DNA of 64,000 nucleotides from Pseudomonas yamanorum (lineage in GTDB: Bacteria > Pseudomonadota > Gammaproteobacteria > Pseudomonadales > Pseudomonadaceae). A program made the translations under genes and the position numbers. The DNA lies in contig NZ_JACARE010000030.1 of NCBI RefSeq assembly GCF_013386765.1, positions 1 through 64,000 of the forward strand, in the 5' to 3' direction. Below, piece after piece: positions 1 through 64,000 of this stretch (the stretch's first letter is position 1; every line of letters starts with the position of its first letter). The notes under the pieces are model-generated. The model was not told the origin of the DNA. It saw nothing but the letters and a program-made list of their open reading frames with translations, and searched no databases.

Positions 1-142
1 GGAGCGGGTAAGCCGGCAGGGCGCCGGTTTAGCCGCGACGGGGCAGGGGCGCCGCGTCGCGGCGGCCGGCGGAGTGCTGCCGGAGTGCGGGCACACCGAG
101 CCCTAGCGAGGTGCCGAGTGGTGGGGCAAGAGCGTTTTGCTT

Positions 143-211
143 ACTTTTGCGCTGTTCAAAAGTGAGCCGCTGTAAGAGCGGAACCCTACGCAGCCGTTAC
201 CTAAATAACGG
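143..211. repeat. Triple-hairpin intergenic repeat
   Basis: Three small inverted repeats follow one another: ACTTTTG/CAAAAGT (143-149 and 157-163), CCGCT/AGCGG (167-171 and 177-181) and CCGTTA/TAACGG (194-199 and 206-211). From memory, very similar strings recur downstream of genes in P. fluorescens-group genomes, so this looks like a dispersed intergenic repeat rather than a gene. The whole of 1-223 holds no convincing coding sequence; the short open frames here have poor codon use. Confidence 0.5.
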
Positions 212-223
212 ATATGCCCCCGA

Positions 224-1324
224 TCAAACCAGGTGCAGATGGTTATCCCAAAGCCCCGCCGGCAACTCCAGCGGCTTACCCACCAACGGCACCTGCCGAC
301 AATCATAAAACCGGCAACGCCCCTGACCCGAAGTCACCACGAACCCGCCCGCCACCGCACCCACCCCCGCACAATCCGGCAAGGGCCCGTCCAGCAGCAA
401 CTCCGCGCTGTCCATGTTCCAGATAAAGAACCGATTCCCCCGGGGCGCCGTCAGCGCCACCAGCCGCAACTCACTGTGCACCGCCACACTGGCCGTGTAA
501 TGCCCCATGGCCTGCAACTGCTCATCCGCCACCGGAAACGCCACAAACGCCTGCCCCGGCCGCTTGATCGCCAGCAACTCCGATCGCTCATGAGAAGGCC
601 CCATGAACTGCTGCCCCGCGAGGATCGTCCCGTCGCTGGCAATCCCCATGTGCCGCACACTGTTCATCTGCTGGCCCAAGGTCTCCTTGCTCAGCAGCGT
701 CCCGTCACGCTTCATCAGGACCAGACTCGGTTCCATGGCATTCAGGTTCATCTCCACCCGGCTCTCAGCCTCGGTGCGAATCCCGCCGTTAGCCACCACC
801 AGCGTCTCACCGTCAGGCATCCACGACACCTGATGCGGCCCGATCCCATGGGTAGAAATCTCCCCGGTGTGCACCAACCGCTCACCCTCAAACCGATACA
901 CACCCAGCAAACCGCGGCCCGGATCGGACGTGTCGTTCTCCGTGGCATACAGCCACTCGCCGTCCTTGTGCACCACCGCATGCCCATAGAAGTGGCGATT
1001 GGATTTGGAGGTAATGGTTTGCAGCAGCGCCCCATCACGCAAGTCGATCAGATAACTCTCGGTGCCCGGCCGACGGGCGACAAACAGTGCAATCGGCAGC
1101 ATCGGGTGGTTGATGATGTCATGGCAGCGCTGGCCAACCTGGGTGGCAAACACTTGCTTGCCGTCCAGGTGGAAGCCGACGGCGTAGTGCTTGCCATCAC
1201 TGTCATCCCGCGCCGAGAGCAGCAGCGGGCTTTTGCCCTTCTGCTTGAACAGCGTCCAGCCACCCAGGGTGATTGCACTGAGCAGCACGCTACCGATCGC
1301 CAAAGCCTGTCGCCTGAGCATCAT
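224..1324 (-). CDS. DUF1513 domain-containing protein
   Basis: A 366-residue exported protein of the DUF1513 family, which is predicted to form a beta-propeller. The N-terminus (MMLRRQAL followed by a hydrophobic stretch to about residue 27) resembles a twin-arginine or uncleaved signal. The start overlaps the stop of the upstream imelysin gene by one base (TGATG), so the two are translationally coupled. It is the last gene of the operon di-heme protein, imelysin, DUF1513. These families co-occur in pseudomonads and are linked to iron handling, but the biochemical role of DUF1513 is unknown. A second ATG lies immediately after the first and either could be used. Confidence 0.85.
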   Translation of the reverse strand: MMLRRQALAIGSVLLSAITLGGWTLFKQKGKSPLLLSARDDSDGKHYAVGFHLDGKQVFATQVGQRCHDIINHPMLPIALFVARRPGTESYLIDLRDGALLQTITSKSNRHFYGHAVVHKDGEWLYATENDTSDPGRGLLGVYRFEGERLVHTGEISTHGIGPHQVSWMPDGETLVVANGGIRTEAESRVEMNLNAMEPSLVLMKRDGTLLSKETLGQQMNSVRHMGIASDGTILAGQQFMGPSHERSELLAIKRPGQAFVAFPVADEQLQAMGHYTASVAVHSELRLVALTAPRGNRFFIWNMDSAELLLDGPLPDCAGVGAVAGGFVVTSGQGRCRFYDCRQVPLVGKPLELPAGLWDNHLHLV

Positions 1325-2388
1325 CAGTCACCGTCGTTGGCGTTAAAGCCCAGTTGGATGCCCAGCGCCTTGGCCAGCTCGCCTTCGTGCAGGCGGTGGA
1401 CCACGTTGAGGCTGTCGTAGATATCGTTGAGTTGCTGGCGCCCGCCATCGTCGGCCAGCAGTTCATTCAACGTACGCTGGTTGCTGGCGAACAGTTTCAG
1501 GGACGCGGCATACGCGGCGTCGATCTTGTCAGCCAACGGCTTTTGATCGGCAGGCAACAGGCCGCGCAGGCCTTTGTTGTCGACGCCGACCCACACGGTC
1601 TGGGCGGCAGCCAGGCTGGCCTCCAGGCTTTGCAGGGACGACTGGCTGCGCCATGCATCGGCCTGGAACGGTTGCGGGATGCCCTTGGTCTGGCGGCCCA
1701 TCGGGGTGCCGAGTTTTTTCTTCAGGGTGTCCAGCGCGGTCACTTGAACCCGCAGCAAATCAGCGATGGCTTCGTGGGAATCGGCGTAGCGCTGGTTAGG
1801 AAACTTGGTCATCTGCGCCAGCATGCCGTCGGTGCTGTTCCAGCTCGACAGGATCTCTTCGGCGAGCAGTTTCTGGCGTTCGCCGATGGCCACCAGCAGC
1901 GGGCAGTAGCGGGCTTTTTGCGTCTCGTCCGCCAGGTCGGTCTTGGCGTCGTAGAGGATGTATTCGTAGGCCGACAGGCCTTGCACCACGACGCTGGATT
2001 TGGCCAGTGCGGCGGCATCGATTTGCGGTTGGGCGGTCACCAGTTGTTCGACCTGACGGCCCACCAGGTTTTTCTTGTCCGGCCAGAACTGCACCTGCCA
2101 CGAGCGGTTGCCCTCGGCCAGCGGGCCGATCAGCAGTGGTTGCAACTCGGCCCAGGCTTTTTGCGCGTGCAGGAAGTCGGCGCGGGCGGTCTCCAGGCTT
2201 TCCTTGCCCTGGCAGTAGGCCAGGGCGCTGACGGCCAGTTGGCGGTCGGCTTCAACCCAGCGGCTGTAGGTCGGCAGGATCACTTGCTTGGCGATGGCCG
2301 CCGAGGTCACCGCTTGCGGGTCCTGGGGCGAGCACGCACCCAGGGCGAGGGCGGCCAGGCTGGTGAACAACAACTTGGGACGGAACAT
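1324..2388 (-). CDS. Imelysin-family lipoprotein
   Basis: A 354-residue periplasmic lipoprotein: the signal peptide ends in the lipobox LGAC with lipidated Cys19. The body is all-helical and matches the imelysin (Peptidase M75) family, which includes the iron-regulated IrpA/ICMP proteins and the EfeO ferrous-iron protein. The family signature GxHxxE appears here as GLSAYE (137-142), with serine in place of the histidine, so metal binding of the classical type is doubtful. It lies 31 bases after the di-heme protein and overlaps the DUF1513 gene. Proposed role: a component of a periplasmic iron-related complex; the substrate cannot be told from sequence. Confidence 0.85.
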   Translation of the reverse strand: MFRPKLLFTSLAALALGACSPQDPQAVTSAAIAKQVILPTYSRWVEADRQLAVSALAYCQGKESLETARADFLHAQKAWAELQPLLIGPLAEGNRSWQVQFWPDKKNLVGRQVEQLVTAQPQIDAAALAKSSVVVQGLSAYEYILYDAKTDLADETQKARYCPLLVAIGERQKLLAEEILSSWNSTDGMLAQMTKFPNQRYADSHEAIADLLRVQVTALDTLKKKLGTPMGRQTKGIPQPFQADAWRSQSSLQSLEASLAAAQTVWVGVDNKGLRGLLPADQKPLADKIDAAYAASLKLFASNQRTLNELLADDGGRQQLNDIYDSLNVVHRLHEGELAKALGIQLGFNANDGD

Positions 2389-2419
2389 GTCGAGCTCCCT
2401 TCTGTAATTAGGACAAAGC

Positions 2420-3847
2420 TTATAAAGAATTCAGAAATGCCAGCAACGCGGCGCGCTGCTCGGCATTGAACGACAACACATGCTGCTGCGCCGCCTGGGC
2501 TTCACCGCCGTGCCACAGCACGGCCTCCAACAGGTTGCGGGCGCGGCCATCATGCAAAAACTGGGTGTGGCCACTCACGGCTTGCGTCAGGCCAATGCCC
2601 CACAACGGCGGCGTACGCCAGTCGCGACCACCGGCCTTGAATTCGCTGCGGTTGTCGGCCAGGCCGTCGCCCATGTCGTGCAGCAGCAAGTCGCTGTAGG
2701 GGCGAATCACCTGATTGGCCAATTCAGGTTCGGCAGCCGTTGGCGCCGTGGTGAATTGCGGGGTGTGGCAGCCCTGGCAACCGGCCTGGTAGAACAGGTT
2801 TTTCCCGGCCAGCACCTGTGGCGCGTTGACGTCGCGGGGGGCGGGCACGGCCAGGTTGCGGGTGTAGAACAGCACCAGGCGCAGGATGTTGTCGCTGACC
2901 TCGGGCTCGCCGTCCGGGCCATTGCCGTTGGGCGCCTGTTTGCAGGCCACTTGTGCATCGGTGCAATCATCGAACGGTCTCAGGGACGTGGTGAGGCCCA
3001 TATCACCAGAGAACGCGTGAACATTTTGTTGATTGAGGTTCGGTTGCCCGGCTTTCCAGCCAAATCGTCCGAGGACGGTCTTGTGTTGCGCGTCGTCCCA
3101 GACCCGGTTCGCACGCCCGACGATGGCTTCCTTGTCGGCGGTTTTCGGGTCGGTGTTGCGAAGGATGTCGGCGTCGGCAATCGCTTCCAGCAAGCCCAGG
3201 CCGATCATCGGCGGGGCCACCCGTGCGGAGAAGCGCGTGTCGGGGTGCATCGGGCCGTAGCCGAGCTGGGTGATCTGCAGCGCCGGCTTGCGCAACTCCA
3301 CCACGGTGCCGTCCTTGAAGCTGACATTGACCGGTGTGTAGTCGACCCGCACCTTGCCTTCCGGCGCAACGCCGGGCACGGCCATGTCCTGCAATTGCCC
3401 ACCGTAGACGGGCTCGGGGACGACACCCAGTTGTTCGATGACCCTGGCATAGGGCGGCGCATCGGGAATCGACAGGCGCACCAGCATCGACACCGCGTTG
3501 GGCGCATCGGGCAACGGCGGATGACCACGGCCATCCTTGATATGGCAGTTCTGGCAGGCGTTGGTATTGAACAGCGGCCCCAACCCGTCGCGGGCGGTGG
3601 TGGTGGACGGGGCAATCACCCAGGGGCTGCGGAAGAAACTGTTGCCTACGCTGAAGTCCAGGCGCCGGGTGGGCGACAGGTTGGCCGAGGGCAGGGAGAA
3701 GGCGTTCTGATCGGTCTTCCTCACCGTTGTCGCACCGCCCGCGCGCGCTTCGCCCGGCTCCGCCTTGGTAAAGCGGGGCGCGTCATCGCAGGCACTCAGG
3801 CTCAGGGCCATCAACAGTGCAGACAGGCGAAGGGGCGAACGGGGCAT
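2420..3847 (-). CDS. Di-heme oxidoreductase-like lipoprotein (DUF1111)
   Basis: A 475-residue protein with two c-type heme motifs, CQNCH (98-102) and CQGCH in the C-terminal third, typical of the DUF1111 / di-heme oxidoreductase (thiol oxidoreductase) family related to MauG. The signal peptide ends LSLSAC, which gives a lipobox at Cys20. I chose the ATG at 3847 because an AGGAAG ribosome-binding site precedes it and the signal peptide starts there; a longer open frame upstream lacks both. First gene of the three-gene operon with imelysin and DUF1513. In related clusters a further imelysin gene often precedes it; none is present here. Confidence 0.85.
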   Translation of the reverse strand: MPRSPLRLSALLMALSLSACDDAPRFTKAEPGEARAGGATTVRKTDQNAFSLPSANLSPTRRLDFSVGNSFFRSPWVIAPSTTTARDGLGPLFNTNACQNCHIKDGRGHPPLPDAPNAVSMLVRLSIPDAPPYARVIEQLGVVPEPVYGGQLQDMAVPGVAPEGKVRVDYTPVNVSFKDGTVVELRKPALQITQLGYGPMHPDTRFSARVAPPMIGLGLLEAIADADILRNTDPKTADKEAIVGRANRVWDDAQHKTVLGRFGWKAGQPNLNQQNVHAFSGDMGLTTSLRPFDDCTDAQVACKQAPNGNGPDGEPEVSDNILRLVLFYTRNLAVPAPRDVNAPQVLAGKNLFYQAGCQGCHTPQFTTAPTAAEPELANQVIRPYSDLLLHDMGDGLADNRSEFKAGGRDWRTPPLWGIGLTQAVSGHTQFLHDGRARNLLEAVLWHGGEAQAAQQHVLSFNAEQRAALLAFLNSL

Positions 3848-3986
3848 CAGTCTTCCTGAACCTGGGCTGAAAATAAGGCCGCAAAGTCTAACAGGGCGGG
3901 GCGGATTGAATAAGAGCAATTATCGTTTGGTGGTATCCGATTCATTCCCGCTAGAATGACCGCACATTTTTCTCTGGAGGTGGCCA

Positions 3987-4550
3987 ATGCAGGCTCTCGA
4001 CGCTTTGCTCAACCGTGTTTCCGTGCCGCGACTGCTGGACCCGGCACCGACCCAGGAGCAGCGCGACCTGTTGTTCGCCGCTGCCATGCGCGCCCCGGAC
4101 CATGGTCAATTGCGGCCCTGGCGCTTCCTGACGGTGGAAGGTGCGGCACGTGAGCGCATGGGCACGCTGCTGGCTGAAGCCGCTCGCCTGCAAGACGCCG
4201 ACGCGCCCCAGGCGTTTATCGACAAGGCGCAAAATGGCCCGCTGCGTGCGCCGTTGGTTGTTGTCGTAATCGCTCGTCTGCAAGAACACTTCAAGGTGCC
4301 GAAGTCCGAGCAACTGCTGGCGGCGGCCTGTGCGGCCCATGGGATTCTGCTGGCGGCGTACGCCCAGGGGATCGGTGCGGTGTGGCGCACCGGTGAGTTG
4401 TCGTATTCGGCCCACGTCGCCAAAGGGTTGGGTCTGACAGCGGATGAGGAAGTGATTGGCTTCCTCTATCTGGGCACCCCACAAAACCCGCCGCGCACCG
4501 CTCCGAAAGAAGACCTGGCGCCGTTTGTCAGCGCCTGGACGGGTCAATAA
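3987..4550 (+). CDS. Nitroreductase family protein (YdjA-like)
   Basis: A 187-residue FMN-dependent oxidoreductase of the compact NfsB/YdjA nitroreductase type. Recognisable are the N-terminal RVSVPRL segment, APDHGQLRPWRF (FMN phosphate contact region), the central helix with AACAAHGILLAAYAQGIGAVWR, and the C-terminal GFLYLGTP. A ctggagg ribosome-binding site lies about 10 bases upstream of the ATG. The gene diverges from the di-heme operon and stands alone, followed by a REPIN. The physiological substrate is unknown; YdjA-type enzymes reduce nitroaromatics and quinone-like compounds in vitro. Confidence 0.9.
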   Translation: MQALDALLNRVSVPRLLDPAPTQEQRDLLFAAAMRAPDHGQLRPWRFLTVEGAARERMGTLLAEAARLQDADAPQAFIDKAQNGPLRAPLVVVVIARLQEHFKVPKSEQLLAAACAAHGILLAAYAQGIGAVWRTGELSYSAHVAKGLGLTADEEVIGFLYLGTPQNPPRTAPKEDLAPFVSAWTGQ

Positions 4551-4569
4551 GCAGCACAAATCTGCTTTG

Positions 4570-4657
4570 TGTGGGAGCCGGGCTTGCCCGCGATGCAGGC
4601 GCCTCGGTGTGTCAGTTACACCGAGGTGATGCTATCGCAGGCAAGCCAGCTCCCACA
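4570..4657. repeat. REPIN (GTGGGAGC family), copy 1
   Basis: Two inverted REP arms face each other: TGTGGGAGCCGGGCTTGCC at the left and GGCAAGCCAGCTCCCACA at the right. An inner hairpin (CCTCGGTGT / ACACCGAGG) lies between them. It lies between the nitroreductase gene and the convergent chemoreceptor gene. Confidence 0.9.
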
Positions 4658-4672
4658 TTGGGGCCTCACGGT

Positions 4673-6811
4673 TTAAACCCGAAACTGATCCATCAGCTTC
4701 ATCTGCTGGCTGGCCAGCGCATTGAGTTGGCTGCTGATGGCCGCCGACTCGGTGGCCTGGCCGGTCAGGGTTTCGGTCACGGTGCGGATCGCCGAGACGT
4801 TGCGGTTGACCTCCTCGGCCACCGCACTCTGTTGCTCGGCGGCGCTGGCGATCTGCAGGTTCATGTCGCTGATCACCGTCACCGCATCGCTGATCTTGCC
4901 CAGGGCCTGCACCGCCTGGTGAATCTGCCCGGCATTGTTCTGCGCCTGGCTCTGGCTCGAATGCATGGTCGCCACCACCCCGCGGGTGCCGGTCTGGATG
5001 CGTTCGATCACCAGGCGAATCTCCTCGACCGAATCCTGGGTACGTTTGGCCAGGTTGCGCACCTCATCGGCCACCACCGCAAAACCGCGCCCGCTTTCCC
5101 CGGCGCGTGCGGCTTCAATCGCGGCGTTCAGGGCCAGCAGGTTGGTCTGTTCGGCAATGCTGCGGATCACTTCCAGTACCGAGCCGATCTGCTCGCTGTT
5201 CACCGCCAGGGCTTCGACCTCGGTCACGGCCTTGCTGACTTCTTCGGCCAGGGTGGTGATGTCGCGGGTGCTGCGTTCAATAATCTGCATGCCTTCACGG
5301 GCTGACTGGTCGGCACCGCGGGCCGCGCTGGCGGCGTTGGAGGCGCTGTTGGCCACATCGTGGGCGGTGGCGCTCATTTCATTCGAGGCCGTGGCCACCT
5401 GGTCGATCTCACGGAACTGCACCTGCATGCCTTCACTGGTCTGGCGCGCGATTTCCGAAGACTGGTCGGCGGTGCCACGGGCTTCGGTGATGCTTTGCTT
5501 GATCTGCGCGATGGTCGGCTGCAGCTTGTCCAGGAAGCGGTTGAACCAGTTCACCAGTTCGCCCAGCTCGTCTTTTTTGGCGTAGGCCAGGCGCTGGGTG
5601 AGATCGCCATCGCCGCTGGCGATTTCCTTGAGCATGGCGGCCACGCTGTTGATCGGCCGGGTCACGCCGGTGGCGGTCAGCCAGATCAGCAGCAGGCCCA
5701 GCAGGCCGGCGGCTGCGCCCACCAGCAGCGCCTTGACGGTGCCACTGGCCTGAGCCTTGTCGAGTACGGCCTGGAGTTTGTGAGCGTCAGCCAGCAACAC
5801 TTCCTTGGGCAGTTTGATGACGATGCCCCAGGACTTGGCGTCGGCAATCGGCTTGACCGGGTACACCGCGCGGATCGTGCCGTCTTCCTCGCGAATCTTG
5901 CGGGTATCACTGGCCAACAGTTGCACGATCTCCTTGCCTTCGGCGCCGAGGGTGTCGATCAGGTTCTTGCCGACTTTGGCGGGTTCGCCGCTGTAGCCGG
6001 CGATCAGGCCCGTGCTGGAGAGAATCTCCAGGTGCCCGGCACCGTTGAACAGCTCTTTTTGCGCTGCATCGGTCGCGGCTTGCAGGGTGTTGAGGGCAAG
6101 GTCGACACCCACTACGCCGATCACTTTGCCGTCGACCAGCAGGGGCAGGGAAATGGTGGTCATCAACACCGGTTTACCGGCCACGGTGTCTTCGTACGGG
6201 TCCAGCAGGCAGGTGTTGCGGGTATCCCGCGGGCAGGTGTACCAAATGTTGTAGGGCGTGCCGCTGAGGTTGAGGCTGGTCTTGGTCAGGTCGTCCTCGA
6301 CCATCACCGTGTTCAGGCCTTCACCGCCGGCACGGCTCCAGTAGCTGGAAAAGCGGCCTTTTTCGTTTGAAGCCCGGGCGGCATCGTTGAGAAATTCGCT
6401 GTCCTTGCCGTCCAGAGCATTTGGCTCGAACGACAGCCAGATGCCGAGCACCTTGCTGTTGCGGTCGAAGGCGGTTTTCAGGCTGTGGTTGAGTTCTTCA
6501 CGCAAGGCCCCGGCGTCCAGCGAGCGCTTGCCCGCCAGGCTGCGCAGGTCCTTGATCTGGTCGGCGAGGGCGGTGACCACCAACAGGCTTTCGCCGAAGG
6601 TCTTTTGCAGTTGCACCGCCTGTTCGGCGGCCTTGGCCTGCAACAGGTTCTGCACGCTGTCGGTGAGCATTCGCGAGCTTGAATCGCTGATCAGTTCATC
6701 GTTCTGGTTGGTCTGGTAGAGGTTCATGCCGACCACCAGGGCGATCACCCCCAGCAGGCAAAGACCGGACAGCAGCACGATTTTCAAGCGAATGGAGAGG
6801 GTGTCGAACAT
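4673..6811 (-). CDS. Methyl-accepting chemotaxis protein, dCache type
   Basis: A 712-residue chemoreceptor. One transmembrane helix lies near residues 10-32, followed by a large periplasmic dCache sensor (about 40-345), a second helix near 355-380, HAMP, and a cytoplasmic signalling domain with the conserved tip [20 protein letters not shown]. The sensor contains SYWSRA and NIWYTCPRD, resembling polyamine/amine receptors such as TlpQ/McpU, but the ligand cannot be fixed from sequence. There is no C-terminal pentapeptide for CheR/CheB. It is monocistronic, and its stop lies 16 bases from a REPIN. Confidence 0.92.
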
Positions 6812-6933
6812 AGGTGTACCCGCGAATGGACTTATTGGTCTGCAAGCTCACGCGAGTCCATTCGGCGCTATGCCCGGAACATCGGCTTGGGCCGGCGGTT
6901 CATGAGGGGGAGCCGATGAGCGGTAGGACGTTG

Positions 6934-7350
6934 TCAGGCGGGGTGTGGGAGGCGTTCCGGACGTGACCAGATCCACAGGTTGCCCAGGCTCATGCCGGCG
7001 ATGGCCAGGTAGATCGGCCAGCCGTGGTCGAGCATCACGAGCATCAGGCCGGCGCAGAGCAACATGCTCACGGTAGCGCTGACTTTGGCCCGGCGGGCGA
7101 TGATCTTGCCGTTGCGCCAATTGAACAGGATCGGCCCGAACAGCCGGTGGTTTTCCAGCCAGGCACTCAGGCGCGGGGAGCTTTTGGTGGCGGCCCAGGC
7201 GGCCAGCAGGATGAATTCGGTGGTGGGCAAGCCCGGTACCACAATCGCAACCAGGCCGATGCCCAGGCTGACGTAGGCCAGGAGGCCGAACAGGACGCGG
7301 GCGATTTTGGACGAGGATTGGGTTTTGCCGGTCATGGGTGCAGTTTGCAT
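6934..7350 (-). CDS. DUF454 (YbaN) family inner-membrane protein
   Basis: A 138-residue protein of the YbaN/DUF454 family with hydrophobic segments at the N-terminus (VLFGLLAYVSLGIGLVAIVVPG, about 17-39) and C-terminus. The family signature GLPTTEFILLAAWAATKSSP is clear. The open frame extends upstream to 7422, but that extension translates part of a REPIN, so I start at the ATG at 7350; ATG 7335 is an alternative and neither has a strong ribosome-binding site. Function of the family is unknown; it is often found near heme or iron genes, as here next to hemO. Confidence 0.82.
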   Translation of the reverse strand: MQTAPMTGKTQSSSKIARVLFGLLAYVSLGIGLVAIVVPGLPTTEFILLAAWAATKSSPRLSAWLENHRLFGPILFNWRNGKIIARRAKVSATVSMLLCAGLMLVMLDHGWPIYLAIAGMSLGNLWIWSRPERLPHPA

Positions 7351-7390
7351 GGATGGACTTACGAAGGATTCAAAGTGAAACCCGATCAAA

Positions 7391-7477
7391 TGTGGGAGCT
7401 GGCTTGCCTGCGATAGCATCAACTCGGTCTTTCAGATACACCGAGGTGACTGCATCCCAGGCAAGCCAGCTCCCACA
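7391..7477. repeat. REPIN (GTGGGAGC family), copy 2
   Basis: A TGTGGGAGCTGGCTTGCC arm and its inverse enclose a CTCGGT...ACCGAG hairpin. The right arm carries ATCCCAGG instead of ATCGCAGG. It separates the hemO stop from the YbaN-like gene. Confidence 0.9.
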
Positions 7478-7500
7478 TTGATTGGGTTTCTACAGAAAAA

Positions 7501-8109
7501 TCAGGCCAGTTCAGGGGCGCTAGCGTACGCCTGTTCCAGCAACACGGTGAAGCGCACGAACGCATCCACCGCGCCTTTTTCCGCTTCGGCTTCTTCTTCG
7601 GCAGTGAGTTCCAGCGCGTCGAGGGTGCGGGTGAAGCTTTTCCAGCCTTCCGCACGACCGCCTGCCGGCTCGCCCAGGTGGCGGGCACCGAAGGTTTCGC
7701 TCAAGCCCAGGCCCACCGCACGCTTGATCAGAAACGCAGCGCCCAGCTTGGAGCCTTCAGACACGAACAGCCAGCCCAGGGCTTCGGCCTTGCTCGGGTT
7801 TTTCACAGCGCCGGCCACCGGGGCCGGGACTTCGGTGTCCAGGTCGCCCAGGTCCAGCCTGGCAGCCTCGGCGCGGCAGCGTTCGGCCAGGTCGGGGACG
7901 AGCTTGATCAGCTCGGGGTCGTTGTACAGCGCCACCAGTTCCGACTGGAACAGGTACTGCGCGACCACGAAGCGGGCGAAGTTGGCCTGGGTTTCAAACG
8001 GTGCATGGGCCTTCACCAAGGCGTCGAGCTTGGTATGCGGCTCGTTGGTGATCTGGTTCAGGCGTTGGGAGCGCAGGCTTGGGCGTTCAGCAGTAGGAGA
8101 AGCAGTCAT
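7501..8109 (-). CDS. hemO: Biliverdin-producing heme oxygenase
   Basis: A 202-residue heme oxygenase of the PigA/HemO type that opens heme to biliverdin, CO and ferrous iron. The proximal heme ligand is His25 in TNEPHTKL. The distal helix region GWLFVSEGSKLGAAFLIK and GARHLGEP match P. aeruginosa PigA closely. The ribosome-binding site AAGGA sits 7 bases before the ATG. The gene follows the heme receptor, but a strong terminator lies between them, so it probably has its own promoter or relies on read-through. Together with the receptor and the FecI/FecR pair it forms a heme-iron acquisition locus. Confidence 0.93.
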   Translation of the reverse strand: MTASPTAERPSLRSQRLNQITNEPHTKLDALVKAHAPFETQANFARFVVAQYLFQSELVALYNDPELIKLVPDLAERCRAEAARLDLGDLDTEVPAPVAGAVKNPSKAEALGWLFVSEGSKLGAAFLIKRAVGLGLSETFGARHLGEPAGGRAEGWKSFTRTLDALELTAEEEAEAEKGAVDAFVRFTVLLEQAYASAPELA

Positions 8110-8185
8110 GAAGATGTCCTTGAGAAGAGGAAGCGTCTGGTTGCCAGGCTGTTATGAACTAGACGAACCAGAAGACGCGTCACAG

Positions 8186-8231
8186 TAAAAAATCCTCACC
8201 CCGGCGCAGATAAATTTCCGGCGGGGTGAGG
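8186..8231 (-). terminator. Terminator after heme receptor gene
   Basis: A 10-bp stem CCTCACCCCG (8194-8203) pairs with CGGGGTGAGG (8222-8231). On the minus strand it is followed by ATTTTTT, a classic intrinsic terminator 10 bases beyond the receptor stop codon. Confidence 0.85.
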
Positions 8232-8240
8232 CTCCATTGA

Positions 8241-10820
8241 TCAGATGTCCCAGATCAGGTTGATCGCAAAATTGCGGCCTGGCTGGGTCAGGCGGTCCAG
8301 GTTGGCCGGGCCGGTCACGCCGGCTTCGCCCACGCTGTCGTAGCTGCGCACGTCATCCCAGTTCCAGTATTTCTTGTCGGTAAGGTTGTACAGGCCACCG
8401 TTGATGGTCACGTCGTTGGTGACCTTGTAGAAACCGGTCAGGTCGACGATGCCGAAGCCCGGGGTCTTGAACGGGCCGTTGGCGCTGTTGCCGTCGGGGG
8501 CGAAGAAGGTGGTGCTGTCGACGCGGTCCTGTTTCTTGACCAGGGTCCAGCTGACCAGTGCACCGTAGTTCTGCTGGTCGTAACCCAGGCCGAACACGCC
8601 CTTGAGCGGGTTGACGCTGTTCAGCGGTTCGCCGTTGTCGTCATTGCGCCCGTAGGTGTAGGCAACGGAGCCTTGGGTGTACAGGCCCTGCGGTGCGCCA
8701 AACACGTCGAGGTTCAAGCGGCCCTTGGCTTCCACGCCCTTGATGGTGGCGTGCTTGATGTTGTTGGCTTCGAACTGCTGGACGGTGCCGCCGGCGACCG
8801 AGGCGTCTTCATCGATGAAATCACGGTATTTGTTGTAGTACACCGCCACGTCAAACGAGCCCGAGTCGAAGTTGCCGCGAATCCCGGTTTCGACACCGCG
8901 GCTGCTTTCCGGCTTGAGGTCCGGGTTGGGTTCCACGGTGTAGCCCTGTTGCAGGTTTTCAAAGCGGCCATACAAGGCCTTGGCCGACGGCGTGCGATAA
9001 CCTTCGGCGTATTGGCCGAACCAGGTGTATTGCTCGGTCAACGCGTAAGTGATGCCGAACTTGGGCGTTACACGGTGCCAGTTCTTTTCCGAATCGCTGT
9101 GGTCGTAGATGCGTGTCGGGTCGACGGTATTGAGGAATTCCTGGGTCAGCTTGGGTTTGAGCTGGATGTAGTCGTAGCGCACGCTCGGCAGGAAGGTCCA
9201 CTTGTCCCAGGCGATCTGGTCCTGGGCAAACAGTGCGTAGGAGTTGATGGTCGGGTCGGGGAAGTCGCTGGCTTTTTTCACGCTGTCGCTGGCCGACGGG
9301 CTTGGTGCGCCGATGGCCGTGCAGCCGCCGCCGACCGCCAGGCAGGTCGCGGCGCCTTCACGGGAACCGGTGACTTTCTGCTGCTTGAGGGTGGTGCCGT
9401 AGGTCACGACATGATTGGTTTCGCCGATGCTGAAAGCCTTGTCCAGTTGCGCGTCGAATACCCACTGTTTCTCTTCGTACAGGGTCTCGCGGGTGCGCAA
9501 CACCTTGCGCGAAGGCTGGTAGATTTCGGCGGTGGTCTGGTCGGTCTTGGCGATCTGGTAGTTGAGGCTGGTCTTGATGTGATCGGCAATCGGCGAGTCG
9601 AGGGCGAACTTGTTTTCGATGCCAAAACGTTCACGGGTGATGGTGTCGTTGCCTGTACGGCTGCGGTAATAGTTAAAGCCCCGGCCACCGACGAACGGGC
9701 CACCCACTGCGTTTTTCAGGTTGGTGTCGCGATCGTCCTTGAATTTCTCGTAGGTCAGGCCCAGGCGGTTCTCGTCACCGTAGTTCCAGCCCAGTTTGGC
9801 CAGCACGTTGGTGGTGCGCGCATCTTCCGGGTTGGCGCCGGTACGCGCCAGGCCGGTGGCGTTGTTACCGTCGTAGGATTCCATTTCGTGGCCGTTGCGC
9901 TGGCTCAGGTGCAGCAAGCCATCGAAGTCCTGCACGCGGCCGGCGACGGTGCCGGAGGTCAGCCAGCTCTCGTCGGCGGAGCTGTAGCCGGTCTTCAGGC
10001 GTGCGCCAAAATCCTGGCCGGGCTTGATGATGTCGTCCGGGTCGAGGGTGAAGTAGCTCACCGCACCACCGATGGCGCTGCTGCCGTACAAGGCCGAGGC
10101 CGGGCCGCGCAGGATCTCCACGCGCTTGACGATTTCCGGGTCGACGTAGTTGCGGCGGGTCTTGGCGTACGGACCGTTGAAGAAGTTGTCCGGAACTTCG
10201 ACGCCGTCCACCTGGGTGAGGATGCGGTCGCCGTCGATGCCGCGAATGTTGTAGCCGGCATTGCCGGAGCGGGTACCGGCCCCGCCCACCGACACGCCCG
10301 GCTCGTAGCGCACCAGTTCGCGGATGGTGTTGACGTTCTGGCGGTCCAGCTCCTCGCGGTCATGCACGCTCACGGTGCTGGGCACGCTGTCCACGGCCTG
10401 TTCCTGGCGGGTGGCGCTGATGGTCATTTGTTGCAGGGTGATGGCGCCGGCGGCGGCGCGTTTTTCCAGCACGATATTGTTGTTGCTCAGTTTGCGATAG
10501 CCCAGGTTGGTCCCCACCAACAGCCGGTCCAGGGCTTTATCTGCCGGCAACGAGCCACGTACGCCAGGGGATGACACACCCTGGCCCAACTCGGCGGGCA
10601 GGCCGATTTGCCAGCCGGTCACGGCGGTGAAGGCGTTCAGCGCCGAGACCAGGGATTGTTGCTCGATGCTGAAGCTGTAATTGCCCTGGCTGCGGGTGGC
10701 AGGCTCCGCGGCACTGGCGACCATGACGGGCGCACCGGCCATCAGGATGGCGGCGGTCAGCAGCGACAAGCCGTGGCGGCGAACGGGCGAAGAGGACCGG
10801 CGGTTGAAACGAGAGGACAT
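8241..10820 (-). CDS. TonB-dependent heme/hemoglobin receptor (HxuA/BhuR type)
   Basis: An 859-residue outer-membrane receptor. A signal peptide (about 1-37) is followed by a short STN signalling domain (about 48-105), the TonB-box/plug region (about 130-250), and a 22-strand barrel. The heme-receptor signatures are present in variant form: YRTPSAKALY (FRAP-type box) and PNPDLKPE (NPNL-type box). The STN domain marks a transducer that signals occupancy to the FecR protein encoded just upstream. The gene order sigma, anti-sigma, receptor corresponds to hxuIRA of P. aeruginosa and hurI-hurR-bhuR of Bordetella. A Fur box lies in front of it. Confidence 0.93.
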   Translation of the reverse strand: MSSRFNRRSSSPVRRHGLSLLTAAILMAGAPVMVASAAEPATRSQGNYSFSIEQQSLVSALNAFTAVTGWQIGLPAELGQGVSSPGVRGSLPADKALDRLLVGTNLGYRKLSNNNIVLEKRAAAGAITLQQMTISATRQEQAVDSVPSTVSVHDREELDRQNVNTIRELVRYEPGVSVGGAGTRSGNAGYNIRGIDGDRILTQVDGVEVPDNFFNGPYAKTRRNYVDPEIVKRVEILRGPASALYGSSAIGGAVSYFTLDPDDIIKPGQDFGARLKTGYSSADESWLTSGTVAGRVQDFDGLLHLSQRNGHEMESYDGNNATGLARTGANPEDARTTNVLAKLGWNYGDENRLGLTYEKFKDDRDTNLKNAVGGPFVGGRGFNYYRSRTGNDTITRERFGIENKFALDSPIADHIKTSLNYQIAKTDQTTAEIYQPSRKVLRTRETLYEEKQWVFDAQLDKAFSIGETNHVVTYGTTLKQQKVTGSREGAATCLAVGGGCTAIGAPSPSASDSVKKASDFPDPTINSYALFAQDQIAWDKWTFLPSVRYDYIQLKPKLTQEFLNTVDPTRIYDHSDSEKNWHRVTPKFGITYALTEQYTWFGQYAEGYRTPSAKALYGRFENLQQGYTVEPNPDLKPESSRGVETGIRGNFDSGSFDVAVYYNKYRDFIDEDASVAGGTVQQFEANNIKHATIKGVEAKGRLNLDVFGAPQGLYTQGSVAYTYGRNDDNGEPLNSVNPLKGVFGLGYDQQNYGALVSWTLVKKQDRVDSTTFFAPDGNSANGPFKTPGFGIVDLTGFYKVTNDVTINGGLYNLTDKKYWNWDDVRSYDSVGEAGVTGPANLDRLTQPGRNFAINLIWDI

Positions 10821-10922
10821 CGAGAGCGCTCCGGAAGGTACGAATCTTATAGTTGCGACACTGAATCAAATAGGAATCAGTTGCATTGGCTATAACGAGA
10901 CGTACCGCCTTGGGCTATCGAG

Positions 10923-10937
10923 TAAAAATAATTCTCA
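10923..10937 (-). promoter_or_regulatory. Fur box before the heme receptor
   Basis: Read on the minus strand the 15-mer is TGAGAATTATTTTTA, matching the Fur 7-1-7 consensus TGATAATNATTATCA at 12 of 14 defined positions. It lies just after the fecR-like stop codon and about 100 bases before the receptor start, so the receptor likely has its own iron-controlled promoter. Confidence 0.7.
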
Positions 10938-10938
10938 T

Positions 10939-11907
10939 TTAGTTCAGGATCACCAGCGCCGGGTATTCCGAGAGCTTGGCCGAGGTGATGTGGGCCAGGG
11001 AGCGCACCACGTCCAGCGGCTGGTCGAGGCGGTAATTGCCGGTGACGGCGACGCTGGCGAGCTTGTCGTTGTTGTTGACGATCCATCCGGGGTAGTAGCG
11101 GCGTAACTCGGCCAGTACTTCGCTCATCGGGCAGTTTTCGAAAATCAGCCGGCCGTCGATCCAGGCCAGGTCCTTGGTGGCATCGAGTTTGGCGGGTTGG
11201 CCGAAGCCCTTGGGCCCGATGCGGATACTTTCACCGGCGCTCAGGCGCACCCGTGCGTCGTCAAAGGTGTTGCTCAGGTCCACATCGCCGCGTTGCACCT
11301 GAACCTGGGCTTCACCGTTCAGGTAGCGCACGGCAAAGGCGGTGTCGCGCACACTGGCGCGTACCGGGCCGGCGTCGATTTCCAGGGGCAGGCCACGGCT
11401 GGGCAGCACCTCGAAAAACGCTTCACCCTGATACAGGCGGGCGATGCGCTGGTGGTCCTTGATGCTGCTGGAGAACGCGGAATTGGTGTTAAGCAGGACT
11501 TTGGAGCCGTCGTCCAGTTGCAGGCGCTGGCGCTCGCCCACCACGGTCAGGTGGTCGGCCTGCAGGCGCATTGGCAGGTTACTGAAGCTGAACAGGCCCA
11601 GCAGCAACACTGCGGCGGTGGCCAGGGGCTTCCAATGGGGTTTGATGCGGCGCCAGGCGCCGGGTTTGCGTGGCGCATTCAGGGCGACGGCCGCGCTGTG
11701 CACGGGCGCGCCGCCCCAGGCGGTCTGGGCCTTGATGAAGGCTTCGGCGTGCAGCGGGTCGCTGGCGAGCCAGGCTTCAAACTCGGCCTGCTGCCCGGGT
11801 TGCGGGCACTGCAAGGCGATCAGCCAGTCGAGGGCTTGGTCCATAGCCGTGTCTTGCAACACCTCATGAGCCAGCTCATGGGGGTGCAGTTTATTCGGAT
11901 CCGTCAC
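10939..11907 (-). CDS. FecR-family anti-sigma factor (HxuR-like)
   Basis: A 322-residue inner-membrane regulator. The N-terminal cytoplasmic DUF4880 segment (ALDWLIALQCP, FEAWLASDPLHAEAF) binds the sigma factor. One membrane helix follows near residues 95-112, then the periplasmic FecR domain (RLQLDDGSKVLLNTNSA, PVRASVRDTAFAV) and a C-terminal STN-like fold that contacts the receptor. The start is GTG with AGGAAC upstream. It sits 61 bases after the sigma gene and is probably cotranscribed with it. Expected role: hold the ECF sigma factor until heme binds the receptor. Confidence 0.92.
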   Translation of the reverse strand: MTDPNKLHPHELAHEVLQDTAMDQALDWLIALQCPQPGQQAEFEAWLASDPLHAEAFIKAQTAWGGAPVHSAAVALNAPRKPGAWRRIKPHWKPLATAAVLLLGLFSFSNLPMRLQADHLTVVGERQRLQLDDGSKVLLNTNSAFSSSIKDHQRIARLYQGEAFFEVLPSRGLPLEIDAGPVRASVRDTAFAVRYLNGEAQVQVQRGDVDLSNTFDDARVRLSAGESIRIGPKGFGQPAKLDATKDLAWIDGRLIFENCPMSEVLAELRRYYPGWIVNNNDKLASVAVTGNYRLDQPLDVVRSLAHITSAKLSEYPALVILN

Positions 11908-11968
11908 GGTGTTCCTCGGGTCTTCGCCACGTTTTAATCAATAGTCCTACAGACTGTGCCGACAAAGC

Positions 11969-12487
11969 TTAAGGGCGATCCAGTCTTTCGGCCACACCTA
12001 TGCAGATGGCCATGATCAATTTCAGTTCCTTTTGTACGGTGCTCAGGGACACATCGAGCTTGTCGGCGATTTCCTGATAGCTGCAACCGTGCAGGCGGCT
12101 GAGGATAAAGATCTGCTGCTGGCGGGCGCTCAACTGGCCGAGGCTGACACTGAGTTGCTCCAGCAACTGCTCGGCCTGGATCGTGTCTTCGGGGGTGCTG
12201 ACGGGGGAGGCGACGCTTTGCAGGATGTCCATCGGGACGTCTTCCTGCAGGGTGCGGGCCTGGATCCTGCGGGCACGCAGGTGGTCCAGCGCGAGGTTGC
12301 GCGCCGTCTGGTACACGAAGGGTTCGAGGTGGTCGATCGGCCGTTCGCTCAAGGCCCGGGTGACGCGCAGGTAGGTTTCCTGCAGCAGGTCCTCGGCGGT
12401 GCTGTGGTTATTCACCATCCGCTGCAAGGTGCGCAGCAGAATCACACGCTGAGTGAGGAAGACTTGGTTGAAGCGAGATTGGCTCAC
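11969..12487 (-). CDS. FecI-type ECF sigma factor (HxuI-like)
   Basis: A 172-residue extracytoplasmic-function sigma-70 factor with region 2 (NHSTAEDLLQETYLRV, VYQTARNLALDHLRARR) and region 4 helix-turn-helix (LSRLHGCSYQEIADKLDVSLSTV). The start codon is GTG and the ribosome-binding site is weak, which may keep the level low. A near-perfect Fur box sits 28 bases upstream, so transcription should be iron-repressed. It would drive the adjacent heme receptor gene. Confidence 0.93.
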   Translation of the reverse strand: MSQSRFNQVFLTQRVILLRTLQRMVNNHSTAEDLLQETYLRVTRALSERPIDHLEPFVYQTARNLALDHLRARRIQARTLQEDVPMDILQSVASPVSTPEDTIQAEQLLEQLSVSLGQLSARQQQIFILSRLHGCSYQEIADKLDVSLSTVQKELKLIMAICIGVAERLDRP

Positions 12488-12514
12488 AGTGATACCAGAC
12501 CGATTTGCAGCAAA

Positions 12515-12529
12515 TGATAATGCTTATCA
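12515..12529 (-). promoter_or_regulatory. Fur box of the FecI-type sigma gene
   Basis: TGATAATGCTTATCA is an almost perfect Fur site (13 of 14 defined positions). It lies inside the wider palindrome ATGATAA-tgc-TTATCAT at 12514-12530, directly upstream of the sigma-factor start. Confidence 0.85.
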
Positions 12530-12574
12530 TCAACGCAAATGGCAAGTGGCACATTGAGATGCGATGAAGATCCC

Positions 12575-12662
12575 TGTGGGAGCCGGGCTTGCCCGCGATG
12601 CAGGCAACTCGGTCTTTCAGTCAGGCCGAGGTGATGCAATCGCAGGCAAGCCAGCTCCCACA
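12575..12662. repeat. REPIN (GTGGGAGC family), copy 3
   Basis: TGTGGGAGCCGGGCTTGCC and the inverse arm GGCAAGCCAGCTCCCACA surround a short GC-rich hairpin. It lies 18 bases beyond the gap stop codon and upstream of the sigma gene, in a region without a separate gap terminator. Confidence 0.9.
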
Positions 12663-12680
12663 GGGGATATCAATGCCAAG

Positions 12681-13682
12681 TTATTCGGCGTTGCAGAGCG
12701 CCAGGCAGTTATCCAGCATACGGTTCGAGAAGCCCCACTCGTTGTCGTACCAGGCCAGCACTTTCAGCAGTTTGCCGCTGACCTTGGTGTGATTGGCGTC
12801 GAAGATCGACGAAAGCGGGTTATGGTTGAAGTCACTGGAAACCAGCGGCAGGGTGTTGTAGCCGAGGATTTTCGAGTGCTGGCTGGCTTCTTTCAGCAGC
12901 GCGTTGACTTGCTCGGCGCTGGCTTCTTTTTTCAGTTGCACGGTGAGGTCCACCAGCGACACGTTGATCACCGGCACACGCACGGCCATGCCGGTCAGTT
13001 TGCCTGCCAGTTCCGGCAGCACCAGGCCTACGGCTTCGGCGGCGCCGGTCTTGCTCGGGATCATGTTCTGGGTGGCCGAACGCGCGCGGTACGGGTCGGT
13101 GTGGTAGACATCGGTCAGGTTCTGGTCGTTGGTGTAGGCGTGGATGGTGGTCATCAAGCCGCTTTCGATGCCCAGCTCACGGTGCAGCACCTGGGCCACC
13201 GGCGCCAGGCAGTTGGTGGTGCAGGAAGCGTTGGAGATGATCTGGTGGGATTGACGCAAAATGTCATGGTTTACCCCGTACACCACGGTGGCATCGGCGC
13301 CCTTGGCCGGGGCCGAGATGATCACCTTGCGCGCGCCGGCGGTAATATGGGCGGCGGCCTTGTCACGGTCGGTGAACAGACCGGTGCATTCAAAGACCAC
13401 GTCCACCTTGTGTGCAGCCCACGGCAGGTCGGCCGGGTTGCGAATGGCACTCACGGCAATCCGGTCACCATTGACGGTCAGGCTTTCCTGATCGTGGGCG
13501 ACCTCTGCATCGAAAGTACCGTGGACGGTGTCGTATTTAAGCAGGTGGGCATTGATCGAGCTGTCGCCAAGATCGTTGATGGCGACGATCTGCAAATCCT
13601 GACGGTAGCCTTGGGTATAAAGTGCGCGCAGGACATTACGGCCAATACGGCCAAAACCATTGATAGCGATACGTAGAGTCAT
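12681..13682 (-). CDS. gap: Glyceraldehyde-3-phosphate dehydrogenase, type I
   Basis: A 333-residue NAD-dependent GAPDH that converts glyceraldehyde 3-phosphate to 1,3-bisphosphoglycerate. The Rossmann motif [10 protein letters not shown] (7-16) and the catalytic segment SNASCTTNC with Cys154 are intact. The gene diverges from edd, as in other pseudomonads where this paralogue is called gap-1 and serves the glycolytic direction below the Entner-Doudoroff pathway. A HexR-type operator lies 25-39 bases upstream of its ATG, so it is expected to be derepressed by the pathway intermediate KDPG. Confidence 0.96.
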
Positions 13683-13706
13683 TGGAAGGTGCCTGTCGTC
13701 GATTTG

Positions 13707-13721
13707 TTGTAAGAATTACAA
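13707..13721. promoter_or_regulatory. HexR operator 1 (gap side)
   Basis: TTGTAAGAATTACAA fits the HexR consensus TTGT-N7-ACAA exactly, with 6-bp perfect arms (TTGTAA/TTACAA). Its position just upstream of gap implies repression of the gap promoter. Confidence 0.75.
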
Positions 13722-13768
13722 GATTATTCGCATAAAAATAGAAAACAAGCCTTTTTAGTGGCAATATT

Positions 13769-13783
13769 TTGTTCAATCAACAA
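13769..13783. promoter_or_regulatory. HexR operator 2 (edd side)
   Basis: TTGTTCAATCAACAA is a second exact TTGT-N7-ACAA site with 5-bp arms, 62 bases (about six helical turns) from operator 1 and 121 bases before the edd start codon. Confidence 0.72.
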
Positions 13784-13903
13784 CGAGTGACCTGAATCAA
13801 CTGGTCCGATTGGTCAAGCAACACCCTGCCAACCTCTTCGCGGCGGGCGTTTGACCAGCATAGGAACGAGGGTCGCCACATCCGTTAGCCTGGAGTTCTA
13901 TAC

Positions 13904-15730
13904 ATGCATCCCCGCGTTCTTGAGGTCACCGAACGGCTTATCGCCCGTAGCCGTGCAACCCGTGAGGCCTACCTTGCGCTCATTCGCGGCGCTGCCAGCG
14001 ACGGCCCGATGCGCGGCAAGCTGCAATGCGCCAACTTTGCCCACGGCGTGGCCGGTTGCGGCACCGAAGACAAAAACAGCCTGCGCATGATGAACGCCGC
14101 CAACGTGGCAATTGTTTCGTCATATAACGACATGCTCTCGGCCCACCAGCCGTACGAACATTTCCCCGAGCAAATCAAAAAAGCCCTGCGTGAAGTCGGC
14201 TCCGTTGGCCAGTTCGCCGGCGGTACCCCCGCCATGTGCGATGGCGTGACCCAGGGCGAGCCGGGCATGGAGCTCAGCCTGCTGAGCCGCGAAGTGATTG
14301 CGATGTCGACGGCGGTAGCGCTGTCCCACAACATGTTCGACGCCGCGCTGATGCTGGGCATCTGCGACAAGATCGTCCCCGGCCTGATGATGGGCGCCCT
14401 GCGCTACGGCCACCTGCCGATGATCTTCGTCCCGGGCGGCCCGATGCCGTCGGGGATCTCCAACAAACAGAAAGCCGACGTACGCCAGCGCTATGCCGAA
14501 GGCAAGGCCACCCGCGAAGAGCTGCTGGAATCGGAGATGAAGTCCTATCACAGCCCGGGCACCTGCACCTTCTACGGCACCGCCAACACCAACCAGCTGT
14601 TGATGGAAGTGATGGGCCTGCACTTGCCGGGTGCTTCGTTCGTCAACCCGTACACGCCGCTGCGTGACGCCCTGACCCGCGAAGCCGCGCACCAGGTCAC
14701 GCGCCTGACCAAGGCCAACGGCAACTTCACGCCGATCGGCGAGATCGTCGACGAAAAATCCATCGTCAACTCCATCATCGCCCTCAATGCCACCGGCGGC
14801 TCCACCAACCACACCCTGCACATGCCGGCCATCGCCATGTCGGCGGGCATCATCCTGACCTGGGATGACATGGCTGACCTCTCCGAGGTGGTGCCGACCC
14901 TGTCCCACGTGTATCCAAACGGCAAGGCCGACATCAACCACTTCCAGGCGGCGGGCGGCATGTCGTTCCTGATCCGCGAGCTGCTGGAAGCCGGCCTGCT
15001 GCACAATGACGTCAACACCGTGGCGGGTCATGGCCTGAGCCGCTACACCCAGGAACCGTTCCTGGTGGACGGCGAGCTGGTATGGCGTGAAGGCCCGATC
15101 GAAAGCCTCGACGAAACCATCCTGCGCCCCGTGGCCCGTGCGTTTTCCCCGGAAGGCGGTCTTCGCGTGATGGAAGGCAACCTTGGCCGTGGTGTGATGA
15201 AAGTCTCCGCCGTGGCCCTTGAGCATCAGATCGTCGAAGCGCCGGCCGTGGTGTTCCAGGACCAGCAAGACCTGGCCGATGCATTCAAGGCCGGCCAGTT
15301 GGAAAAAGACTTCGTCGCCGTGATGCGCTTCCAGGGCCCGCGCTCCAACGGCATGCCGGAATTGCACAAGATGACCCCGTTCCTCGGCGTGCTGCAGGAC
15401 CGTGGCTTCAAGGTTGCCCTGGTAACAGACGGGCGTATGTCCGGCGCCTCGGGTAAGATCCCTGCCGCGATTCATGTCAACCCTGAAGCCCAGAGCGGCG
15501 GGCCACTGGCACGCGTGCGCGATGGCGATATCATTCGCGTGGATGGCGTCAAAGGCACCTTGGAGCTTAAGGTGGACGCTGAAGAATTTGCAGCGCGCGC
15601 GCCTGCCACGGGCCTCCTGGGCAATAACGTGGGGGCCGGTCGCGAGCTGTTTGCGTTTATGCGTTTGGCCGCAAGCTCCGCAGAGCAGGGCGCCAGCGCC
15701 TTTACCTCTGCCTTGGAGACACTTAAGTGA
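13904..15730 (+). CDS. edd: Phosphogluconate dehydratase
   Basis: A 608-residue Entner-Doudoroff dehydratase of the IlvD/Edd family that converts 6-phosphogluconate to 2-keto-3-deoxy-6-phosphogluconate. Family motifs are present: the FeS-ligating region [31 protein letters not shown], the loop [18 protein letters not shown], and GNLGRGVMK. The length is normal for Edd. The start ATG has a GGAG 8-10 bases upstream. The stop overlaps the GTG of glk by four bases (GTGA), which indicates translational coupling. Two HexR-type sites lie in the divergent region with gap. Confidence 0.97.
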
Positions 15731-16683
15731 AGCTTGCGCTGGTCGGTGACATCGGTGGTACCAACGCCCGTTTTGCGTTGTGGCGGGATCAGGAGCTGCA
15801 TTCGATCCGCGTCCACGCGACGGCGGATCATGCCAGCCCGGAAGAGGCGATCCAGGTCTATCTCAAGGAAGAAGGCCTGGCCATCGGCTCGATTGGCGCG
15901 GTGTGCCTGTCGGTCGCAGGGCCAGTGAGTGGAGATGAATTTAAATTCACCAACAATCACTGGCGCCTGAGCAAGACTGCTTTCTGCAAGACCTTGCAGG
16001 TGGACGAGTTGCTGCTGGTGAATGATTTCTCGGCCATGGCCCTGGGCATGACCCGCCTCAAACCCGACGAATTCCGTGTGGTGTGCGAAGGTACGCCGGA
16101 GCCGTTGCGCCCGGCGGTGGTGATCGGCCCGGGCACTGGCCTGGGTGTGGGCACCTTGCTCGACCTCGGCCATGGCCGTTGGGCCGCATTGCCGGGGGAG
16201 GGCGGCCATGTCGACCTACCGGTGAGCAGCCCGCGCGAAGCCCAGCTGTGGCAGCACATCTACACTGAGATCGGCCATGTCAGCGCGGAAACCGCCTTGA
16301 GTGGTGGCGGTTTGCCCAGGTTGTACCGGGCGATCTGCGCGGTGGACGGCCATGAGGCGGTACTGGAAACCCCCGAGGCCATCACTGCCGCTGGCCTGGC
16401 GGGCGACCCGATTGCCCTGGAGGTACTGGACCAGTTCAGCATCTGGCTGGGTCGCGTGGCCGGTAACAACGTGCTGACCACCGGCGGTCGTGGGGGGGTG
16501 TACATTGTTGGCGGCGTGATCCCGCGCTTTGCCGATTTCTTTATCAAGAGTGGTTTTGCCAAGAGTTTTTGCGACAAAGGCTGCATGAGCGACTACTTCA
16601 AAGGTATTCCGGTGTGGCTGGTGACGGCACCGTATTCCGGTTTGACCGGGGCAGGTGTAGCGCTGGAGCAGGCATTTGCGTAG
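15727..16683 (+). CDS. glk: Glucokinase
   Basis: A 318-residue ATP-dependent glucokinase of the bacterial Glk family (not ROK). The N-terminal phosphate-binding motif is GDIGGTNAR (7-15), and the adenosine-region motif GPGTGLGVG and C-terminal GGVIPRF are present. It phosphorylates cytoplasmic glucose before the G6P dehydrogenase and Edd steps. The start is GTG, overlapping the edd stop. It is the second gene of the edd-glk unit. A REPIN separates it from gltR. Confidence 0.96.
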
Positions 16684-16697
16684 GCAGTGATGGCGCC

Positions 16698-16762
16698 ATC
16701 GCAGGCAAGCCAGCTCCCACAGGGGAATGCATTCCAAATGTGGGAGCTGGCTTGCCTGCGAT
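16698..16762. repeat. REPIN (GTGGGAGC family), inverted arrangement, copy 4
   Basis: Here the arms point outward: ATCGCAGGCAAGCCAGCTCC first and its complement second, separated by only about 17 bases. It lies between glk and gltR and could form a long hairpin in the edd-glk-gltR transcript. Confidence 0.88.
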
Positions 16763-16824
16763 GAGGCCCTCCATAACAACGAATTATTAAGCCCGTCCCA
16801 TCCCTAACAACAAGGACGACCCCC

Positions 16825-17556
16825 GTGAGCGTTATCAGTAAATCCATTCTCCTGGTCGACGACGACCAGGAAATCCGCGAGTTGCTGCAAACCTACCTCA
16901 GCCGCGCCGGTTTCCAGGTGCGTGGCGTGCCGGATGGTGCGGGGTTCCGCCAGGCGATGAACGAAGCGCCCTGCGACCTGGTGATCCTTGATGTAATGCT
17001 GCCGGACGAAGACGGTTTCAGCCTTTGCCGCTGGATCCGCCAGCACCCGCGCCAGGCCCAGGTGCCGATCATCATGCTCACCGCCAGTTCCGACGAGGCC
17101 GACCGCGTGATCGGCCTGGAGCTGGGCGCCGACGATTACATCGGCAAACCTTTCAGCCCCCGCGAGTTGCAGGCGCGGGTCAAGGCCTTGTTGCGCCGTG
17201 CCCAGTTTGGCCAGGAGCGCAGTGGTGGCGAGGTGCTGGTATTTGGCGAGTGGCGCCTGGACATGGTCAGCCACCGGCTGTTCCACGTCGACGGCGAGGA
17301 AGTGATCCTCTCCGGTGCCGACTTTGCCCTGCTCAAACTGTTTCTCGACCATCCCCAGCAAATCCTCGACCGCGACACCATCGGCAACGCCACCCGTGGC
17401 CGTGACCTGATGCCCCTGGACCGGATTGTCGACATGGCCGTCAGCCGCCTGCGCCAACGCCTGCGCGACACCGAAAAACCACCCCGGCTGATCCGCACCG
17501 TGCGCGGCAGTGGCTATCAATTGGCAGCCAGCGTGGTTGCCGGCAATGCCCACTGA
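16825..17556 (+). CDS. gltR: Response regulator GltR (glucose catabolism)
   Basis: A 243-residue OmpR-family response regulator. The receiver domain (about 7-120) carries acidic residues at 12-14 and the phospho-acceptor Asp56 in VILDVMLP. The C-terminal winged helix (about 140-238) ends with RTVRGSGYQL. The start is GTG after AAGGA. Its place directly after glk and before gltS identifies it as the GltR/GtrS pair that, in P. aeruginosa and P. putida, responds to 2-ketogluconate/6-phosphogluconate and controls glucose uptake and ED genes. It overlaps the kinase gene. Confidence 0.93.
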   Translation: MSVISKSILLVDDDQEIRELLQTYLSRAGFQVRGVPDGAGFRQAMNEAPCDLVILDVMLPDEDGFSLCRWIRQHPRQAQVPIIMLTASSDEADRVIGLELGADDYIGKPFSPRELQARVKALLRRAQFGQERSGGEVLVFGEWRLDMVSHRLFHVDGEEVILSGADFALLKLFLDHPQQILDRDTIGNATRGRDLMPLDRIVDMAVSRLRQRLRDTEKPPRLIRTVRGSGYQLAASVVAGNAH

Positions 17557-19015
17557 GCGCCTGCGTGAACTGCGCCGGCGGATCCCGGTACCGCGCTCGC
17601 TGCTGGGGCGGATGTTACTGCTGACCCTGTTGGCGGTGCTGTTTGCCCAGACGTTGTCCAGCGTGATCTGGGTGTCGCAACTGCGCGCCACCCAGCTCGA
17701 AGGCCTGGTGACGGCCGCCCGCAGCCTGGCGCATTCGATGACCGCCAGCGTCAGTTATTTCCGGTCCTTGCCGGTGGCGTTTCGGCCCTTGGTGCTGGAC
17801 CAGTTGCGCAGCATGGGCGGTACGCGGTTTGTCGTGACCCTCAATGACAAGCCCCTGGACATGGCCGTGTTGCCGCAAACCCCGCGCAAGCAGGCGGTGC
17901 TCGGTGCGGTCGAAGAAGTGTTGCGCCAGACCCTGGGCAGCGACGTGCATGTCTCGGTGGAATTCGTCAGCGCCGAAGACCTGCGCATCTTCAACGCCGG
18001 CTTGAAACTCGATGAACTGCCGCGTTCCTGGGCGCATTACGCGCTGACCCTGGAGCCGGTCAATCCGCCGGTCCTGGTGACTCAGATCCAGCTGGCCCAG
18101 GGCGAATGGCTGTACATCGCGTCCTTGTTGCCCGAACCCTACACCAGCCTTGAAGAACAAGGCCTGCCGTCCCAGCAGGTGTGGTTCATCGTGCTCACCA
18201 GCGGCTTCCTGCTGCTGTTTATCGGCCTGCTGGTGCACTGGCAGAGCCGGCCGCTCAAGCGCCTGGCACGGGCCGCGCGTGACATGTCCCTGGGCGCCGA
18301 CGTGGAGCCGGTGGCCGAAGGCGGCGGCAGCGAAGTGGTGGAAGTGGGTCGTGCGTTCAATGCGATGCGCGAACGCATCAGTCGTTACCTGACCGAACGC
18401 AGCCAGCTGTTCAGCGCGATTTCCCACGACTTGCGCACACCCATCACGCGCTTGCGGTTGCGGGTGGAGTTGCTGGAAGACGAGAACCTGCAAACCAAAT
18501 TCGGTCGCGACCTGGATGAGCTGGAGTTGCTGGTCAAGGGCGCGTTGCAGTGTGTGAAAGACACGGACATCCACGAGAACATCGAACCGGTGGACCTCAA
18601 CCACGTGCTCGACTGCCTGGTGGAGCCGTACCTGGCGCCCAATGGCAACGGCCGCGTGACCCAGCATGGCCGTGCGCTCACCACCTATCCGGGCAAGCCG
18701 CTGGCGCTCAAGCGCTGCATCGGCAACCTGATCGACAACGCCTTGAAGTACGGGCAGAACGCCCATTTGCATATCGAAGACGATGGTGCGGAATTCATCC
18801 TTCACGTCGATGACGAAGGCCCGGGTGTGCCGGAGCAGCGCCTGGAGCAAGTCTTTGAACCGCACTTCCGTTTGGCCGGGCAGCAGCAGGGGTATGGGCT
18901 GGGGCTGGGCATTGCCCGCAACATTGCCCACAGCCACGGGGGAGAAGTGAGTTTGCAGAATTTGCGCGAGGGTGGGTTGCGGGTGACCTTGCAACTGCCC
19001 CGCAGCCTCGATTAA
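17546..19015 (+). CDS. gltS: Sensor histidine kinase GltS/GtrS
   Basis: A 489-residue membrane kinase. Helix 1 lies near 20-44, the periplasmic sensor near 45-210, helix 2 near 215-237, then HAMP, the dimerisation domain with phospho-accepting His294 in AISHDLRTPITRL, and an ATPase domain with NLIDNALKYG and GYGLGLGIARN. I use the internal ATG at 17546, which overlaps gltR by 11 bases; an upstream ATG at 17510 would extend the overlap and adds residues encoded by the gltR tail. In P. aeruginosa the homologue senses glucose-derived acids. The expected downstream transporter genes are not here. Confidence 0.93.
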   Translation: MPTERLRELRRRIPVPRSLLGRMLLLTLLAVLFAQTLSSVIWVSQLRATQLEGLVTAARSLAHSMTASVSYFRSLPVAFRPLVLDQLRSMGGTRFVVTLNDKPLDMAVLPQTPRKQAVLGAVEEVLRQTLGSDVHVSVEFVSAEDLRIFNAGLKLDELPRSWAHYALTLEPVNPPVLVTQIQLAQGEWLYIASLLPEPYTSLEEQGLPSQQVWFIVLTSGFLLLFIGLLVHWQSRPLKRLARAARDMSLGADVEPVAEGGGSEVVEVGRAFNAMRERISRYLTERSQLFSAISHDLRTPITRLRLRVELLEDENLQTKFGRDLDELELLVKGALQCVKDTDIHENIEPVDLNHVLDCLVEPYLAPNGNGRVTQHGRALTTYPGKPLALKRCIGNLIDNALKYGQNAHLHIEDDGAEFILHVDDEGPGVPEQRLEQVFEPHFRLAGQQQGYGLGLGIARNIAHSHGGEVSLQNLREGGLRVTLQLPRSLD

Positions 19016-19034
19016 ACGTGCAACGCGATTCACG

Positions 19035-19122
19035 GTAGGAGCTGGCTTGCCTGCGATGGCGGCCTGCCAGATACAGACTCATTGCCTGACCCGCCGCTAT
19101 CGCAGGCAAGCCAGCTCCCACA
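19035..19122. repeat. REPIN (GTGGGAGC family), copy 5
   Basis: GTAGGAGCTGGCTTGCCTGC and the inverse GGCAAGCCAGCTCCCACA lie between the convergent gltS and AraC-type genes. Confidence 0.88.
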
Positions 19123-19150
19123 TTTGATCTGTGCTGTTTTCAGGATTGGG

Positions 19151-20080
19151 CTAGACGCTCTGGCGCAGCCGGGCCAGATCGCGCAACGGCGGCGCGCCAA
19201 ACAGCCGGCTGTATTCGCGGCTGAACTGCGAGGCGCTTTCATAGCCCACCCGATAGCCCGCCGCCGAGGCTTCCAGGCCTTCGGCGATCATCAGCCGCCG
19301 AGCCTCCTGCAAGCGCAACTGCTTCTGATACTGCAACGGGCTCATGGCGGTCATCGCCTTGAAGCGGTGGTGCAAGGTCGAGACGCTGAGGTTCACTTCC
19401 TTGGCCAGGTCATCAATGCGCAAGGGCTGTTCGTAGTTGCCGTTCAACCAGGTGATCGCCTGGCTGACCCGATGGCTCTGACTGTTGGCGACGGCGATTT
19501 CATACAGCCGATAACCCTGTGGGCCACGCAACAGGCGATAGAGAATTTCGCGATTGATCAACGGCGCCAGCATCGCGATGTCTTTCGGTGTGTCCAGCAA
19601 CCGCGTCAGGCGCAACACGGCGTCGAGCAACTGGTTGTCCAGGCGGTCGACATACATCCCCCGGGACGTCGGGCGAGTAGGCACACCCATGGGGCCGGCC
19701 TCGGCAATCAGCGCGGTGATTTGCGCCGGGTCGATGTTGACCCGAATCGACAGGTTGGGGTCTTCCGGCGTGGCATCGAGGATACGCCCGGCCACCGGCA
19801 TCGACACCGAGAACACCAGGTAATTGAGCGGGTCGTAGGCGAAGACCTCATCCGCCAGGCGCACTTCCTTGCTGCCCTGGGCGAGAATGCACAGTGCAGG
19901 CTCCACCAGGACCGGCATGAAATCCCGTGGGGTGTTGTGGCGGTTGAGGTACAGCGAAGTGATCGCCGTGCCGTAGGAACCATCCTCCCAGGTATGCCGG
20001 CGCACGATGCCGGCGAGTTCTGCGCGCTGCTTTTCCATATCGGCGTCGAGGGGTGTGGAGCGAAGTTCTGGCGACGACAT
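19151..20080 (-). CDS. AraC family transcriptional regulator
   Basis: A 309-residue regulator. The N-terminal AraC_N (cupin-like) domain (about 25-180) includes PALCILAQGSKEV and DPLNYLVFSVSMPV. The C-terminal pair of helix-turn-helix motifs (about 215-305) includes RIDDLAKEVNLSVSTLHHRF and YRVGYESASQFSREYSRLFG. The start at 20080 has a GAGGATG ribosome-binding site. It diverges from an ABM-domain gene across a 327-base region rich in inverted repeats, so that gene is the likeliest target. The effector is unknown. Confidence 0.9.
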   Translation of the reverse strand: MSSPELRSTPLDADMEKQRAELAGIVRRHTWEDGSYGTAITSLYLNRHNTPRDFMPVLVEPALCILAQGSKEVRLADEVFAYDPLNYLVFSVSMPVAGRILDATPEDPNLSIRVNIDPAQITALIAEAGPMGVPTRPTSRGMYVDRLDNQLLDAVLRLTRLLDTPKDIAMLAPLINREILYRLLRGPQGYRLYEIAVANSQSHRVSQAITWLNGNYEQPLRIDDLAKEVNLSVSTLHHRFKAMTAMSPLQYQKQLRLQEARRLMIAEGLEASAAGYRVGYESASQFSREYSRLFGAPPLRDLARLRQSV

Positions 20081-20153
20081 GGGACATCCTCGGGTGCTTT
20101 TGACGATGGGCACAGCTTAAAGGCGGCTTTGCAAAAAGCGGTACTTCGATTCT

Positions 20154-20291
20154 GCACAATCCTTGCCTGATCCTGCGAAAATTCGTGAATCAGGCAAGCC
20201 GGAGGCTGTCATGCCCCTGAAATACGGCAGTCATGCCGGGAATAAAATCCGCAGGCCGATTGCTATATCTACGCATCTCGCAGGATTGTGC
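20154..20291. promoter_or_regulatory. Spaced 10-bp inverted repeat in divergent promoter region
   Basis: GCACAATCCT (20154-20163) and its exact complement AGGATTGTGC (20282-20291) are 118 bases apart in the AraC/ABM intergenic region. Such separated sites are what a looping AraC-type regulator could use. The function is inferred, not shown. Confidence 0.45.
20162..20198. promoter_or_regulatory. Perfect 10-bp inverted repeat with nested core
   Basis: CTTGCCTGAT (20162-20171) and ATCAGGCAAG (20189-20198) are perfectly complementary around a 17-base centre that itself holds CGAA/TTCG. It is a strong candidate operator or cruciform. The rest of 20081-20407 holds no gene. Confidence 0.5.
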
Positions 20292-20407
20292 AATAAGCCG
20301 GCAGGAATCGACTAACCGTATACGCACCTGCGCCCGTATCTTTGATCCTGTGGCAACACGCCCTCACAGTGCTTGCCGAGCATCACTTCTCAACGGGAGA
20401 GTCGAAC

Positions 20408-20749
20408 ATGTCCACCCCCATTCCCGCGAGCCATATGGCCTTTATCCGTGCCCGTACCGGGTACAGCACCGAACTGGGTGCACGCTTGAGCAGTTTGATC
20501 GAACCGGGCCGTCAGGCTCCGGGCTGCCTGCAATTCTCGTTGCAGCACTCCCTGGCCGACCCGGATGTGTGGTTGGTGTCGGGCTTCTGGAGCAGCCAGC
20601 AGGCGATGAGCGCCTACTTCAGCTCGCCGGCGCTGATGGTCTTCACCGAGTTGTTGAATGACATGGTAGTGCGCAGCATGGACTTCCAGACCTTTACCGA
20701 CGCTTCGGCCGTCAACGCCTATGGTGAGTACCTGCAACTGGCGGGCTAG
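20408..20749 (+). CDS. Antibiotic biosynthesis monooxygenase (ABM)-like protein
   Basis: A 113-residue protein with the ferredoxin-like ABM fold pattern: PGCLQFSLQHSLADPDVWLVSGFWSSQQAMSAYFSSP, with strand-helix-strand spacing typical of YgiN-like dimers. The ATG at 20408 follows a GGGAGA ribosome-binding site; the frame is open for another 22 codons upstream without support. It diverges from the AraC regulator, which probably controls it. Members of this family act as small monooxygenases, heme-degrading or quinone-modifying enzymes, or ligand-binding proteins; no substrate can be assigned. Confidence 0.75.
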   Translation: MSTPIPASHMAFIRARTGYSTELGARLSSLIEPGRQAPGCLQFSLQHSLADPDVWLVSGFWSSQQAMSAYFSSPALMVFTELLNDMVVRSMDFQTFTDASAVNAYGEYLQLAG

Positions 20750-20792
20750 TGCTTTAGAATGGCCGCCTTTCCCATTGGCCAGGACCTGCAAC

Positions 20793-21038
20793 ATGGCACG
20801 TAAAGAGTTTGCCCACCACGAAGCCGTTTCCGCCTTGGTGCGTGAAGATGAGGGTGGCTATAGCGCCGCCATCGCCGTCAAGGCGCTGGATGGCATGGGT
20901 GCACCGCGCTTTCACAAGATCCTCGATGGACAAACCTTCAAGACTGCCGATGACGCTGATGATGCGGCTGCCCGGCAACTGGAGCGCCTGGTCGATGTTG
21001 ACGAAGAAGGCCAGTTGACCTGGGCGGCGGTCGTGTAG
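20793..21038 (+). CDS. Conserved hypothetical protein, 81 aa
   Basis: An 81-residue soluble protein without signal peptide or membrane segment, starting MARKEFAHHEAV and rich in Asp/Ala in its C-terminal half (KTADDADDAAARQ). I do not recognise a named domain. A tttagaatgg sequence that could serve as a -10 lies near 20753, and AGGA lies 12 bases before the ATG. Its TAG stop codon is formed by the outer edge of a REP element (TGTAGGAGC), so the reading frame ends exactly where the repeat begins. Expression and function are unknown. Confidence 0.65.
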   Translation: MARKEFAHHEAVSALVREDEGGYSAAIAVKALDGMGAPRFHKILDGQTFKTADDADDAAARQLERLVDVDEEGQLTWAAVV

Positions 21039-21132
21039 GAGCGAGCTTGCTCGCGAAAAACCGGAGAGCGCCGTTGGGTGTCAGGCTCCCCGCGTTATCG
21101 TTAACGACCATCGCGAGCAAGCTTGCTCCTAC
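21034..21132. repeat. REP pair (GTAGGAGCGAGCTTGCTCGC family), copy 1
   Basis: TGTAGGAGCGAGCTTGCTCG and the inverse arm ending GCTTGCTCCTAC flank a conserved middle with CGTTATCGTTAACG. Stop codons of both flanking convergent genes lie in the arms. Confidence 0.9.
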
Positions 21133-21746
21133 GGTCGGTACATCTTGAACAAGGCCTCTGGCCCCAACTGAAAATAATCCGCCGGGCCGCCTCCACGCAG
21201 GATCGGCTCGGCGGCAGCGGTGTCGTACACCCCGTCTTTCAGCAGCCATTTGGCGATATGCACCGCAACCACCTCGCCAAGCACCAGCCAGCTTGGCACC
21301 AGCTCCTTGTCGGCGCGCTGCAGCTGAATGATCTGCGTCACCTTGCACTCGAACGACACCGGGCTCTCACCCACGCGAGGCACGGCGATCACCTTCGACG
21401 CCACCGGCGTCAAGCCGGCCAATTCAAACTCGTTGACCTCGGGCGATACCGGCGCGCAACTCTGGTTCATCTGCTCGGCCAGCGGGCGGGTGGCCAGGTT
21501 CCACACGAATTCGCCGGTCTGTTCGATATTGTTCAGGCTGTCTTTGCGCCCGACACTGGAAAACCCAATGATCGGCGGAATGTAGTTGAAGGCGTTGAAG
21601 AAACTGTAGGGCGCGAGGTTCAGGCGGCCCTGACTGTCGTGGGACGAAATCCAGCCAATCGGGCGCGGGCCGACAATCGCATTGAACGGGTCATGGGGCA
21701 GGCCGTGGCCGTTGGCGGGTTCGTAGAAATGGATATCGTCGGACAT
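21129..21746 (-). CDS. Flavin reductase family protein (FMN-binding split barrel)
   Basis: A 205-residue flavoprotein of the flavin reductase-like/DIM6-NTAB family. Signatures are AIVGPRPIGWISS near residue 24, LAPYSFFNAFNYIPPIIGFSS and the DSLNNIEQTGEFVWNL segment. It probably binds FMN and reduces it with NAD(P)H, or acts on an unknown aromatic or nitrogen compound. It is monocistronic and convergent with the 81-residue gene; its TAG stop comes from the REP arm. No pathway partner is adjacent. Confidence 0.87.
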   Translation of the reverse strand: MSDDIHFYEPANGHGLPHDPFNAIVGPRPIGWISSHDSQGRLNLAPYSFFNAFNYIPPIIGFSSVGRKDSLNNIEQTGEFVWNLATRPLAEQMNQSCAPVSPEVNEFELAGLTPVASKVIAVPRVGESPVSFECKVTQIIQLQRADKELVPSWLVLGEVVAVHIAKWLLKDGVYDTAAAEPILRGGGPADYFQLGPEALFKMYRP

Positions 21747-21815
21747 GGCCGGGGTTCCTGCTGCGCGGTTCGGGGGAGGGCATCATAGTGCACTGAGGCG
21801 AAGTCTTAGCCAATG

Positions 21816-21854
21816 AAAAGGGGCCGTGTCATCTACTGACACGGCCCCTTTTTT
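21816..21854. terminator. Bidirectional terminator after kgtP
   Basis: The 12-bp perfect stem GGGGCCGTGTCA (21820-21831) / TGACACGGCCCC (21837-21848) is flanked by AAAA on the left and TTTTTT on the right. It lies 16 bases beyond the kgtP stop and could also stop plus-strand transcription. Confidence 0.88.
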
Positions 21855-21869
21855 ACACCTGCAGAACCC

Positions 21870-23189
21870 TTAGTCCGTGGTAATCCGCGAATGCTTGCGG
21901 GTGTCCTTCATGGTCACATACACCAACAGCGACACTGCAATACACGCGGTGACGTACCAGTAGTAGCCGGTTTCCATGCCAATGCTCTTGAACCACAGCG
22001 CGATGTATTCAGCGGTGCCGCCGAAGATCGACACGGTCAGTGCATACGGCAGGCCAACGCCCAGGGCGCGGATTTCGGTAGGGAACAGCTCAGCCTTCAC
22101 CACCGCGTTGATCGAGGTGTAGCCACTGACGATGATCAGCGCCGCCATGATCAGGAAGAACGCGCCCCACCAGGTCTGGATGGTGTGCAGGGTGGTGAGG
22201 ATCGGCACGGTGAACAGGGTGCCGAGGACGCCGAAGGCAATCAGGATCGGCCGACGGCCAACCTTGTCCGACAGCCCGCCGATGATGGGTTGCAAGCACA
22301 TGAACAGAAACAGCGTCGCCGCCGAAATGGTGGTGGAGTCGGAGATGCTCATGCCGACCGTGTTCACCAGGTATTTCTGCATGTAGGTGGTGTAGGTGTA
22401 GAACGCCAGGGTGCCGCCCATGGTCAGGCCGACCACGGTCATCAGTTCCTTGGGGTGGCGCATCAAGGTGCGCATGGCGCTTTCCTTGGCCTTTTCTTTC
22501 TTGGTGAACGACTCGGTCTCTTCCATGCCGCGACGCAGGTACAGCGCCACTACCGCGCACAGCGCGCCGATGGCAAACGGGATACGCCAGCCCCAGTCGT
22601 ACAGCTGCTCGGTGGTGAGGGTCTGTTGCAGCACGATTAGCACGCCAAGGGCGATGAGCTGGCCAGAGATCAGGGTTACGTACTGGAAGCTGGAGTAGAA
22701 ACCCCGACGTTCCTTGGTCGCCATTTCGCTGAGGTAAGTGGCGGAGGTACCGTATTCGCCACCAACCGACAGGCCCTGCAGCAAGCGGGCAAACACCAGC
22801 AGGATCGGTGCGCCGATGCCGATGGCTTCATAGCCCGGGCTCAGGGCAATCAGCAGCGAGCCGAAGCACATCAGGTACACCGAGGCCATCAAGGCTTTTT
22901 TGCGGCCAACCTTGTCGGCGTACAGGCCCATCAGCCAGCCACCGATCGGGCGCATCAGGAAACCCACGGCGAAGATCGCGGCGGTGTTCAGGAGTTGGGC
23001 GGTGGTGTCGCCTTTCGGGAAAAAGGTCTTGGCGAAGTACAGCGAGAATGCGGCGTAGACGTACCAGTCGTACCACTCGACCATGTTGCCGACCGATCCG
23101 CTGAAGATCGACTTGATCCGGCTGGAGGTGGTGCGTGCTTTTGCCGGCGCAGCCGCCGACCCCAGAGGCAGGGAGTTGGAGTTATCCAT
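21870..23189 (-). CDS. kgtP: Alpha-ketoglutarate/dicarboxylate MFS permease (KgtP-like)
   Basis: A 439-residue, 12-helix transporter of the MHS family (proton symporters). It aligns well, from memory, with E. coli KgtP: GNMVEWYDWYVY, FLMRPIGGWLMG, ADKVGRKKAL, RLLQGLSVGGEYGTSATYLSE, TYMQKYLVNTVGM and GGLSDKVGRRP. The predicted substrate is 2-oxoglutarate. The ATG is preceded by AAGGATCC. A -24/-12 sigma-54 promoter lies about 65 bases upstream. The neighbouring mifS-mifR genes encode the sigma-54-type system known in P. aeruginosa to control 2-oxoglutarate uptake. Confidence 0.92.
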   Translation of the reverse strand: MDNSNSLPLGSAAAPAKARTTSSRIKSIFSGSVGNMVEWYDWYVYAAFSLYFAKTFFPKGDTTAQLLNTAAIFAVGFLMRPIGGWLMGLYADKVGRKKALMASVYLMCFGSLLIALSPGYEAIGIGAPILLVFARLLQGLSVGGEYGTSATYLSEMATKERRGFYSSFQYVTLISGQLIALGVLIVLQQTLTTEQLYDWGWRIPFAIGALCAVVALYLRRGMEETESFTKKEKAKESAMRTLMRHPKELMTVVGLTMGGTLAFYTYTTYMQKYLVNTVGMSISDSTTISAATLFLFMCLQPIIGGLSDKVGRRPILIAFGVLGTLFTVPILTTLHTIQTWWGAFFLIMAALIIVSGYTSINAVVKAELFPTEIRALGVGLPYALTVSIFGGTAEYIALWFKSIGMETGYYWYVTACIAVSLLVYVTMKDTRKHSRITTD

Positions 23190-23252
23190 TTAAGGATCCT
23201 TCATCTAATTGTTTTTGTGGAGCGCGCGCTAGCGCAGCCTGGTCGGGGCTAT

Positions 23253-23268
23253 AGCAGGAGCTGTGCCA
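23253..23268 (-). promoter_or_regulatory. Sigma-54 promoter of kgtP
   Basis: Read on the minus strand: TGGCACA-GCTC-CTGCT, matching TGGCACR-N4-YTGCW, with GG and GC at the correct spacing. Expected transcription start is near 23243, giving a leader of about 53 bases to the kgtP ATG. Confidence 0.75.
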
Positions 23269-23298
23269 AACAGGTGAAGGCCCGGTCTAGAAGGGTTT

Positions 23299-23356
23299 GC
23301 GGAAATTTTTGAGCGGAAAGTTGCTGATGAATCAAGGGGCGTGAGCGGAAATCCGC
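23299..23356. promoter_or_regulatory. GCGGAAA repeats, candidate MifR enhancer
   Basis: Three direct copies of GCGGAAA start at 23299, 23313 and 23345; the last forms the near-palindrome GCGGA-AA-TCCGC (23345-23356). They lie about 35-90 bases upstream of the -24 element of kgtP, within the usual range for a sigma-54 activator. The assignment to MifR is inference from position only. Confidence 0.4.
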
Positions 23357-23373
23357 TTATGGTTGCGGGCCTC

Positions 23374-23445
23374 ATCGCAGGCAAGCCAGCTCCCACCTTT
23401 GAATGTATTCACAAATCAAAAGGTGGGAGCTGGCTTGCCTGCGAT
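23374..23445. repeat. REPIN (GTGGGAGC family), inverted arrangement, copy 6
   Basis: ATCGCAGGCAAGCCAGCTCC and its inverse, extended by CACCTTT/AAAGGTG arms into one long hairpin, lie between mifR and the kgtP control region. Confidence 0.9.
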
Positions 23446-23475
23446 GGCGCCCCACCCGGCGATACAAGAACCGGT

Positions 23476-24801
23476 TTAGAGGAACGAGTCCCGCGCCAAG
23501 CCATGGCGCTGCATCTTTTCATTGAAGGTGCGCCGGGGCAGTTGCAGTTCGGCCAGCACCGCCTTGATATCGCCTTTGTGCCGGGTCAGCGCGGCTTTCA
23601 GGCAGTGGGCTTCAAATGCTTCCTGCTGGGCCGCCAGGGATTGCCCGGCTTCGATGCCTTCCGGCTCCGGTTCACCCAGCCCCAGTACCTGGCGCTCGGC
23701 GACGTTGGCCAGTTCCCGCACATTGCCCGGCCAGTCATGGCTGAGCAGGCGGCCCAGCGCCGGCCCGCTCAACGGTGCAAAGTTGCGGCCCAGGCGTTCG
23801 GCGGCGCTGTGTGCAAAGTGCTCGAACAGCAGCGGAATGTCTTCCCGGCGCTCGCGTAGCGGTGGCAGGCGCAGTTGCGCGACGGTCAGGCGGTAGGCCA
23901 AATCCTCGCGAAAGCGTCCGGCACGGGCTTCATCCAGCAGGTCCGGCTTGGTGGCGGCGATGATCCGCAAGTCCACCTTGATGCTTTGATTGGAGCCGAG
24001 CCGCTCCAGCTTCTGCTCCTGCAACACCCGCAGCAATTTCACCTGCTGGGCCAGGGGCATGCTTTCGATCTCATCAAGAAACAGCGTGCCACCGTCGGCG
24101 TATTCCAGCTTGCCAATGCGCTTGCCCTGGGCGCCGGTAAACGCGCCACTTTCATGGCCGAACAGCTCGGCTTCAAACAGCTGCTCGGGAATCGCTGCGC
24201 AGTTCAGCGCCACAAACGGCTTCTTCGCACGGGGGCCGAAATCATGCAGGCAACGGGCGACCAGTTCCTTGCCGCTGCCGGTTTCGCCGCGAATCAGCAC
24301 GTTGACCGGAAGACCTGCCAGGTCCAGCACTTGCCGGCGCAGGTTCTGCAAACCCCGGGACACCCCCAGCAGGCTGGATTCCAGTTGGGCCCGGTGATCG
24401 GCCTGTTGATGCAGGCGGCGGTTTTCCAGCACCAGGCCGCGCTTGTCCAGCGCCCGGCGCAGGCTGCTGAGCAGGGCTTCGGGGCTGAAGGGTTTTTCGA
24501 GGAAGTCGTAGGCGCCATCGCGCATGGCTTCGACGGCCATCGGCACATCGCCGTGGCCGGTGAGCAGAATCACCGGCAGGTCGGCGTCGCGCCGCTGCAC
24601 TTCGGCCAGCAACTCCAGCCCGCTGAGGCCGGGCATGCGCACATCGCTCAGGATCACCCCGGGAAAATCCCTGGGCAATTGCGCCAGGCATTCCTCGGCA
24701 CGGCTGAACAGCTGCACCTCAAAGCCCGACAGGCTCAGCCATTGCTCGACGGCCGTGCGAATGCTGGCTTCGTCGTCGACCACAATCACCGCATTCAACA
24801 T
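23476..24801 (-). CDS. mifR: Sigma-54-dependent response regulator MifR
   Basis: A 441-residue NtrC-family activator. The receiver domain (about 4-118) has Asp9/Asp10 and phospho-acceptor Asp53. The AAA+ domain (about 145-370) has Walker A GETGSGKE, the sigma-54 contact loop GAFTGA and Walker B FLDEIE. A Fis-type helix-turn-helix lies at the C-terminus (DIKAVLAELQLPRRTFNEKM). Its ATG lies within the last codons of the kinase gene (7-base overlap). Next to kgtP with a -24/-12 promoter, it corresponds to MifR of P. aeruginosa, needed for growth on 2-oxoglutarate; DctD of the dicarboxylate system is a close relative. Confidence 0.9.
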   Translation of the reverse strand: MLNAVIVVDDEASIRTAVEQWLSLSGFEVQLFSRAEECLAQLPRDFPGVILSDVRMPGLSGLELLAEVQRRDADLPVILLTGHGDVPMAVEAMRDGAYDFLEKPFSPEALLSSLRRALDKRGLVLENRRLHQQADHRAQLESSLLGVSRGLQNLRRQVLDLAGLPVNVLIRGETGSGKELVARCLHDFGPRAKKPFVALNCAAIPEQLFEAELFGHESGAFTGAQGKRIGKLEYADGGTLFLDEIESMPLAQQVKLLRVLQEQKLERLGSNQSIKVDLRIIAATKPDLLDEARAGRFREDLAYRLTVAQLRLPPLRERREDIPLLFEHFAHSAAERLGRNFAPLSGPALGRLLSHDWPGNVRELANVAERQVLGLGEPEPEGIEAGQSLAAQQEAFEAHCLKAALTRHKGDIKAVLAELQLPRRTFNEKMQRHGLARDSFL

Positions 24802-26561
24802 AGTTCTGGCGTCTCCAGGGCGATGGGCAAGGTCAGGGTAAAGATCGCTCCGTCACCTTGATTGCCGGCGCTCAGGCGGCCGCCGAGTTCGTGGACGATA
24901 GCGTACGACACTGCAAGGCCGAGGCCGAGCCCGTCGCCCACCGGTTTGGTGGTGAAGAACGGGTCGAACACGCTGTTGAGGTGTTCTTCGGCGATCCCGC
25001 CGCCGCTGTCGCTGACGGTCAGGCGCCACAGTTGCTGGTCGGCGTGCAGACGGATCTCCAGGCGCTTGCGCGGCTTGTCGGCCATGGCGTCGAGGGCGTT
25101 GCGCAGCAGGTTGATCATTACCTGTTCCAGGCGAATCGCGTCGCCGCGGACCCAGGCCGGGCGGGTCAGGTCGAGGACTGTGCCGATGGCTTCGTCCCGC
25201 AGGCGGGCGTCGAGCAAGTGCAGGGACTGGTCCACCACTGTGGCCAGGTCGAGGCGTTCGCGCAGGCCGCTGGGGCTCTTGCGGGCGAAGGTCTTGAGGT
25301 GGCCGGTGAGGGCGGCCATGCGCGTGAGCATGTCGTCCAGCGGGGTCAGGGCCTGGTAGGCGTCGTCCACCCGGCCGTGGTCCAGCAGCAGCCGCAGGGT
25401 TGCCAACTGCATGCGCTGGGCGGTCAAAGGCTGGTTGATCTCGTGGGCCAGGGCGGCAGACATCTGCCCCAGCGCCGCGAGCTTGGCGGACTGCACCAGG
25501 CCATCCTGGGCGGTGCGCAAGGCGCGGGTGCGTTCTTCCACCAGTTGTTCAAGTTCTTCACGGCTGCGCTGGCGCAAGCGGGCCAGGCGCCAGCGTTGAG
25601 TCAGGAACAGCACCAGGAACACCAGCGCCAGCCACGAACCGGCGGCAGCGAGGCCGGCGTTGCGTTGGTCTTCAAAGGCAACCTGTGGCTTGCGCAGCAG
25701 GTGCAAGGTCCAGCCTTCGGCCTTCAGCGGCAGGGATTCCCAAATGTAGTTGGCCTTGCCGTCGGGGCCGTCGACGCGCATCAGGTGGCTGTTTTCGTCA
25801 AAGCGCTGCAAGGCTTCGGCGTCCAGCGGCAGCAGTTGTTTCTTGTCGTATTGGCGCGTGGCCTTGAGTTCGGCGTGGTCGCTGTCCGACAACGGGCGCA
25901 GCGCGCGGTAGCGCCAGCCCGGCTGGTTGGCGATAAACACAATGCCCCGGGCATCGCTGACCAGCAGCAGGTCATTGCCCTGGGCCCATTCGCGCTCCAG
26001 TTCGGGGAATTCCAGCTTGACCACCATGGCGCCGAGGAACTGTTCGTTCTCGCCCACCACCGCACTGGACAGGAAATACCCTGGAATCCCGGTGGTCACC
26101 CCCACCGCATAGAAGCGCCCGGTGCCCTGGCTCAGGGTCTGGCTGAAGTAGGGGCGAAACGCGTAGTTGTGTCCCACATAACTGCTGGGCAGGTTCCAGT
26201 TGCTGGCGGCCACGGCCAGGCCGTTGCGGTCCATCAATTCCAGGGTGGAAGATTGGGCGGCGCCGTTGATGCGCTCCAGCTTGCGGTTGAGCAAATCCTG
26301 GGTGGCGGTGTCCAGCGGGCCTTTCAAGGCGCTGATCATCTCCGAGTCGAGGGCCAGCACGGCGGGCAGGGCGCGGTAGCGTTCGATCAGGGTGTGCAGC
26401 GAGTTGCCATAGAGCATGAGCTGCTGATTGGCGCGGGCGGCGTCGTCCACCAGGGCCAGGCGTTCGGCGTGGCGGGTGGCCAAGGCGGCAGCCAGCATCG
26501 CACCGGCAATGATCAGCAGGGAGTAGAAGGTCAAACGCAACGGGCGGGGGATCGCGATCAT
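24795..26561 (-). CDS. mifS: Sensor histidine kinase MifS (DctB-like)
   Basis: A 588-residue membrane kinase. Helix 1 spans about residues 9-29, a periplasmic dCache sensor about 35-295 (with HNYAFRPYFSQTL and GIPGYFLSSAVV), and helix 2 about 303-322. A short coiled coil follows, then the HisKA domain with His373 in AALAHEINQPL, and an ATPase domain with NLLRNALDA and GLGLAVSYAIV. The open frame runs upstream into a REP element, so I start at the ATG at 26561, where the transmembrane helix begins. It probably senses 2-oxoglutarate or related dicarboxylates and phosphorylates MifR. Confidence 0.9.
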   Translation of the reverse strand: MIAIPRPLRLTFYSLLIIAGAMLAAALATRHAERLALVDDAARANQQLMLYGNSLHTLIERYRALPAVLALDSEMISALKGPLDTATQDLLNRKLERINGAAQSSTLELMDRNGLAVAASNWNLPSSYVGHNYAFRPYFSQTLSQGTGRFYAVGVTTGIPGYFLSSAVVGENEQFLGAMVVKLEFPELEREWAQGNDLLLVSDARGIVFIANQPGWRYRALRPLSDSDHAELKATRQYDKKQLLPLDAEALQRFDENSHLMRVDGPDGKANYIWESLPLKAEGWTLHLLRKPQVAFEDQRNAGLAAAGSWLALVFLVLFLTQRWRLARLRQRSREELEQLVEERTRALRTAQDGLVQSAKLAALGQMSAALAHEINQPLTAQRMQLATLRLLLDHGRVDDAYQALTPLDDMLTRMAALTGHLKTFARKSPSGLRERLDLATVVDQSLHLLDARLRDEAIGTVLDLTRPAWVRGDAIRLEQVMINLLRNALDAMADKPRKRLEIRLHADQQLWRLTVSDSGGGIAEEHLNSVFDPFFTTKPVGDGLGLGLAVSYAIVHELGGRLSAGNQGDGAIFTLTLPIALETPELC

Positions 26562-26617
26562 ACGAAGATGAACAGTGCAATTGGGGGCGAGCACCATAGC
26601 ATGAGGCGCATGGCTGT

Positions 26618-26728
26618 TGTGGCGAGGGAGCTTGCTCCCGCTGGGGCGCGTAGCGGCCCCAAAAAAATGGGAGCGCTGCGCACTGGAGCGCCAGCCCGGT
26701 CCAGCGGGAGCAAGCTCCCTCGCCACAG
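26618..26728. repeat. REP pair (GTGGCGAGGGAGCTTGCTCC family), copy 1
   Basis: TGTGGCGAGGGAGCTTGCTC and the inverse arm GAGCAAGCTCCCTCGCCACA enclose a spacer with GGGGCC and GCGCT pieces. It lies between fumarase and mifS. Confidence 0.9.
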
Positions 26729-26745
26729 TAAGAGGTGTATGGCAT

Positions 26746-26774
26746 AAAAAAGGCGACCGCATTGGTCGCCTTTT
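26746..26774 (-). terminator. Terminator after fumarase gene
   Basis: GGCGACC (26752-26758) pairs with GGTCGCC (26764-26770). On the minus strand the stem is followed by TTTTTT, 19 bases past the fumarase stop. Confidence 0.85.
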
Positions 26775-26792
26775 ATCCCACAGGGGAAATGC

Positions 26793-28316
26793 TTACTGCA
26801 CTTCTACCGCCAGGCTTTCACTGATCTTTTTCTGCCAGATGGCAGGACCTGTGATGTGTACCGACTCGCCCTTGCTATCAACGGCAACGGTGACCGGCAT
26901 GTCTTTGACGTCGAACTCGTAGATCGCTTCCATGCCCAGTTCGGCGAACGCCACCACGCGGGATTTCTTGATGGCCTGGGCCACCAGGTAAGCCGCGCCG
27001 CCCACTGCCATCAGGTAAACCGCCTTGTGGTCCTTGATCGCTTCGATAGCGGTCGGGCCGCGCTCGGATTTGCCGATCATGCCCAGCAGGCCGGTTTGCT
27101 CGAGGATCTGGCGGGTGAACTTGTCCATCCGCGTGGCGGTGGTCGGACCGGCAGGCCCAACCACTTCTTCGCGCACCGGATCAACCGGGCCGACGTAGTA
27201 GATGAAGCGACCCTTGAGGTCCACCGGCAGGGTTTCGCCCTTGTTCAGCATCTCGACCATGCGCTTGTGCGCCGCGTCGCGACCGGTGAGCATCTTGCCG
27301 TTGAGCAACACGGTTTCGCCCGGCTTCCAGCTCTGCACGTCTTCCGGGGTCAGGGTGTCGAGGTTGACGCGACGGGCCGACGGGCCGGCTTCCCAGACGA
27401 TTTCCGGGTAGGCGTCCAGCGGTGGCGCTTCCAGCGACGCAGGGCCCGAACCGTCGAGCACGAAGTGCGCGTGACGGGTGGCGGCGCAGTTGGGGATCAT
27501 GCACACCGGCAGCGAGGCCGCGTGGGTCGGGTAGTCCATGATTTTCACGTCGAGCACGGTGGTCAGGCCACCCAGGCCCTGGGCGCCGATGCCCAGTTGG
27601 TTGACCTTCTCGAACAGCTCCAGGCGCATCTCTTCGATACGGTTGGACGGGCCGCGCTTTTTCAGCTCGTGGATGTCGATGGATTCCATCAACACTTCCT
27701 TGGCCATCACCGCAGCTTTCTCGGCGGTGCCGCCGATGCCGATGCCGAGCATGCCCGGTGGGCACCAGCCGGCGCCCATGGTCGGAACGGTCTTGAGTAC
27801 CCAGTCGACGATCGAGTCGGACGGGTTGAGCATGGCCATTTTCGACTTGTTCTCGGAACCACCGCCCTTGGCGGCCACGTCCACTTCCACGGTGTTACCC
27901 GGGACGATGGAGTAGTGGATCACCGCAGGGGTGTTGTCCTTGGTGTTTTTACGCGCACCGGCCGGGTCGGCGAGGATCGAAGCCCGCAGGACGTTTTCCG
28001 GCAGGTTGTAGGCCTGGCGCACGCCTTGGTTGATCATGTCGTCCAGGCTCATGGTGGCGCCATCCCAGCGCACGTCCATGCCCACACGTACGAACACGGT
28101 GACAATCCCGGTGTCCTGGCAGATCGGGCGGTGGCCGGTGGCACACATGCGCGAGTTGATCAGGATCTGTGCCATGGAGTCACGGGCCGCTGGCGATTCT
28201 TCGCGCAGGTAGGCTTCGTGCATCGCCTGGATGAAGTCAACGGGATGGTAATAGGAAATGAATTGCAGGGCGTCGGCAACGCTCTGAATCAGGTCGTCTT
28301 GCTTGATCACGGTCAT
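26793..28316 (-). CDS. Fumarate hydratase, class I
   Basis: A 507-residue iron-sulfur fumarase (FumA/FumB type, fused alpha and beta domains) that interconverts fumarate and malate. Cluster-binding and active-site segments include CATGHRPICQDTG near residue 75, WCPPGMLGIGIGG and CMIPNCAATRH. The C-terminal domain has PVDPVREEVVGPAGPTTATRMD. The start was moved to ATG 28316, which has GAGGAG upstream. The enzyme is oxygen- and iron-sensitive in other bacteria. Gene order fumarase, ferredoxin reductase, enoyl-CoA hydratase, pyruvate kinase follows that of P. aeruginosa, although sadC, which lies there too, is missing. Confidence 0.95.
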   Translation of the reverse strand: MTVIKQDDLIQSVADALQFISYYHPVDFIQAMHEAYLREESPAARDSMAQILINSRMCATGHRPICQDTGIVTVFVRVGMDVRWDGATMSLDDMINQGVRQAYNLPENVLRASILADPAGARKNTKDNTPAVIHYSIVPGNTVEVDVAAKGGGSENKSKMAMLNPSDSIVDWVLKTVPTMGAGWCPPGMLGIGIGGTAEKAAVMAKEVLMESIDIHELKKRGPSNRIEEMRLELFEKVNQLGIGAQGLGGLTTVLDVKIMDYPTHAASLPVCMIPNCAATRHAHFVLDGSGPASLEAPPLDAYPEIVWEAGPSARRVNLDTLTPEDVQSWKPGETVLLNGKMLTGRDAAHKRMVEMLNKGETLPVDLKGRFIYYVGPVDPVREEVVGPAGPTTATRMDKFTRQILEQTGLLGMIGKSERGPTAIEAIKDHKAVYLMAVGGAAYLVAQAIKKSRVVAFAELGMEAIYEFDVKDMPVTVAVDSKGESVHITGPAIWQKKISESLAVEVQ

Positions 28317-28503
28317 GAGTCGCGCTCCTCTATAAGGGAACATTCAATAAAGGTGTCTTCAGTAAGGTGAATCGGTCGGCTGAAGGCACCTTTCCAAGGC
28401 ACGCCGTATGGTGCAGGCGCGACGCTAAAAAGGCGCGGCAGTATAACCCGCCGCGGTGGCCGATACACCCGACTATGGTCATGAATGCCAGGCCCGATTC
28501 ACC

Positions 28504-28602
28504 GTAGGAGCGAGCTTGCTCGCGAAAAACGTGAATCTGATGGGTTTCGTCAGGCGCCCCGCGTTATCGTTAGCGACCTTCGCGAGCAAGCTCGCTCCTA
28601 CA
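28504..28602. repeat. REP pair (GTAGGAGCGAGCTTGCTCGC family), copy 2
   Basis: The same arms and the same CGTTATCGTTA middle as the copy at 21034. It ends 14 bases before the start codon of the ferredoxin-reductase gene. Confidence 0.9.
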
Positions 28603-28615
28603 GTTGAAGAGTTTT

Positions 28616-29548
28616 ATGCCTGAACTTCACGTCGGCGAACGCCACTGGTCGGTAGCCACCGGCAGCAACCTGCTGGATGCCCTGAACCAGGCGGGTGTGG
28701 CCGTGCCCTATAGCTGCCGCGCCGGCAGTTGCCATGCCTGCCTGGTGCGTTGCCAGGGCGATATCCAGGACAATCAACCGGATGCCCTGAGCCCGGCGCA
28801 ACGCCAGGACGGCTGGCGCCTGGCCTGCCAGTGCCAGGTCACGGGGGACGTGCAGGTCGAGGCGTTTGACCCGCTGCGTGACGGGCTGCCGGCGACGGTG
28901 CTGGGCGTCGACTGGTTGAACCCGAGCGTACTGCGCCTGCGGCTGCAACCCGAACGCGGCCTGCGCTACCGGGCGGGGCAGCATCTGGTGCTGTGGGCGG
29001 GCAGCGTTGCGCGACCTTACTCATTGGCCAGCCTGCCCCAGGAAGACCCGTTTCTCGAATTTCACATCGATTGCCGCCTGCCCGGTGAATTCAGCGATGC
29101 TGCCCGCCGGTTAAAGGTTGGCGACAGCCTGCGCCTGGGTGAACTGCGGGGCGGCGCGTTGCAATACGATCCCGACTGGCAATCCCGGCCGCTGTGGCTG
29201 CTGGCCTCGGGCACCGGACTTGGCCCGCTGTGGGGCGTGTTGCGCGAGGCCCTGCGCCAGGATCACCAGGGCGCCATCCGGGTCATTCACCTGGCTCATG
29301 ACGCAAACGGTCATTATCTGGCCGGGCCTTTGGCGCAGCTGGCTGCGGCGCATCCGAACGTGACGGTTGAGCTGTGGACAGCGGCTGAGGCAACCGAGGC
29401 TTTGGCGCAACTGCGGCTTGTTTCCCGGCAAACTCTGGCCTTACTCTGCGGGCACCCTGCCAGCGTCGAGGCCTTCTCCAAGCGCCTGTTCCTGGCCGGA
29501 CTGCCGCGCAATCAACTGCTGGCCGATGTGTTCCTGCCCCGTGGTTGA
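28616..29548 (+). CDS. 2Fe-2S ferredoxin/FAD-dependent oxidoreductase
   Basis: A 310-residue electron-transfer protein. An N-terminal plant-type 2Fe-2S domain (about 1-85; cluster ligands in CRAGSCHACLVRC and LACQC) is fused to an FAD-binding domain with RPYSLAS and a NAD(P)-binding domain with ASGTGLGPLWG and LCGHPASVEAF. It resembles the reductase components of phenol/benzoate-type oxygenases, but no oxygenase gene is adjacent. The start ATG at 28616 has only a modest GAAGAG ribosome-binding site immediately after a REP element. The downstream hydratase gene follows by 30 bases, likely in one operon. The electron acceptor is unknown. Confidence 0.88.
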   Translation: MPELHVGERHWSVATGSNLLDALNQAGVAVPYSCRAGSCHACLVRCQGDIQDNQPDALSPAQRQDGWRLACQCQVTGDVQVEAFDPLRDGLPATVLGVDWLNPSVLRLRLQPERGLRYRAGQHLVLWAGSVARPYSLASLPQEDPFLEFHIDCRLPGEFSDAARRLKVGDSLRLGELRGGALQYDPDWQSRPLWLLASGTGLGPLWGVLREALRQDHQGAIRVIHLAHDANGHYLAGPLAQLAAAHPNVTVELWTAAEATEALAQLRLVSRQTLALLCGHPASVEAFSKRLFLAGLPRNQLLADVFLPRG

Positions 29549-29578
29549 GCGCTGAATTTTCCAGCCGCGAGATTTGCC

Positions 29579-30328
29579 ATGACCGATGCCATCCTGCAGC
29601 AACGCGAACGCGGGTTGCTGATCCTGCAGCTCAACCGCCCGGACAAGAAAAACGCCCTGACCCGCGCCATGTACAGCCAGCTGGCCGAGGCGCTGGAACA
29701 GGCCGATGCCGATAACGGCGTCAATGCCGTGTTGATCCAGGGCAGCAGCGAATGCTTCACCGCCGGTAATGACATCGGCGACTTCCTTGAACAACCACCG
29801 GCGGATCTCGACAGCCCGGTGTTTCACTTCATGCGCAGTTTGCTCAATTGCCGCAAGCCGGTGATTGCGGCGGTGGCAGGCGTGGCGGTGGGGATTGGTA
29901 CCACGCTGCTGCTGCATTGTGATCTGGTGTATGTGAGCCGGGATGCGCGGTTGCGCATGCCGTTCGTCAACCTGGGACTGTGCCCGGAGTTTGGCTCCAG
30001 CTTGATCCTGCCGCGCTTGTTGGGGCATGCCAAGGCGGCGGAATTGTTACTGCTGGGTGAAGGGTTCAGCGGTGAGCAGGCGGCTATCTGGGGCATCGCA
30101 ACCGAAGCACTGGGCAGCGGTGAATCTGCCTTGGCCAAGGCGCGGGAAGTCGCCGGACGGTTCGAAACCCTGGCGCCGGGCGCGGTGCAGGTCAGCAAGC
30201 ATCTGATGAAAAGCGTTGATCGTGAGCAGTTGCGCAGGGTGATCGAGGAGGAGGGGGCGTTGTTTACCCAGCGGTTGAAGTCGCCGGAGGCGATTGCGGC
30301 GTTGTCGGGGTTTATCGCCAGGCGATGA
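29579..30328 (+). CDS. Enoyl-CoA hydratase/isomerase family protein
   Basis: A 249-residue crotonase-fold enzyme. Conserved are LNRPDKKNALT near residue 20, the oxyanion-hole region CFTAGNDIGDF (about 60-70), AAVAGVAVGIGTTLL, and MPFVNLGLCPEFGSS with the position of the catalytic glutamate. It is probably the second gene of an operon with the iron-sulfur oxidoreductase. The closest functional label is a putative enoyl-CoA hydratase; crotonase members also act as isomerases or hydrolases, so the exact acyl-CoA substrate is open. Confidence 0.88.
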   Translation: MTDAILQQRERGLLILQLNRPDKKNALTRAMYSQLAEALEQADADNGVNAVLIQGSSECFTAGNDIGDFLEQPPADLDSPVFHFMRSLLNCRKPVIAAVAGVAVGIGTTLLLHCDLVYVSRDARLRMPFVNLGLCPEFGSSLILPRLLGHAKAAELLLLGEGFSGEQAAIWGIATEALGSGESALAKAREVAGRFETLAPGAVQVSKHLMKSVDREQLRRVIEEEGALFTQRLKSPEAIAALSGFIARR

Positions 30329-30345
30329 AGAAGTGTTGTGGGAAC

Positions 30346-30441
30346 GGGCCTCATCGCAGGCAAGCCAGCTCCCACAGTTGACCGAGTTGACTTGAAGAAG
30401 CGCGATTAACTGTGGGAGCTGGCTTGCCTGCGATGAGGCCC
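30346..30441. repeat. REPIN (GTGGGAGC family), inverted arrangement, copy 7
   Basis: The core ATCGCAGGCAAGCCAGCTCC / inverse is extended by matching GGGCCTC/GAGGCCC ends, making a stem of more than 30 bases. It separates the hydratase gene from pyruvate kinase. Confidence 0.9.
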
Positions 30442-30474
30442 TGCCAGCCAATGGAACATCCCGATCTGCAATGC

Positions 30475-30510
30475 AAAAAGCCCCGCCATTCACATGGCGG
30501 GGCTTTTGTT
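30475..30510 (-). terminator. Terminator after pyruvate kinase
   Basis: AAGCCCCGCCA (30478-30488) pairs with TGGCGGGGCTT (30495-30505). A-runs and T-runs on both sides let it work in either direction. Confidence 0.9.
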
Positions 30511-30524
30511 TTTCAGCGTGTCAC

Positions 30525-31976
30525 TCAGACCATTGGGTCGCCAACGTGCAGGATCTTCATGCCGTTGGTGCCGCCGATGGTGTGGTAGCTGTCGCCCTTG
30601 GTCAGGATGACCCAGTCGCCTTTCTCTACTACGCCGCGCTTGAGCAACTCGTCGATCGCGGCCTGGCTGACTTGCTCAGGCGGCAGCGATGCCGGGTCGA
30701 ACGGTACGGTGTAGACACCACGGAACATGGCCGCGCGGGCCTGGGTTTCGCGGTGCGGGGAGAATGCGTAGATCGGGATCGAGGAACGAATGCGCGACAT
30801 GATCAACGGCGTGTAGCCACTTTCGGTCAAGGCGATGATCGCTTTCACGCCCGGGAAGTGGTTGGCGGTGTACATGGCGGCCAGGGCGATGCTCTGGTCG
30901 CAGCTTTCGAACACTTTGCCGATGCGGTGGCTGGAGGTCTTGCTGGTCGGGTGCTTTTCAGCGCCGACGCAGATGCGCGCCATGGCCTGCACAGCTTCCA
31001 GCGGGTACGGGCCTGCAGCACTTTCAGCCGAGAGCATCACGGCGTCGGTGTAGTCGAGCACGGCGTTGGCCACGTCGGACACTTCGGCACGGGTTGGCAT
31101 CGGGTTCTGGATCATCGACTCCATCATCTGGGTCGCAACGATCACCGCTTTGTTGTGGCGACGTGCGTGCAGGATGATTTTCTTCTGGATGCCGATCAGC
31201 TCGGCGTCGCCGATTTCCACACCGAGGTCGCCACGGGCAACCATCACGGCGTCGGAAGCCTTGATCAGGCCGTCGAGGGTTTCGTCATCGGCCACGGCTT
31301 CGGCGCGTTCGATCTTCGCCACCAGCCAGGCAGTACCGCCGGCTTCGTCGCGCAGTTTACGGGCGTATTCCATGTCGGCAGCGTCGCGCGGGAAGGAAAC
31401 CGCGAGGTAGTCCACTTCCATTTCGGCGGCGAGCTTGATGTCGGCCTTGTCTTTTTCAGTCAGGGCAGGAGCGGTCAGGCCACCGCCGCGGCGGTTGATG
31501 CCTTTGTGATCCGACAGCGGGCCGCCGATGATCACGGTGCAGTTCAATTCGGTTGGGGTGGCGGTGTCGACGCGCATGACCACGCGACCGTCGTCCAGCA
31601 GCAGTTCGTCGCCGACGCCGCAGTCTTTCACCAGGTCGGGGTAGTCGATACCCACTACGTCCTGAGTGCCTTCGGTCAGCGGGTGGCTGGTGGAGAAGGT
31701 GAACTTGTCACCGATCTTCAGCTCGATTCGCTTGTTGGCGAATTTGGCGATACGGATTTTCGGGCCTTGCAGGTCACCCAGCAGTGCAACGAAGCGGCCG
31801 TGTTTGGCGGCAAGGTCACGCACCAGCTTGGCGCGAGCCTTGTGCTCGTCCGGGGTGCCGTGGGAGAAGTTCAAACGGGCAACGTCCAGGCCAGCCAGAA
31901 TCAGCTGTTCGAGGACTTCCGGCGAGTTACTGGCCGGGCCAAGGGTGGCGACGATTTTGGTACGACGGACGGACAT
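30525..31976 (-). CDS. pyk: Pyruvate kinase (PykA type)
   Basis: A 483-residue pyruvate kinase that forms pyruvate and ATP from phosphoenolpyruvate and ADP. It starts MSVRRTKIVATLGPAS and carries LNFSHG, the active-site stretch ARGDLGVEIGD, the T-loop ATQMMESMI and the C-terminal HTIGGTNGMKI. It is the AMP/sugar-phosphate-activated type II enzyme common in pseudomonads. AGGAG lies 8 bases before the ATG. It diverges from a lipoprotein gene. Confidence 0.96.
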   Translation of the reverse strand: MSVRRTKIVATLGPASNSPEVLEQLILAGLDVARLNFSHGTPDEHKARAKLVRDLAAKHGRFVALLGDLQGPKIRIAKFANKRIELKIGDKFTFSTSHPLTEGTQDVVGIDYPDLVKDCGVGDELLLDDGRVVMRVDTATPTELNCTVIIGGPLSDHKGINRRGGGLTAPALTEKDKADIKLAAEMEVDYLAVSFPRDAADMEYARKLRDEAGGTAWLVAKIERAEAVADDETLDGLIKASDAVMVARGDLGVEIGDAELIGIQKKIILHARRHNKAVIVATQMMESMIQNPMPTRAEVSDVANAVLDYTDAVMLSAESAAGPYPLEAVQAMARICVGAEKHPTSKTSSHRIGKVFESCDQSIALAAMYTANHFPGVKAIIALTESGYTPLIMSRIRSSIPIYAFSPHRETQARAAMFRGVYTVPFDPASLPPEQVSQAAIDELLKRGVVEKGDWVILTKGDSYHTIGGTNGMKILHVGDPMV

Positions 31977-32151
31977 GCACGGACTCCTGAGTTCAAGCGC
32001 TGAGGAAGGCTACTATGCTCTTTGGTTGTAGTCATTGTTCGTTTGCACTACTTATCGATGATTCGCTTGTTTTCACTCTGCATGAACAGATGAACAACCT
32101 TGAAGATTTTCGATGAAGGGTCGATACACTGCACAAGACAGGAGAACCCCC

Positions 32152-32526
32152 ATGCGAATCGTGATCATTGCTGCCCTGGCCGTCAGTGTTGTCGGCTGCA
32201 CCCGTTGGTCGATGGACCATCATTTGAACAATGCGTACCGCGCTTACGGCGTAGGCGATTGCCAGCGGGTCACCCTTGAGTTGTCCCAGGTCGACCGTGA
32301 AAGCCGTTCCCGGCGCTACGTGCAACCGGAGGTCTCGATGTTGCGCGGGCAGTGCCTGGAGCGGGAGAAACTGTTCGTCGATGCGGCGCAAACCTATCAG
32401 TTCATCATCAGCCAGTACCCGGCGAGCGAGTACGCGTTTCGCGCTCGTGCACGCCTGGATACCCTGCAACAGCTGGGGCATTACCCCGGCGCCAGTACCG
32501 CCCAGCCGCGTCCGGCGTCACTCTGA
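32152..32526 (+). CDS. Small TPR-like lipoprotein
   Basis: A 124-residue lipoprotein: the signal peptide ends VVGC with lipidated Cys near residue 16. The mature part is helical with tetratricopeptide-like pattern (FVDAAQTYQFIISQYPASEYAFRARARLDTL), as in the YfiO/BamD group, but only about one repeat is present. The start at 32152 has AGGAGA 8 bases upstream; an upstream ATG in the frame has no signal peptide. A homologue sits beside pykA in other pseudomonads. The function is unknown. Confidence 0.82.
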   Translation: MRIVIIAALAVSVVGCTRWSMDHHLNNAYRAYGVGDCQRVTLELSQVDRESRSRRYVQPEVSMLRGQCLEREKLFVDAAQTYQFIISQYPASEYAFRARARLDTLQQLGHYPGASTAQPRPASL

Positions 32527-32751
32527 TGATATTTGTCATGCTATGGCTGGCTCGTTGCCAGTCTTGGGCTAATCTTTGAATATCGGTTTGTATAGGTTTC
32601 TATTCGAACGGATGGAATACCCGGATTTGGCAGCTGTAAGGTGACAAAGCATTGGCTGTTGTCGCACCGATATCCGGGGAGAGCGGGCCTTTGGGCTCGT
32701 TCCGAATCACTGGAGCGGCCACACTCATGGCCATTGGATGGCGACCTCATC

Positions 32752-33111
32752 ATGTTTACGCAGCGGCGGATCGAGCGACATCAGTTACCTTGCTTCCTTC
32801 AGGTCTTCAATCGCCTGACGGACAAACCCATTGGCTATTTGGGCAATGTTTCCGAGAAAGGGCTGATGTTGATCAGCCAATTGCCCATGATGGTCGATGT
32901 GGCATTCGAGCTGCGCCTGAAAATTCCCGGCCCCGAGGGCGAGGTACAGGCGGTAGACCTCACGGCCACCTGCCTGTGGTGCCATGAGGATATAAACCCG
33001 CAGCATTACGACTCCGGGTTCAGCGTGTCACAGGCGCCCGCCGAATATGGGGAGGTGATCAGCGCCCTGTTGAATTACTTCAGCTTTGATCCATTGCAGG
33101 CCTCTGCCTAG
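32752..33111 (+). CDS. PilZ domain protein
   Basis: A 119-residue single-domain PilZ protein that should bind cyclic di-GMP. The RxxxR motif is RRIER (5-9) and the second motif is GNVSEKG (N/D-x-S-x-x-G). I start at ATG 32752, since PilZ alignment begins there; the frame is open upstream to 32641 without support. It is unlinked to a pilus, flagellar or cellulose gene here, so the target is unknown. Convergent with the DUF58 gene, with 27 bases between the stops. Confidence 0.87.
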   Translation: MFTQRRIERHQLPCFLQVFNRLTDKPIGYLGNVSEKGLMLISQLPMMVDVAFELRLKIPGPEGEVQAVDLTATCLWCHEDINPQHYDSGFSVSQAPAEYGEVISALLNYFSFDPLQASA

Positions 33112-33138
33112 GTTCTGTGCAGTGCTGCGCGCGAGGTT

Positions 33139-34470
33139 TCATAGCGCTCCGGCTTTTTTCCAGCCCAGGTAGCGGGTCACCAGGGAGGCTCCGAGTTCCG
33201 AAGGCAGTGTGTCCAGAACCGACAGACCATGGGCGTTCAAGCGGCCGTGGAGTTCATCCCGGGTATTGAGATAGTCGATGTTGCCGCAATAGGCCAGGGC
33301 TTCGGGCAGGGTTTGCACCGGGGCCTGGCGCAACTGGTCAAGAACTTCCTCCCGCAGGCTTGCAACCAACACCCGGTGCTGGCGGCTGATGCGTTTGACG
33401 GCGCTCAGCAACTCTTCATCATCCTCATCGCGCAAATTGGTTACCACGATCACCAGCGAGCGACGTTTCTGCCGGGCCAGCAGTTGGCTGGCGGCCGCCT
33501 GGTAATCAGCGGTACGACGAGAAGTATCCAGGTCATACACCGCATTCAGCAGCAAGTTGAGCTGGCCACTGCCTTTGACCGGTGCCAGGTAGCGCGGCTG
33601 GTCGCAGGCAAACGTACAGAGCCCCACGGCATCGCCCTGGCGCAACGCCACGTAACTGAGTAGCAGGCAGGCATTGAGGGCGTGGTCAAAATGCGACAGT
33701 TCGGCGTCCTGGCTGCGCATGCGCCTTCCACAATCGAGCATGAACATAATCTGCTGGTCACGTTCATCCTGATATTCCCGGGCGATTGGCGTGCGTTGCC
33801 GGGCGGTGGCTTTCCAGTCGATCTGGCGCAGGCTGTCGCCCTCGCGAAACTCGCGCAGTTGATGAAACTCCAGGCCCAGCCCGCGTCGTTGCCGCTGGCG
33901 TACACCAAGCTGGTTGAGCCAGTTGTCCACTGCCAGCAACTGCGCACCGTACAGGCGTGCGAAGTCCGGGTAGACGCGGGTGGCATCGTTGACGTCTATC
34001 AGGCGCCGTGCGGACCACAGCCCCAGGGCACTGGGAAGATGGATTTCACATCGGGTAAAACTGAAATGCCCGCGTCTTAGCGGCCGCAGCCGGTAGCCCA
34101 GCTCACTGTGCTCACCCGGGCGAAGTTCGATGGATTGGGGCAGGTTCTCCACCGCCAAACCCTCGGGCACATGATCGAATACCTGGACCATCAGCGGCTG
34201 GGGATAATCGTGCTCCAGTGTCACCCGCACGTCTCCCCAGCGCCCCAACGCCAGGCTGCCGGGCATCTGCCGTCGCACGCGCGGGGACGGCCGGCGGCGC
34301 AGGCGGATGGCATCCAGCAGGGCCAGCAGCAACAGAGCCAGCAGCAAGCCCCAGGTCACGGAGTGCAGGGTGTCTGGCACCTTGACCTGCAGCGCCATCA
34401 ACGTGCCGAGCAGAATACCCAGGCCCAGCAGCACACCGAGCCAGATCAATAGCAGGCGAGTCGGTCTCAT
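33139..34470 (-). CDS. DUF58 domain-containing protein
   Basis: A 443-residue membrane protein. Two hydrophobic helices at about 6-50 are followed by a cytoplasmic or periplasmic beta-rich region and the DUF58 domain with GLEFHQLREFREGDSLRQID and WKATARQRTPIAREYQ. DUF58 resembles von Willebrand A domains; here the metal-site segment reads DCGRRM rather than DxSxS. Start ATG 34470 lies 7 bases after the moxR stop. Last gene of a six-gene operon. MoxR ATPases with DUF58 partners are thought to act as chaperones for membrane or cofactor assembly; the client here is unknown. Confidence 0.88.
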   Translation of the reverse strand: MRPTRLLLIWLGVLLGLGILLGTLMALQVKVPDTLHSVTWGLLLALLLLALLDAIRLRRRPSPRVRRQMPGSLALGRWGDVRVTLEHDYPQPLMVQVFDHVPEGLAVENLPQSIELRPGEHSELGYRLRPLRRGHFSFTRCEIHLPSALGLWSARRLIDVNDATRVYPDFARLYGAQLLAVDNWLNQLGVRQRQRRGLGLEFHQLREFREGDSLRQIDWKATARQRTPIAREYQDERDQQIMFMLDCGRRMRSQDAELSHFDHALNACLLLSYVALRQGDAVGLCTFACDQPRYLAPVKGSGQLNLLLNAVYDLDTSRRTADYQAAASQLLARQKRRSLVIVVTNLRDEDDEELLSAVKRISRQHRVLVASLREEVLDQLRQAPVQTLPEALAYCGNIDYLNTRDELHGRLNAHGLSVLDTLPSELGASLVTRYLGWKKAGAL

Positions 34471-34477
34471 GGGCGTG

Positions 34478-35454
<977 letters not shown>

Positions 35455-35458
<4 letters not shown>

Positions 35459-36612
35459 AGGGCATTCCTGAGGGTTTGCAGGCAGGCCACCTGGCGGCTG
35501 AAATCGGCGCTGGAGAGCCGCTTCACCGGGAGTGGGCCGAGGGCCTGGCTGATGACGAGGGAGGGTTGGCGAGTCAGGTGTTCAAGAACCCGCAATTGTT
35601 CGGTGGCGTCGAGGTATTCGAACCCGGGATGACGGCGTCGGGCTGTGCGCTGGATGTCGTGCTGCAAGGCGAGCAGCAGGCTGTTTTGCCCGCTGCGGCG
35701 CAGCAGGAAGTCGGCACTGGCTTTCAAGTGTTCCTGCAGTTGCCGGCGCGCCTTGGGGGCCGGCTGCCGGATCGGGCCCTGGCGCATGCCGGCGTGCCAC
35801 AACCCCAGGGCAATCAGTGCGGCAAGTGCCACCAGTGCCTGGGGGAAGTAGCGCAGCAGCAGGCTGAACAGATCCTCGACATCGGTGTTGGACAGCAGTG
35901 TGACGTGGGTGCCTTGGCTCAGGTACCAGAGCAGCCAGGCGTTATCGTGCAGGCCGATGGCCGGGGTTTTCCACAGATCGCTGTCGGTGACCACCGTCAC
36001 ACGGCCTTGCCCGAGGTTGACCTGCATCAGATGCGTCGACTTGGCACTGTTGGCCGAGAATTGCGCGAGGTGTTTGGGGTCGGTGAGATTGAAGTCGGTG
36101 TCGAAGCTGAAGTAGGCCGGGGCCGTTTCGTTGTCCACATAGAGCTTGGTCAGGTCCGGCGTTTTCTTTTTGCGCGCGGGTGCCGGAGCATCGAACGTTT
36201 CACTGAAGGACTGGTGTATCTGCACGCGATCCAGCAGCAGGTCGCCACTTTTGCCGGTGTCCTCATCCCACAGCGCTTCGGCTACCAGCAACAGATGGCC
36301 GCCCGCCCGGGTCCATTGCAGCAGTTGATCCACCTGGGGCGGGCTCATGTTGCTGCGCTCGCCGAGCAACAGCAGGCTGTTACCTATGGGCGAAAGGCTG
36401 GCCAGCCGCTCCAGGCTGTTGGCGTGTTCCACCACCAGGCCTTGCCTGCGCAGAAAGTGTTCCGCTGCCAGGTAAGGATTGGCCAGGGCCTCGGGCGAAG
36501 CGCCACGATCCACCACTTCCTGATACGGAATCGCCTTGTGCCAGGCATAAAAACCGCCTGCGGCCAGCAAACACGCCACAAGCACTGCGACCCACAGCAG
36601 TGGCCGGTTCAT
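35455..36612 (-). CDS. DUF4350 domain-containing membrane protein
   Basis: A 385-residue protein with a transmembrane helix near residues 5-23, a soluble DUF4350 region (about 35-260; GNSLLLLGERSNMSP, GGHLLLVAEALWDED, GQGRVTVVTDSDLW) and a second helix at about 275-293. The first part resembles a GATase-like or ThuA-like fold. The start at 36612 overlaps the upstream DUF4129 stop by four bases. Function unknown; it always travels with moxR and DUF58 in gamma-proteobacteria as far as I recall. Confidence 0.85.
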
Positions 36613-38135
36613 TGTGCTGCTCCCGGGCCGAACAGGCTTCGCCAACGGCTGCATAGCTGTTGTTGCGCCAGGGCCGGCGGAAGGCGGTGGCCATAGGCGA
36701 GGTTTTGCCAAGAACGGGTCAGCTCATCGCTGAATGCAAGCAATTGCGGTTGTTGCAATTGGCGGATGTGCTCCAGGACCTGGCCTTCCGTGTCGGCGTT
36801 TTTCAGTGGCAGGTTGAAGTCATACAGCAGGCGGCTGAGCAAGCCCCGGTAAAGCAAACCGAGGGCTTCCCGGGGCTGAGTGGCCCAGAGCTGTTCGGCG
36901 GTGCTGGCGATATCTTCGGGTAAGGTTTCTGCGCCCAGTTCCAGGCCGAACATTTGAGCGGGAGCAGGTGTGGCTGTCTTGGGCTGGCGCGGGCTGCGTC
37001 GGCTGACAAATGCATGCAGCCAGTCGCGATAACGCCAGATCACCAGTGCCAGCCCACCCACCAGCAATCCCCAGAGCAGTACTTCAAGGGCTTTGGCGAT
37101 GTGCTTGAACGAGTCGCTGTTGAGGTTTTTCAGCAATGCTTCCAGCCAGGCCGGTAGCTTGGCGTCAGATGCGGGCTTGTTTTTGTCTGCTGTTTTTTCG
37201 TCACCGAACCGGTAGCGGGTGACGGTTTCCGGATTCTTGAACGGTGGCTGCTCCAGCAGCGCCTTGATCGACTGATTGGCCGACTGCGTGCTCAGGGGCT
37301 TTTGCGGCGGCTCATCGGCCCACACCGGTGGAATCGCCGGGACCAGCATCAGCCCGATCACCAGCAGCAGGGCCGGTGCCACGCCACTCAGGCGCTGGCG
37401 CAGTCGGCGGAACACCAACTCCAGGTCCCAGGCTTCCAGTACGGTGCGGCGGTTCAGGTACAGGCTGAAACCACAAGCGACGTAGATAGGCTCCCAGAAC
37501 ACCAGGATCAAGGCATAGAAAGCGTTGGTCAGGTGCTCCAGCCATAGCCAGTCGTGCCCGGCGGTGAGTACCAGCTGTTGCCAATCCCAGTCCCGTTCGA
37601 CCTCTTGCGGCAGGAAGAAATAGAACACCGCCATCAGCCCGAACCACAAGGCGATTTCCAGGTGCACTCCGATCAGGGTCAGCCAGCGGGCGGCGCTGGC
37701 GTTGCGTTGTTGCAGTACCCCAAGACGTTGCTGGCGTGCCTGGCCTCGCAGGCCTTCGAGCTGGACCACCGGCATCACGAAGCTGCGGCTCAGGCTGAAG
37801 CGCCGCCAGGTCAGGCTGGCCAGCAATTGGCCCTTGAGCAGGCGCGGCCATTGGCGCAGGGCCTGCTTGAGGCTGGGTGTTTCGCCGAACAGGGCCTTGG
37901 ACAGGATATACAGCGGCAGGCGGTCGAATGCCGGTTTCAACCACCAGAACAGCAGCAGTGCGGTGGACGGGTGATTCCACAGCAGCAGGCTGAACAGGGC
38001 GAAGACCGGCAAGGTCACGAGGGCCCAACTGCTCATCAGCAGCAGCCGGTGTTCGCGGGCCAGCAGGATACCGAGGTCCATGGCTTCCCAGGCGTTGCGT
38101 GGGCGGATCACGACGCTGGCATCACTCAGGCGCAT
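36609..38135 (-). CDS. DUF4129 domain-containing membrane protein
   Basis: A 508-residue protein with several hydrophobic helices in the N-terminal two-thirds (about 35-75, 150-190, 210-240, 265-290). A periplasmic linker rich in Pro and Lys follows, then a further helix at about 350-372 and the C-terminal DUF4129 domain (PREALGLLYRGLLSRLLYD, FSDELTRSWQNLAYGHRLP). Translation probably begins at ATG 38135, inside the end of the SpoIIM-like gene (14-base overlap). The longer frame would need a TTG start. Part of the RDD-to-DUF58 operon; no enzymatic motif seen. Confidence 0.85.
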   Translation of the reverse strand: MRLSDASVVIRPRNAWEAMDLGILLAREHRLLLMSSWALVTLPVFALFSLLLWNHPSTALLLFWWLKPAFDRLPLYILSKALFGETPSLKQALRQWPRLLKGQLLASLTWRRFSLSRSFVMPVVQLEGLRGQARQQRLGVLQQRNASAARWLTLIGVHLEIALWFGLMAVFYFFLPQEVERDWDWQQLVLTAGHDWLWLEHLTNAFYALILVFWEPIYVACGFSLYLNRRTVLEAWDLELVFRRLRQRLSGVAPALLLVIGLMLVPAIPPVWADEPPQKPLSTQSANQSIKALLEQPPFKNPETVTRYRFGDEKTADKNKPASDAKLPAWLEALLKNLNSDSFKHIAKALEVLLWGLLVGGLALVIWRYRDWLHAFVSRRSPRQPKTATPAPAQMFGLELGAETLPEDIASTAEQLWATQPREALGLLYRGLLSRLLYDFNLPLKNADTEGQVLEHIRQLQQPQLLAFSDELTRSWQNLAYGHRLPPALAQQQLCSRWRSLFGPGAAQ

Positions 38136-39102
38136 GGCGATTGCGTCCGGCAAACAGCAGGTAGGTGGCCATCAGCAACCACAGGGCGGCGCCCACCAGG
38201 TACTTGATCCACGGCGCCACGGCCGTGGTGGAGGACCAATACGCTTCGATAAACGCAGCGATCAGCAGGAACACCATTACCCCACAAATCATTTGCACGC
38301 TTTTGCGCGCGGCCAGTCGCAGGGATTCGCCTCTTGTCAGTTGCCCCGGCGCAATTAATGCCCAGCCCAGTTGCAGGCCCGCGGCACCAGCGAGGGCGAT
38401 AGCGCTGAGTTCGAAGGCGCCATGGCCAATCACGAATGACCAGAAGGTCTGGCCGTAGCCGATTTGAGTCAGGTGCCCGGCGACGGCACCAATGATCAGG
38501 CCGTTGAAGAACAGGAAAAATACGCTGCCCAGGCCAAACAGCAGCCCCGCGGCAAAGGTTTGGAACGCGATGCCGATGTTGTGCATCACGTAGTAGCCAA
38601 ACATCATCCAGTCTTCGCTGGAGGCGCGTTCGGCGGCCCGGCCCAGACGGCTGGCATCGGGGTCGTACATGCCCTGCATCTCGGCCACCTGTTGGGGGCC
38701 GACGATGCTGTAGATCAAGTCCGGAAACAGGTACACCAGCAAGGCGATGCCGATCAGGCTGCCAAAGAACAGCAGGCTGGCGGCCAACACGAATGGCCAT
38801 TGCGCGCGAACCAGCCTGGGGAAGTCGGCCAGCAGGAAGCTCAGCACGTTTGCTCCCAGTTGGCTGCGATTTCGATACAACTGTTGATGGCCGCGCAAGG
38901 CCAGTTGCTGCAGCGGGTCCACCAGATAACTGCTGTAGCCGCGTTCCTGGGCCAGGGCGAGGTGCTGGCACAGCTGCCGGTATTGATGAGGGAAGTCGGC
39001 GAAGTCGGTGCCTTTGGCTTTGCCTTTCTCCAACTGCGTCAACTGCTCGGCAAAGGCTTGCCATTGTGGTTGGTGACGGCTTTCGAAAAGACTCTGCTTC
39101 AT
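38122..39102 (-). CDS. Stage II sporulation protein M (SpoIIM/DUF95) family membrane protein
   Basis: A 326-residue integral membrane protein with about five to six helices after a cytoplasmic N-terminal part (1-95). The SpoIIM/DUF95 signature includes YYVMHNIGIAFQTFAAGLLFGLGS, VAGHLTQIG and FWSFVIGHGAFELSAI. In Bacillus SpoIIM helps peptidoglycan remodelling during engulfment; in a non-sporing Pseudomonas the role must differ. ATG overlaps the RDD stop by four bases. Confidence 0.88.
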   Translation of the reverse strand: MKQSLFESRHQPQWQAFAEQLTQLEKGKAKGTDFADFPHQYRQLCQHLALAQERGYSSYLVDPLQQLALRGHQQLYRNRSQLGANVLSFLLADFPRLVRAQWPFVLAASLLFFGSLIGIALLVYLFPDLIYSIVGPQQVAEMQGMYDPDASRLGRAAERASSEDWMMFGYYVMHNIGIAFQTFAAGLLFGLGSVFFLFFNGLIIGAVAGHLTQIGYGQTFWSFVIGHGAFELSAIALAGAAGLQLGWALIAPGQLTRGESLRLAARKSVQMICGVMVFLLIAAFIEAYWSSTTAVAPWIKYLVGAALWLLMATYLLFAGRNRHAPE

Positions 39103-39791
39103 GCTGGCCCCAACAGTCCGCGGGCCACGCCATTGAGTTCCGCCACGGCGCGGGCAGGGGAGACCTGCAGGGGCGTAGCCAGGATCGCGGCCAGTTCGTT
39201 GACGCGTTCGGCGGACAGTTCGCCCTGGCGTTCGGCGAAGCTGAGAATGGCTCGTTGTTCGTTCAGCTCAAGGGCGAACGGCAGGCGCAGCGCGGGGGCT
39301 TGTGGTACTTGCGGGCGGGGAAGCGGCTGTTCGCGATAGATCACCAGGGTCCCGGCGGCCAGGTCGCCCAGGCGCTTGAAGTTGGGGTGTTGCAGGCAAC
39401 TGATGGCGCCGAGGAAGTAGCCGAACGGCAGCATGTCGACAAAACGCAGCAGGTTACGGATTAGCGAGGCGGACCAGCCGATGGGCGTGCCATCGTCCTG
39501 TACCACCCGCAGGCCCATTATCTGCTTGCCGGGCGAGCATCCCTGGTTGAGCACCTCGAACAGCACCATGTACCACCAGCTGACGAGAAACAGCAGCAGC
39601 GAACCCAGGCCTATGCCCAGGTTACCGAGGAAGGCCAGCGCAATAAAAAGAATGCCGAGAATCAGGCCGCGCAACCCGAGGTCGAAGGCAAAGGCCAGCG
39701 AGCGGACCAGCAGGCCGGCCGGGCGCAGGGGCAGGTCGATGCCCTCCGGGGTCTCGATCTGGTAGCGGGTATCCAGTGGCGCAGGTGGCAT
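39099..39791 (-). CDS. RDD family membrane protein
   Basis: A 230-residue protein with the RDD signature (PAGLLVRSLAFAFDLGLRG at about 24-42, with the Arg and Asp residues) and three transmembrane helices. Conserved further on are CSPGKQIMGLRVV, RNLLRFVDMLP and RLGDLAAGTLVI. A cytoplasmic C-terminal tail of about 75 residues is rich in helix formers. It is the first gene of the operon; the promoter must lie in the 190 bases before 39980, between it and the divergent sbcB. Function unknown. Confidence 0.88.
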   Translation of the reverse strand: MPPAPLDTRYQIETPEGIDLPLRPAGLLVRSLAFAFDLGLRGLILGILFIALAFLGNLGIGLGSLLLFLVSWWYMVLFEVLNQGCSPGKQIMGLRVVQDDGTPIGWSASLIRNLLRFVDMLPFGYFLGAISCLQHPNFKRLGDLAAGTLVIYREQPLPRPQVPQAPALRLPFALELNEQRAILSFAERQGELSAERVNELAAILATPLQVSPARAVAELNGVARGLLGPA

Positions 39792-39980
39792 CGCGTTCCT
39801 TGGCAGTGCTGCGCTGGCGCCTGGGCGGCAGCGGCGGGGTTGGAAAGACCGATGCTAGCAGTGTCGACGGTGGAAGCAACCACCCAACGATTTACTGAAT
39901 GTTTGTACAGTGAACACAGCGCTGGCCGCCGGTGCCTTCCAGCGCCTAGACTTTGTCGGTCTTCAGCACAGGAATAGCCC

Positions 39981-41408
39981 GTGACCACCATTTTCTGGTA
40001 CGACTATGAAACCACCGGCATCAACCCGCGTACCGACCGCCCGCTGCAGGTAGCCGGTATTCGCACCGACCTTGAACTCAAAGAGGTAGGGCCGCCGGTC
40101 AACCTCTATTGCCAGCCCGGCGACGATATCCTGCCGCACCCGGCAGCGTGCGCGATCACCGGCATCACCCCTGGCGTGCTGGCGGAGAAGGGCCTGGCCG
40201 AAGCCGACTTCATGACCCGGGTGCACGCTGAACTGGCAGCCCCGGGCACCTGCGGGGCCGGCTACAACACCTTGCGTTTTGACGATGAGATGACGCGCTA
40301 CAGCTTGTATCGCAACTTTTTTGACCCTTATGCCCGCGAGTGGCAAGGCGGTAACAGCCGCTGGGACCTGATCGACGTGGTGCGCACCGCCTATGCCCTG
40401 CGCCCGGACGGAATCGTCTGGCCGGAACAGGACGGGCGCGTCACCCTCAAGCTTGAGCGGTTGACCGCCGCCAATGGTATCGACCACGGGCAGGCTCACG
40501 ATGCCTTGTCCGATGTGCGCGCCACCATCGCATTGGCCCGGTTGGTCCGCGAGAAGCAACCCAAGCTCTATGACTGGCTGTTTCAACTGCGCAGCAAGCA
40601 GCGGGTCATGGACCAGGTGCGGTTGTTGCAGCCGATGGTGCATATTTCCGGGCGTTTTTCTGCAGAGCGTCATTACCTGGGCGTGGTGCTGCCCTTGGCG
40701 TGGCACCCGCGCAATCGCAATGCATTGATCGTCTGCGACCTGGGGCTCGATCCCCAGGGCCTGTTGGACGAGGACGCGCAGACCTTGCGCCAGCGTCTAT
40801 ATACCCGTCGTGACGACCTTGCCGAAGGTGAGTTGCCGGTACCGCTCAAATTGCTGCACATCAATCGCTGCCCGGTGGTCGCGCCGTTAAGTGTGCTTCG
40901 GGCGCAAGACCGCGAGCGGCTGCAACTGGATATGGATGAGTATGCGGCGCGCGCCCTGCGGCTAAGCGACGCACAAGAACTATGGCGCGATAAATTAGCG
41001 GCGATTTATGCCGAGGAAGATTTTGCGTCGAGTGCCGATCCGGAGCAGCAGTTGTACGATGGTTTTATCGGTGATCGTGATCGACGTTTATGTGAACAAG
41101 TGAGAGTCGCCGAGCCTGAGCAATTAGCACGGCAGCAATGGCCTTTTGATGACGAACGTTTGCCTGAATTATTATTTCGCTATCGCGCCCGTAACTTCCC
41201 TGAAACCTTGAGTAGTGAGGAGCAACAGCGCTGGAGAGTTTTCTGTCAGCAGCGTTTGTCAGACCCGCAATGGGGCGCACCAAACACCCTTGAGGATTTT
41301 AAACAGGCGCGTGTTGAGTTGGCTGTTAGTGCTACACCGTTTCAGCGGCAGGTGCTTGATGAGTGGCAGGAGTATGTTGACGCTTTAGCAGCTCGAATGA
41401 GCCTGTAA
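39981..41408 (+). CDS. sbcB: Exodeoxyribonuclease I
   Basis: A 475-residue DEDDh 3'-5' single-strand exonuclease. Motif I is FWYDYETTGINP (Asp and Glu near residues 6-8), motif II includes YNTLRFDDEMTRYSLY, and motif III is HGQAHDALSDVRATIALA. The SH3-like and C-terminal domains follow. It degrades single-stranded DNA in recombination and mismatch repair and interacts with SSB. The second half of the gene from about 40900 has lower GC and more A/T third positions than its neighbours. It ends in a shared terminator with mvaT. Confidence 0.95.
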   Translation: MTTIFWYDYETTGINPRTDRPLQVAGIRTDLELKEVGPPVNLYCQPGDDILPHPAACAITGITPGVLAEKGLAEADFMTRVHAELAAPGTCGAGYNTLRFDDEMTRYSLYRNFFDPYAREWQGGNSRWDLIDVVRTAYALRPDGIVWPEQDGRVTLKLERLTAANGIDHGQAHDALSDVRATIALARLVREKQPKLYDWLFQLRSKQRVMDQVRLLQPMVHISGRFSAERHYLGVVLPLAWHPRNRNALIVCDLGLDPQGLLDEDAQTLRQRLYTRRDDLAEGELPVPLKLLHINRCPVVAPLSVLRAQDRERLQLDMDEYAARALRLSDAQELWRDKLAAIYAEEDFASSADPEQQLYDGFIGDRDRRLCEQVRVAEPEQLARQQWPFDDERLPELLFRYRARNFPETLSSEEQQRWRVFCQQRLSDPQWGAPNTLEDFKQARVELAVSATPFQRQVLDEWQEYVDALAARMSL

Positions 41409-41433
41409 TCGGTGCCAGGGTAAAAGATGGACA

Positions 41434-41463
41434 ATAAAAAACGCCAGCAAGCTGGCGTTTTTT
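41434..41463. terminator. Bidirectional terminator between sbcB and mvaT
   Basis: ACGCCAGC (41441-41448) pairs with GCTGGCGT (41451-41458), preceded by an A-run and followed by TTTTTT. It serves both convergent genes. Confidence 0.9.
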
Positions 41464-41498
41464 ATTGCGTTGCGTATCACGCAGCGTCCTGGCGAGGC

Positions 41499-41873
41499 TT
41501 AGCCCAGCAGGGTAGCCCAGCCTTCAACCACGTCGCCGCCCCACTTGGCTTTCCACTCTTTCAGAGTCTTGTGGTTGCCACCTTTGGTTTCAATCACTTC
41601 GCCGTTGTGCGGGTTTTTGTATTGTTTAACCTTGCGTGCGCGCTTGGTGCCGGTAGTTTTCACGGCGCCACGTGGAGCCTTAACTTTCGACTCTGGATCC
41701 AGCAGCGCGATGATGTCACGCAGGGATTTGGAGTATTCGCCCATCAGGGTGCGCAGTTTGCCTTCGAATTCCAGCTCGGTTTGCAGTTTGTCGTCTTGGG
41801 ACAGGTTCTTCAAACGGGCTTGCAGCTCTTTGATAGCTTCTTCGGTGGCGCGGTATTCGTTGATCAGGGACAT
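41499..41873 (-). CDS. mvaT: Xenogeneic silencer MvaT
   Basis: A 124-residue H-NS-like nucleoid protein. The N-terminal coiled coil (MSLINEYRATEEAIKELQ) drives oligomerisation, and the C-terminal DNA-binding part has KQYKNPHNGEVIETKGGNHK with the GN pair that enters the AT-rich minor groove. I start at 41873, the canonical MSLINEYR. MvaT represses AT-rich foreign and virulence genes and its own promoter in pseudomonads. The region upstream is unusually AT-rich for this genome. Confidence 0.96.
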   Translation of the reverse strand: MSLINEYRATEEAIKELQARLKNLSQDDKLQTELEFEGKLRTLMGEYSKSLRDIIALLDPESKVKAPRGAVKTTGTKRARKVKQYKNPHNGEVIETKGGNHKTLKEWKAKWGGDVVEGWATLLG

Positions 41874-42224
41874 GGGGACTACCTTATGTAGGGCGCTGGG
41901 TGAAAGGGGATAGTGGCCCAATAATAGTCAGACGGTTTGCCCAAGTAAACATTTAAGGCCGCATTTATGTAATTTACTTTGGTTGTTTGTGGCAAAAGCG
42001 TGGAATTGAGTTAATTAGTAAGGCTTAAGGCCTTAAAGATACTCTCGTTAAGTCTTGGCTTACTGCCCCAGTCCATCGGCTTGCACACATATAGTGGGTA
42101 AAGCCTTACGCTATTAAGGGGCAGGGCTGACGCCCGGGATCAGAATAAGCGTGGAGGAATACTGCAGTTTTTCTGCGCAATCGCTAGAATGGCGGCCTTT
42201 GCGAAGTTCTGGAGTTTCCCCCTA
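41874..42224. other. AT-rich mvaT-purU intergenic region
   Basis: Between divergent mvaT and purU, 351 bases hold no gene. They are AT-rich from about 41920 to 42120 and contain repeated TTAAGGC-like half-sites (near 41953, 42019, 42025, 42097). The purU-proximal end has a possible -10 (TAGAAT, 42185-42190). MvaT autoregulation would be expected here. Confidence 0.5.
42025..42036. promoter_or_regulatory. 12-bp perfect palindrome upstream of mvaT
   Basis: TTAAGGCCTTAA lies about 155 bases upstream of the mvaT start within the AT-rich tract and is surrounded by further TAAGGC half-sites. It is a candidate operator; the binding protein is unknown. Confidence 0.35.
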
Positions 42225-43073
<849 letters not shown>

Positions 43074-43099
43074 TTGAAGTGTTTTGATTGAAGAATGAA

Positions 43100-43133
43100 G
43101 GGCCTGGGCGTTAAATCGCGACAGGCCCTTTTT
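43100..43133 (+). terminator. Terminator after purU
   Basis: GGGCCTG (43100-43106) pairs with CAGGCCC (43122-43128), followed by TTTTT. It separates purU from the small acidic gene. Confidence 0.8.
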
Positions 43134-43159
43134 CTTTGGCGACAGGTGAGGAGTGGAGA

Positions 43160-43360
43160 ATGAGCGATCCGCTGGATAAAGCCACTTCCAAAGCCCCCGC
43201 GACGTTGGGAGAAGGTTGTTTGAGTCGCTATGACCCGGATGACCTGAGCAGTGAGGACGGCACCGAGTTTCCTGGCGCCGTCGAGTTGTGGGAGCAGTTG
43301 CAGGAAACGTCCGAGTCACCGGAAGAAAAGACGTCAGCCACTGCGCAAGGCAGCGACTGA
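43160..43360 (+). CDS. Small acidic hypothetical protein, 66 aa
   Basis: A 66-residue, strongly acidic protein (about 16 Asp/Glu against 4 Lys/Arg) with a low-complexity tail (ETSESPEEKTSATAQGSD). No known domain. Coding is supported by a good GAGGAGTGGAGA ribosome-binding site just before the ATG, and by its location between the purU terminator and the convergent chemoreceptor gene, with 10 bases between stop codons. Likely disordered. Function unknown. Confidence 0.6.
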   Translation: MSDPLDKATSKAPATLGEGCLSRYDPDDLSSEDGTEFPGAVELWEQLQETSESPEEKTSATAQGSD

Positions 43361-43370
43361 CCCGGCCGGA

Positions 43371-45260
43371 TCAGATCCGGAAACTGCCCACCAGCTGTTT
43401 CAGCCGCGCCGCCTGCTGTTCCAGGTCGGAGCAGGCCCGTAAGGTCGAATGCAGGTTTTCCACGCCTTCCTGATTGAGGGTGTTGATCTCGGTGATGTCC
43501 ATGTTGATCGACTCCACCACGGAGGTCTGTTCCTCGGTGGCGGTGGCCACCGACTGGTTCATCCCGTCAATTTCGCCGATTCGCTGGGTCACGCTGTTCA
43601 GGCGTTCGCCCGCCAGGTTGGCGATTTCCACACTGTCCAGGCTGTGACGTTGGCTTTCGCTCATGGTACTGACCGAATCCCGGGCGCCGACCTGCAACTC
43701 CTCGATCATCTTCTGCACCTGCTGCGCCGACTCCTGGGTGCGGTGCGCCAGGTTGCGCACTTCATCGGCCACTACCGCGAACCCGCGCCCGGCTTCCCCG
43801 GCCCGTGCAGCTTCAATCGCCGCGTTGAGGGCCAGCAGGTTGGTTTGCTGGGAAATGCTGGTGATCACTTCCAGGATCTGCCCGATGTTCACCGTCTTGC
43901 TGTTAAGCGCTTCGATATTGGTGCTGGAGGCGCTGATCATCTGCGACAACTGGTTCATTGCCTTGATATTGCGCTCGACCACCTGCTGGCCGTCTTCTGC
44001 CAGGTGCCGGGCATCGCTTGCCTGGTTGGAGGCTTGTGCGGCGTTACGGGCGATTTCCTGGGCGGCGGCCCCCAGTTCGTTGATGGCGGCGGCGACGCTG
44101 TTGGTACGGTTGGCCTGCTCGTCGGAATTGACCATCGAGGAGTTGGAGGCGCTGACTACCCGCAGGGCCACTTCATTGACCTGCTCGGTGGCCGAGGACA
44201 CTTCGCGAATCGAGGTGTGAATGCGCTCCACGAAGCGATTGAACGCGCTGCCAAGTACACCGAACTCGTCATGGTTTTGGATGGTCAGGCGGCGCGTCAG
44301 GTCGCCTTCTCCGTCGGCGATGTCTTCCATGGCGCGGGTCATGATGTGCAGTGGCTGTAGGAGGATGCGGATCAGCATGCCCAGCAGGGCGATGATGATG
44401 ACCACCGCGATGATCGTGGCAATGATCGCCGAGGTGCGGAATTCGCTGAGCATTGCGAAGGATTTGTCTTTATCCACCGACAGGCCCAGGTACCAGTTCA
44501 CCGAGGGCAGGCCCTTGATCGGGGTAAACGTGACGATACGGGTTTTGCCGTTGACCTCGACCTCGCTGAAGTCGCTGCTGATCTTCGGGGTGTTGGTTGG
44601 ATAGACATCGGCCAAGGTTTTCATCACCAGGCTTTTGTCGGGGTGCACCAGCACTTTGCCGTCGGCGCTGACCAGGAAGGCATACCCCATGCCGCCGAAG
44701 TTCAAGGCGCCAATGTTGTCCACCAGGGTTTGCAGGCTCAGGTCGCCGCCCACCACGCCGACGCTCTGGCCCGCTTTGCTGCTGGGGGTGGCGATGGAGA
44801 TGATCAACTGGCCGGTGGCCGCATCAATATAAGGTTCGGTGAGGGTCGAGCCGTTGCTGCTCTGGGCGCCCTTGTACCAGGGGCGCACACGCGGGTCGAA
44901 GCCGTCGGGCATCTTGGTGTCGGGGCGGATCACGAAGCCGCCTTTGCTGTCGCCAAGGTAGGTCGCCATGAATGAAGACGTCAGGGCTTTCTGTTCCAGA
45001 AGGTTGGCGACGGTGCTTGAGTCGGGGTTGATGGCGATGTTCTGCGCGGCGCTTTCTATCAGCACAATGCGCCCGGCCAGCCAGGTCTGGATATTGCTGG
45101 CGGTGACATCGCCCATTTCATGCAGGTAGTTGTTCAGGTCGTCGCGAATCGCATTACGCTGCAAGTAGTCGTTGTAGAGGGTAAACAACGCAAAGGCGGC
45201 TATGACGATAAGAGCGGCGGCAAGCAGGATTTTATGGCTGAAACGCAGATTTTTATTCAT
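43371..45260 (-). CDS. PctA/PctB-type amino-acid chemoreceptor
   Basis: A 629-residue methyl-accepting chemotaxis protein, the same length as P. aeruginosa PctA. Helix 1 spans about 11-29, a periplasmic dCache_1 domain about 35-275, helix 2 about 280-305, then HAMP and a signalling tip with [20 protein letters not shown]-type sequence. Amino-acid-binding residues of PctA occur at identical positions: Arg126, Trp128, Tyr129 (RPWY), Tyr144 and Asp173. It should sense L-amino acids. Genes mvaT, purU and pctA occur in the same order in PAO1. Whether it equals PctA, PctB or PctC in ligand range is not decidable here. Confidence 0.92.
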
Positions 45261-45444
45261 GGCTTGTGGTGTCCGCTATGGTCTTAATATCCGATGCGCG
45301 TCCTTTTGAGGCGCGCAAAATGGCTGCGTCAAAAAAAGTGTGATATTTCCATCTGCTCCTGCAGGAATTATCCGGCCCATTTTTCTAAGACTTTTTGGGT
45401 CTCTCGCGTTAACTGTATCGACCATGCAGTGCTAAAGATTAACC

Positions 45445-46935
45445 ATGGGTGACAAAATGCCTGACTCCTCGCAACTCATTATTGGTGCAGATCTCGAAGG
45501 TCAGCCGATCGCCCAGGCGATGCGCCTGGCCAACCGCCATGGGCTGATCGCGGGTGCCACCGGTACCGGCAAGACCGTCACTTTGCAGCGCCTGGCGGAA
45601 GCCTTCAGTGATGCAGGCGTGGCGGTATTTGCCGCCGACATCAAGGGCGACCTGTGTGGCCTGGGCGCGGCGGCCAACCCTCAGGGCAAGGTCGCCGAGC
45701 GCATTGCCGGCATGCCGTTCCTTAATTACACGCCCAAGGCTTATCCGGTGACGTTGTGGGATATCCACGGCCAGTCCGGTCATCCGTTGCGTACCACCAT
45801 GAGTGAAATGGGCCCGCTGTTGCTCGGCAGTCTGTTGGAACTCACCGACAGCCAGCAATCGGCCCTCTACGCCGCCTTTAAGGTGGCAGACCGCGAAGGC
45901 TTGTTGTTGCTGGACCTCAAGGACCTCAAGGCACTGCTGAATCATTTGCGCTACCACCCGGAATTGCTGGGGGAGGACGCGGCCTTGATGACCACCGGTT
46001 CCAGTCAGGCACTGTTGCGGCGCCTGGCGGTGCTGGAGCAGCAGGGCGCCGAAGCGTTGTTCGGCGAGCCGGCGCTGCAACTGGAAGACATCCTGCAACC
46101 GGCCAGTGATGGGCGCGGGCGTATTCATCTATTGGATGCCAGCCGCCTGGTGCATGAGGCGCCGAAGGTCTATGCGACGTTCCTGCTCTGGCTGCTGGCC
46201 GAACTGTTCGAGCAATTGCCGGAACGCGGTGATGCCGACAAGCCTTTGCTGGCGTTGTTTTTCGATGAGGCGCATCTGTTGTTCGCCGACACCCCCAAGG
46301 CCCTGCAGGATCGCCTGGAACAAGTGGTGCGGCTGATTCGCTCGAAAGGCGTCGGTGTGTATTTCGTCACCCAGTCTCCGGGAGACTTGCCGGACACCGT
46401 GCTGGCGCAGTTGGGCTTGCGTATCCAGCATGGGCTGCGGGCGTTCACCACCAAAGAGCAGAAGTCTCTGCGGGCCGTGGCCGATGGCTTCCGACCCAAC
46501 CCGGCGTTTGATGCGCTGGCGGTGCTGACCGAGTTGGGTACAGGTGAGGCATTGGTGGGAACCTTGCAGGAAAAGGGGACGCCTGAAGTAGTCCAACGCG
46601 TACTGGTGGCGCCGCCGCAATCGCGGATCGGGCCGCTGAGCGAAGCCGAGCGGGCAGCGTTGATTGCCGGTTCGCCGTTGCTGGGGCGCTATGACAAGCC
46701 GATAGACCGGGAGTCGGCGTACGAAGTGTTGATGGCCCGCAAGGACCTGGGGCCGCAAGCCGAAGCGACGCCCGCGGCTGAAGAACCGAGCTTCACCGAC
46801 AAGGCTGGTGCGTTCCTGGGGACTACAGCAGGCAAGGCGCTGAAATCAGCGATGCAGCAGGCGGCCAATCAGATGGGCCGGCAGTTGGTGCGCGGGTTGT
46901 TGGGGTCGTTGTTGGGCGGCAGCAAGCGTAAATAG
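45445..46935 (+). CDS. HerA-like/DUF853 P-loop ATPase
   Basis: A 496-residue ATPase of the YjgR/DUF853 family, related to HerA/FtsK DNA-translocases. Walker A is GATGTGKT (37-44) and Walker B is LALFFDEAHLLF; QSPGDLPDTVLAQLG and RAFTTKEQKSLRAVADGF are family hallmarks. A C-terminal tail rich in Gly, Leu and basic residues (LRGLLGSLLGGSKRK-like) may contact the membrane or DNA. The cellular role is unknown; HerA relatives work with nucleases in repair or defence, but no such partner gene is adjacent. It is monocistronic. Confidence 0.9.
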   Translation: MGDKMPDSSQLIIGADLEGQPIAQAMRLANRHGLIAGATGTGKTVTLQRLAEAFSDAGVAVFAADIKGDLCGLGAAANPQGKVAERIAGMPFLNYTPKAYPVTLWDIHGQSGHPLRTTMSEMGPLLLGSLLELTDSQQSALYAAFKVADREGLLLLDLKDLKALLNHLRYHPELLGEDAALMTTGSSQALLRRLAVLEQQGAEALFGEPALQLEDILQPASDGRGRIHLLDASRLVHEAPKVYATFLLWLLAELFEQLPERGDADKPLLALFFDEAHLLFADTPKALQDRLEQVVRLIRSKGVGVYFVTQSPGDLPDTVLAQLGLRIQHGLRAFTTKEQKSLRAVADGFRPNPAFDALAVLTELGTGEALVGTLQEKGTPEVVQRVLVAPPQSRIGPLSEAERAALIAGSPLLGRYDKPIDRESAYEVLMARKDLGPQAEATPAAEEPSFTDKAGAFLGTTAGKALKSAMQQAANQMGRQLVRGLLGSLLGGSKRK

Positions 46936-46948
46936 CGACGCGGTCAAA

Positions 46949-46976
46949 TGTGGGAGCGGGGTTGCTCGCTCCCACA
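46949..46976. repeat. Single REP-like hairpin
   Basis: TGTGGGAGCGgggttgCTCGCTCCCACA, a short single palindrome sharing GTGGGAGC with the larger REPIN family. It lies between the convergent HerA-like and dciA genes and may serve as a terminator. Confidence 0.75.
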
Positions 46977-46995
46977 ATGAGTTTTGTGTAAGGTT

Positions 46996-47451
46996 TCAGG
47001 TTCTGGGCTTGGCGTGAGCAGCCAGCCGCTCCAGCGCAGCGCGCAAGTTCGGATCGGTAATCCCGTCTGCGGTGGCCTGAATGGTTTCGGCCGCAACTTC
47101 CGACAGGTCCATGGTATGCCCCACCGCACCTTGCTGCACGGTAGGCGGCTGCACCTTGAACTGGATGCGCGTCAGGCTGGCGAATTCGTCGAAAGCCATC
47201 AACTGGCGCTGCAGCCGCTTTTGCTGATAGCGCAGGCGTGTCGCCCAGTGACCGTCGGTGACGATCAGCAGCAGATTGCCTTCGCGCCACGAGGCCACAT
47301 GGCAGTGTTCGCGGGCGGCGGGTTGCAGTTGGCTTTCTACCAGGCGTTGCAGATGACCAAGACGTTGCGCATGGCCGAAGATGGCTTTTAAAGGCTTGGC
47401 TTCGCGAAGCAACACGGCGGGAGCACGGGCCGTAAGAGGGCGAAATGCCAT
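46996..47451 (-). CDS. dciA: DciA (DUF721) replicative helicase loader
   Basis: A 151-residue protein of the DUF721 family, shown in P. aeruginosa to be DciA, the ancestral loader of DnaB helicase. The N-terminal KH-like domain carries CHVASWREGNLLLIVTDGHWATRLRYQ. I start at ATG 47451 (MAFRPLTARAPAVLL); the extension to 47538 is poorly coding. It diverges from secA as in P. aeruginosa, though lpxC, which normally lies nearby, is not in this window. It is essential or important for replication in pseudomonads. Confidence 0.88.
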   Translation of the reverse strand: MAFRPLTARAPAVLLREAKPLKAIFGHAQRLGHLQRLVESQLQPAAREHCHVASWREGNLLLIVTDGHWATRLRYQQKRLQRQLMAFDEFASLTRIQFKVQPPTVQQGAVGHTMDLSEVAAETIQATADGITDPNLRAALERLAAHAKPRT

Positions 47452-47756
47452 GACTGGACACCTTAAGTAACAGAGAGGCCATGGTAGCAGAAAGCGTCTG
47501 CGACGCCGCGGCCATTGCATTGCCGGCAGTTTATCCATTAAATCAACGAGTAACTTATTACCCGAATGGGTTGAAGTTCAGCAAAAAGCCCTTATTTTAA
47601 ACAAGCCCTCTAAGAGCGCCGTGCCAGCATCGTGGAATAACGCCACTTTCCTCACCCACGTTTCCGGGTAGAATGCTCGTTCGCATGCGGCCGTGAGGGC
47701 TGCTCGGGCGACTCACGGGGCGCCCTCCATCCCTATGTGTGGAAGAACCTGCCGAT
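47452..47756. other. dciA-secA divergent intergenic region
   Basis: 305 bases without a convincing gene. A -10-like TAGAAT lies at 47669-47674 on the secA side. The E. coli-type secM gene is absent; a short hairpin-prone GC stretch (gccgtgagggctgctcgg / gactcacggggc) lies around 47690-47725 in the secA leader. Confidence 0.5.
47669..47674 (+). promoter_or_regulatory. Candidate -10 element for secA
   Basis: TAGAAT preceded by TTTCCGGG, 83 bases before the secA ATG. No clear -35 hexamer is visible at 16-18 bases, so confidence is low. Confidence 0.35.
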
Positions 47757-50492
<2,736 letters not shown>

Positions 50493-50520
50493 GATTTTCG
50501 CCTGACGCTGCAACACCCCG

Positions 50521-50553
50521 CGCCGCGACCGGCATCAGCCGTCGCGGCGTTTT
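50521..50553 (+). terminator. Terminator after secA
   Basis: CGCCGCGAC (50521-50529) pairs with GTCGCGGCG (50541-50549), followed by TTTT. It separates secA from argJ. Confidence 0.75.
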
Positions 50554-50613
50554 GCCATTTCATCACCGTCGATAGCGACGGGGTACACATCCAATATTTT
50601 TAGGAGCGCATTC

Positions 50614-51831
50614 ATGGCTGTTGGTCTTGGTCCTTTGCCCACGTTGCACCCGGTTGCCGGTTTTGAACTCGGTATCGCTTCGGCCGGCATCAAACGCCCG
50701 GGGCGCAAGGATGTGGTGGTGATGCGCTGTGCCGAAGGCTCGACCGTCGCGGGTGTGTTCACCCTGAACGCGTTTTGCGCAGCTCCCGTGATCCTGGCCA
50801 AGCAGCGGGTTGAAGGCCCGGTGCGTTACCTGCTGACCAACACCGGCAATGCCAACGCCGGCACCGGTGAGCCAGGCCTGGCTGCCGCTGCCCGCACCTG
50901 CGCCAAGCTGGCCGAGCTGACCGGCGTGGACGCCAGCCAGGTGCTGCCGTACTCCACCGGCGTGATCGGTGAGCCGCTGCCGGTAGAGAAAATCGAAGGC
51001 GCGCTGCAAGCTGCACTGGATGACCTGTCGGTGGATAACTGGGCGGCCGCGGCGACCGGCATCATGACTACCGACACCCTGCCAAAAGGCGCGAGCCGCC
51101 AGTTTGTGCACGAAGGCGTGACCGTTACCGTCACTGGCATCAGCAAAGGCGCCGGCATGATTCGCCCGAACATGGCGACCATGCTCGGCTACATCGCCAC
51201 CGACGCCAAAGTCTCCCGCGATGTGCTGCAAAACCTGATGCTCGATGGCGCCAACAAGTCGTTCAACCGCATCACCATCGACGGCGACACTTCGACCAAC
51301 GATTGCTGCATGTTGATCGCTACCGGCCAGGCCGACCTGCCGGAAATCACCTCGTCCAACGGCGCGTATTTCGCAGCCTTGAAGCAGGCGGTGTTTGAAG
51401 TTTGCATGGACGTGGCCCAGGCCATCGTGCGTGACGGCGAAGGCGCCACCAAGTTTGTGACGGTTGAGGTCAACGGCGGCGGCAACCACCAGGAATGCCT
51501 GGATGTGGGCTACACCGTGGCTCACTCGCCGTTGATCAAGACTGCGCTGTTTGCCTCTGACCCGAACTGGGGCCGTATCCTGGCTGCTGTTGGCCGTGCC
51601 GGTGTGCCGAACCTGGATGTGAGCAAGATCGACGTGTTCCTCGGCGAAGTGTGCATCGCCAGCCGTGGCGCCCGTGCCGAGACGTACACCGAAGCCCAGG
51701 GTTCTGCGGTGATGCAGCAGGAAGAAATCACCATCCGTATCGAGCTGGGTCGCGGCGAGTGCAGCGAAACCATCTGGACCACTGACCTGTCCCACGAGTA
51801 CGTGAAGATCAACGCGGAATACCGCACCTGA
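50614..51831 (+). CDS. argJ: Bifunctional glutamate N-acetyltransferase / N-acetylglutamate synthase ArgJ
   Basis: A 405-residue arginine-biosynthesis enzyme that transfers acetyl groups from N-acetylornithine to glutamate and, if bifunctional, from acetyl-CoA. It is made as a precursor cleaved before the nucleophile Thr189 in the conserved MATML motif (186-190). KGAGMIRPN precedes it and TSND/DPNWGR follow. The position after secA matches P. aeruginosa, so the pair is ancestral, but each probably has its own promoter. Confidence 0.96.
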
Positions 51832-51854
51832 TACACAGGTATGGCGGGGATCAC

Positions 51855-51954
51855 TGTAGGAGCGAGCTTGCTCGCGAAAAACCAGAGGGCGCCTCTTTGA
51901 ACCAGCAAGCCCGCGTTATCGTTAACGACTTTCGCGAGCAAGCTCGCTCCTACA
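51855..51954. repeat. REP pair (GTAGGAGCGAGCTTGCTCGC family), copy 3
   Basis: The same arms and CGTTATCGTTAACG middle as the copies at 21034 and 28504. It lies between argJ and mutT, 30 bases before the GTG start. Confidence 0.9.
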
Positions 51955-51984
51955 GGTGGATTTACGTTTAGAGGAAATAGTGCG

Positions 51985-52929
51985 GTGAAACGAGTTCATG
52001 TAGCAGCAGCGGTCATCCGGGGTGTCGACGGCAGGATTCTGCTGGCGCGCCGCGCCGATACCCAGCATCAGGGCGGCCTCTGGGAGTTTCCCGGTGGCAA
52101 GGTGGAGGCCGATGAATCGGTCGCTACCGCGCTGTCCCGTGAATTGCAGGAAGAGCTGGGCATCCAGGTCACCACGGCTCGCCCGTTGATCAAGGTGCAA
52201 CATGATTACCCGGACAAGCAGGTGTTGCTGGATGTCTGGGAAGTCTCGGCCTTTACCGGCGAGCCCCACGGTGCCGAAGGCCAGCCCCTTGAATGGGTCG
52301 CCCCGCGGGACCTGCCGAACTATGAGTTTCCGGCGGCCAATGCGCCGATCGTTGCGGCGGCGCGGTTGCCGGCGCAATACCTCATCACGCCCGGTGAGCT
52401 GGAAACCCCGGTGCTGTTGCGCGGCATTCAAAAAGCCATCGCGGGCGGCATCAAGCTGGTTCAGTTGCGTGCTCCCAACGGTTACGACCCCAAGTACCGT
52501 GACCTGGCGGTGGACGCCGTGGGCCTGTGTGCGGGCAAGGCTCAGTTGATGCTCAAGGGGCCGTTTGAGTGGCTGGGGGATTTCCCCGCGGCCGGTTGGC
52601 ATATGACCTCGGCGCAACTGCGCAAGTACGCCAGCAAGGGGCGACCTTTACCCAAGGATCGTTGGTTGGCGGCGTCTTGCCATAATGCTGAAGAGCTGGC
52701 GTTGGCGGAGTTGATGGACGTGGATTTCGTCACGCTGTCGCCAGTGCAGCCGACGCAGACTCATCCTGACGCGCAGCCGTTGGGTTGGGAGCAGGCGCAG
52801 CAGTTGATCAGCGGGTTCAGCAAGCCGGTGTTCTTGCTTGGTGGGGTTGGGCCTGCCGAGCTGGAAAAGGCCTGGGAAGCCGGGGCTCAAGGTGTGGCGG
52901 GGATTCGGGCGTTCTGGCCTGAGGTTTGA
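51985..52929 (+). CDS. mutT: Nudix hydrolase MutT fused to ThiE-like domain
   Basis: A 314-residue two-domain protein. Residues 1-130 form MutT, with the complete Nudix box GX5EX7REUXEEXGU around residues 38-60 (GKVEADE, RELQEELGI). It is expected to hydrolyse 8-oxo-dGTP. Residues about 135-314 resemble thiamine-phosphate synthase: VQLRAP, GWHMTS, ASCHN, SPVQPTQTHPD and LLGGVG match ThiE positions, but the lysine and other catalytic residues are changed, so thiamine-phosphate synthesis is doubtful. Start is GTG with GAGGAAATAG upstream. This fusion is common in gamma-proteobacteria. Confidence 0.9.
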   Translation: MKRVHVAAAVIRGVDGRILLARRADTQHQGGLWEFPGGKVEADESVATALSRELQEELGIQVTTARPLIKVQHDYPDKQVLLDVWEVSAFTGEPHGAEGQPLEWVAPRDLPNYEFPAANAPIVAAARLPAQYLITPGELETPVLLRGIQKAIAGGIKLVQLRAPNGYDPKYRDLAVDAVGLCAGKAQLMLKGPFEWLGDFPAAGWHMTSAQLRKYASKGRPLPKDRWLAASCHNAEELALAELMDVDFVTLSPVQPTQTHPDAQPLGWEQAQQLISGFSKPVFLLGGVGPAELEKAWEAGAQGVAGIRAFWPEV

Positions 52930-52970
52930 GGCATAACCTCGGCCAATGGCCAATGGCCAAGGCAGCTTGT

Positions 52971-53064
52971 TGTGGCGAGGGAGCTTGCTCCCGCTGGGCT
53001 GCGCAGCAGACCCAAAATATTGGGAGCGCTTCGCACTCCAGCGGGAGCAAGCTCCCTCACCACA
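52971..53064. repeat. REP pair (GTGGCGAGGGAGCTTGCTCC family), copy 2
   Basis: TGTGGCGAGGGAGCTTGCTC and the inverse arm GAGCAAGCTCCCTCACCACA (one arm mutated, CACC for CGCC). It lies between the convergent mutT and adenosyltransferase genes. The preceding stretch has three copies of GGCCAA(T). Confidence 0.88.
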
Positions 53065-53085
53065 GGTTCAATCAGTCAGTAAGCA

Positions 53086-53664
53086 TTAGTGCGGCTTTGC
53101 GGCCGCCTGCCACAAAATCTCCGCAACGCCCTGGCGCCTGGCAATCACCCTGGCCGCCACGAACAGCAAGTCCGACAGCCGGTTGATATACGCCAACCCC
53201 ACGCCTTCCAGCGGTTCCACCGCATTCAGGTGCTGACACCGCCGTTCTGCACTGCGAGCCAGGCTGCGGCATACATGGGCCTGGGCAATCAACGCCGAAC
53301 CACCTGGCAGAATGAAGTTCTCCAGCGGCCCGACCTCTTCATTCCAGCGATCGATCGCCGCTTCCAGACGGTCGACTTCCGCCGCATTCAGCGCCTTATA
53401 CACGGGCATCGCCAACTCACCGCCCAGATCAAACAGTCGATGCTGGCAAGGCGTCAGCACTTCGATCACATCCTTAAGCGCCGGATGTTGCCCGCTCTGT
53501 TCCTCCAGACCCGCCAACAGCAAACCAAGTTGGCTGTTCAGCGCATCCACTTCGCCAATCGCCTCCACCCGTGGATGGTCCTTGGGCACGCGGCGGCCGT
53601 CGCCCAGGCCGGTTTCGCCCTTGTCGCCGGTACGGGTATAAATCTTCGACAGGCGAAAGCCCAT
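53086..53664 (-). CDS. Cob(I)alamin adenosyltransferase, PduO type
   Basis: A 192-residue ATP:corrinoid adenosyltransferase of the PduO/MMAB class that makes coenzyme B12. The ATP-binding motif RTGDKGETGLGDG (11-23) and the helix RSLARSAERR are complete. Start ATG 53664 lies only 2 bases after the stop of the sensor kinase gene, so the two are translationally coupled, an unusual pairing. No B12 riboswitch is visible upstream and no other B12 gene is nearby. Confidence 0.92.
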   Translation of the reverse strand: MGFRLSKIYTRTGDKGETGLGDGRRVPKDHPRVEAIGEVDALNSQLGLLLAGLEEQSGQHPALKDVIEVLTPCQHRLFDLGGELAMPVYKALNAAEVDRLEAAIDRWNEEVGPLENFILPGGSALIAQAHVCRSLARSAERRCQHLNAVEPLEGVGLAYINRLSDLLFVAARVIARRQGVAEILWQAAAKPH

Positions 53665-53666
53665 GG

Positions 53667-55703
53667 TTAGCGCTCCAGTTGAGTGAGTTCGTTGGGGGGC
53701 AATTGGCTGCCCGCCAAAGGTAGCCGCAGGGTGAAGCAGGTGCCTTGGCCGAGGGTCGACTGGACCTCCATCTGCCCCTTGTGATTGTTGGTGATGATGA
53801 AATACGAAACCGATAACCCAAGCCCGGTGCCCTGGCCGATTTCCTTGGTGGTGAAGAACGGTTCGAAGGTGCGTTTGCGCACGTTTTCGCTCATGCCGAT
53901 GCCGTTGTCTTCCACCTGGATTTCCGCCCAGGGCGGGTTGAGCCGGGTACGCAGGATGATGCGCCCGGGCTCGCTGTCGTCTTCGCGCTGGTGAATCGCC
54001 TGGGCGGCGTTTTTCAGCAGGTTGAGCAGTACCTGTTCCAGTTCGTTGGCGGTGCCGGGCACCGGGCCCAACTGCGGATCGAACTGGCGGATGATCGCCT
54101 GGCCCTTGAAGTCGAAGCCCACGGTGAGGTCGAAATCGTTGCCGGCAATTTCCACCGCCTGGTCGATCAAGGCCGGCAAGTCGCAGGGCGCCATCTGGCG
54201 GTTGCTGCGGCGGCTGAAGCTGAGCATATGGGTGACGATTTTTGCCGCTCGGGCGCCGGCTTGCTGGATGCCGTCGAGCAATTGCGGCACTTCGCGGCTT
54301 TGCAGGTAGCGGTTGACCGTGTCCAGGTCAATGCCCACCTGCTCGGCATGCTCGAGGTTTTTAGGCAGTTCGTTGGACAGCCGGCGGCGGATGTTCTGCA
54401 CGTTATGCAGGATCGCCCCCAGCGGGTTGTTGATTTCGTGGGCCATGCCGGCGGCCAGGCCGCCGACCGAGAGCATCTTCTCGGACTGCACCATCATTTC
54501 TTCCAGGGACAGGCGCTGGGTGATGTCGTCGATCCGGATCACCACGCCGCGCCCGGCACCGCCCATCAGCGGGTAGAACGTCAGGGCGTAGTGTTTGGCC
54601 TCGTCATCCTTGACCCAGGTTACCCGCTCGATCCGTTCCACGGTGTGTTGCTCTACCGTGGCCTTGATCTGCGGCAGGAAGGGCTTGAGCGGCTGGAAGG
54701 CGAGGAAGATCGGCTGGTTCAGCGCCTCGTCCAAGCGGGTGCCGGAAAGCGCACTGGCTTCCTGGTTCCATTGGGTGACGTAGAGCTGTTCATCGAGGGC
54801 GATCAGCGCCGAGGGCATCGAGTCGATGATGCTGTTGAGGTAATTCTGGAAACCGGTGAGTTTTTTCTCGATCTTGCTGCGCACCTGCACTTCCAGCTCC
54901 AGCTTGCGGTTGGTGTGGCGGGTTTCTTCCGCCAGGCCCTGGGCTTGATCGTAGGCGGCCTGGGAATCGTCCCGCGCGCGCTTGAGTTGCTGTTCGCGGG
55001 CTTCAATGCGCGAGAGCATGGTATTGAAGGCTTCGGCCAGGCTGCCGATTTCGTCATGGTTACCGCGACCGGCGCGCAGGGCGTAGTTCTCTTCCCGGGT
55101 GACCTGGCGCGACAACTCTTCCAGCTCATGGATCGGCCGGGTAATCAGGCGCTTGATCTGCCGGGCAATCACCAGCCATAGCAGTACGCTGAAAATCAGG
55201 ATGCCCAGGCTGGCGGTGAAGGTGCCGGTGTAGAACGCCACCGGCAGTTCGCTGCTGGCCACCAGCAACAGATGCCCGGACGGTTGGCCGGCCCGGGGAA
55301 TGGTGATCACTTGATTGCTGCGAAACTCGGTGGCGCGCCAGATTTCAATCTCGTGGTAGTTGTCTGGCAGGTGCAGGCGATTGGCGTGTTGCAACTGGGC
55401 CAGGCGTGTCCCGTCGCCGTCATACAAGGCCGCAGCCCTTAATGGCGAATAACTGGTGAGTTCATCCAGCAGGGTTTGCGCCTTGAGCGGTGAGTCCAGT
55501 GCCTCGGCAGACAGTGACGGGTTGGACACCAGCCGACCGATGGCCTGCAAGGCCTGGGGCGCCATGCTTTCCTGGGAGATCCAGTAGGCGGCGCTGATAA
55601 AGGTAAGGTTGGCCACCAGCAACACGGTGGTCAACAAAACCAGCAGGGCCGCCAGCAGTTTCTGGCCAACCGGTAGATTTTCGAGACGCTGGCGCAGTGG
55701 CAT
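53667..55703 (-). CDS. Sensor histidine kinase (CHASE8-HAMP-PAS), orphan
   Basis: A 678-residue membrane kinase without a neighbouring response regulator. Helix 1 lies at about 16-40, a periplasmic CHASE8-like sensor at 45-155 (TSYSPLRAAALYDGDGTRLA), helix 2 at 160-180, then HAMP, a coiled coil (235-285), a PAS domain (about 288-400), HisKA with His422 in AAGMAHEINNPLGA, and an ATPase domain with NLLKNAAQAI and GTGLGLSVSYF. ATG 55703 was chosen over a TTG at 55706. Downstream coupling is to the adenosyltransferase gene; panE lies 47 bases upstream. The homologue in PAO1 lies in the same neighbourhood. Confidence 0.9.
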   Translation of the reverse strand: MPLRQRLENLPVGQKLLAALLVLLTTVLLVANLTFISAAYWISQESMAPQALQAIGRLVSNPSLSAEALDSPLKAQTLLDELTSYSPLRAAALYDGDGTRLAQLQHANRLHLPDNYHEIEIWRATEFRSNQVITIPRAGQPSGHLLLVASSELPVAFYTGTFTASLGILIFSVLLWLVIARQIKRLITRPIHELEELSRQVTREENYALRAGRGNHDEIGSLAEAFNTMLSRIEAREQQLKRARDDSQAAYDQAQGLAEETRHTNRKLELEVQVRSKIEKKLTGFQNYLNSIIDSMPSALIALDEQLYVTQWNQEASALSGTRLDEALNQPIFLAFQPLKPFLPQIKATVEQHTVERIERVTWVKDDEAKHYALTFYPLMGGAGRGVVIRIDDITQRLSLEEMMVQSEKMLSVGGLAAGMAHEINNPLGAILHNVQNIRRRLSNELPKNLEHAEQVGIDLDTVNRYLQSREVPQLLDGIQQAGARAAKIVTHMLSFSRRSNRQMAPCDLPALIDQAVEIAGNDFDLTVGFDFKGQAIIRQFDPQLGPVPGTANELEQVLLNLLKNAAQAIHQREDDSEPGRIILRTRLNPPWAEIQVEDNGIGMSENVRKRTFEPFFTTKEIGQGTGLGLSVSYFIITNNHKGQMEVQSTLGQGTCFTLRLPLAGSQLPPNELTQLER

Positions 55704-55749
55704 CAAGGTTTTCGCTGCAAAGGAACAAGCAGGCAGGGTAGCGCGTGCT

Positions 55750-56673
<924 letters not shown>

Positions 56674-56717
56674 TTACTCCGTAAGGCTGCCCGCAGTGAA
56701 CGAGGCGAAAGAACCGC

Positions 56718-56723
56718 TATAAT
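56718..56723 (+). promoter_or_regulatory. Candidate -10 element for the YajQ-like gene
   Basis: A perfect TATAAT, 70 bases before the ATG. A good -35 at 16-18 bases is not evident. Confidence 0.4.
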
Positions 56724-56792
56724 GCCCGGGCATTTTAGCCTGGGCGTGCTCCATCTCTACTGAGCCGCGCCCCTTTTTATTGGAGAAATTAC

Positions 56793-57278
56793 ATGCCGTC
56801 GTTCGACGTGGTATCCGAACTGGACAAGCACGAACTCACCAACGCCGTCGAGAACGCCGTCAAGGAGCTGGATCGTCGCTATGACTTGAAGGGCAAGGGC
56901 AGCTTCGAGTTCAAGGAAAAAGACCTCGCCGTCAACCTCACCGCAGAAGCCGACTTCCAGCTTGAAGCGATGATTGAGATCCTCAAGCTGTCGCTGGTCA
57001 AGCGCAAGATCGATGCACAGTGCCTTGAAATCAAGGACGCTTATGCCTCCGGCAAGTTGATGAAACAGGAAGTCGTGTTCAAAGAAGGCATCGACAAGGA
57101 GCTGGCGAAGAAAATCGTCGCTCATGTCAAGGACGCCAAGCTCAAGGTCCAGGCCGCGATCCAGGGCGAGCAGGTGCGTATCACCGGCAAGAAGCGTGAT
57201 GACTTGCAAGAGGCCATTGCCGCCTTGCGCGCCAAGACTTTCGACATGCCGCTGCAGTTCAATAACTTCCGCGACTGA
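56793..57278 (+). CDS. YajQ family cyclic di-GMP-binding protein
   Basis: A 161-residue cytoplasmic protein of the YajQ family, with two ferredoxin-like folds. Signatures are [31 protein letters not shown] and [10 protein letters not shown] at the end. Homologues in Xanthomonas and P. aeruginosa bind cyclic di-GMP and affect virulence gene expression. GGAG lies 10 bases before the ATG. A TATAAT promoter element is present. It is followed by two structured hairpins before mscS. Confidence 0.93.
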
Positions 57279-57279
57279 T

Positions 57280-57361
57280 GGCTCTTTGGGGAACCTGCGG
57301 GCGTTTTTGACGTCCCACGCCCCAGAGCCTGCGCCCACCATTGAGCCCTACGGGGCTCAAT
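57280..57361 (+). other. Two stem-loops between the YajQ-like gene and mscS
   Basis: A long imperfect stem (GGCTCT 57280-57285 with AGAGCC 57324-57329, inner GGGG/CCCC) is followed by a perfect 9-bp stem ATTGAGCCC-TACG-GGGCTCAAT (57340-57361). The second has a C-UACG-G tetraloop of the extra-stable UNCG class. There is no T-run, so these look like transcript-stabilising or regulatory structures rather than a standard terminator. Confidence 0.55.
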
Positions 57362-57413
57362 TGCATTTATGGCCACTCAATATGCCGAGCATCCGGTAAA
57401 CAGGAGAATGTAG

Positions 57414-58256
57414 ATGGATTTGAACGCTGAAGTGGATCACCTGATCAAGACCTCGGAGTCGTGGTTACCGATGATCATGGAATACGGCAGCCGGTTTTTG
57501 CTGGCCTTGGTCACCCTGGCCATCGGTTGGTGGCTGATCAACGTCTTGACCCACCGAGTGGGGCGTTTGCTGGCACTGCGTAATGCTGACCTGGCGCTGC
57601 AACACTTCATTACCAGCCTTGCGAACATTGCGCTCAAGGTCATGCTGGTGGTTAACGTGGCCTCGATGATCGGCGTCGCAACCACATCGTTCGTTGCCGC
57701 GATTGGTGCCGCTACCCTGGCCATCGGTCTGGCATTGCAAGGCAGCCTGGCGAACTTCGCCGGCGGTGTGCTGATTCTGTTGTTCCGTCCGTTCCGCATT
57801 GGTGACTGGATCGAAGCCCAGGGCACTTCCGGTACCGTCGACAGCATCCAGATCTTTCACACCGTGTTGCGCACCGGCGACAACAAGACGGTGATCATCC
57901 CGAACGGCAGCCTGTCCAACGGCCTCATCACCAACACCAACCGTCAGCCGACCCGCAAAGTGGTGTTTGATGTGGGTGTCGACTACGAAGCCGACCTGCA
58001 GAAAGCGCGCGAAGTGCTGCTGGAACTGGCCAAGGACCCACGGGTACTGGCTGATCCTGCGCCGGCAGCCGTGGTTTCGACCCTGGGCGACAGTTCAATC
58101 ACCGTTTCCCTGCGAGTCTGGACCAAGACTTCGGATTATTGGGATGTGATGTTCATGTTCAATGAACTGGCACGTGATCGTTTGAAAGGCGCGGGAATCG
58201 ATATTCCGTTTCCCCAGCGGGTTATTCGAGTAATGCAGGAAAGCGCTACGAAGTGA
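57414..58256 (+). CDS. mscS: Small-conductance mechanosensitive channel MscS
   Basis: A 280-residue inner-membrane channel that opens at high membrane tension to release solutes. Three N-terminal transmembrane helices include the pore-lining TM3 ATLAIGLALQGSLANFAGG, then FRPFRIGDWIE and the cytoplasmic vestibule with VIIPNGSLSNGLITN. The length is close to E. coli MscS (286). AGGAG precedes the ATG. It ends in a bidirectional terminator facing the OprD gene. Confidence 0.95.
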   Translation: MDLNAEVDHLIKTSESWLPMIMEYGSRFLLALVTLAIGWWLINVLTHRVGRLLALRNADLALQHFITSLANIALKVMLVVNVASMIGVATTSFVAAIGAATLAIGLALQGSLANFAGGVLILLFRPFRIGDWIEAQGTSGTVDSIQIFHTVLRTGDNKTVIIPNGSLSNGLITNTNRQPTRKVVFDVGVDYEADLQKAREVLLELAKDPRVLADPAPAAVVSTLGDSSITVSLRVWTKTSDYWDVMFMFNELARDRLKGAGIDIPFPQRVIRVMQESATK

Positions 58257-58365
58257 GGGTGTGACTTGCGGATCAAACTTGTCCGATGTGTCAGGTTTGA
58301 TGTGTAGGATTAAACTAGATAGTTAGCTTGCTAGTTATGTGGTTGTTGAGATCAAGTTGCAATAG

Positions 58366-58402
58366 AAAAGCCGCTCACTTGCGAACAAGTGAGCGGCTTT
58401 TT
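58366..58402. terminator. Bidirectional terminator between mscS and oprD gene
   Basis: AAAAGCCGCTCACTT (58366-58380) pairs with AAGTGAGCGGCTTTT (58387-58401). A- and T-runs on both sides serve both convergent genes. Confidence 0.92.
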
Positions 58403-58447
58403 AGTTAGAGCCGAAGCCCTAAGTCATCGTTGTAATCAAACTGCCAA

Positions 58448-59719
58448 TTACAAGATGTTCAGCGGGTATTGTGCGATCAGACGCAGTTCGTCGATGGACG
58501 CCGAACCGTAGTACACACCATCGCTGGAGCGATAAGTGGCTTGACGTACGCGCAGGCTCAGGTCTTTGGCTGGGCCGCTCTGGATCACGTACTTGGCTTC
58601 GATGTCACGTTCCCACTCTTTACCGTTCGAGGTGTCGGCGGTGTTGGCGCCGGTACCTTTAACGTAGCGAGTCATGAAGCTCAGGCCTGGTACGCCGAAA
58701 GTCGCCATGTTCAGGTCGTAGCGAGCCTGGAAGGACTTCTCGTCTTCAGCGTTGAAGTCGGAACGAGCGATGGAGTTGGCAAGGAAGATCGTGCCGCCGC
58801 CGTCTACGCCGTAGCCGTAGTCACCGTCACCGCTAACCTTCTGGTAGGCCAGGGTAAAAGTGTGAGCCTGGATGGTGTACGCGCCTTGCAAGCTGTAGGC
58901 ACGGTTATCCAGCTTGGTGGTGCCGTCTTTCTCAGCCCGTTGCAGGCCAGCGCCATCACTTTTGGTGCTGTAGATGTTGAAGTCGACCGCCAGGGACTGT
59001 TCATTGCTAAGCGCATGGGTCCAGTTCAGGTTGGCGTAGGTTTTCTTCCAGTAGTCTTCGGTCTTCGCGTAGTAGAGGCTGGCGCTGACTTCTGGAGTCA
59101 GGGCGTAGACGCCACCGATGAAGTCGGTTTTTGTCAGGCCCAGGCTGTCGCGGTAGGTCTGGGCTTGCGCCACGCTCGACGTGAAGTGACCGCCTTCCAG
59201 TTTCAGGCCTTTGATCTCGTTGCTGACAAGCGAGATACCCTGTGGCAATTCAGGCAGCAGACGGCTGTCGTCGGAAGCGAATACAGGCGCGGTGGTGTAC
59301 TGGTCGCCGATTTTCAGGACCGTATCGGAGATACGGAACTTAACTGCGCCGCCGCCTTTGGAGTAGTCATCCTGCGAGCGACCGTCGGAGCCGGTAGGAA
59401 ACAGGCCGGTACCGGAACGACCCTTGCCGCTGTCCAGTTTGACGCCCAACAGACCGATCACGTCGACACCCACACCGATGGTGCCTTGGGTGAAGCCCGA
59501 CTGGTACAGGCCGTTGAAGCCCAGGCCGGTTTCGTCGACGCGGCTTTTGCCGGTGTCATTGTTACGGAAGTCGCGGCTAAAGTTCAGGAGGCGAGTGTTG
59601 ATGCTGAAGGTACTGTCTTCAACAAAGCCCTTGGAATCGTCCTGGGAGGACGCCATTGCGAACTGCGAGGTGCCTGCTGAAACAGCCAGGGCGATCATGC
59701 TCCACTTCATCACGCGCAT
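58448..59719 (-). CDS. OprD-family outer-membrane porin
   Basis: A 423-residue porin with an 18-strand barrel, of the Pseudomonas OprD/Occ family. The signal peptide is MRVMKWSMIALAVSAGTSQFAMA. Mature features are FVEDSTFSINTRLLNFSRDF, the NSEIKGL segment, SFMTRYVKGTGA and the terminal RLIAQYPLNIL. AGGAGC precedes the start. Its place beside HIT-slyX-aspS is that of P. aeruginosa oprD itself (basic amino acids, carbapenem entry), but substrate class differs widely in the family and cannot be read here. Confidence 0.92.
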   Translation of the reverse strand: MRVMKWSMIALAVSAGTSQFAMASSQDDSKGFVEDSTFSINTRLLNFSRDFRNNDTGKSRVDETGLGFNGLYQSGFTQGTIGVGVDVIGLLGVKLDSGKGRSGTGLFPTGSDGRSQDDYSKGGGAVKFRISDTVLKIGDQYTTAPVFASDDSRLLPELPQGISLVSNEIKGLKLEGGHFTSSVAQAQTYRDSLGLTKTDFIGGVYALTPEVSASLYYAKTEDYWKKTYANLNWTHALSNEQSLAVDFNIYSTKSDGAGLQRAEKDGTTKLDNRAYSLQGAYTIQAHTFTLAYQKVSGDGDYGYGVDGGGTIFLANSIARSDFNAEDEKSFQARYDLNMATFGVPGLSFMTRYVKGTGANTADTSNGKEWERDIEAKYVIQSGPAKDLSLRVRQATYRSSDGVYYGSASIDELRLIAQYPLNIL

Positions 59720-60602
59720 CGTGATTTGCTCCTTTGGTTTTAGGAAGAGTACTGCCGTCCCACCTATATTTTTGTCTGGGCGGCTCTTTCTTTTTTGTGT
59801 CGGCGCAAACTTATATCACGCTGACAATATTGGCGATACTTGCCCATCTATCCTTTCAGCTTCTTTACGAGCCTGTCGTAAATTGCTATGTCCATGTCGC
59901 AAATTTACAGTCCGAATGTAACCGAACTGACAACTTCAATACTGTTTTAAAACCTTGGAATCAGGGTGGAAAAGTCACCCTTAAAAGTTTTAACACTTCC
60001 CTGAAAAGCATTGACCCGCTGTTGTTTTCTGTCGCGAAACACCTGCTTCCCGCCGGTGCTGTTGTCGACCATATGGGTGTGAATGCAACAAGCGTGCACA
60101 AACCGGAAACCGAATGTGATTTTTTCGTGAAAATTGTCAAAGCCCTGTAAAAACCGCATAAGCACGGGCTTTTTACGCCGTTTGGTTTGGCCTTGACTCG
60201 CCTGCTGTACTCCTGTTCGGTGGTGCATAAAACCTGCACCAGGGCAAAACGTTACCGGTTCACCCCGATCGGTGGGTAGTCGGCGGATCCCTTTGAGGCA
60301 CAAATGGGTCATTTTGGTGCAGTTGTTCCCGGCCGGGTTTTTTGCTCCAACTCTCTATTTGTACCTTGCAAGCCCTCTGGATCAGGGTCTTGAAGCGGGT
60401 TCTGTGTTCCGGCTTTGACCAGGTTCGGTTGCATTGGTCATTTAGCGTAGCCGAAATATTAGCCTGTCTCGAAATGGTGCGCTTTTTTTCGTGGCGTCCT
60501 GTTAGGGCGCGTATTTGGCCCGGTGCATTCGCCGTGAAGCGCCGGACATTCGCAGGTATGCTGGGCGCCTGAAACCTGACCCGCCGAACGGGAGTGACTG
60601 CT
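59720..60602. other. Long intergenic region upstream of oprD gene
   Basis: 883 bases without a gene I can support. About 59760-60160 is AT-rich, with a 138-codon open frame (59734-60150, plus strand) that lacks a ribosome-binding site and family resemblance. A stem-loop GCCGTCCCA/TGGGCGGC (59754-59762 and 59777-59784) sits in the oprD leader. A 7-bp inverted repeat TGGTGCA/TGCACCA lies at 60221-60241, with a further TGGTGCA at 60315. The region probably holds the regulated oprD promoter. Confidence 0.5.
60221..60241. promoter_or_regulatory. Inverted repeat TGGTGCA-N7-TGCACCA
   Basis: Perfect 7-bp arms with a 7-base centre (TAAAACC), within the long oprD/HIT intergenic region. Candidate binding site for an unidentified regulator. 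Confidence 0.35.
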
Positions 60603-61028
60603 GTGTTCGCCTTAGATCCACGTCTTCAACAAGACACCTTGCCCATCGGGGATTTCCCCCTGTGCCGGCTGCTGCTGTCCAATGACTCGAATTACCCATG
60701 GTTCATCCTGGTGCCGCGCATAGAAGCTATCAGCGAAGTGTTTCAACTGGATGTCGCTGACCAGCAGCGGGTGTGGCAGGAAAGCACAGCGCTGGCGCAG
60801 TTGCTGAATGAAGGCTTCGGCGCCGACAAGATGAACATTGGCGCCCTGGGTAATGTTGTCAGCCAACTGCACGTGCATGTGATCGTACGCAAGCGCGACG
60901 ACGCCGCCTGGCCGGCGCCGGTCTGGGGCAAGCATCCGGCGAAGCCTTACAGCGACGAGCAAGTGGCGGTGATTCGTGCACGTCTGCGCGAGATCCTGCC
61001 GGCTGACTTTACGTTCCTGGAGGCTTGA
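60603..61028 (+). CDS. HIT domain protein
   Basis: A 141-residue histidine-triad hydrolase. The signature reads SQLHVHVIVRKR (87-98): QLHVHV, where the first histidine of the usual HxHxH is glutamine. The catalytic middle His is His92 by alignment of LHVH. I start at GTG 60603, which has GGGAG 8 bases upstream, rather than GTG 60594. It is followed after 3 bases by slyX, so the two are cotranscribed. Substrate unknown, likely a nucleotide derivative. Confidence 0.87.
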   Translation: MFALDPRLQQDTLPIGDFPLCRLLLSNDSNYPWFILVPRIEAISEVFQLDVADQQRVWQESTALAQLLNEGFGADKMNIGALGNVVSQLHVHVIVRKRDDAAWPAPVWGKHPAKPYSDEQVAVIRARLREILPADFTFLEA

Positions 61029-61031
61029 GCC

Positions 61032-61238
61032 ATGGATCTTCAAGACCGTGTGATGGACCTGGAGAGTCGCCTGGCCTTTCAAGACGACACCATCGAGACC
61101 CTCAATGACATCCTGGTTACCCAGCAACGGGCGGTCGAACGCCTGCAGATGCAGATGACGGCGCTACTCAAGCGCCAGGAAGAAATGGGCGGCCAGTTCG
61201 AGTCCTCCGAGGAAGAAGCGCCACCGCCTCATTATTAA
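61032..61238 (+). CDS. slyX: SlyX family protein
   Basis: A 68-residue coiled-coil protein ([28 protein letters not shown]) of the SlyX family; its acidic, proline-rich tail is PPPHY-like. It is coupled to the HIT gene and precedes a terminator. SlyX was named with the slyD locus of E. coli; its function is not known. Confidence 0.92.
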
Positions 61239-61264
61239 TGAGGCAGGGGGAAATCCCCGGGCAT

Positions 61265-61308
61265 AAAAAAACCGCGATGCAGCCAGGCTGCATCGCGGTT
61301 TCTTTTTT
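61265..61308. terminator. Bidirectional terminator after slyX
   Basis: AACCGCGATGCAGCC (61270-61284) pairs with GGCTGCATCGCGGTT (61286-61300), preceded by an A-run and followed by TCTTTTTT. It serves slyX and the convergent cold-shock gene. Confidence 0.9.
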
Positions 61309-61321
61309 CGGGGTGCTGGAA

Positions 61322-61924
61322 TCAGCGACGCGGCAACGCGGCGATCACATCTTCAGCTTGCAGGCCCTTGTCACGGTTCATCACGGAGAACTCCACGCGC
61401 TGGCCTTCCACCAGGACGCGATGGCCTTCGCCGCGAATCGCCCGGAAGTGGACGAAGATATCGTCGCCCGAATCCCGGGAAATGAAGCCGAAGCCCTTGG
61501 AGGTGTTGAACCACTTGACGGTACCGGTATCCCGGTTGGTCATGTCGTAGCTTTGCGACGCAGCGGCCGGGGAGGAGCGGTAAAAACTGATGGCCAGATG
61601 AAGAACGATGGCAATCAGTGCTATTGCCAGGCTGAGCAGGACGGCCGGGTGGCCACCGACTTCAGGCATAGGCGCCAGCAGGGTGAGGGTTTGCACGACA
61701 ACAGCCAGGACCAGCAGGGCGCTGACCAGGTTTTGCAGTTGATGACGCGGGCCTTTGTTCCAGTAAGGAATGACTGGAGCCAGTGTCAGGTTAAGAAGAC
61801 CAAAGAAGGTCAGGTAGAGAGCGTCAGGTTGTTGCAGGTAAGGCAGGGTTTCTGATCGCAGGCTGGGGATAAAGGACAGCAGCAAAGCTGCTGCGCCCGT
61901 TAGCAGGTGGACGATTTTCAACAT
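61322..61924 (-). CDS. Membrane-anchored cold-shock domain protein
   Basis: A 200-residue fusion. The N-terminal 115 residues hold three to four hydrophobic helices ([54 protein letters not shown]). The C-terminal part (about 128-198) is a complete cold-shock domain with [15 protein letters not shown] (RNP1) and DIFVHF (RNP2). Such an OB-fold should bind single-stranded nucleic acid at the membrane's inner face. Homologues stand next to slyX and dps in pseudomonads. Role unknown; the ribosome-binding site is not obvious. Confidence 0.88.
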
Positions 61925-62352
61925 TTTGATTAACTCACGTTAAGACGGATCACAAGGAAGAGCTGACTGGCACGGTTCGCTTCTGAACAATGGGAGGCGT
62001 TGGGCACGTGCGCGGGTATCAGCCTATGTCGCTGCCGTGAAAAATAACGGTGGCGACACGCTGCCTATTTAACAGCAAAGCCTGTGCCTACTCAAATCAA
62101 GCATTTCAGGCTGTTACAAGGGGCACGGCATTTCTGCGGCAAACGCTTGTCCTAGACAGGTGCAGGCCTTTTCGCAGGTGTTGGGTAATTTTTCTCGCTG
62201 GGCGTGAAGCCCGGCCTGCTGTGTAGATTCGCTCTGCAAGGGGCGATTTGCCGCACCTCGGGAGGCCCGTGCGGGCTGCGCAAGGCAGGCACTCTTGCTA
62301 GAGTGGTCCAGCACCTGATCAATGAATTTTTTATCAATTGAAGGGGAAAAAC
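61925..62352. other. Intergenic region between cold-shock and Dps-like genes
   Basis: 428 bases between divergent genes. I see no supportable coding sequence; the short open frames are GC-driven. The Dps-proximal 40 bases are AT-rich (ATCAATGAATTTTTTATCAATTG) and precede a GAAGGGGAA ribosome-binding site. This end should carry the stress promoter. Confidence 0.5.
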
Positions 62353-62826
62353 ATGGCAATCGATATTGGTATCAGTGAAGAAGATCGTAAATCAATCGTT
62401 GATGGACTTTCGCGACTGCTTTCCGATACCTATGTACTTTACCTGAAGACCCATAACTTCCATTGGAACGTAACGGGCCCCATGTTTCGTACACTGCACT
62501 TGATGTTTGAAGAGCAATATAACGAACTGGCGCTGGCGGTGGACTCCATTGCCGAACGCATTCGTGCCCTGGGCTTTCCGGCACCGGGTGCCTACTCGGT
62601 ATACGCGCGACTTTCTTCGATCAAGGAAGAAGAGGGCGTACCGAGCGCTGAAGACATGATCAAGCAATTGGTCGAAGGCCAGGAAGCGGTTACCCGTACC
62701 GCACGCGGCATCTTCCCGTTGTTGGATAAAGTCAGCGATGAGCCGACTGCCGACTTGCTGACCCAGCGTATGCAAGTTCATGAAAAGACCGCGTGGATGC
62801 TGCGTTCCCTGCTCGAAAACAAGTAA
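62353..62826 (+). CDS. Dps-family DNA-protecting ferritin
   Basis: A 157-residue ferritin-like Dps protein. Ferroxidase ligands fall at His37 (HW), His49, Glu53, Asp64 and Glu68, with the spacing of E. coli Dps (the Asp after the second His is replaced by Glu). Motifs [15 protein letters not shown] and [15 protein letters not shown] are typical. It oxidises ferrous iron with peroxide and stores ferric iron. ATG 62353 has a GGGGAA site upstream. The N-terminus is short and has few basic residues, so DNA binding is uncertain. Confidence 0.92.
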
Positions 62827-62840
62827 CACCGGATGCGGGT

Positions 62841-62859
62841 GGGCGTCTAGCTGACGCCC
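62841..62859 (+). other. Hairpin after the Dps-like gene
   Basis: GGGCGTC (62841-62847) pairs with GACGCCC (62853-62859) around a 5-base loop, without a T-run. A possible weak terminator or 3' stabiliser. Confidence 0.45.
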
Positions 62860-63067
62860 CTCGCGTGCTTGTTCCTCTGCGACTCCCTTCCCTTGCGAGC
62901 TTCCCGATACGCGCGTTGGCTTGTCCTACGGCGCTCGGCTCCCCGTCTTCTGGCTGCACTTGTCTTCTTGATGTTTTATAGGCCCAACGGCCAACAACAA
63001 CGATTGATGGGTGGCCGTCAGGCAATGGAGTGTCAAGTGTATGTCTCGCGGAACAGGTAATGGAGTT

Positions 63068-63394
63068 ATGGAAACGTGCGGCTTGCACAAAATAAAGGTG
63101 GATCCTTTTGCTAAAGGGTTTGATATGAACCTGGCCAGGCCATTGTCCCGATCCGTTCGGCTTAATGGGTTTTCGACGTGTTTGCGACTCGAAGAGGTTT
63201 ATTGGAATATCCTTGCGGAGATAGCCAGGATCAATACCTGTTCGGTCAGCGCGCTGCTGTCTTACGTGGACCGGGAAGTGCACTTGCGTTATGGCGGTGT
63301 AAAGAACTTCAGCGGCCTGGTCAGGGTGGTTTGCGTGGTTCATGTATTGAAAGGGCGTATTACCGCGCCCACTGTGCATCCGGGGCAGGCGTGA
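63068..63394 (+). CDS. Ribbon-helix-helix domain protein
   Basis: A 108-residue small protein with a ribbon-helix-helix core (SRSVRLNGFSTCLRLEEVYWNILAEIAR), belonging to the family annotated as RHH_4 in pseudomonads. The start is uncertain: ATG 63068 (METCGLHKIKVDP) aligns with homologues I remember, while ATG 63041 gives a longer form. Function unknown: possibly a DNA-binding regulator. It lies alone between the Dps-like and fmdB genes. Confidence 0.72.
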   Translation: METCGLHKIKVDPFAKGFDMNLARPLSRSVRLNGFSTCLRLEEVYWNILAEIARINTCSVSALLSYVDREVHLRYGGVKNFSGLVRVVCVVHVLKGRITAPTVHPGQA

Positions 63395-63504
63395 TCCTGT
63401 CGGGCCCGGGCTTCTCCCGGGTCTGGCGCCCGGCAGGAGCCTGTCGCAGGCACCTATATAAAGAGCAGCGCGCCGCCACGGCTGCACAGCCTCGATTTAC
63501 CAGA

Positions 63505-63510
63505 TATAAT
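63505..63510 (+). promoter_or_regulatory. Candidate -10 element for fmdB-aspS
   Basis: A perfect TATAAT, 94 bases before the fmdB-like start. No convincing -35 hexamer. Confidence 0.4.
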
Positions 63511-63603
63511 CCCGGGCTTTGCTGCGCATGCCGGGACTTTCCCAAGGGTTGGAGTCAGGGCAGGGCGCGGCGTACGTCGTGATCTGATCGCCGAGACATC
63601 TTC

Positions 63604-63825
63604 ATGCCCATGTACGACTATCAATGCGCTTCCTGTGGTCATCAGTTGGAAGCCATTCAAAAGATCAGCGCCGCGCCGCTGGTCGATTGCCCTGCCTGCC
63701 AGGCACCGGAGCTTAAAAAGATGTTGTCCATGCCGGGCTTTCGCCTGAGTGGCAATGGCTGGTACGAGACCGACTTCAAGACCGGGTCGAAGAAGAATCT
63801 GGCCGGCGGCGACAAAGCAGACTGA
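63604..63825 (+). CDS. FmdB-family zinc ribbon protein
   Basis: A 73-residue protein with two CxxC pairs (CASC and CPAC) near residues 8 and 33, forming a small zinc ribbon. MPMYDYQCASCGHQLE and LSMPGFRLSGNGWYETDFK are characteristic of FmdB/regulatory zinc-ribbon proteins. It lies 108 bases before aspS, probably in one transcript. Function unknown; the name reflects an old link to formamidase regulation. Confidence 0.88.
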   Translation: MPMYDYQCASCGHQLEAIQKISAAPLVDCPACQAPELKKMLSMPGFRLSGNGWYETDFKTGSKKNLAGGDKAD

Positions 63826-63933
63826 GTTGAACTCTACGCGCAGGCTCCTGCATTATCCGTCACCTGACTTAGCTGTACGGTGATGAGGCAGGCCTCCACC
63901 GAATTTCGAATTACGAGAAGCGAAACCACTATC

Positions 63934-64000
63934 ATGATGCGCAGCCACTATTGCGGCCAACTGAACGAGACCCTGGAAGGTCAGGAAATCACCCTTTGCG
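63934..64000 (+). CDS. aspS: Aspartyl-tRNA synthetase, partial
   Basis: Only the first 22 codons are inside the window: [21 protein letters not shown] matches the N-terminal anticodon-binding OB-fold of Pseudomonas AspS. Two ATGs in tandem (63934 and 63937) could serve as start. Runs off the right edge. Confidence 0.9.

Follow-up and report, generated by a model that had tools for sequence, protein, structure and literature searches.

The mifS-mifR-kgtP locus

The window (the whole stretch of 64,000 nucleotides analyzed) contains three neighboring genes on the minus strand, which we named mifS, mifR and kgtP because of their orthology with genes of P. aeruginosa. mifS (24795..26561) encodes a DctB-like sensor histidine kinase of 588 amino acids with a periplasmic dCache-type sensor, and overlaps by 7 bases with mifR (23476..24801). 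The 441-residue MifR is a response regulator and sigma-54 activator, comprising a receiver domain, an AAA+ domain with the GAFTGA motif and a Fis-type helix-turn-helix (HTH). A gap of 286 bp separates mifR from kgtP (21870..23189), which codes for a 439-residue MFS metabolite/H+ symporter of the 2-oxoglutarate permease family. The mifR gene of P. fluorescens SBW25 is PFLU4954, according to the available text of PMC10482368.

KgtP passed the cut-offs of the PRK10406 subfamily (566.8 bits; cut-off 550) and of TIGR00883 (446.8; cut-off 443.45), and matched Sugar_tr and MFS_1 in Pfam. The permease beside mifR is thus of the MFS type, being neither DctA nor DctPQM. MifR matched PF00072, PF00158 and PF02954, with GAFTGA beginning at residue 219. 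For MifS residues 28-288, the best solved relative was DctB (2zbb, 3e4o; E ~1e-41), and a grouping of the MifS dCache domain with DctB is also reported in the accessible part of PMC8694187. The score of MifS against Pfam dCache_1 was 23.1 bits, under the cut-off of 45, and no listed NCBIfam model was reached at its cut-off by MifR or MifS. The DctB structure match, the Pfam domains and GAFTGA at residue 219 bear out the original prediction that the neighbors of kgtP encode a DctB-like kinase and a GAFTGA-containing sigma-54 activator.

Conservation of the gene order

To place this arrangement among relatives, we surveyed 149 genomes of the genus; kgtP was called present in 124 and mifR in 140, numbers that depend on the E-value limits chosen. 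All 124 kgtP-bearing genomes also carry mifR. In 113 of these 124, kgtP directly follows mifR at a distance of no more than 600 bp, with both genes on one strand; a further 10 have it 0.7-11.7 kb downstream on the same strand, and in one the two genes are on different contigs. Similarly, among the named loci with enough flanking sequence, 74 of 75 are adjacent (at most 700 bp), L178 being the exception, and five others reach a contig edge. By eye, the inserts between mifR and the operator described below look fimbrial, PAS-kinase-like or Hsp70-like at L067, L069, L070, L072 and L074.

We also read by eye a family sample of 79 genomes: out of 36 cases, 24 have kgtP no more than 600 bp from mifR. 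A single genus, g9, accounts for seven of the 12 others; adjacency occurs there in 1 of 8. One g9 genome, G241, contains an exact match to the published PA5530 qPCR primer, as the only one of 25 genomes of its genus, and was therefore taken as P. aeruginosa. Genus g12 had been considered for the same assignment and was rejected, the primer being found in 0 of 18 g12 genomes. The KgtP proteins of the window and of G241 are 83% identical. In G241, mifSR and kgtP are ~16.5 kb apart and on opposite strands, in agreement with the expectation that the P. aeruginosa genes are far apart. However, the compact neighborhood in the window, put forward as special, is the layout of 113 of 124 genus genomes. 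The main exception is the aeruginosa genus, so that P. aeruginosa as the point of comparison misled on novelty; what stands of the original prediction is regulation by sigma-54 and MifR. The window locus is an ordinary, well-conserved MifSR-KgtP unit of fluorescens-type Pseudomonas.

A sigma-54 element upstream of kgtP

The predicted -24/-12 element, TGGCACAGCTCCTGCT, is located on the minus strand at 23253..23268, 63 bases before kgtP. It is the only exact match to TGGCACA-N4-CTGCT in the window, with 0.01 expected in shuffled sequence; note that this pattern was drawn up once the site had been seen. When two deviations from the sigma-54 consensus were tolerated, 14 matches were obtained in the window versus 18.3 expected, and significance of the kgtP element by the degenerate consensus alone was rejected. 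As such matches are no commoner than chance, the element by itself proves little. It is position and conservation, not the motif alone, that make it credible.

We aligned 70 kgtP promoters of the genus (the window, 29 loci and a further 40 loci, some of them picked for distance). All 70 contain TGGCA(C/T)-N5-NTGC(A/T) upstream of kgtP, beginning 72-103 bases ahead of the start codon. An element was found at 79 of the 80 named kgtP loci, and the contig of the remaining one ends without upstream sequence. Counting 12 bases beyond the -12 GC, transcription is predicted to start at about 23242 on the minus strand, which agrees to one base with the 23243 proposed originally. A relaxed pattern revealed no sigma-54 site in the 239 bases ahead of mifS. 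Likewise, the available text of PMC4482717 describes a strong -12/-24 element upstream of PA5530 and none obvious ahead of mifS.

We considered whether a sigma-70 promoter, or transcription continuing from mifR, accounts for most kgtP expression, with the sigma-54-like element being incidental. The chance-level frequency of degenerate matches and the co-directionality of mifR and kgtP would fit such a scheme. However, the element is conserved in 70 of 70 promoters at a narrow distance, is accompanied by the dyad pair described below, and is retained in 9 of 9 promoters in which kgtP lies 0.7-11.7 kb from mifR (L066-L074). Moreover, the P. aeruginosa ortholog depends on RpoN: the accessible parts of PMC4482717 report a requirement of RpoN for growth, which PA5530 restores. 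A sigma-70 or read-through origin of kgtP expression is therefore extremely unlikely.

The predicted 5' leader contains AAAAACAA (23209..23216, minus strand), which matches the target of Crc, the catabolite-repression factor, in its relaxed form AANAANAA; this stretch does not fit the stricter AAYAAYAA. AANAANAA occurs in 70 of 70 genus kgtP leaders, a count taken over homologous leaders and without chance control. A Crc signature has been described for PA5530 (PMC4482717, as far as its text is available).

A candidate MifR operator

Alignment of the promoters on the sigma-54 element revealed two dyads upstream of it, with the consensus RGCGGANNTCCGCY. In the window, the distal dyad AGCGGATTTCCGCT (23344..23357, minus strand) agrees with the consensus at 12 of 12 positions, and the proximal dyad AGCAACTTTCCGCT (23312..23325, minus strand), 32 bp away, at 9 of 12. 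Both are proposed MifR operator sites. Dyads of the form GCGGA-NN-TCCGC, paired at ~32 bp, are present in most kgtP promoters examined.

For each promoter, the best-scoring dyad pair was taken over all spacings between 18 and 60 bp, with dinucleotide shuffles as control. Among the 70 genus kgtP promoters, 64 had this pair at 31-33 bp, compared with 5.9% in shuffles; this count is descriptive, as the consensus was derived from the same promoters. Nearer to a test are the kgtP promoters of other genera, P. aeruginosa among them, where 14 of 20 gave a best spacing of 31-33 bp (6.8% in shuffles). Another spacing scored higher in 6 of 70 genus and 6 of 20 other promoters. Among the 64 genus promoters, the center of the proximal dyad is 49-51 bp from the sigma-54 element in 54 and 62 bp in two, and in eight the dyad lies 107-166 bp ahead. 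In the other genera it is 60-63 bp out in 11 of 14, approximately one helical turn more.

Of the nine promoters with kgtP 0.7-11.7 kb from mifR (L066-L074), seven keep the pair at 31-33 bp, as do six of eight promoters of the aeruginosa genus in which kgtP is far off (L222-L228, L263). In G241 it scores 22 of 24, with the dyads 31 bp apart. Thus, the dyad pair goes with kgtP even where the gene is remote from mifR.

We then scanned the 7.09-Mb genome of the window. Exact AGCGGANNTCCGCT occurs once, upstream of kgtP. With one mismatch, the dyad pattern is found at 9 places, compared with 18 for the reversed control pattern. A sigma-54 element lies within 220 bases of the kgtP site alone, which also has the highest-scoring partner dyad of the nine (9 of 12); the runner-up, at L188, reaches 8 and has no element. 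A broad MifR regulon in this genome was rejected on these grounds, for sites in which at least one dyad comes within one mismatch of the pattern. By the pattern used, the predicted MifR regulon is very small, comprising one gene.

A half-site near 23297 (TTTGCGGAAAT) was dropped, since it does not recur regularly across the promoter alignment. The stretch from mifR to the operator contains an inverted repeat (23367..23452, no strand assigned) with 34-nt arms that are 94% complementary, which we take as not part of the kgtP switch. It belongs to a dispersed repeat whose core, GGAGCTGGCTTGCCTGCGAT, is found 11 times in the window, frequently as inverted pairs in intergenic positions (plus strand: 7395, 16743, 19038, 23426 and 30415; minus strand: 4634, 12639, 16698, 19099, 23374 and 30353).

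The dyad pair is probably the MifR operator. The literature searched, with PMC4482717 available in part, gave no account of the pair as a MifR site. According to the legend to Fig. 13 of that paper, however, the PA5530 promoter contains direct repeats in three pairs and has a motif in common with the mifS promoter; these may include the dyads, and the pair may thus have been described before.

Predicted MifR binding specificity and the probable switch at kgtP

In a quick, non-bootstrapped tree of 60 MifR proteins, those linked to kgtP, whether the gene is near or far, form one clade with SH-aLRT 98, and the window MifR falls inside it. MifR proteins linked to a transporter of the TAXI type (see below) make up two lineages outside this clade, and a single label change on the tree separates kgtP-linked from TAXI-linked MifR. 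The HTH core LPRRTLNEKMQRHG is common to 26 kgtP-linked and 30 TAXI-linked proteins, with at least 90% agreement per position; the window MifR has F instead of L in it.

The genome of the window also encodes two DctD-type paralogs nearest to MifR (53-55% identity), either of which might in principle occupy the dyads in place of MifR. Their HTH cores, AKTTLFDKVKKYGL and PRKTLHDKLRKHGL, are both unlike LPRRTLNEKMQRHG, and the dyad pair accompanies genes that are known or here proposed as MifR targets. Binding by another activator of this type is thus very unlikely, and MifR is the protein to which we assign the dyads, an assignment drawn from sequence.

Taken together, the locus is, with high probability, a MifSR-KgtP unit for 2-oxoglutarate uptake, in which MifS senses the substrate, MifR acts from the two dyads and sigma-54 turns on kgtP. 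External 2-oxoglutarate would be sensed by MifS through its periplasmic dCache-type domain, and MifS would then phosphorylate MifR. MifR would bind the tandem dyads at 23344-23357 and 23312-23325, ~108 and 76 bp upstream of the predicted start, and contact sigma-54 RNA polymerase at 23268-23253 to switch kgtP on. The parts, their geometry and their conservation can be read from the sequence; note that the genomes are related, so that counts of conservation are not independent events. Ligand, signaling and RpoN dependence of the window unit would follow those of the P. aeruginosa orthologs. There, PA5530 expression needs MifS and MifR and responds to 2-oxoglutarate (PMC4482717, available text), PA5530 is activated by MifR with sigma-54 (PMC7962211 and PMC8657755, excerpts), and MifS is specific for 2-oxoglutarate and glutarate (Sarwar 2020, as reported in the accessible part of PMC7654740).

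The original prediction had tied kgtP to MifSR through the element TGGCACA-N4-CTGCT. This element is indeed present upstream of kgtP (minus strand, 23268-23253), and the link to sigma-54 and MifR is strongly supported by the 70/70 conservation, the operator-like pair and the published P. aeruginosa genetics. That regulatory reading is very likely correct.

A probable related switch upstream of TAXI transporters

Sixteen genomes of the genus have mifR and lack kgtP. We analyzed 17 loci: those of 15 kgtP-less genomes and the second mifR copies of two kgtP-bearing genomes, G001 and G142. A TAXI receptor and a fused TRAP permease, families named from locus L086, lie downstream of mifR in 14 of the 17 (12 kgtP-less genomes and both second copies). 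No TAXI-type transporter was found in the stretch fetched for L093 and L101. At L102 (G027), a KgtP-like permease (56% identical) follows a MifR of 78% identity, which is perhaps a further transporter exchange; this permease has a dyad pair and a sigma-54-like element. G001 (L099/L296) and G142 (L100/L297) each carry a kgtP-linked and a TAXI-linked MifR. The kgtP-linked copies group with genus g12 (quick tree, support 82) and may have been horizontally acquired.

The sigma-54 element TGGCACGGCATCTGCT precedes the TAXI gene at 10 of 14 genus loci. The best dyad spacing was 31-33 bp in 10 of 14 TAXI promoters of the genus, against 7.1% in shuffles, and for other genera in 15 of 17, against 6.2%; genus g15, in which TAXI is not beside mifR, accounts for 7 of these 17. 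The dyads of TAXI promoters are weaker, scoring 17-22 of 24. The pair was present in 0 of 3 TAXI genes from genomes with kgtP by mifR, and no such TAXI receptor was detected in the genome of the window at E 1e-100.

Two g17 genomes (G164, L246; G186, L247) combine mifR, a KgtP-like permease (55-57%) and TAXI in one locus, each of the two transporters having its own dyad pair and sigma-54-like element. In g4, the sigma-54 element is present at kgtP (G151, G167) and at TAXI (G151); the dyad pair is found at TAXI, and one strong dyad only at kgtP. In some genomes, transporters of both kinds would be controlled through one type of operator.

Because the dyad pair and the sigma-54 site precede both KgtP and TAXI genes, transporters that are unrelated to each other appear to be controlled by switches of a common design. 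We lean slightly toward the view that several old MifSR lineages of the Pseudomonadaceae share an operator code and drive KgtP in one clade and TAXI in the others, the latter being an uncharacterized route of 2-oxoglutarate uptake, and that the transporter was exchanged while sensing and operator were kept. The exchange may have gone in either direction: the quick tree is compatible with any order of branching among the three MifR lineages, so that TAXI may be an older partner of MifR than KgtP.

Operator and HTH of the TAXI branch are read directly from the sequence; ligand and substrate are predicted. It is a substantial possibility, albeit not the one we favor, that TAXI carries glutamate or another acid and that its MifS senses this compound instead of 2-oxoglutarate. 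VcGluP of V. cholerae prefers glutamate (PMC11574862, in its accessible part), and a comparison of MifS residues 1-310 from 8 kgtP-type and 15 TAXI-type kinases showed 21 positions fixed differently between the groups. However, 76 positions do not vary in either group. Moreover, Proteus mirabilis has a TAXI transporter specific for 2-oxoglutarate (Roden 2023, cited in the available text of PMC11574862), and the two g17 genomes place both transporters in one locus under dyad pairs and sigma-54-like elements. From the comparison of genomes, kgtP-less Pseudomonas are predicted to import 2-oxoglutarate via a TRAP transporter of the TAXI type that is controlled by a related MifSR pair. The comparison also offers a clean case for studying how a regulator retains its operator while its target transporter is replaced. 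No MifSR-TAXI link was described in the literature searched.

Comparison with known systems

The window unit is the expected ortholog of a studied system, MifSR (PA5512/PA5511)-PA5530 of P. aeruginosa, to which the present analysis adds an operator pair, a single predicted target and the TAXI branch. The candidate operator provides a concrete site to mutate. The two systems share orthologous sensor, activator and permease, a sigma-54 promoter and a similar dyad pair; they differ in that kgtP is ~16.5 kb off on the other strand in G241, whereas in the window it is directly 3' of mifR.

In KguSR-C5038 of uropathogenic E. coli, a two-component sigma-54 activator likewise switches a 2-oxoglutarate transporter gene, and inverted repeats are described for KguR. 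In contrast to the window gene, which is KgtP and not C5038, the transporter C5038 is without homology to KgtP, and kgtP of E. coli does not depend on sigma-54, as stated in the accessible text of PMC5318444. DctB/DctD with DctA or DctPQM, which serve C4-dicarboxylates, resemble MifSR-KgtP in sensor and activator family and in logic (PMC7962211, excerpts), but differ in transporter and ligand class; in addition, the HTH of the two nearest paralogs in the window's genome is unlike that of MifR. Finally, the 2-oxoglutarate TAXI TRAP of Proteus mirabilis (Roden 2023, via the available part of PMC11574862) is of the same transporter type as that beside the other MifR lineages, with 2-oxoglutarate being only the predicted substrate in Pseudomonas.
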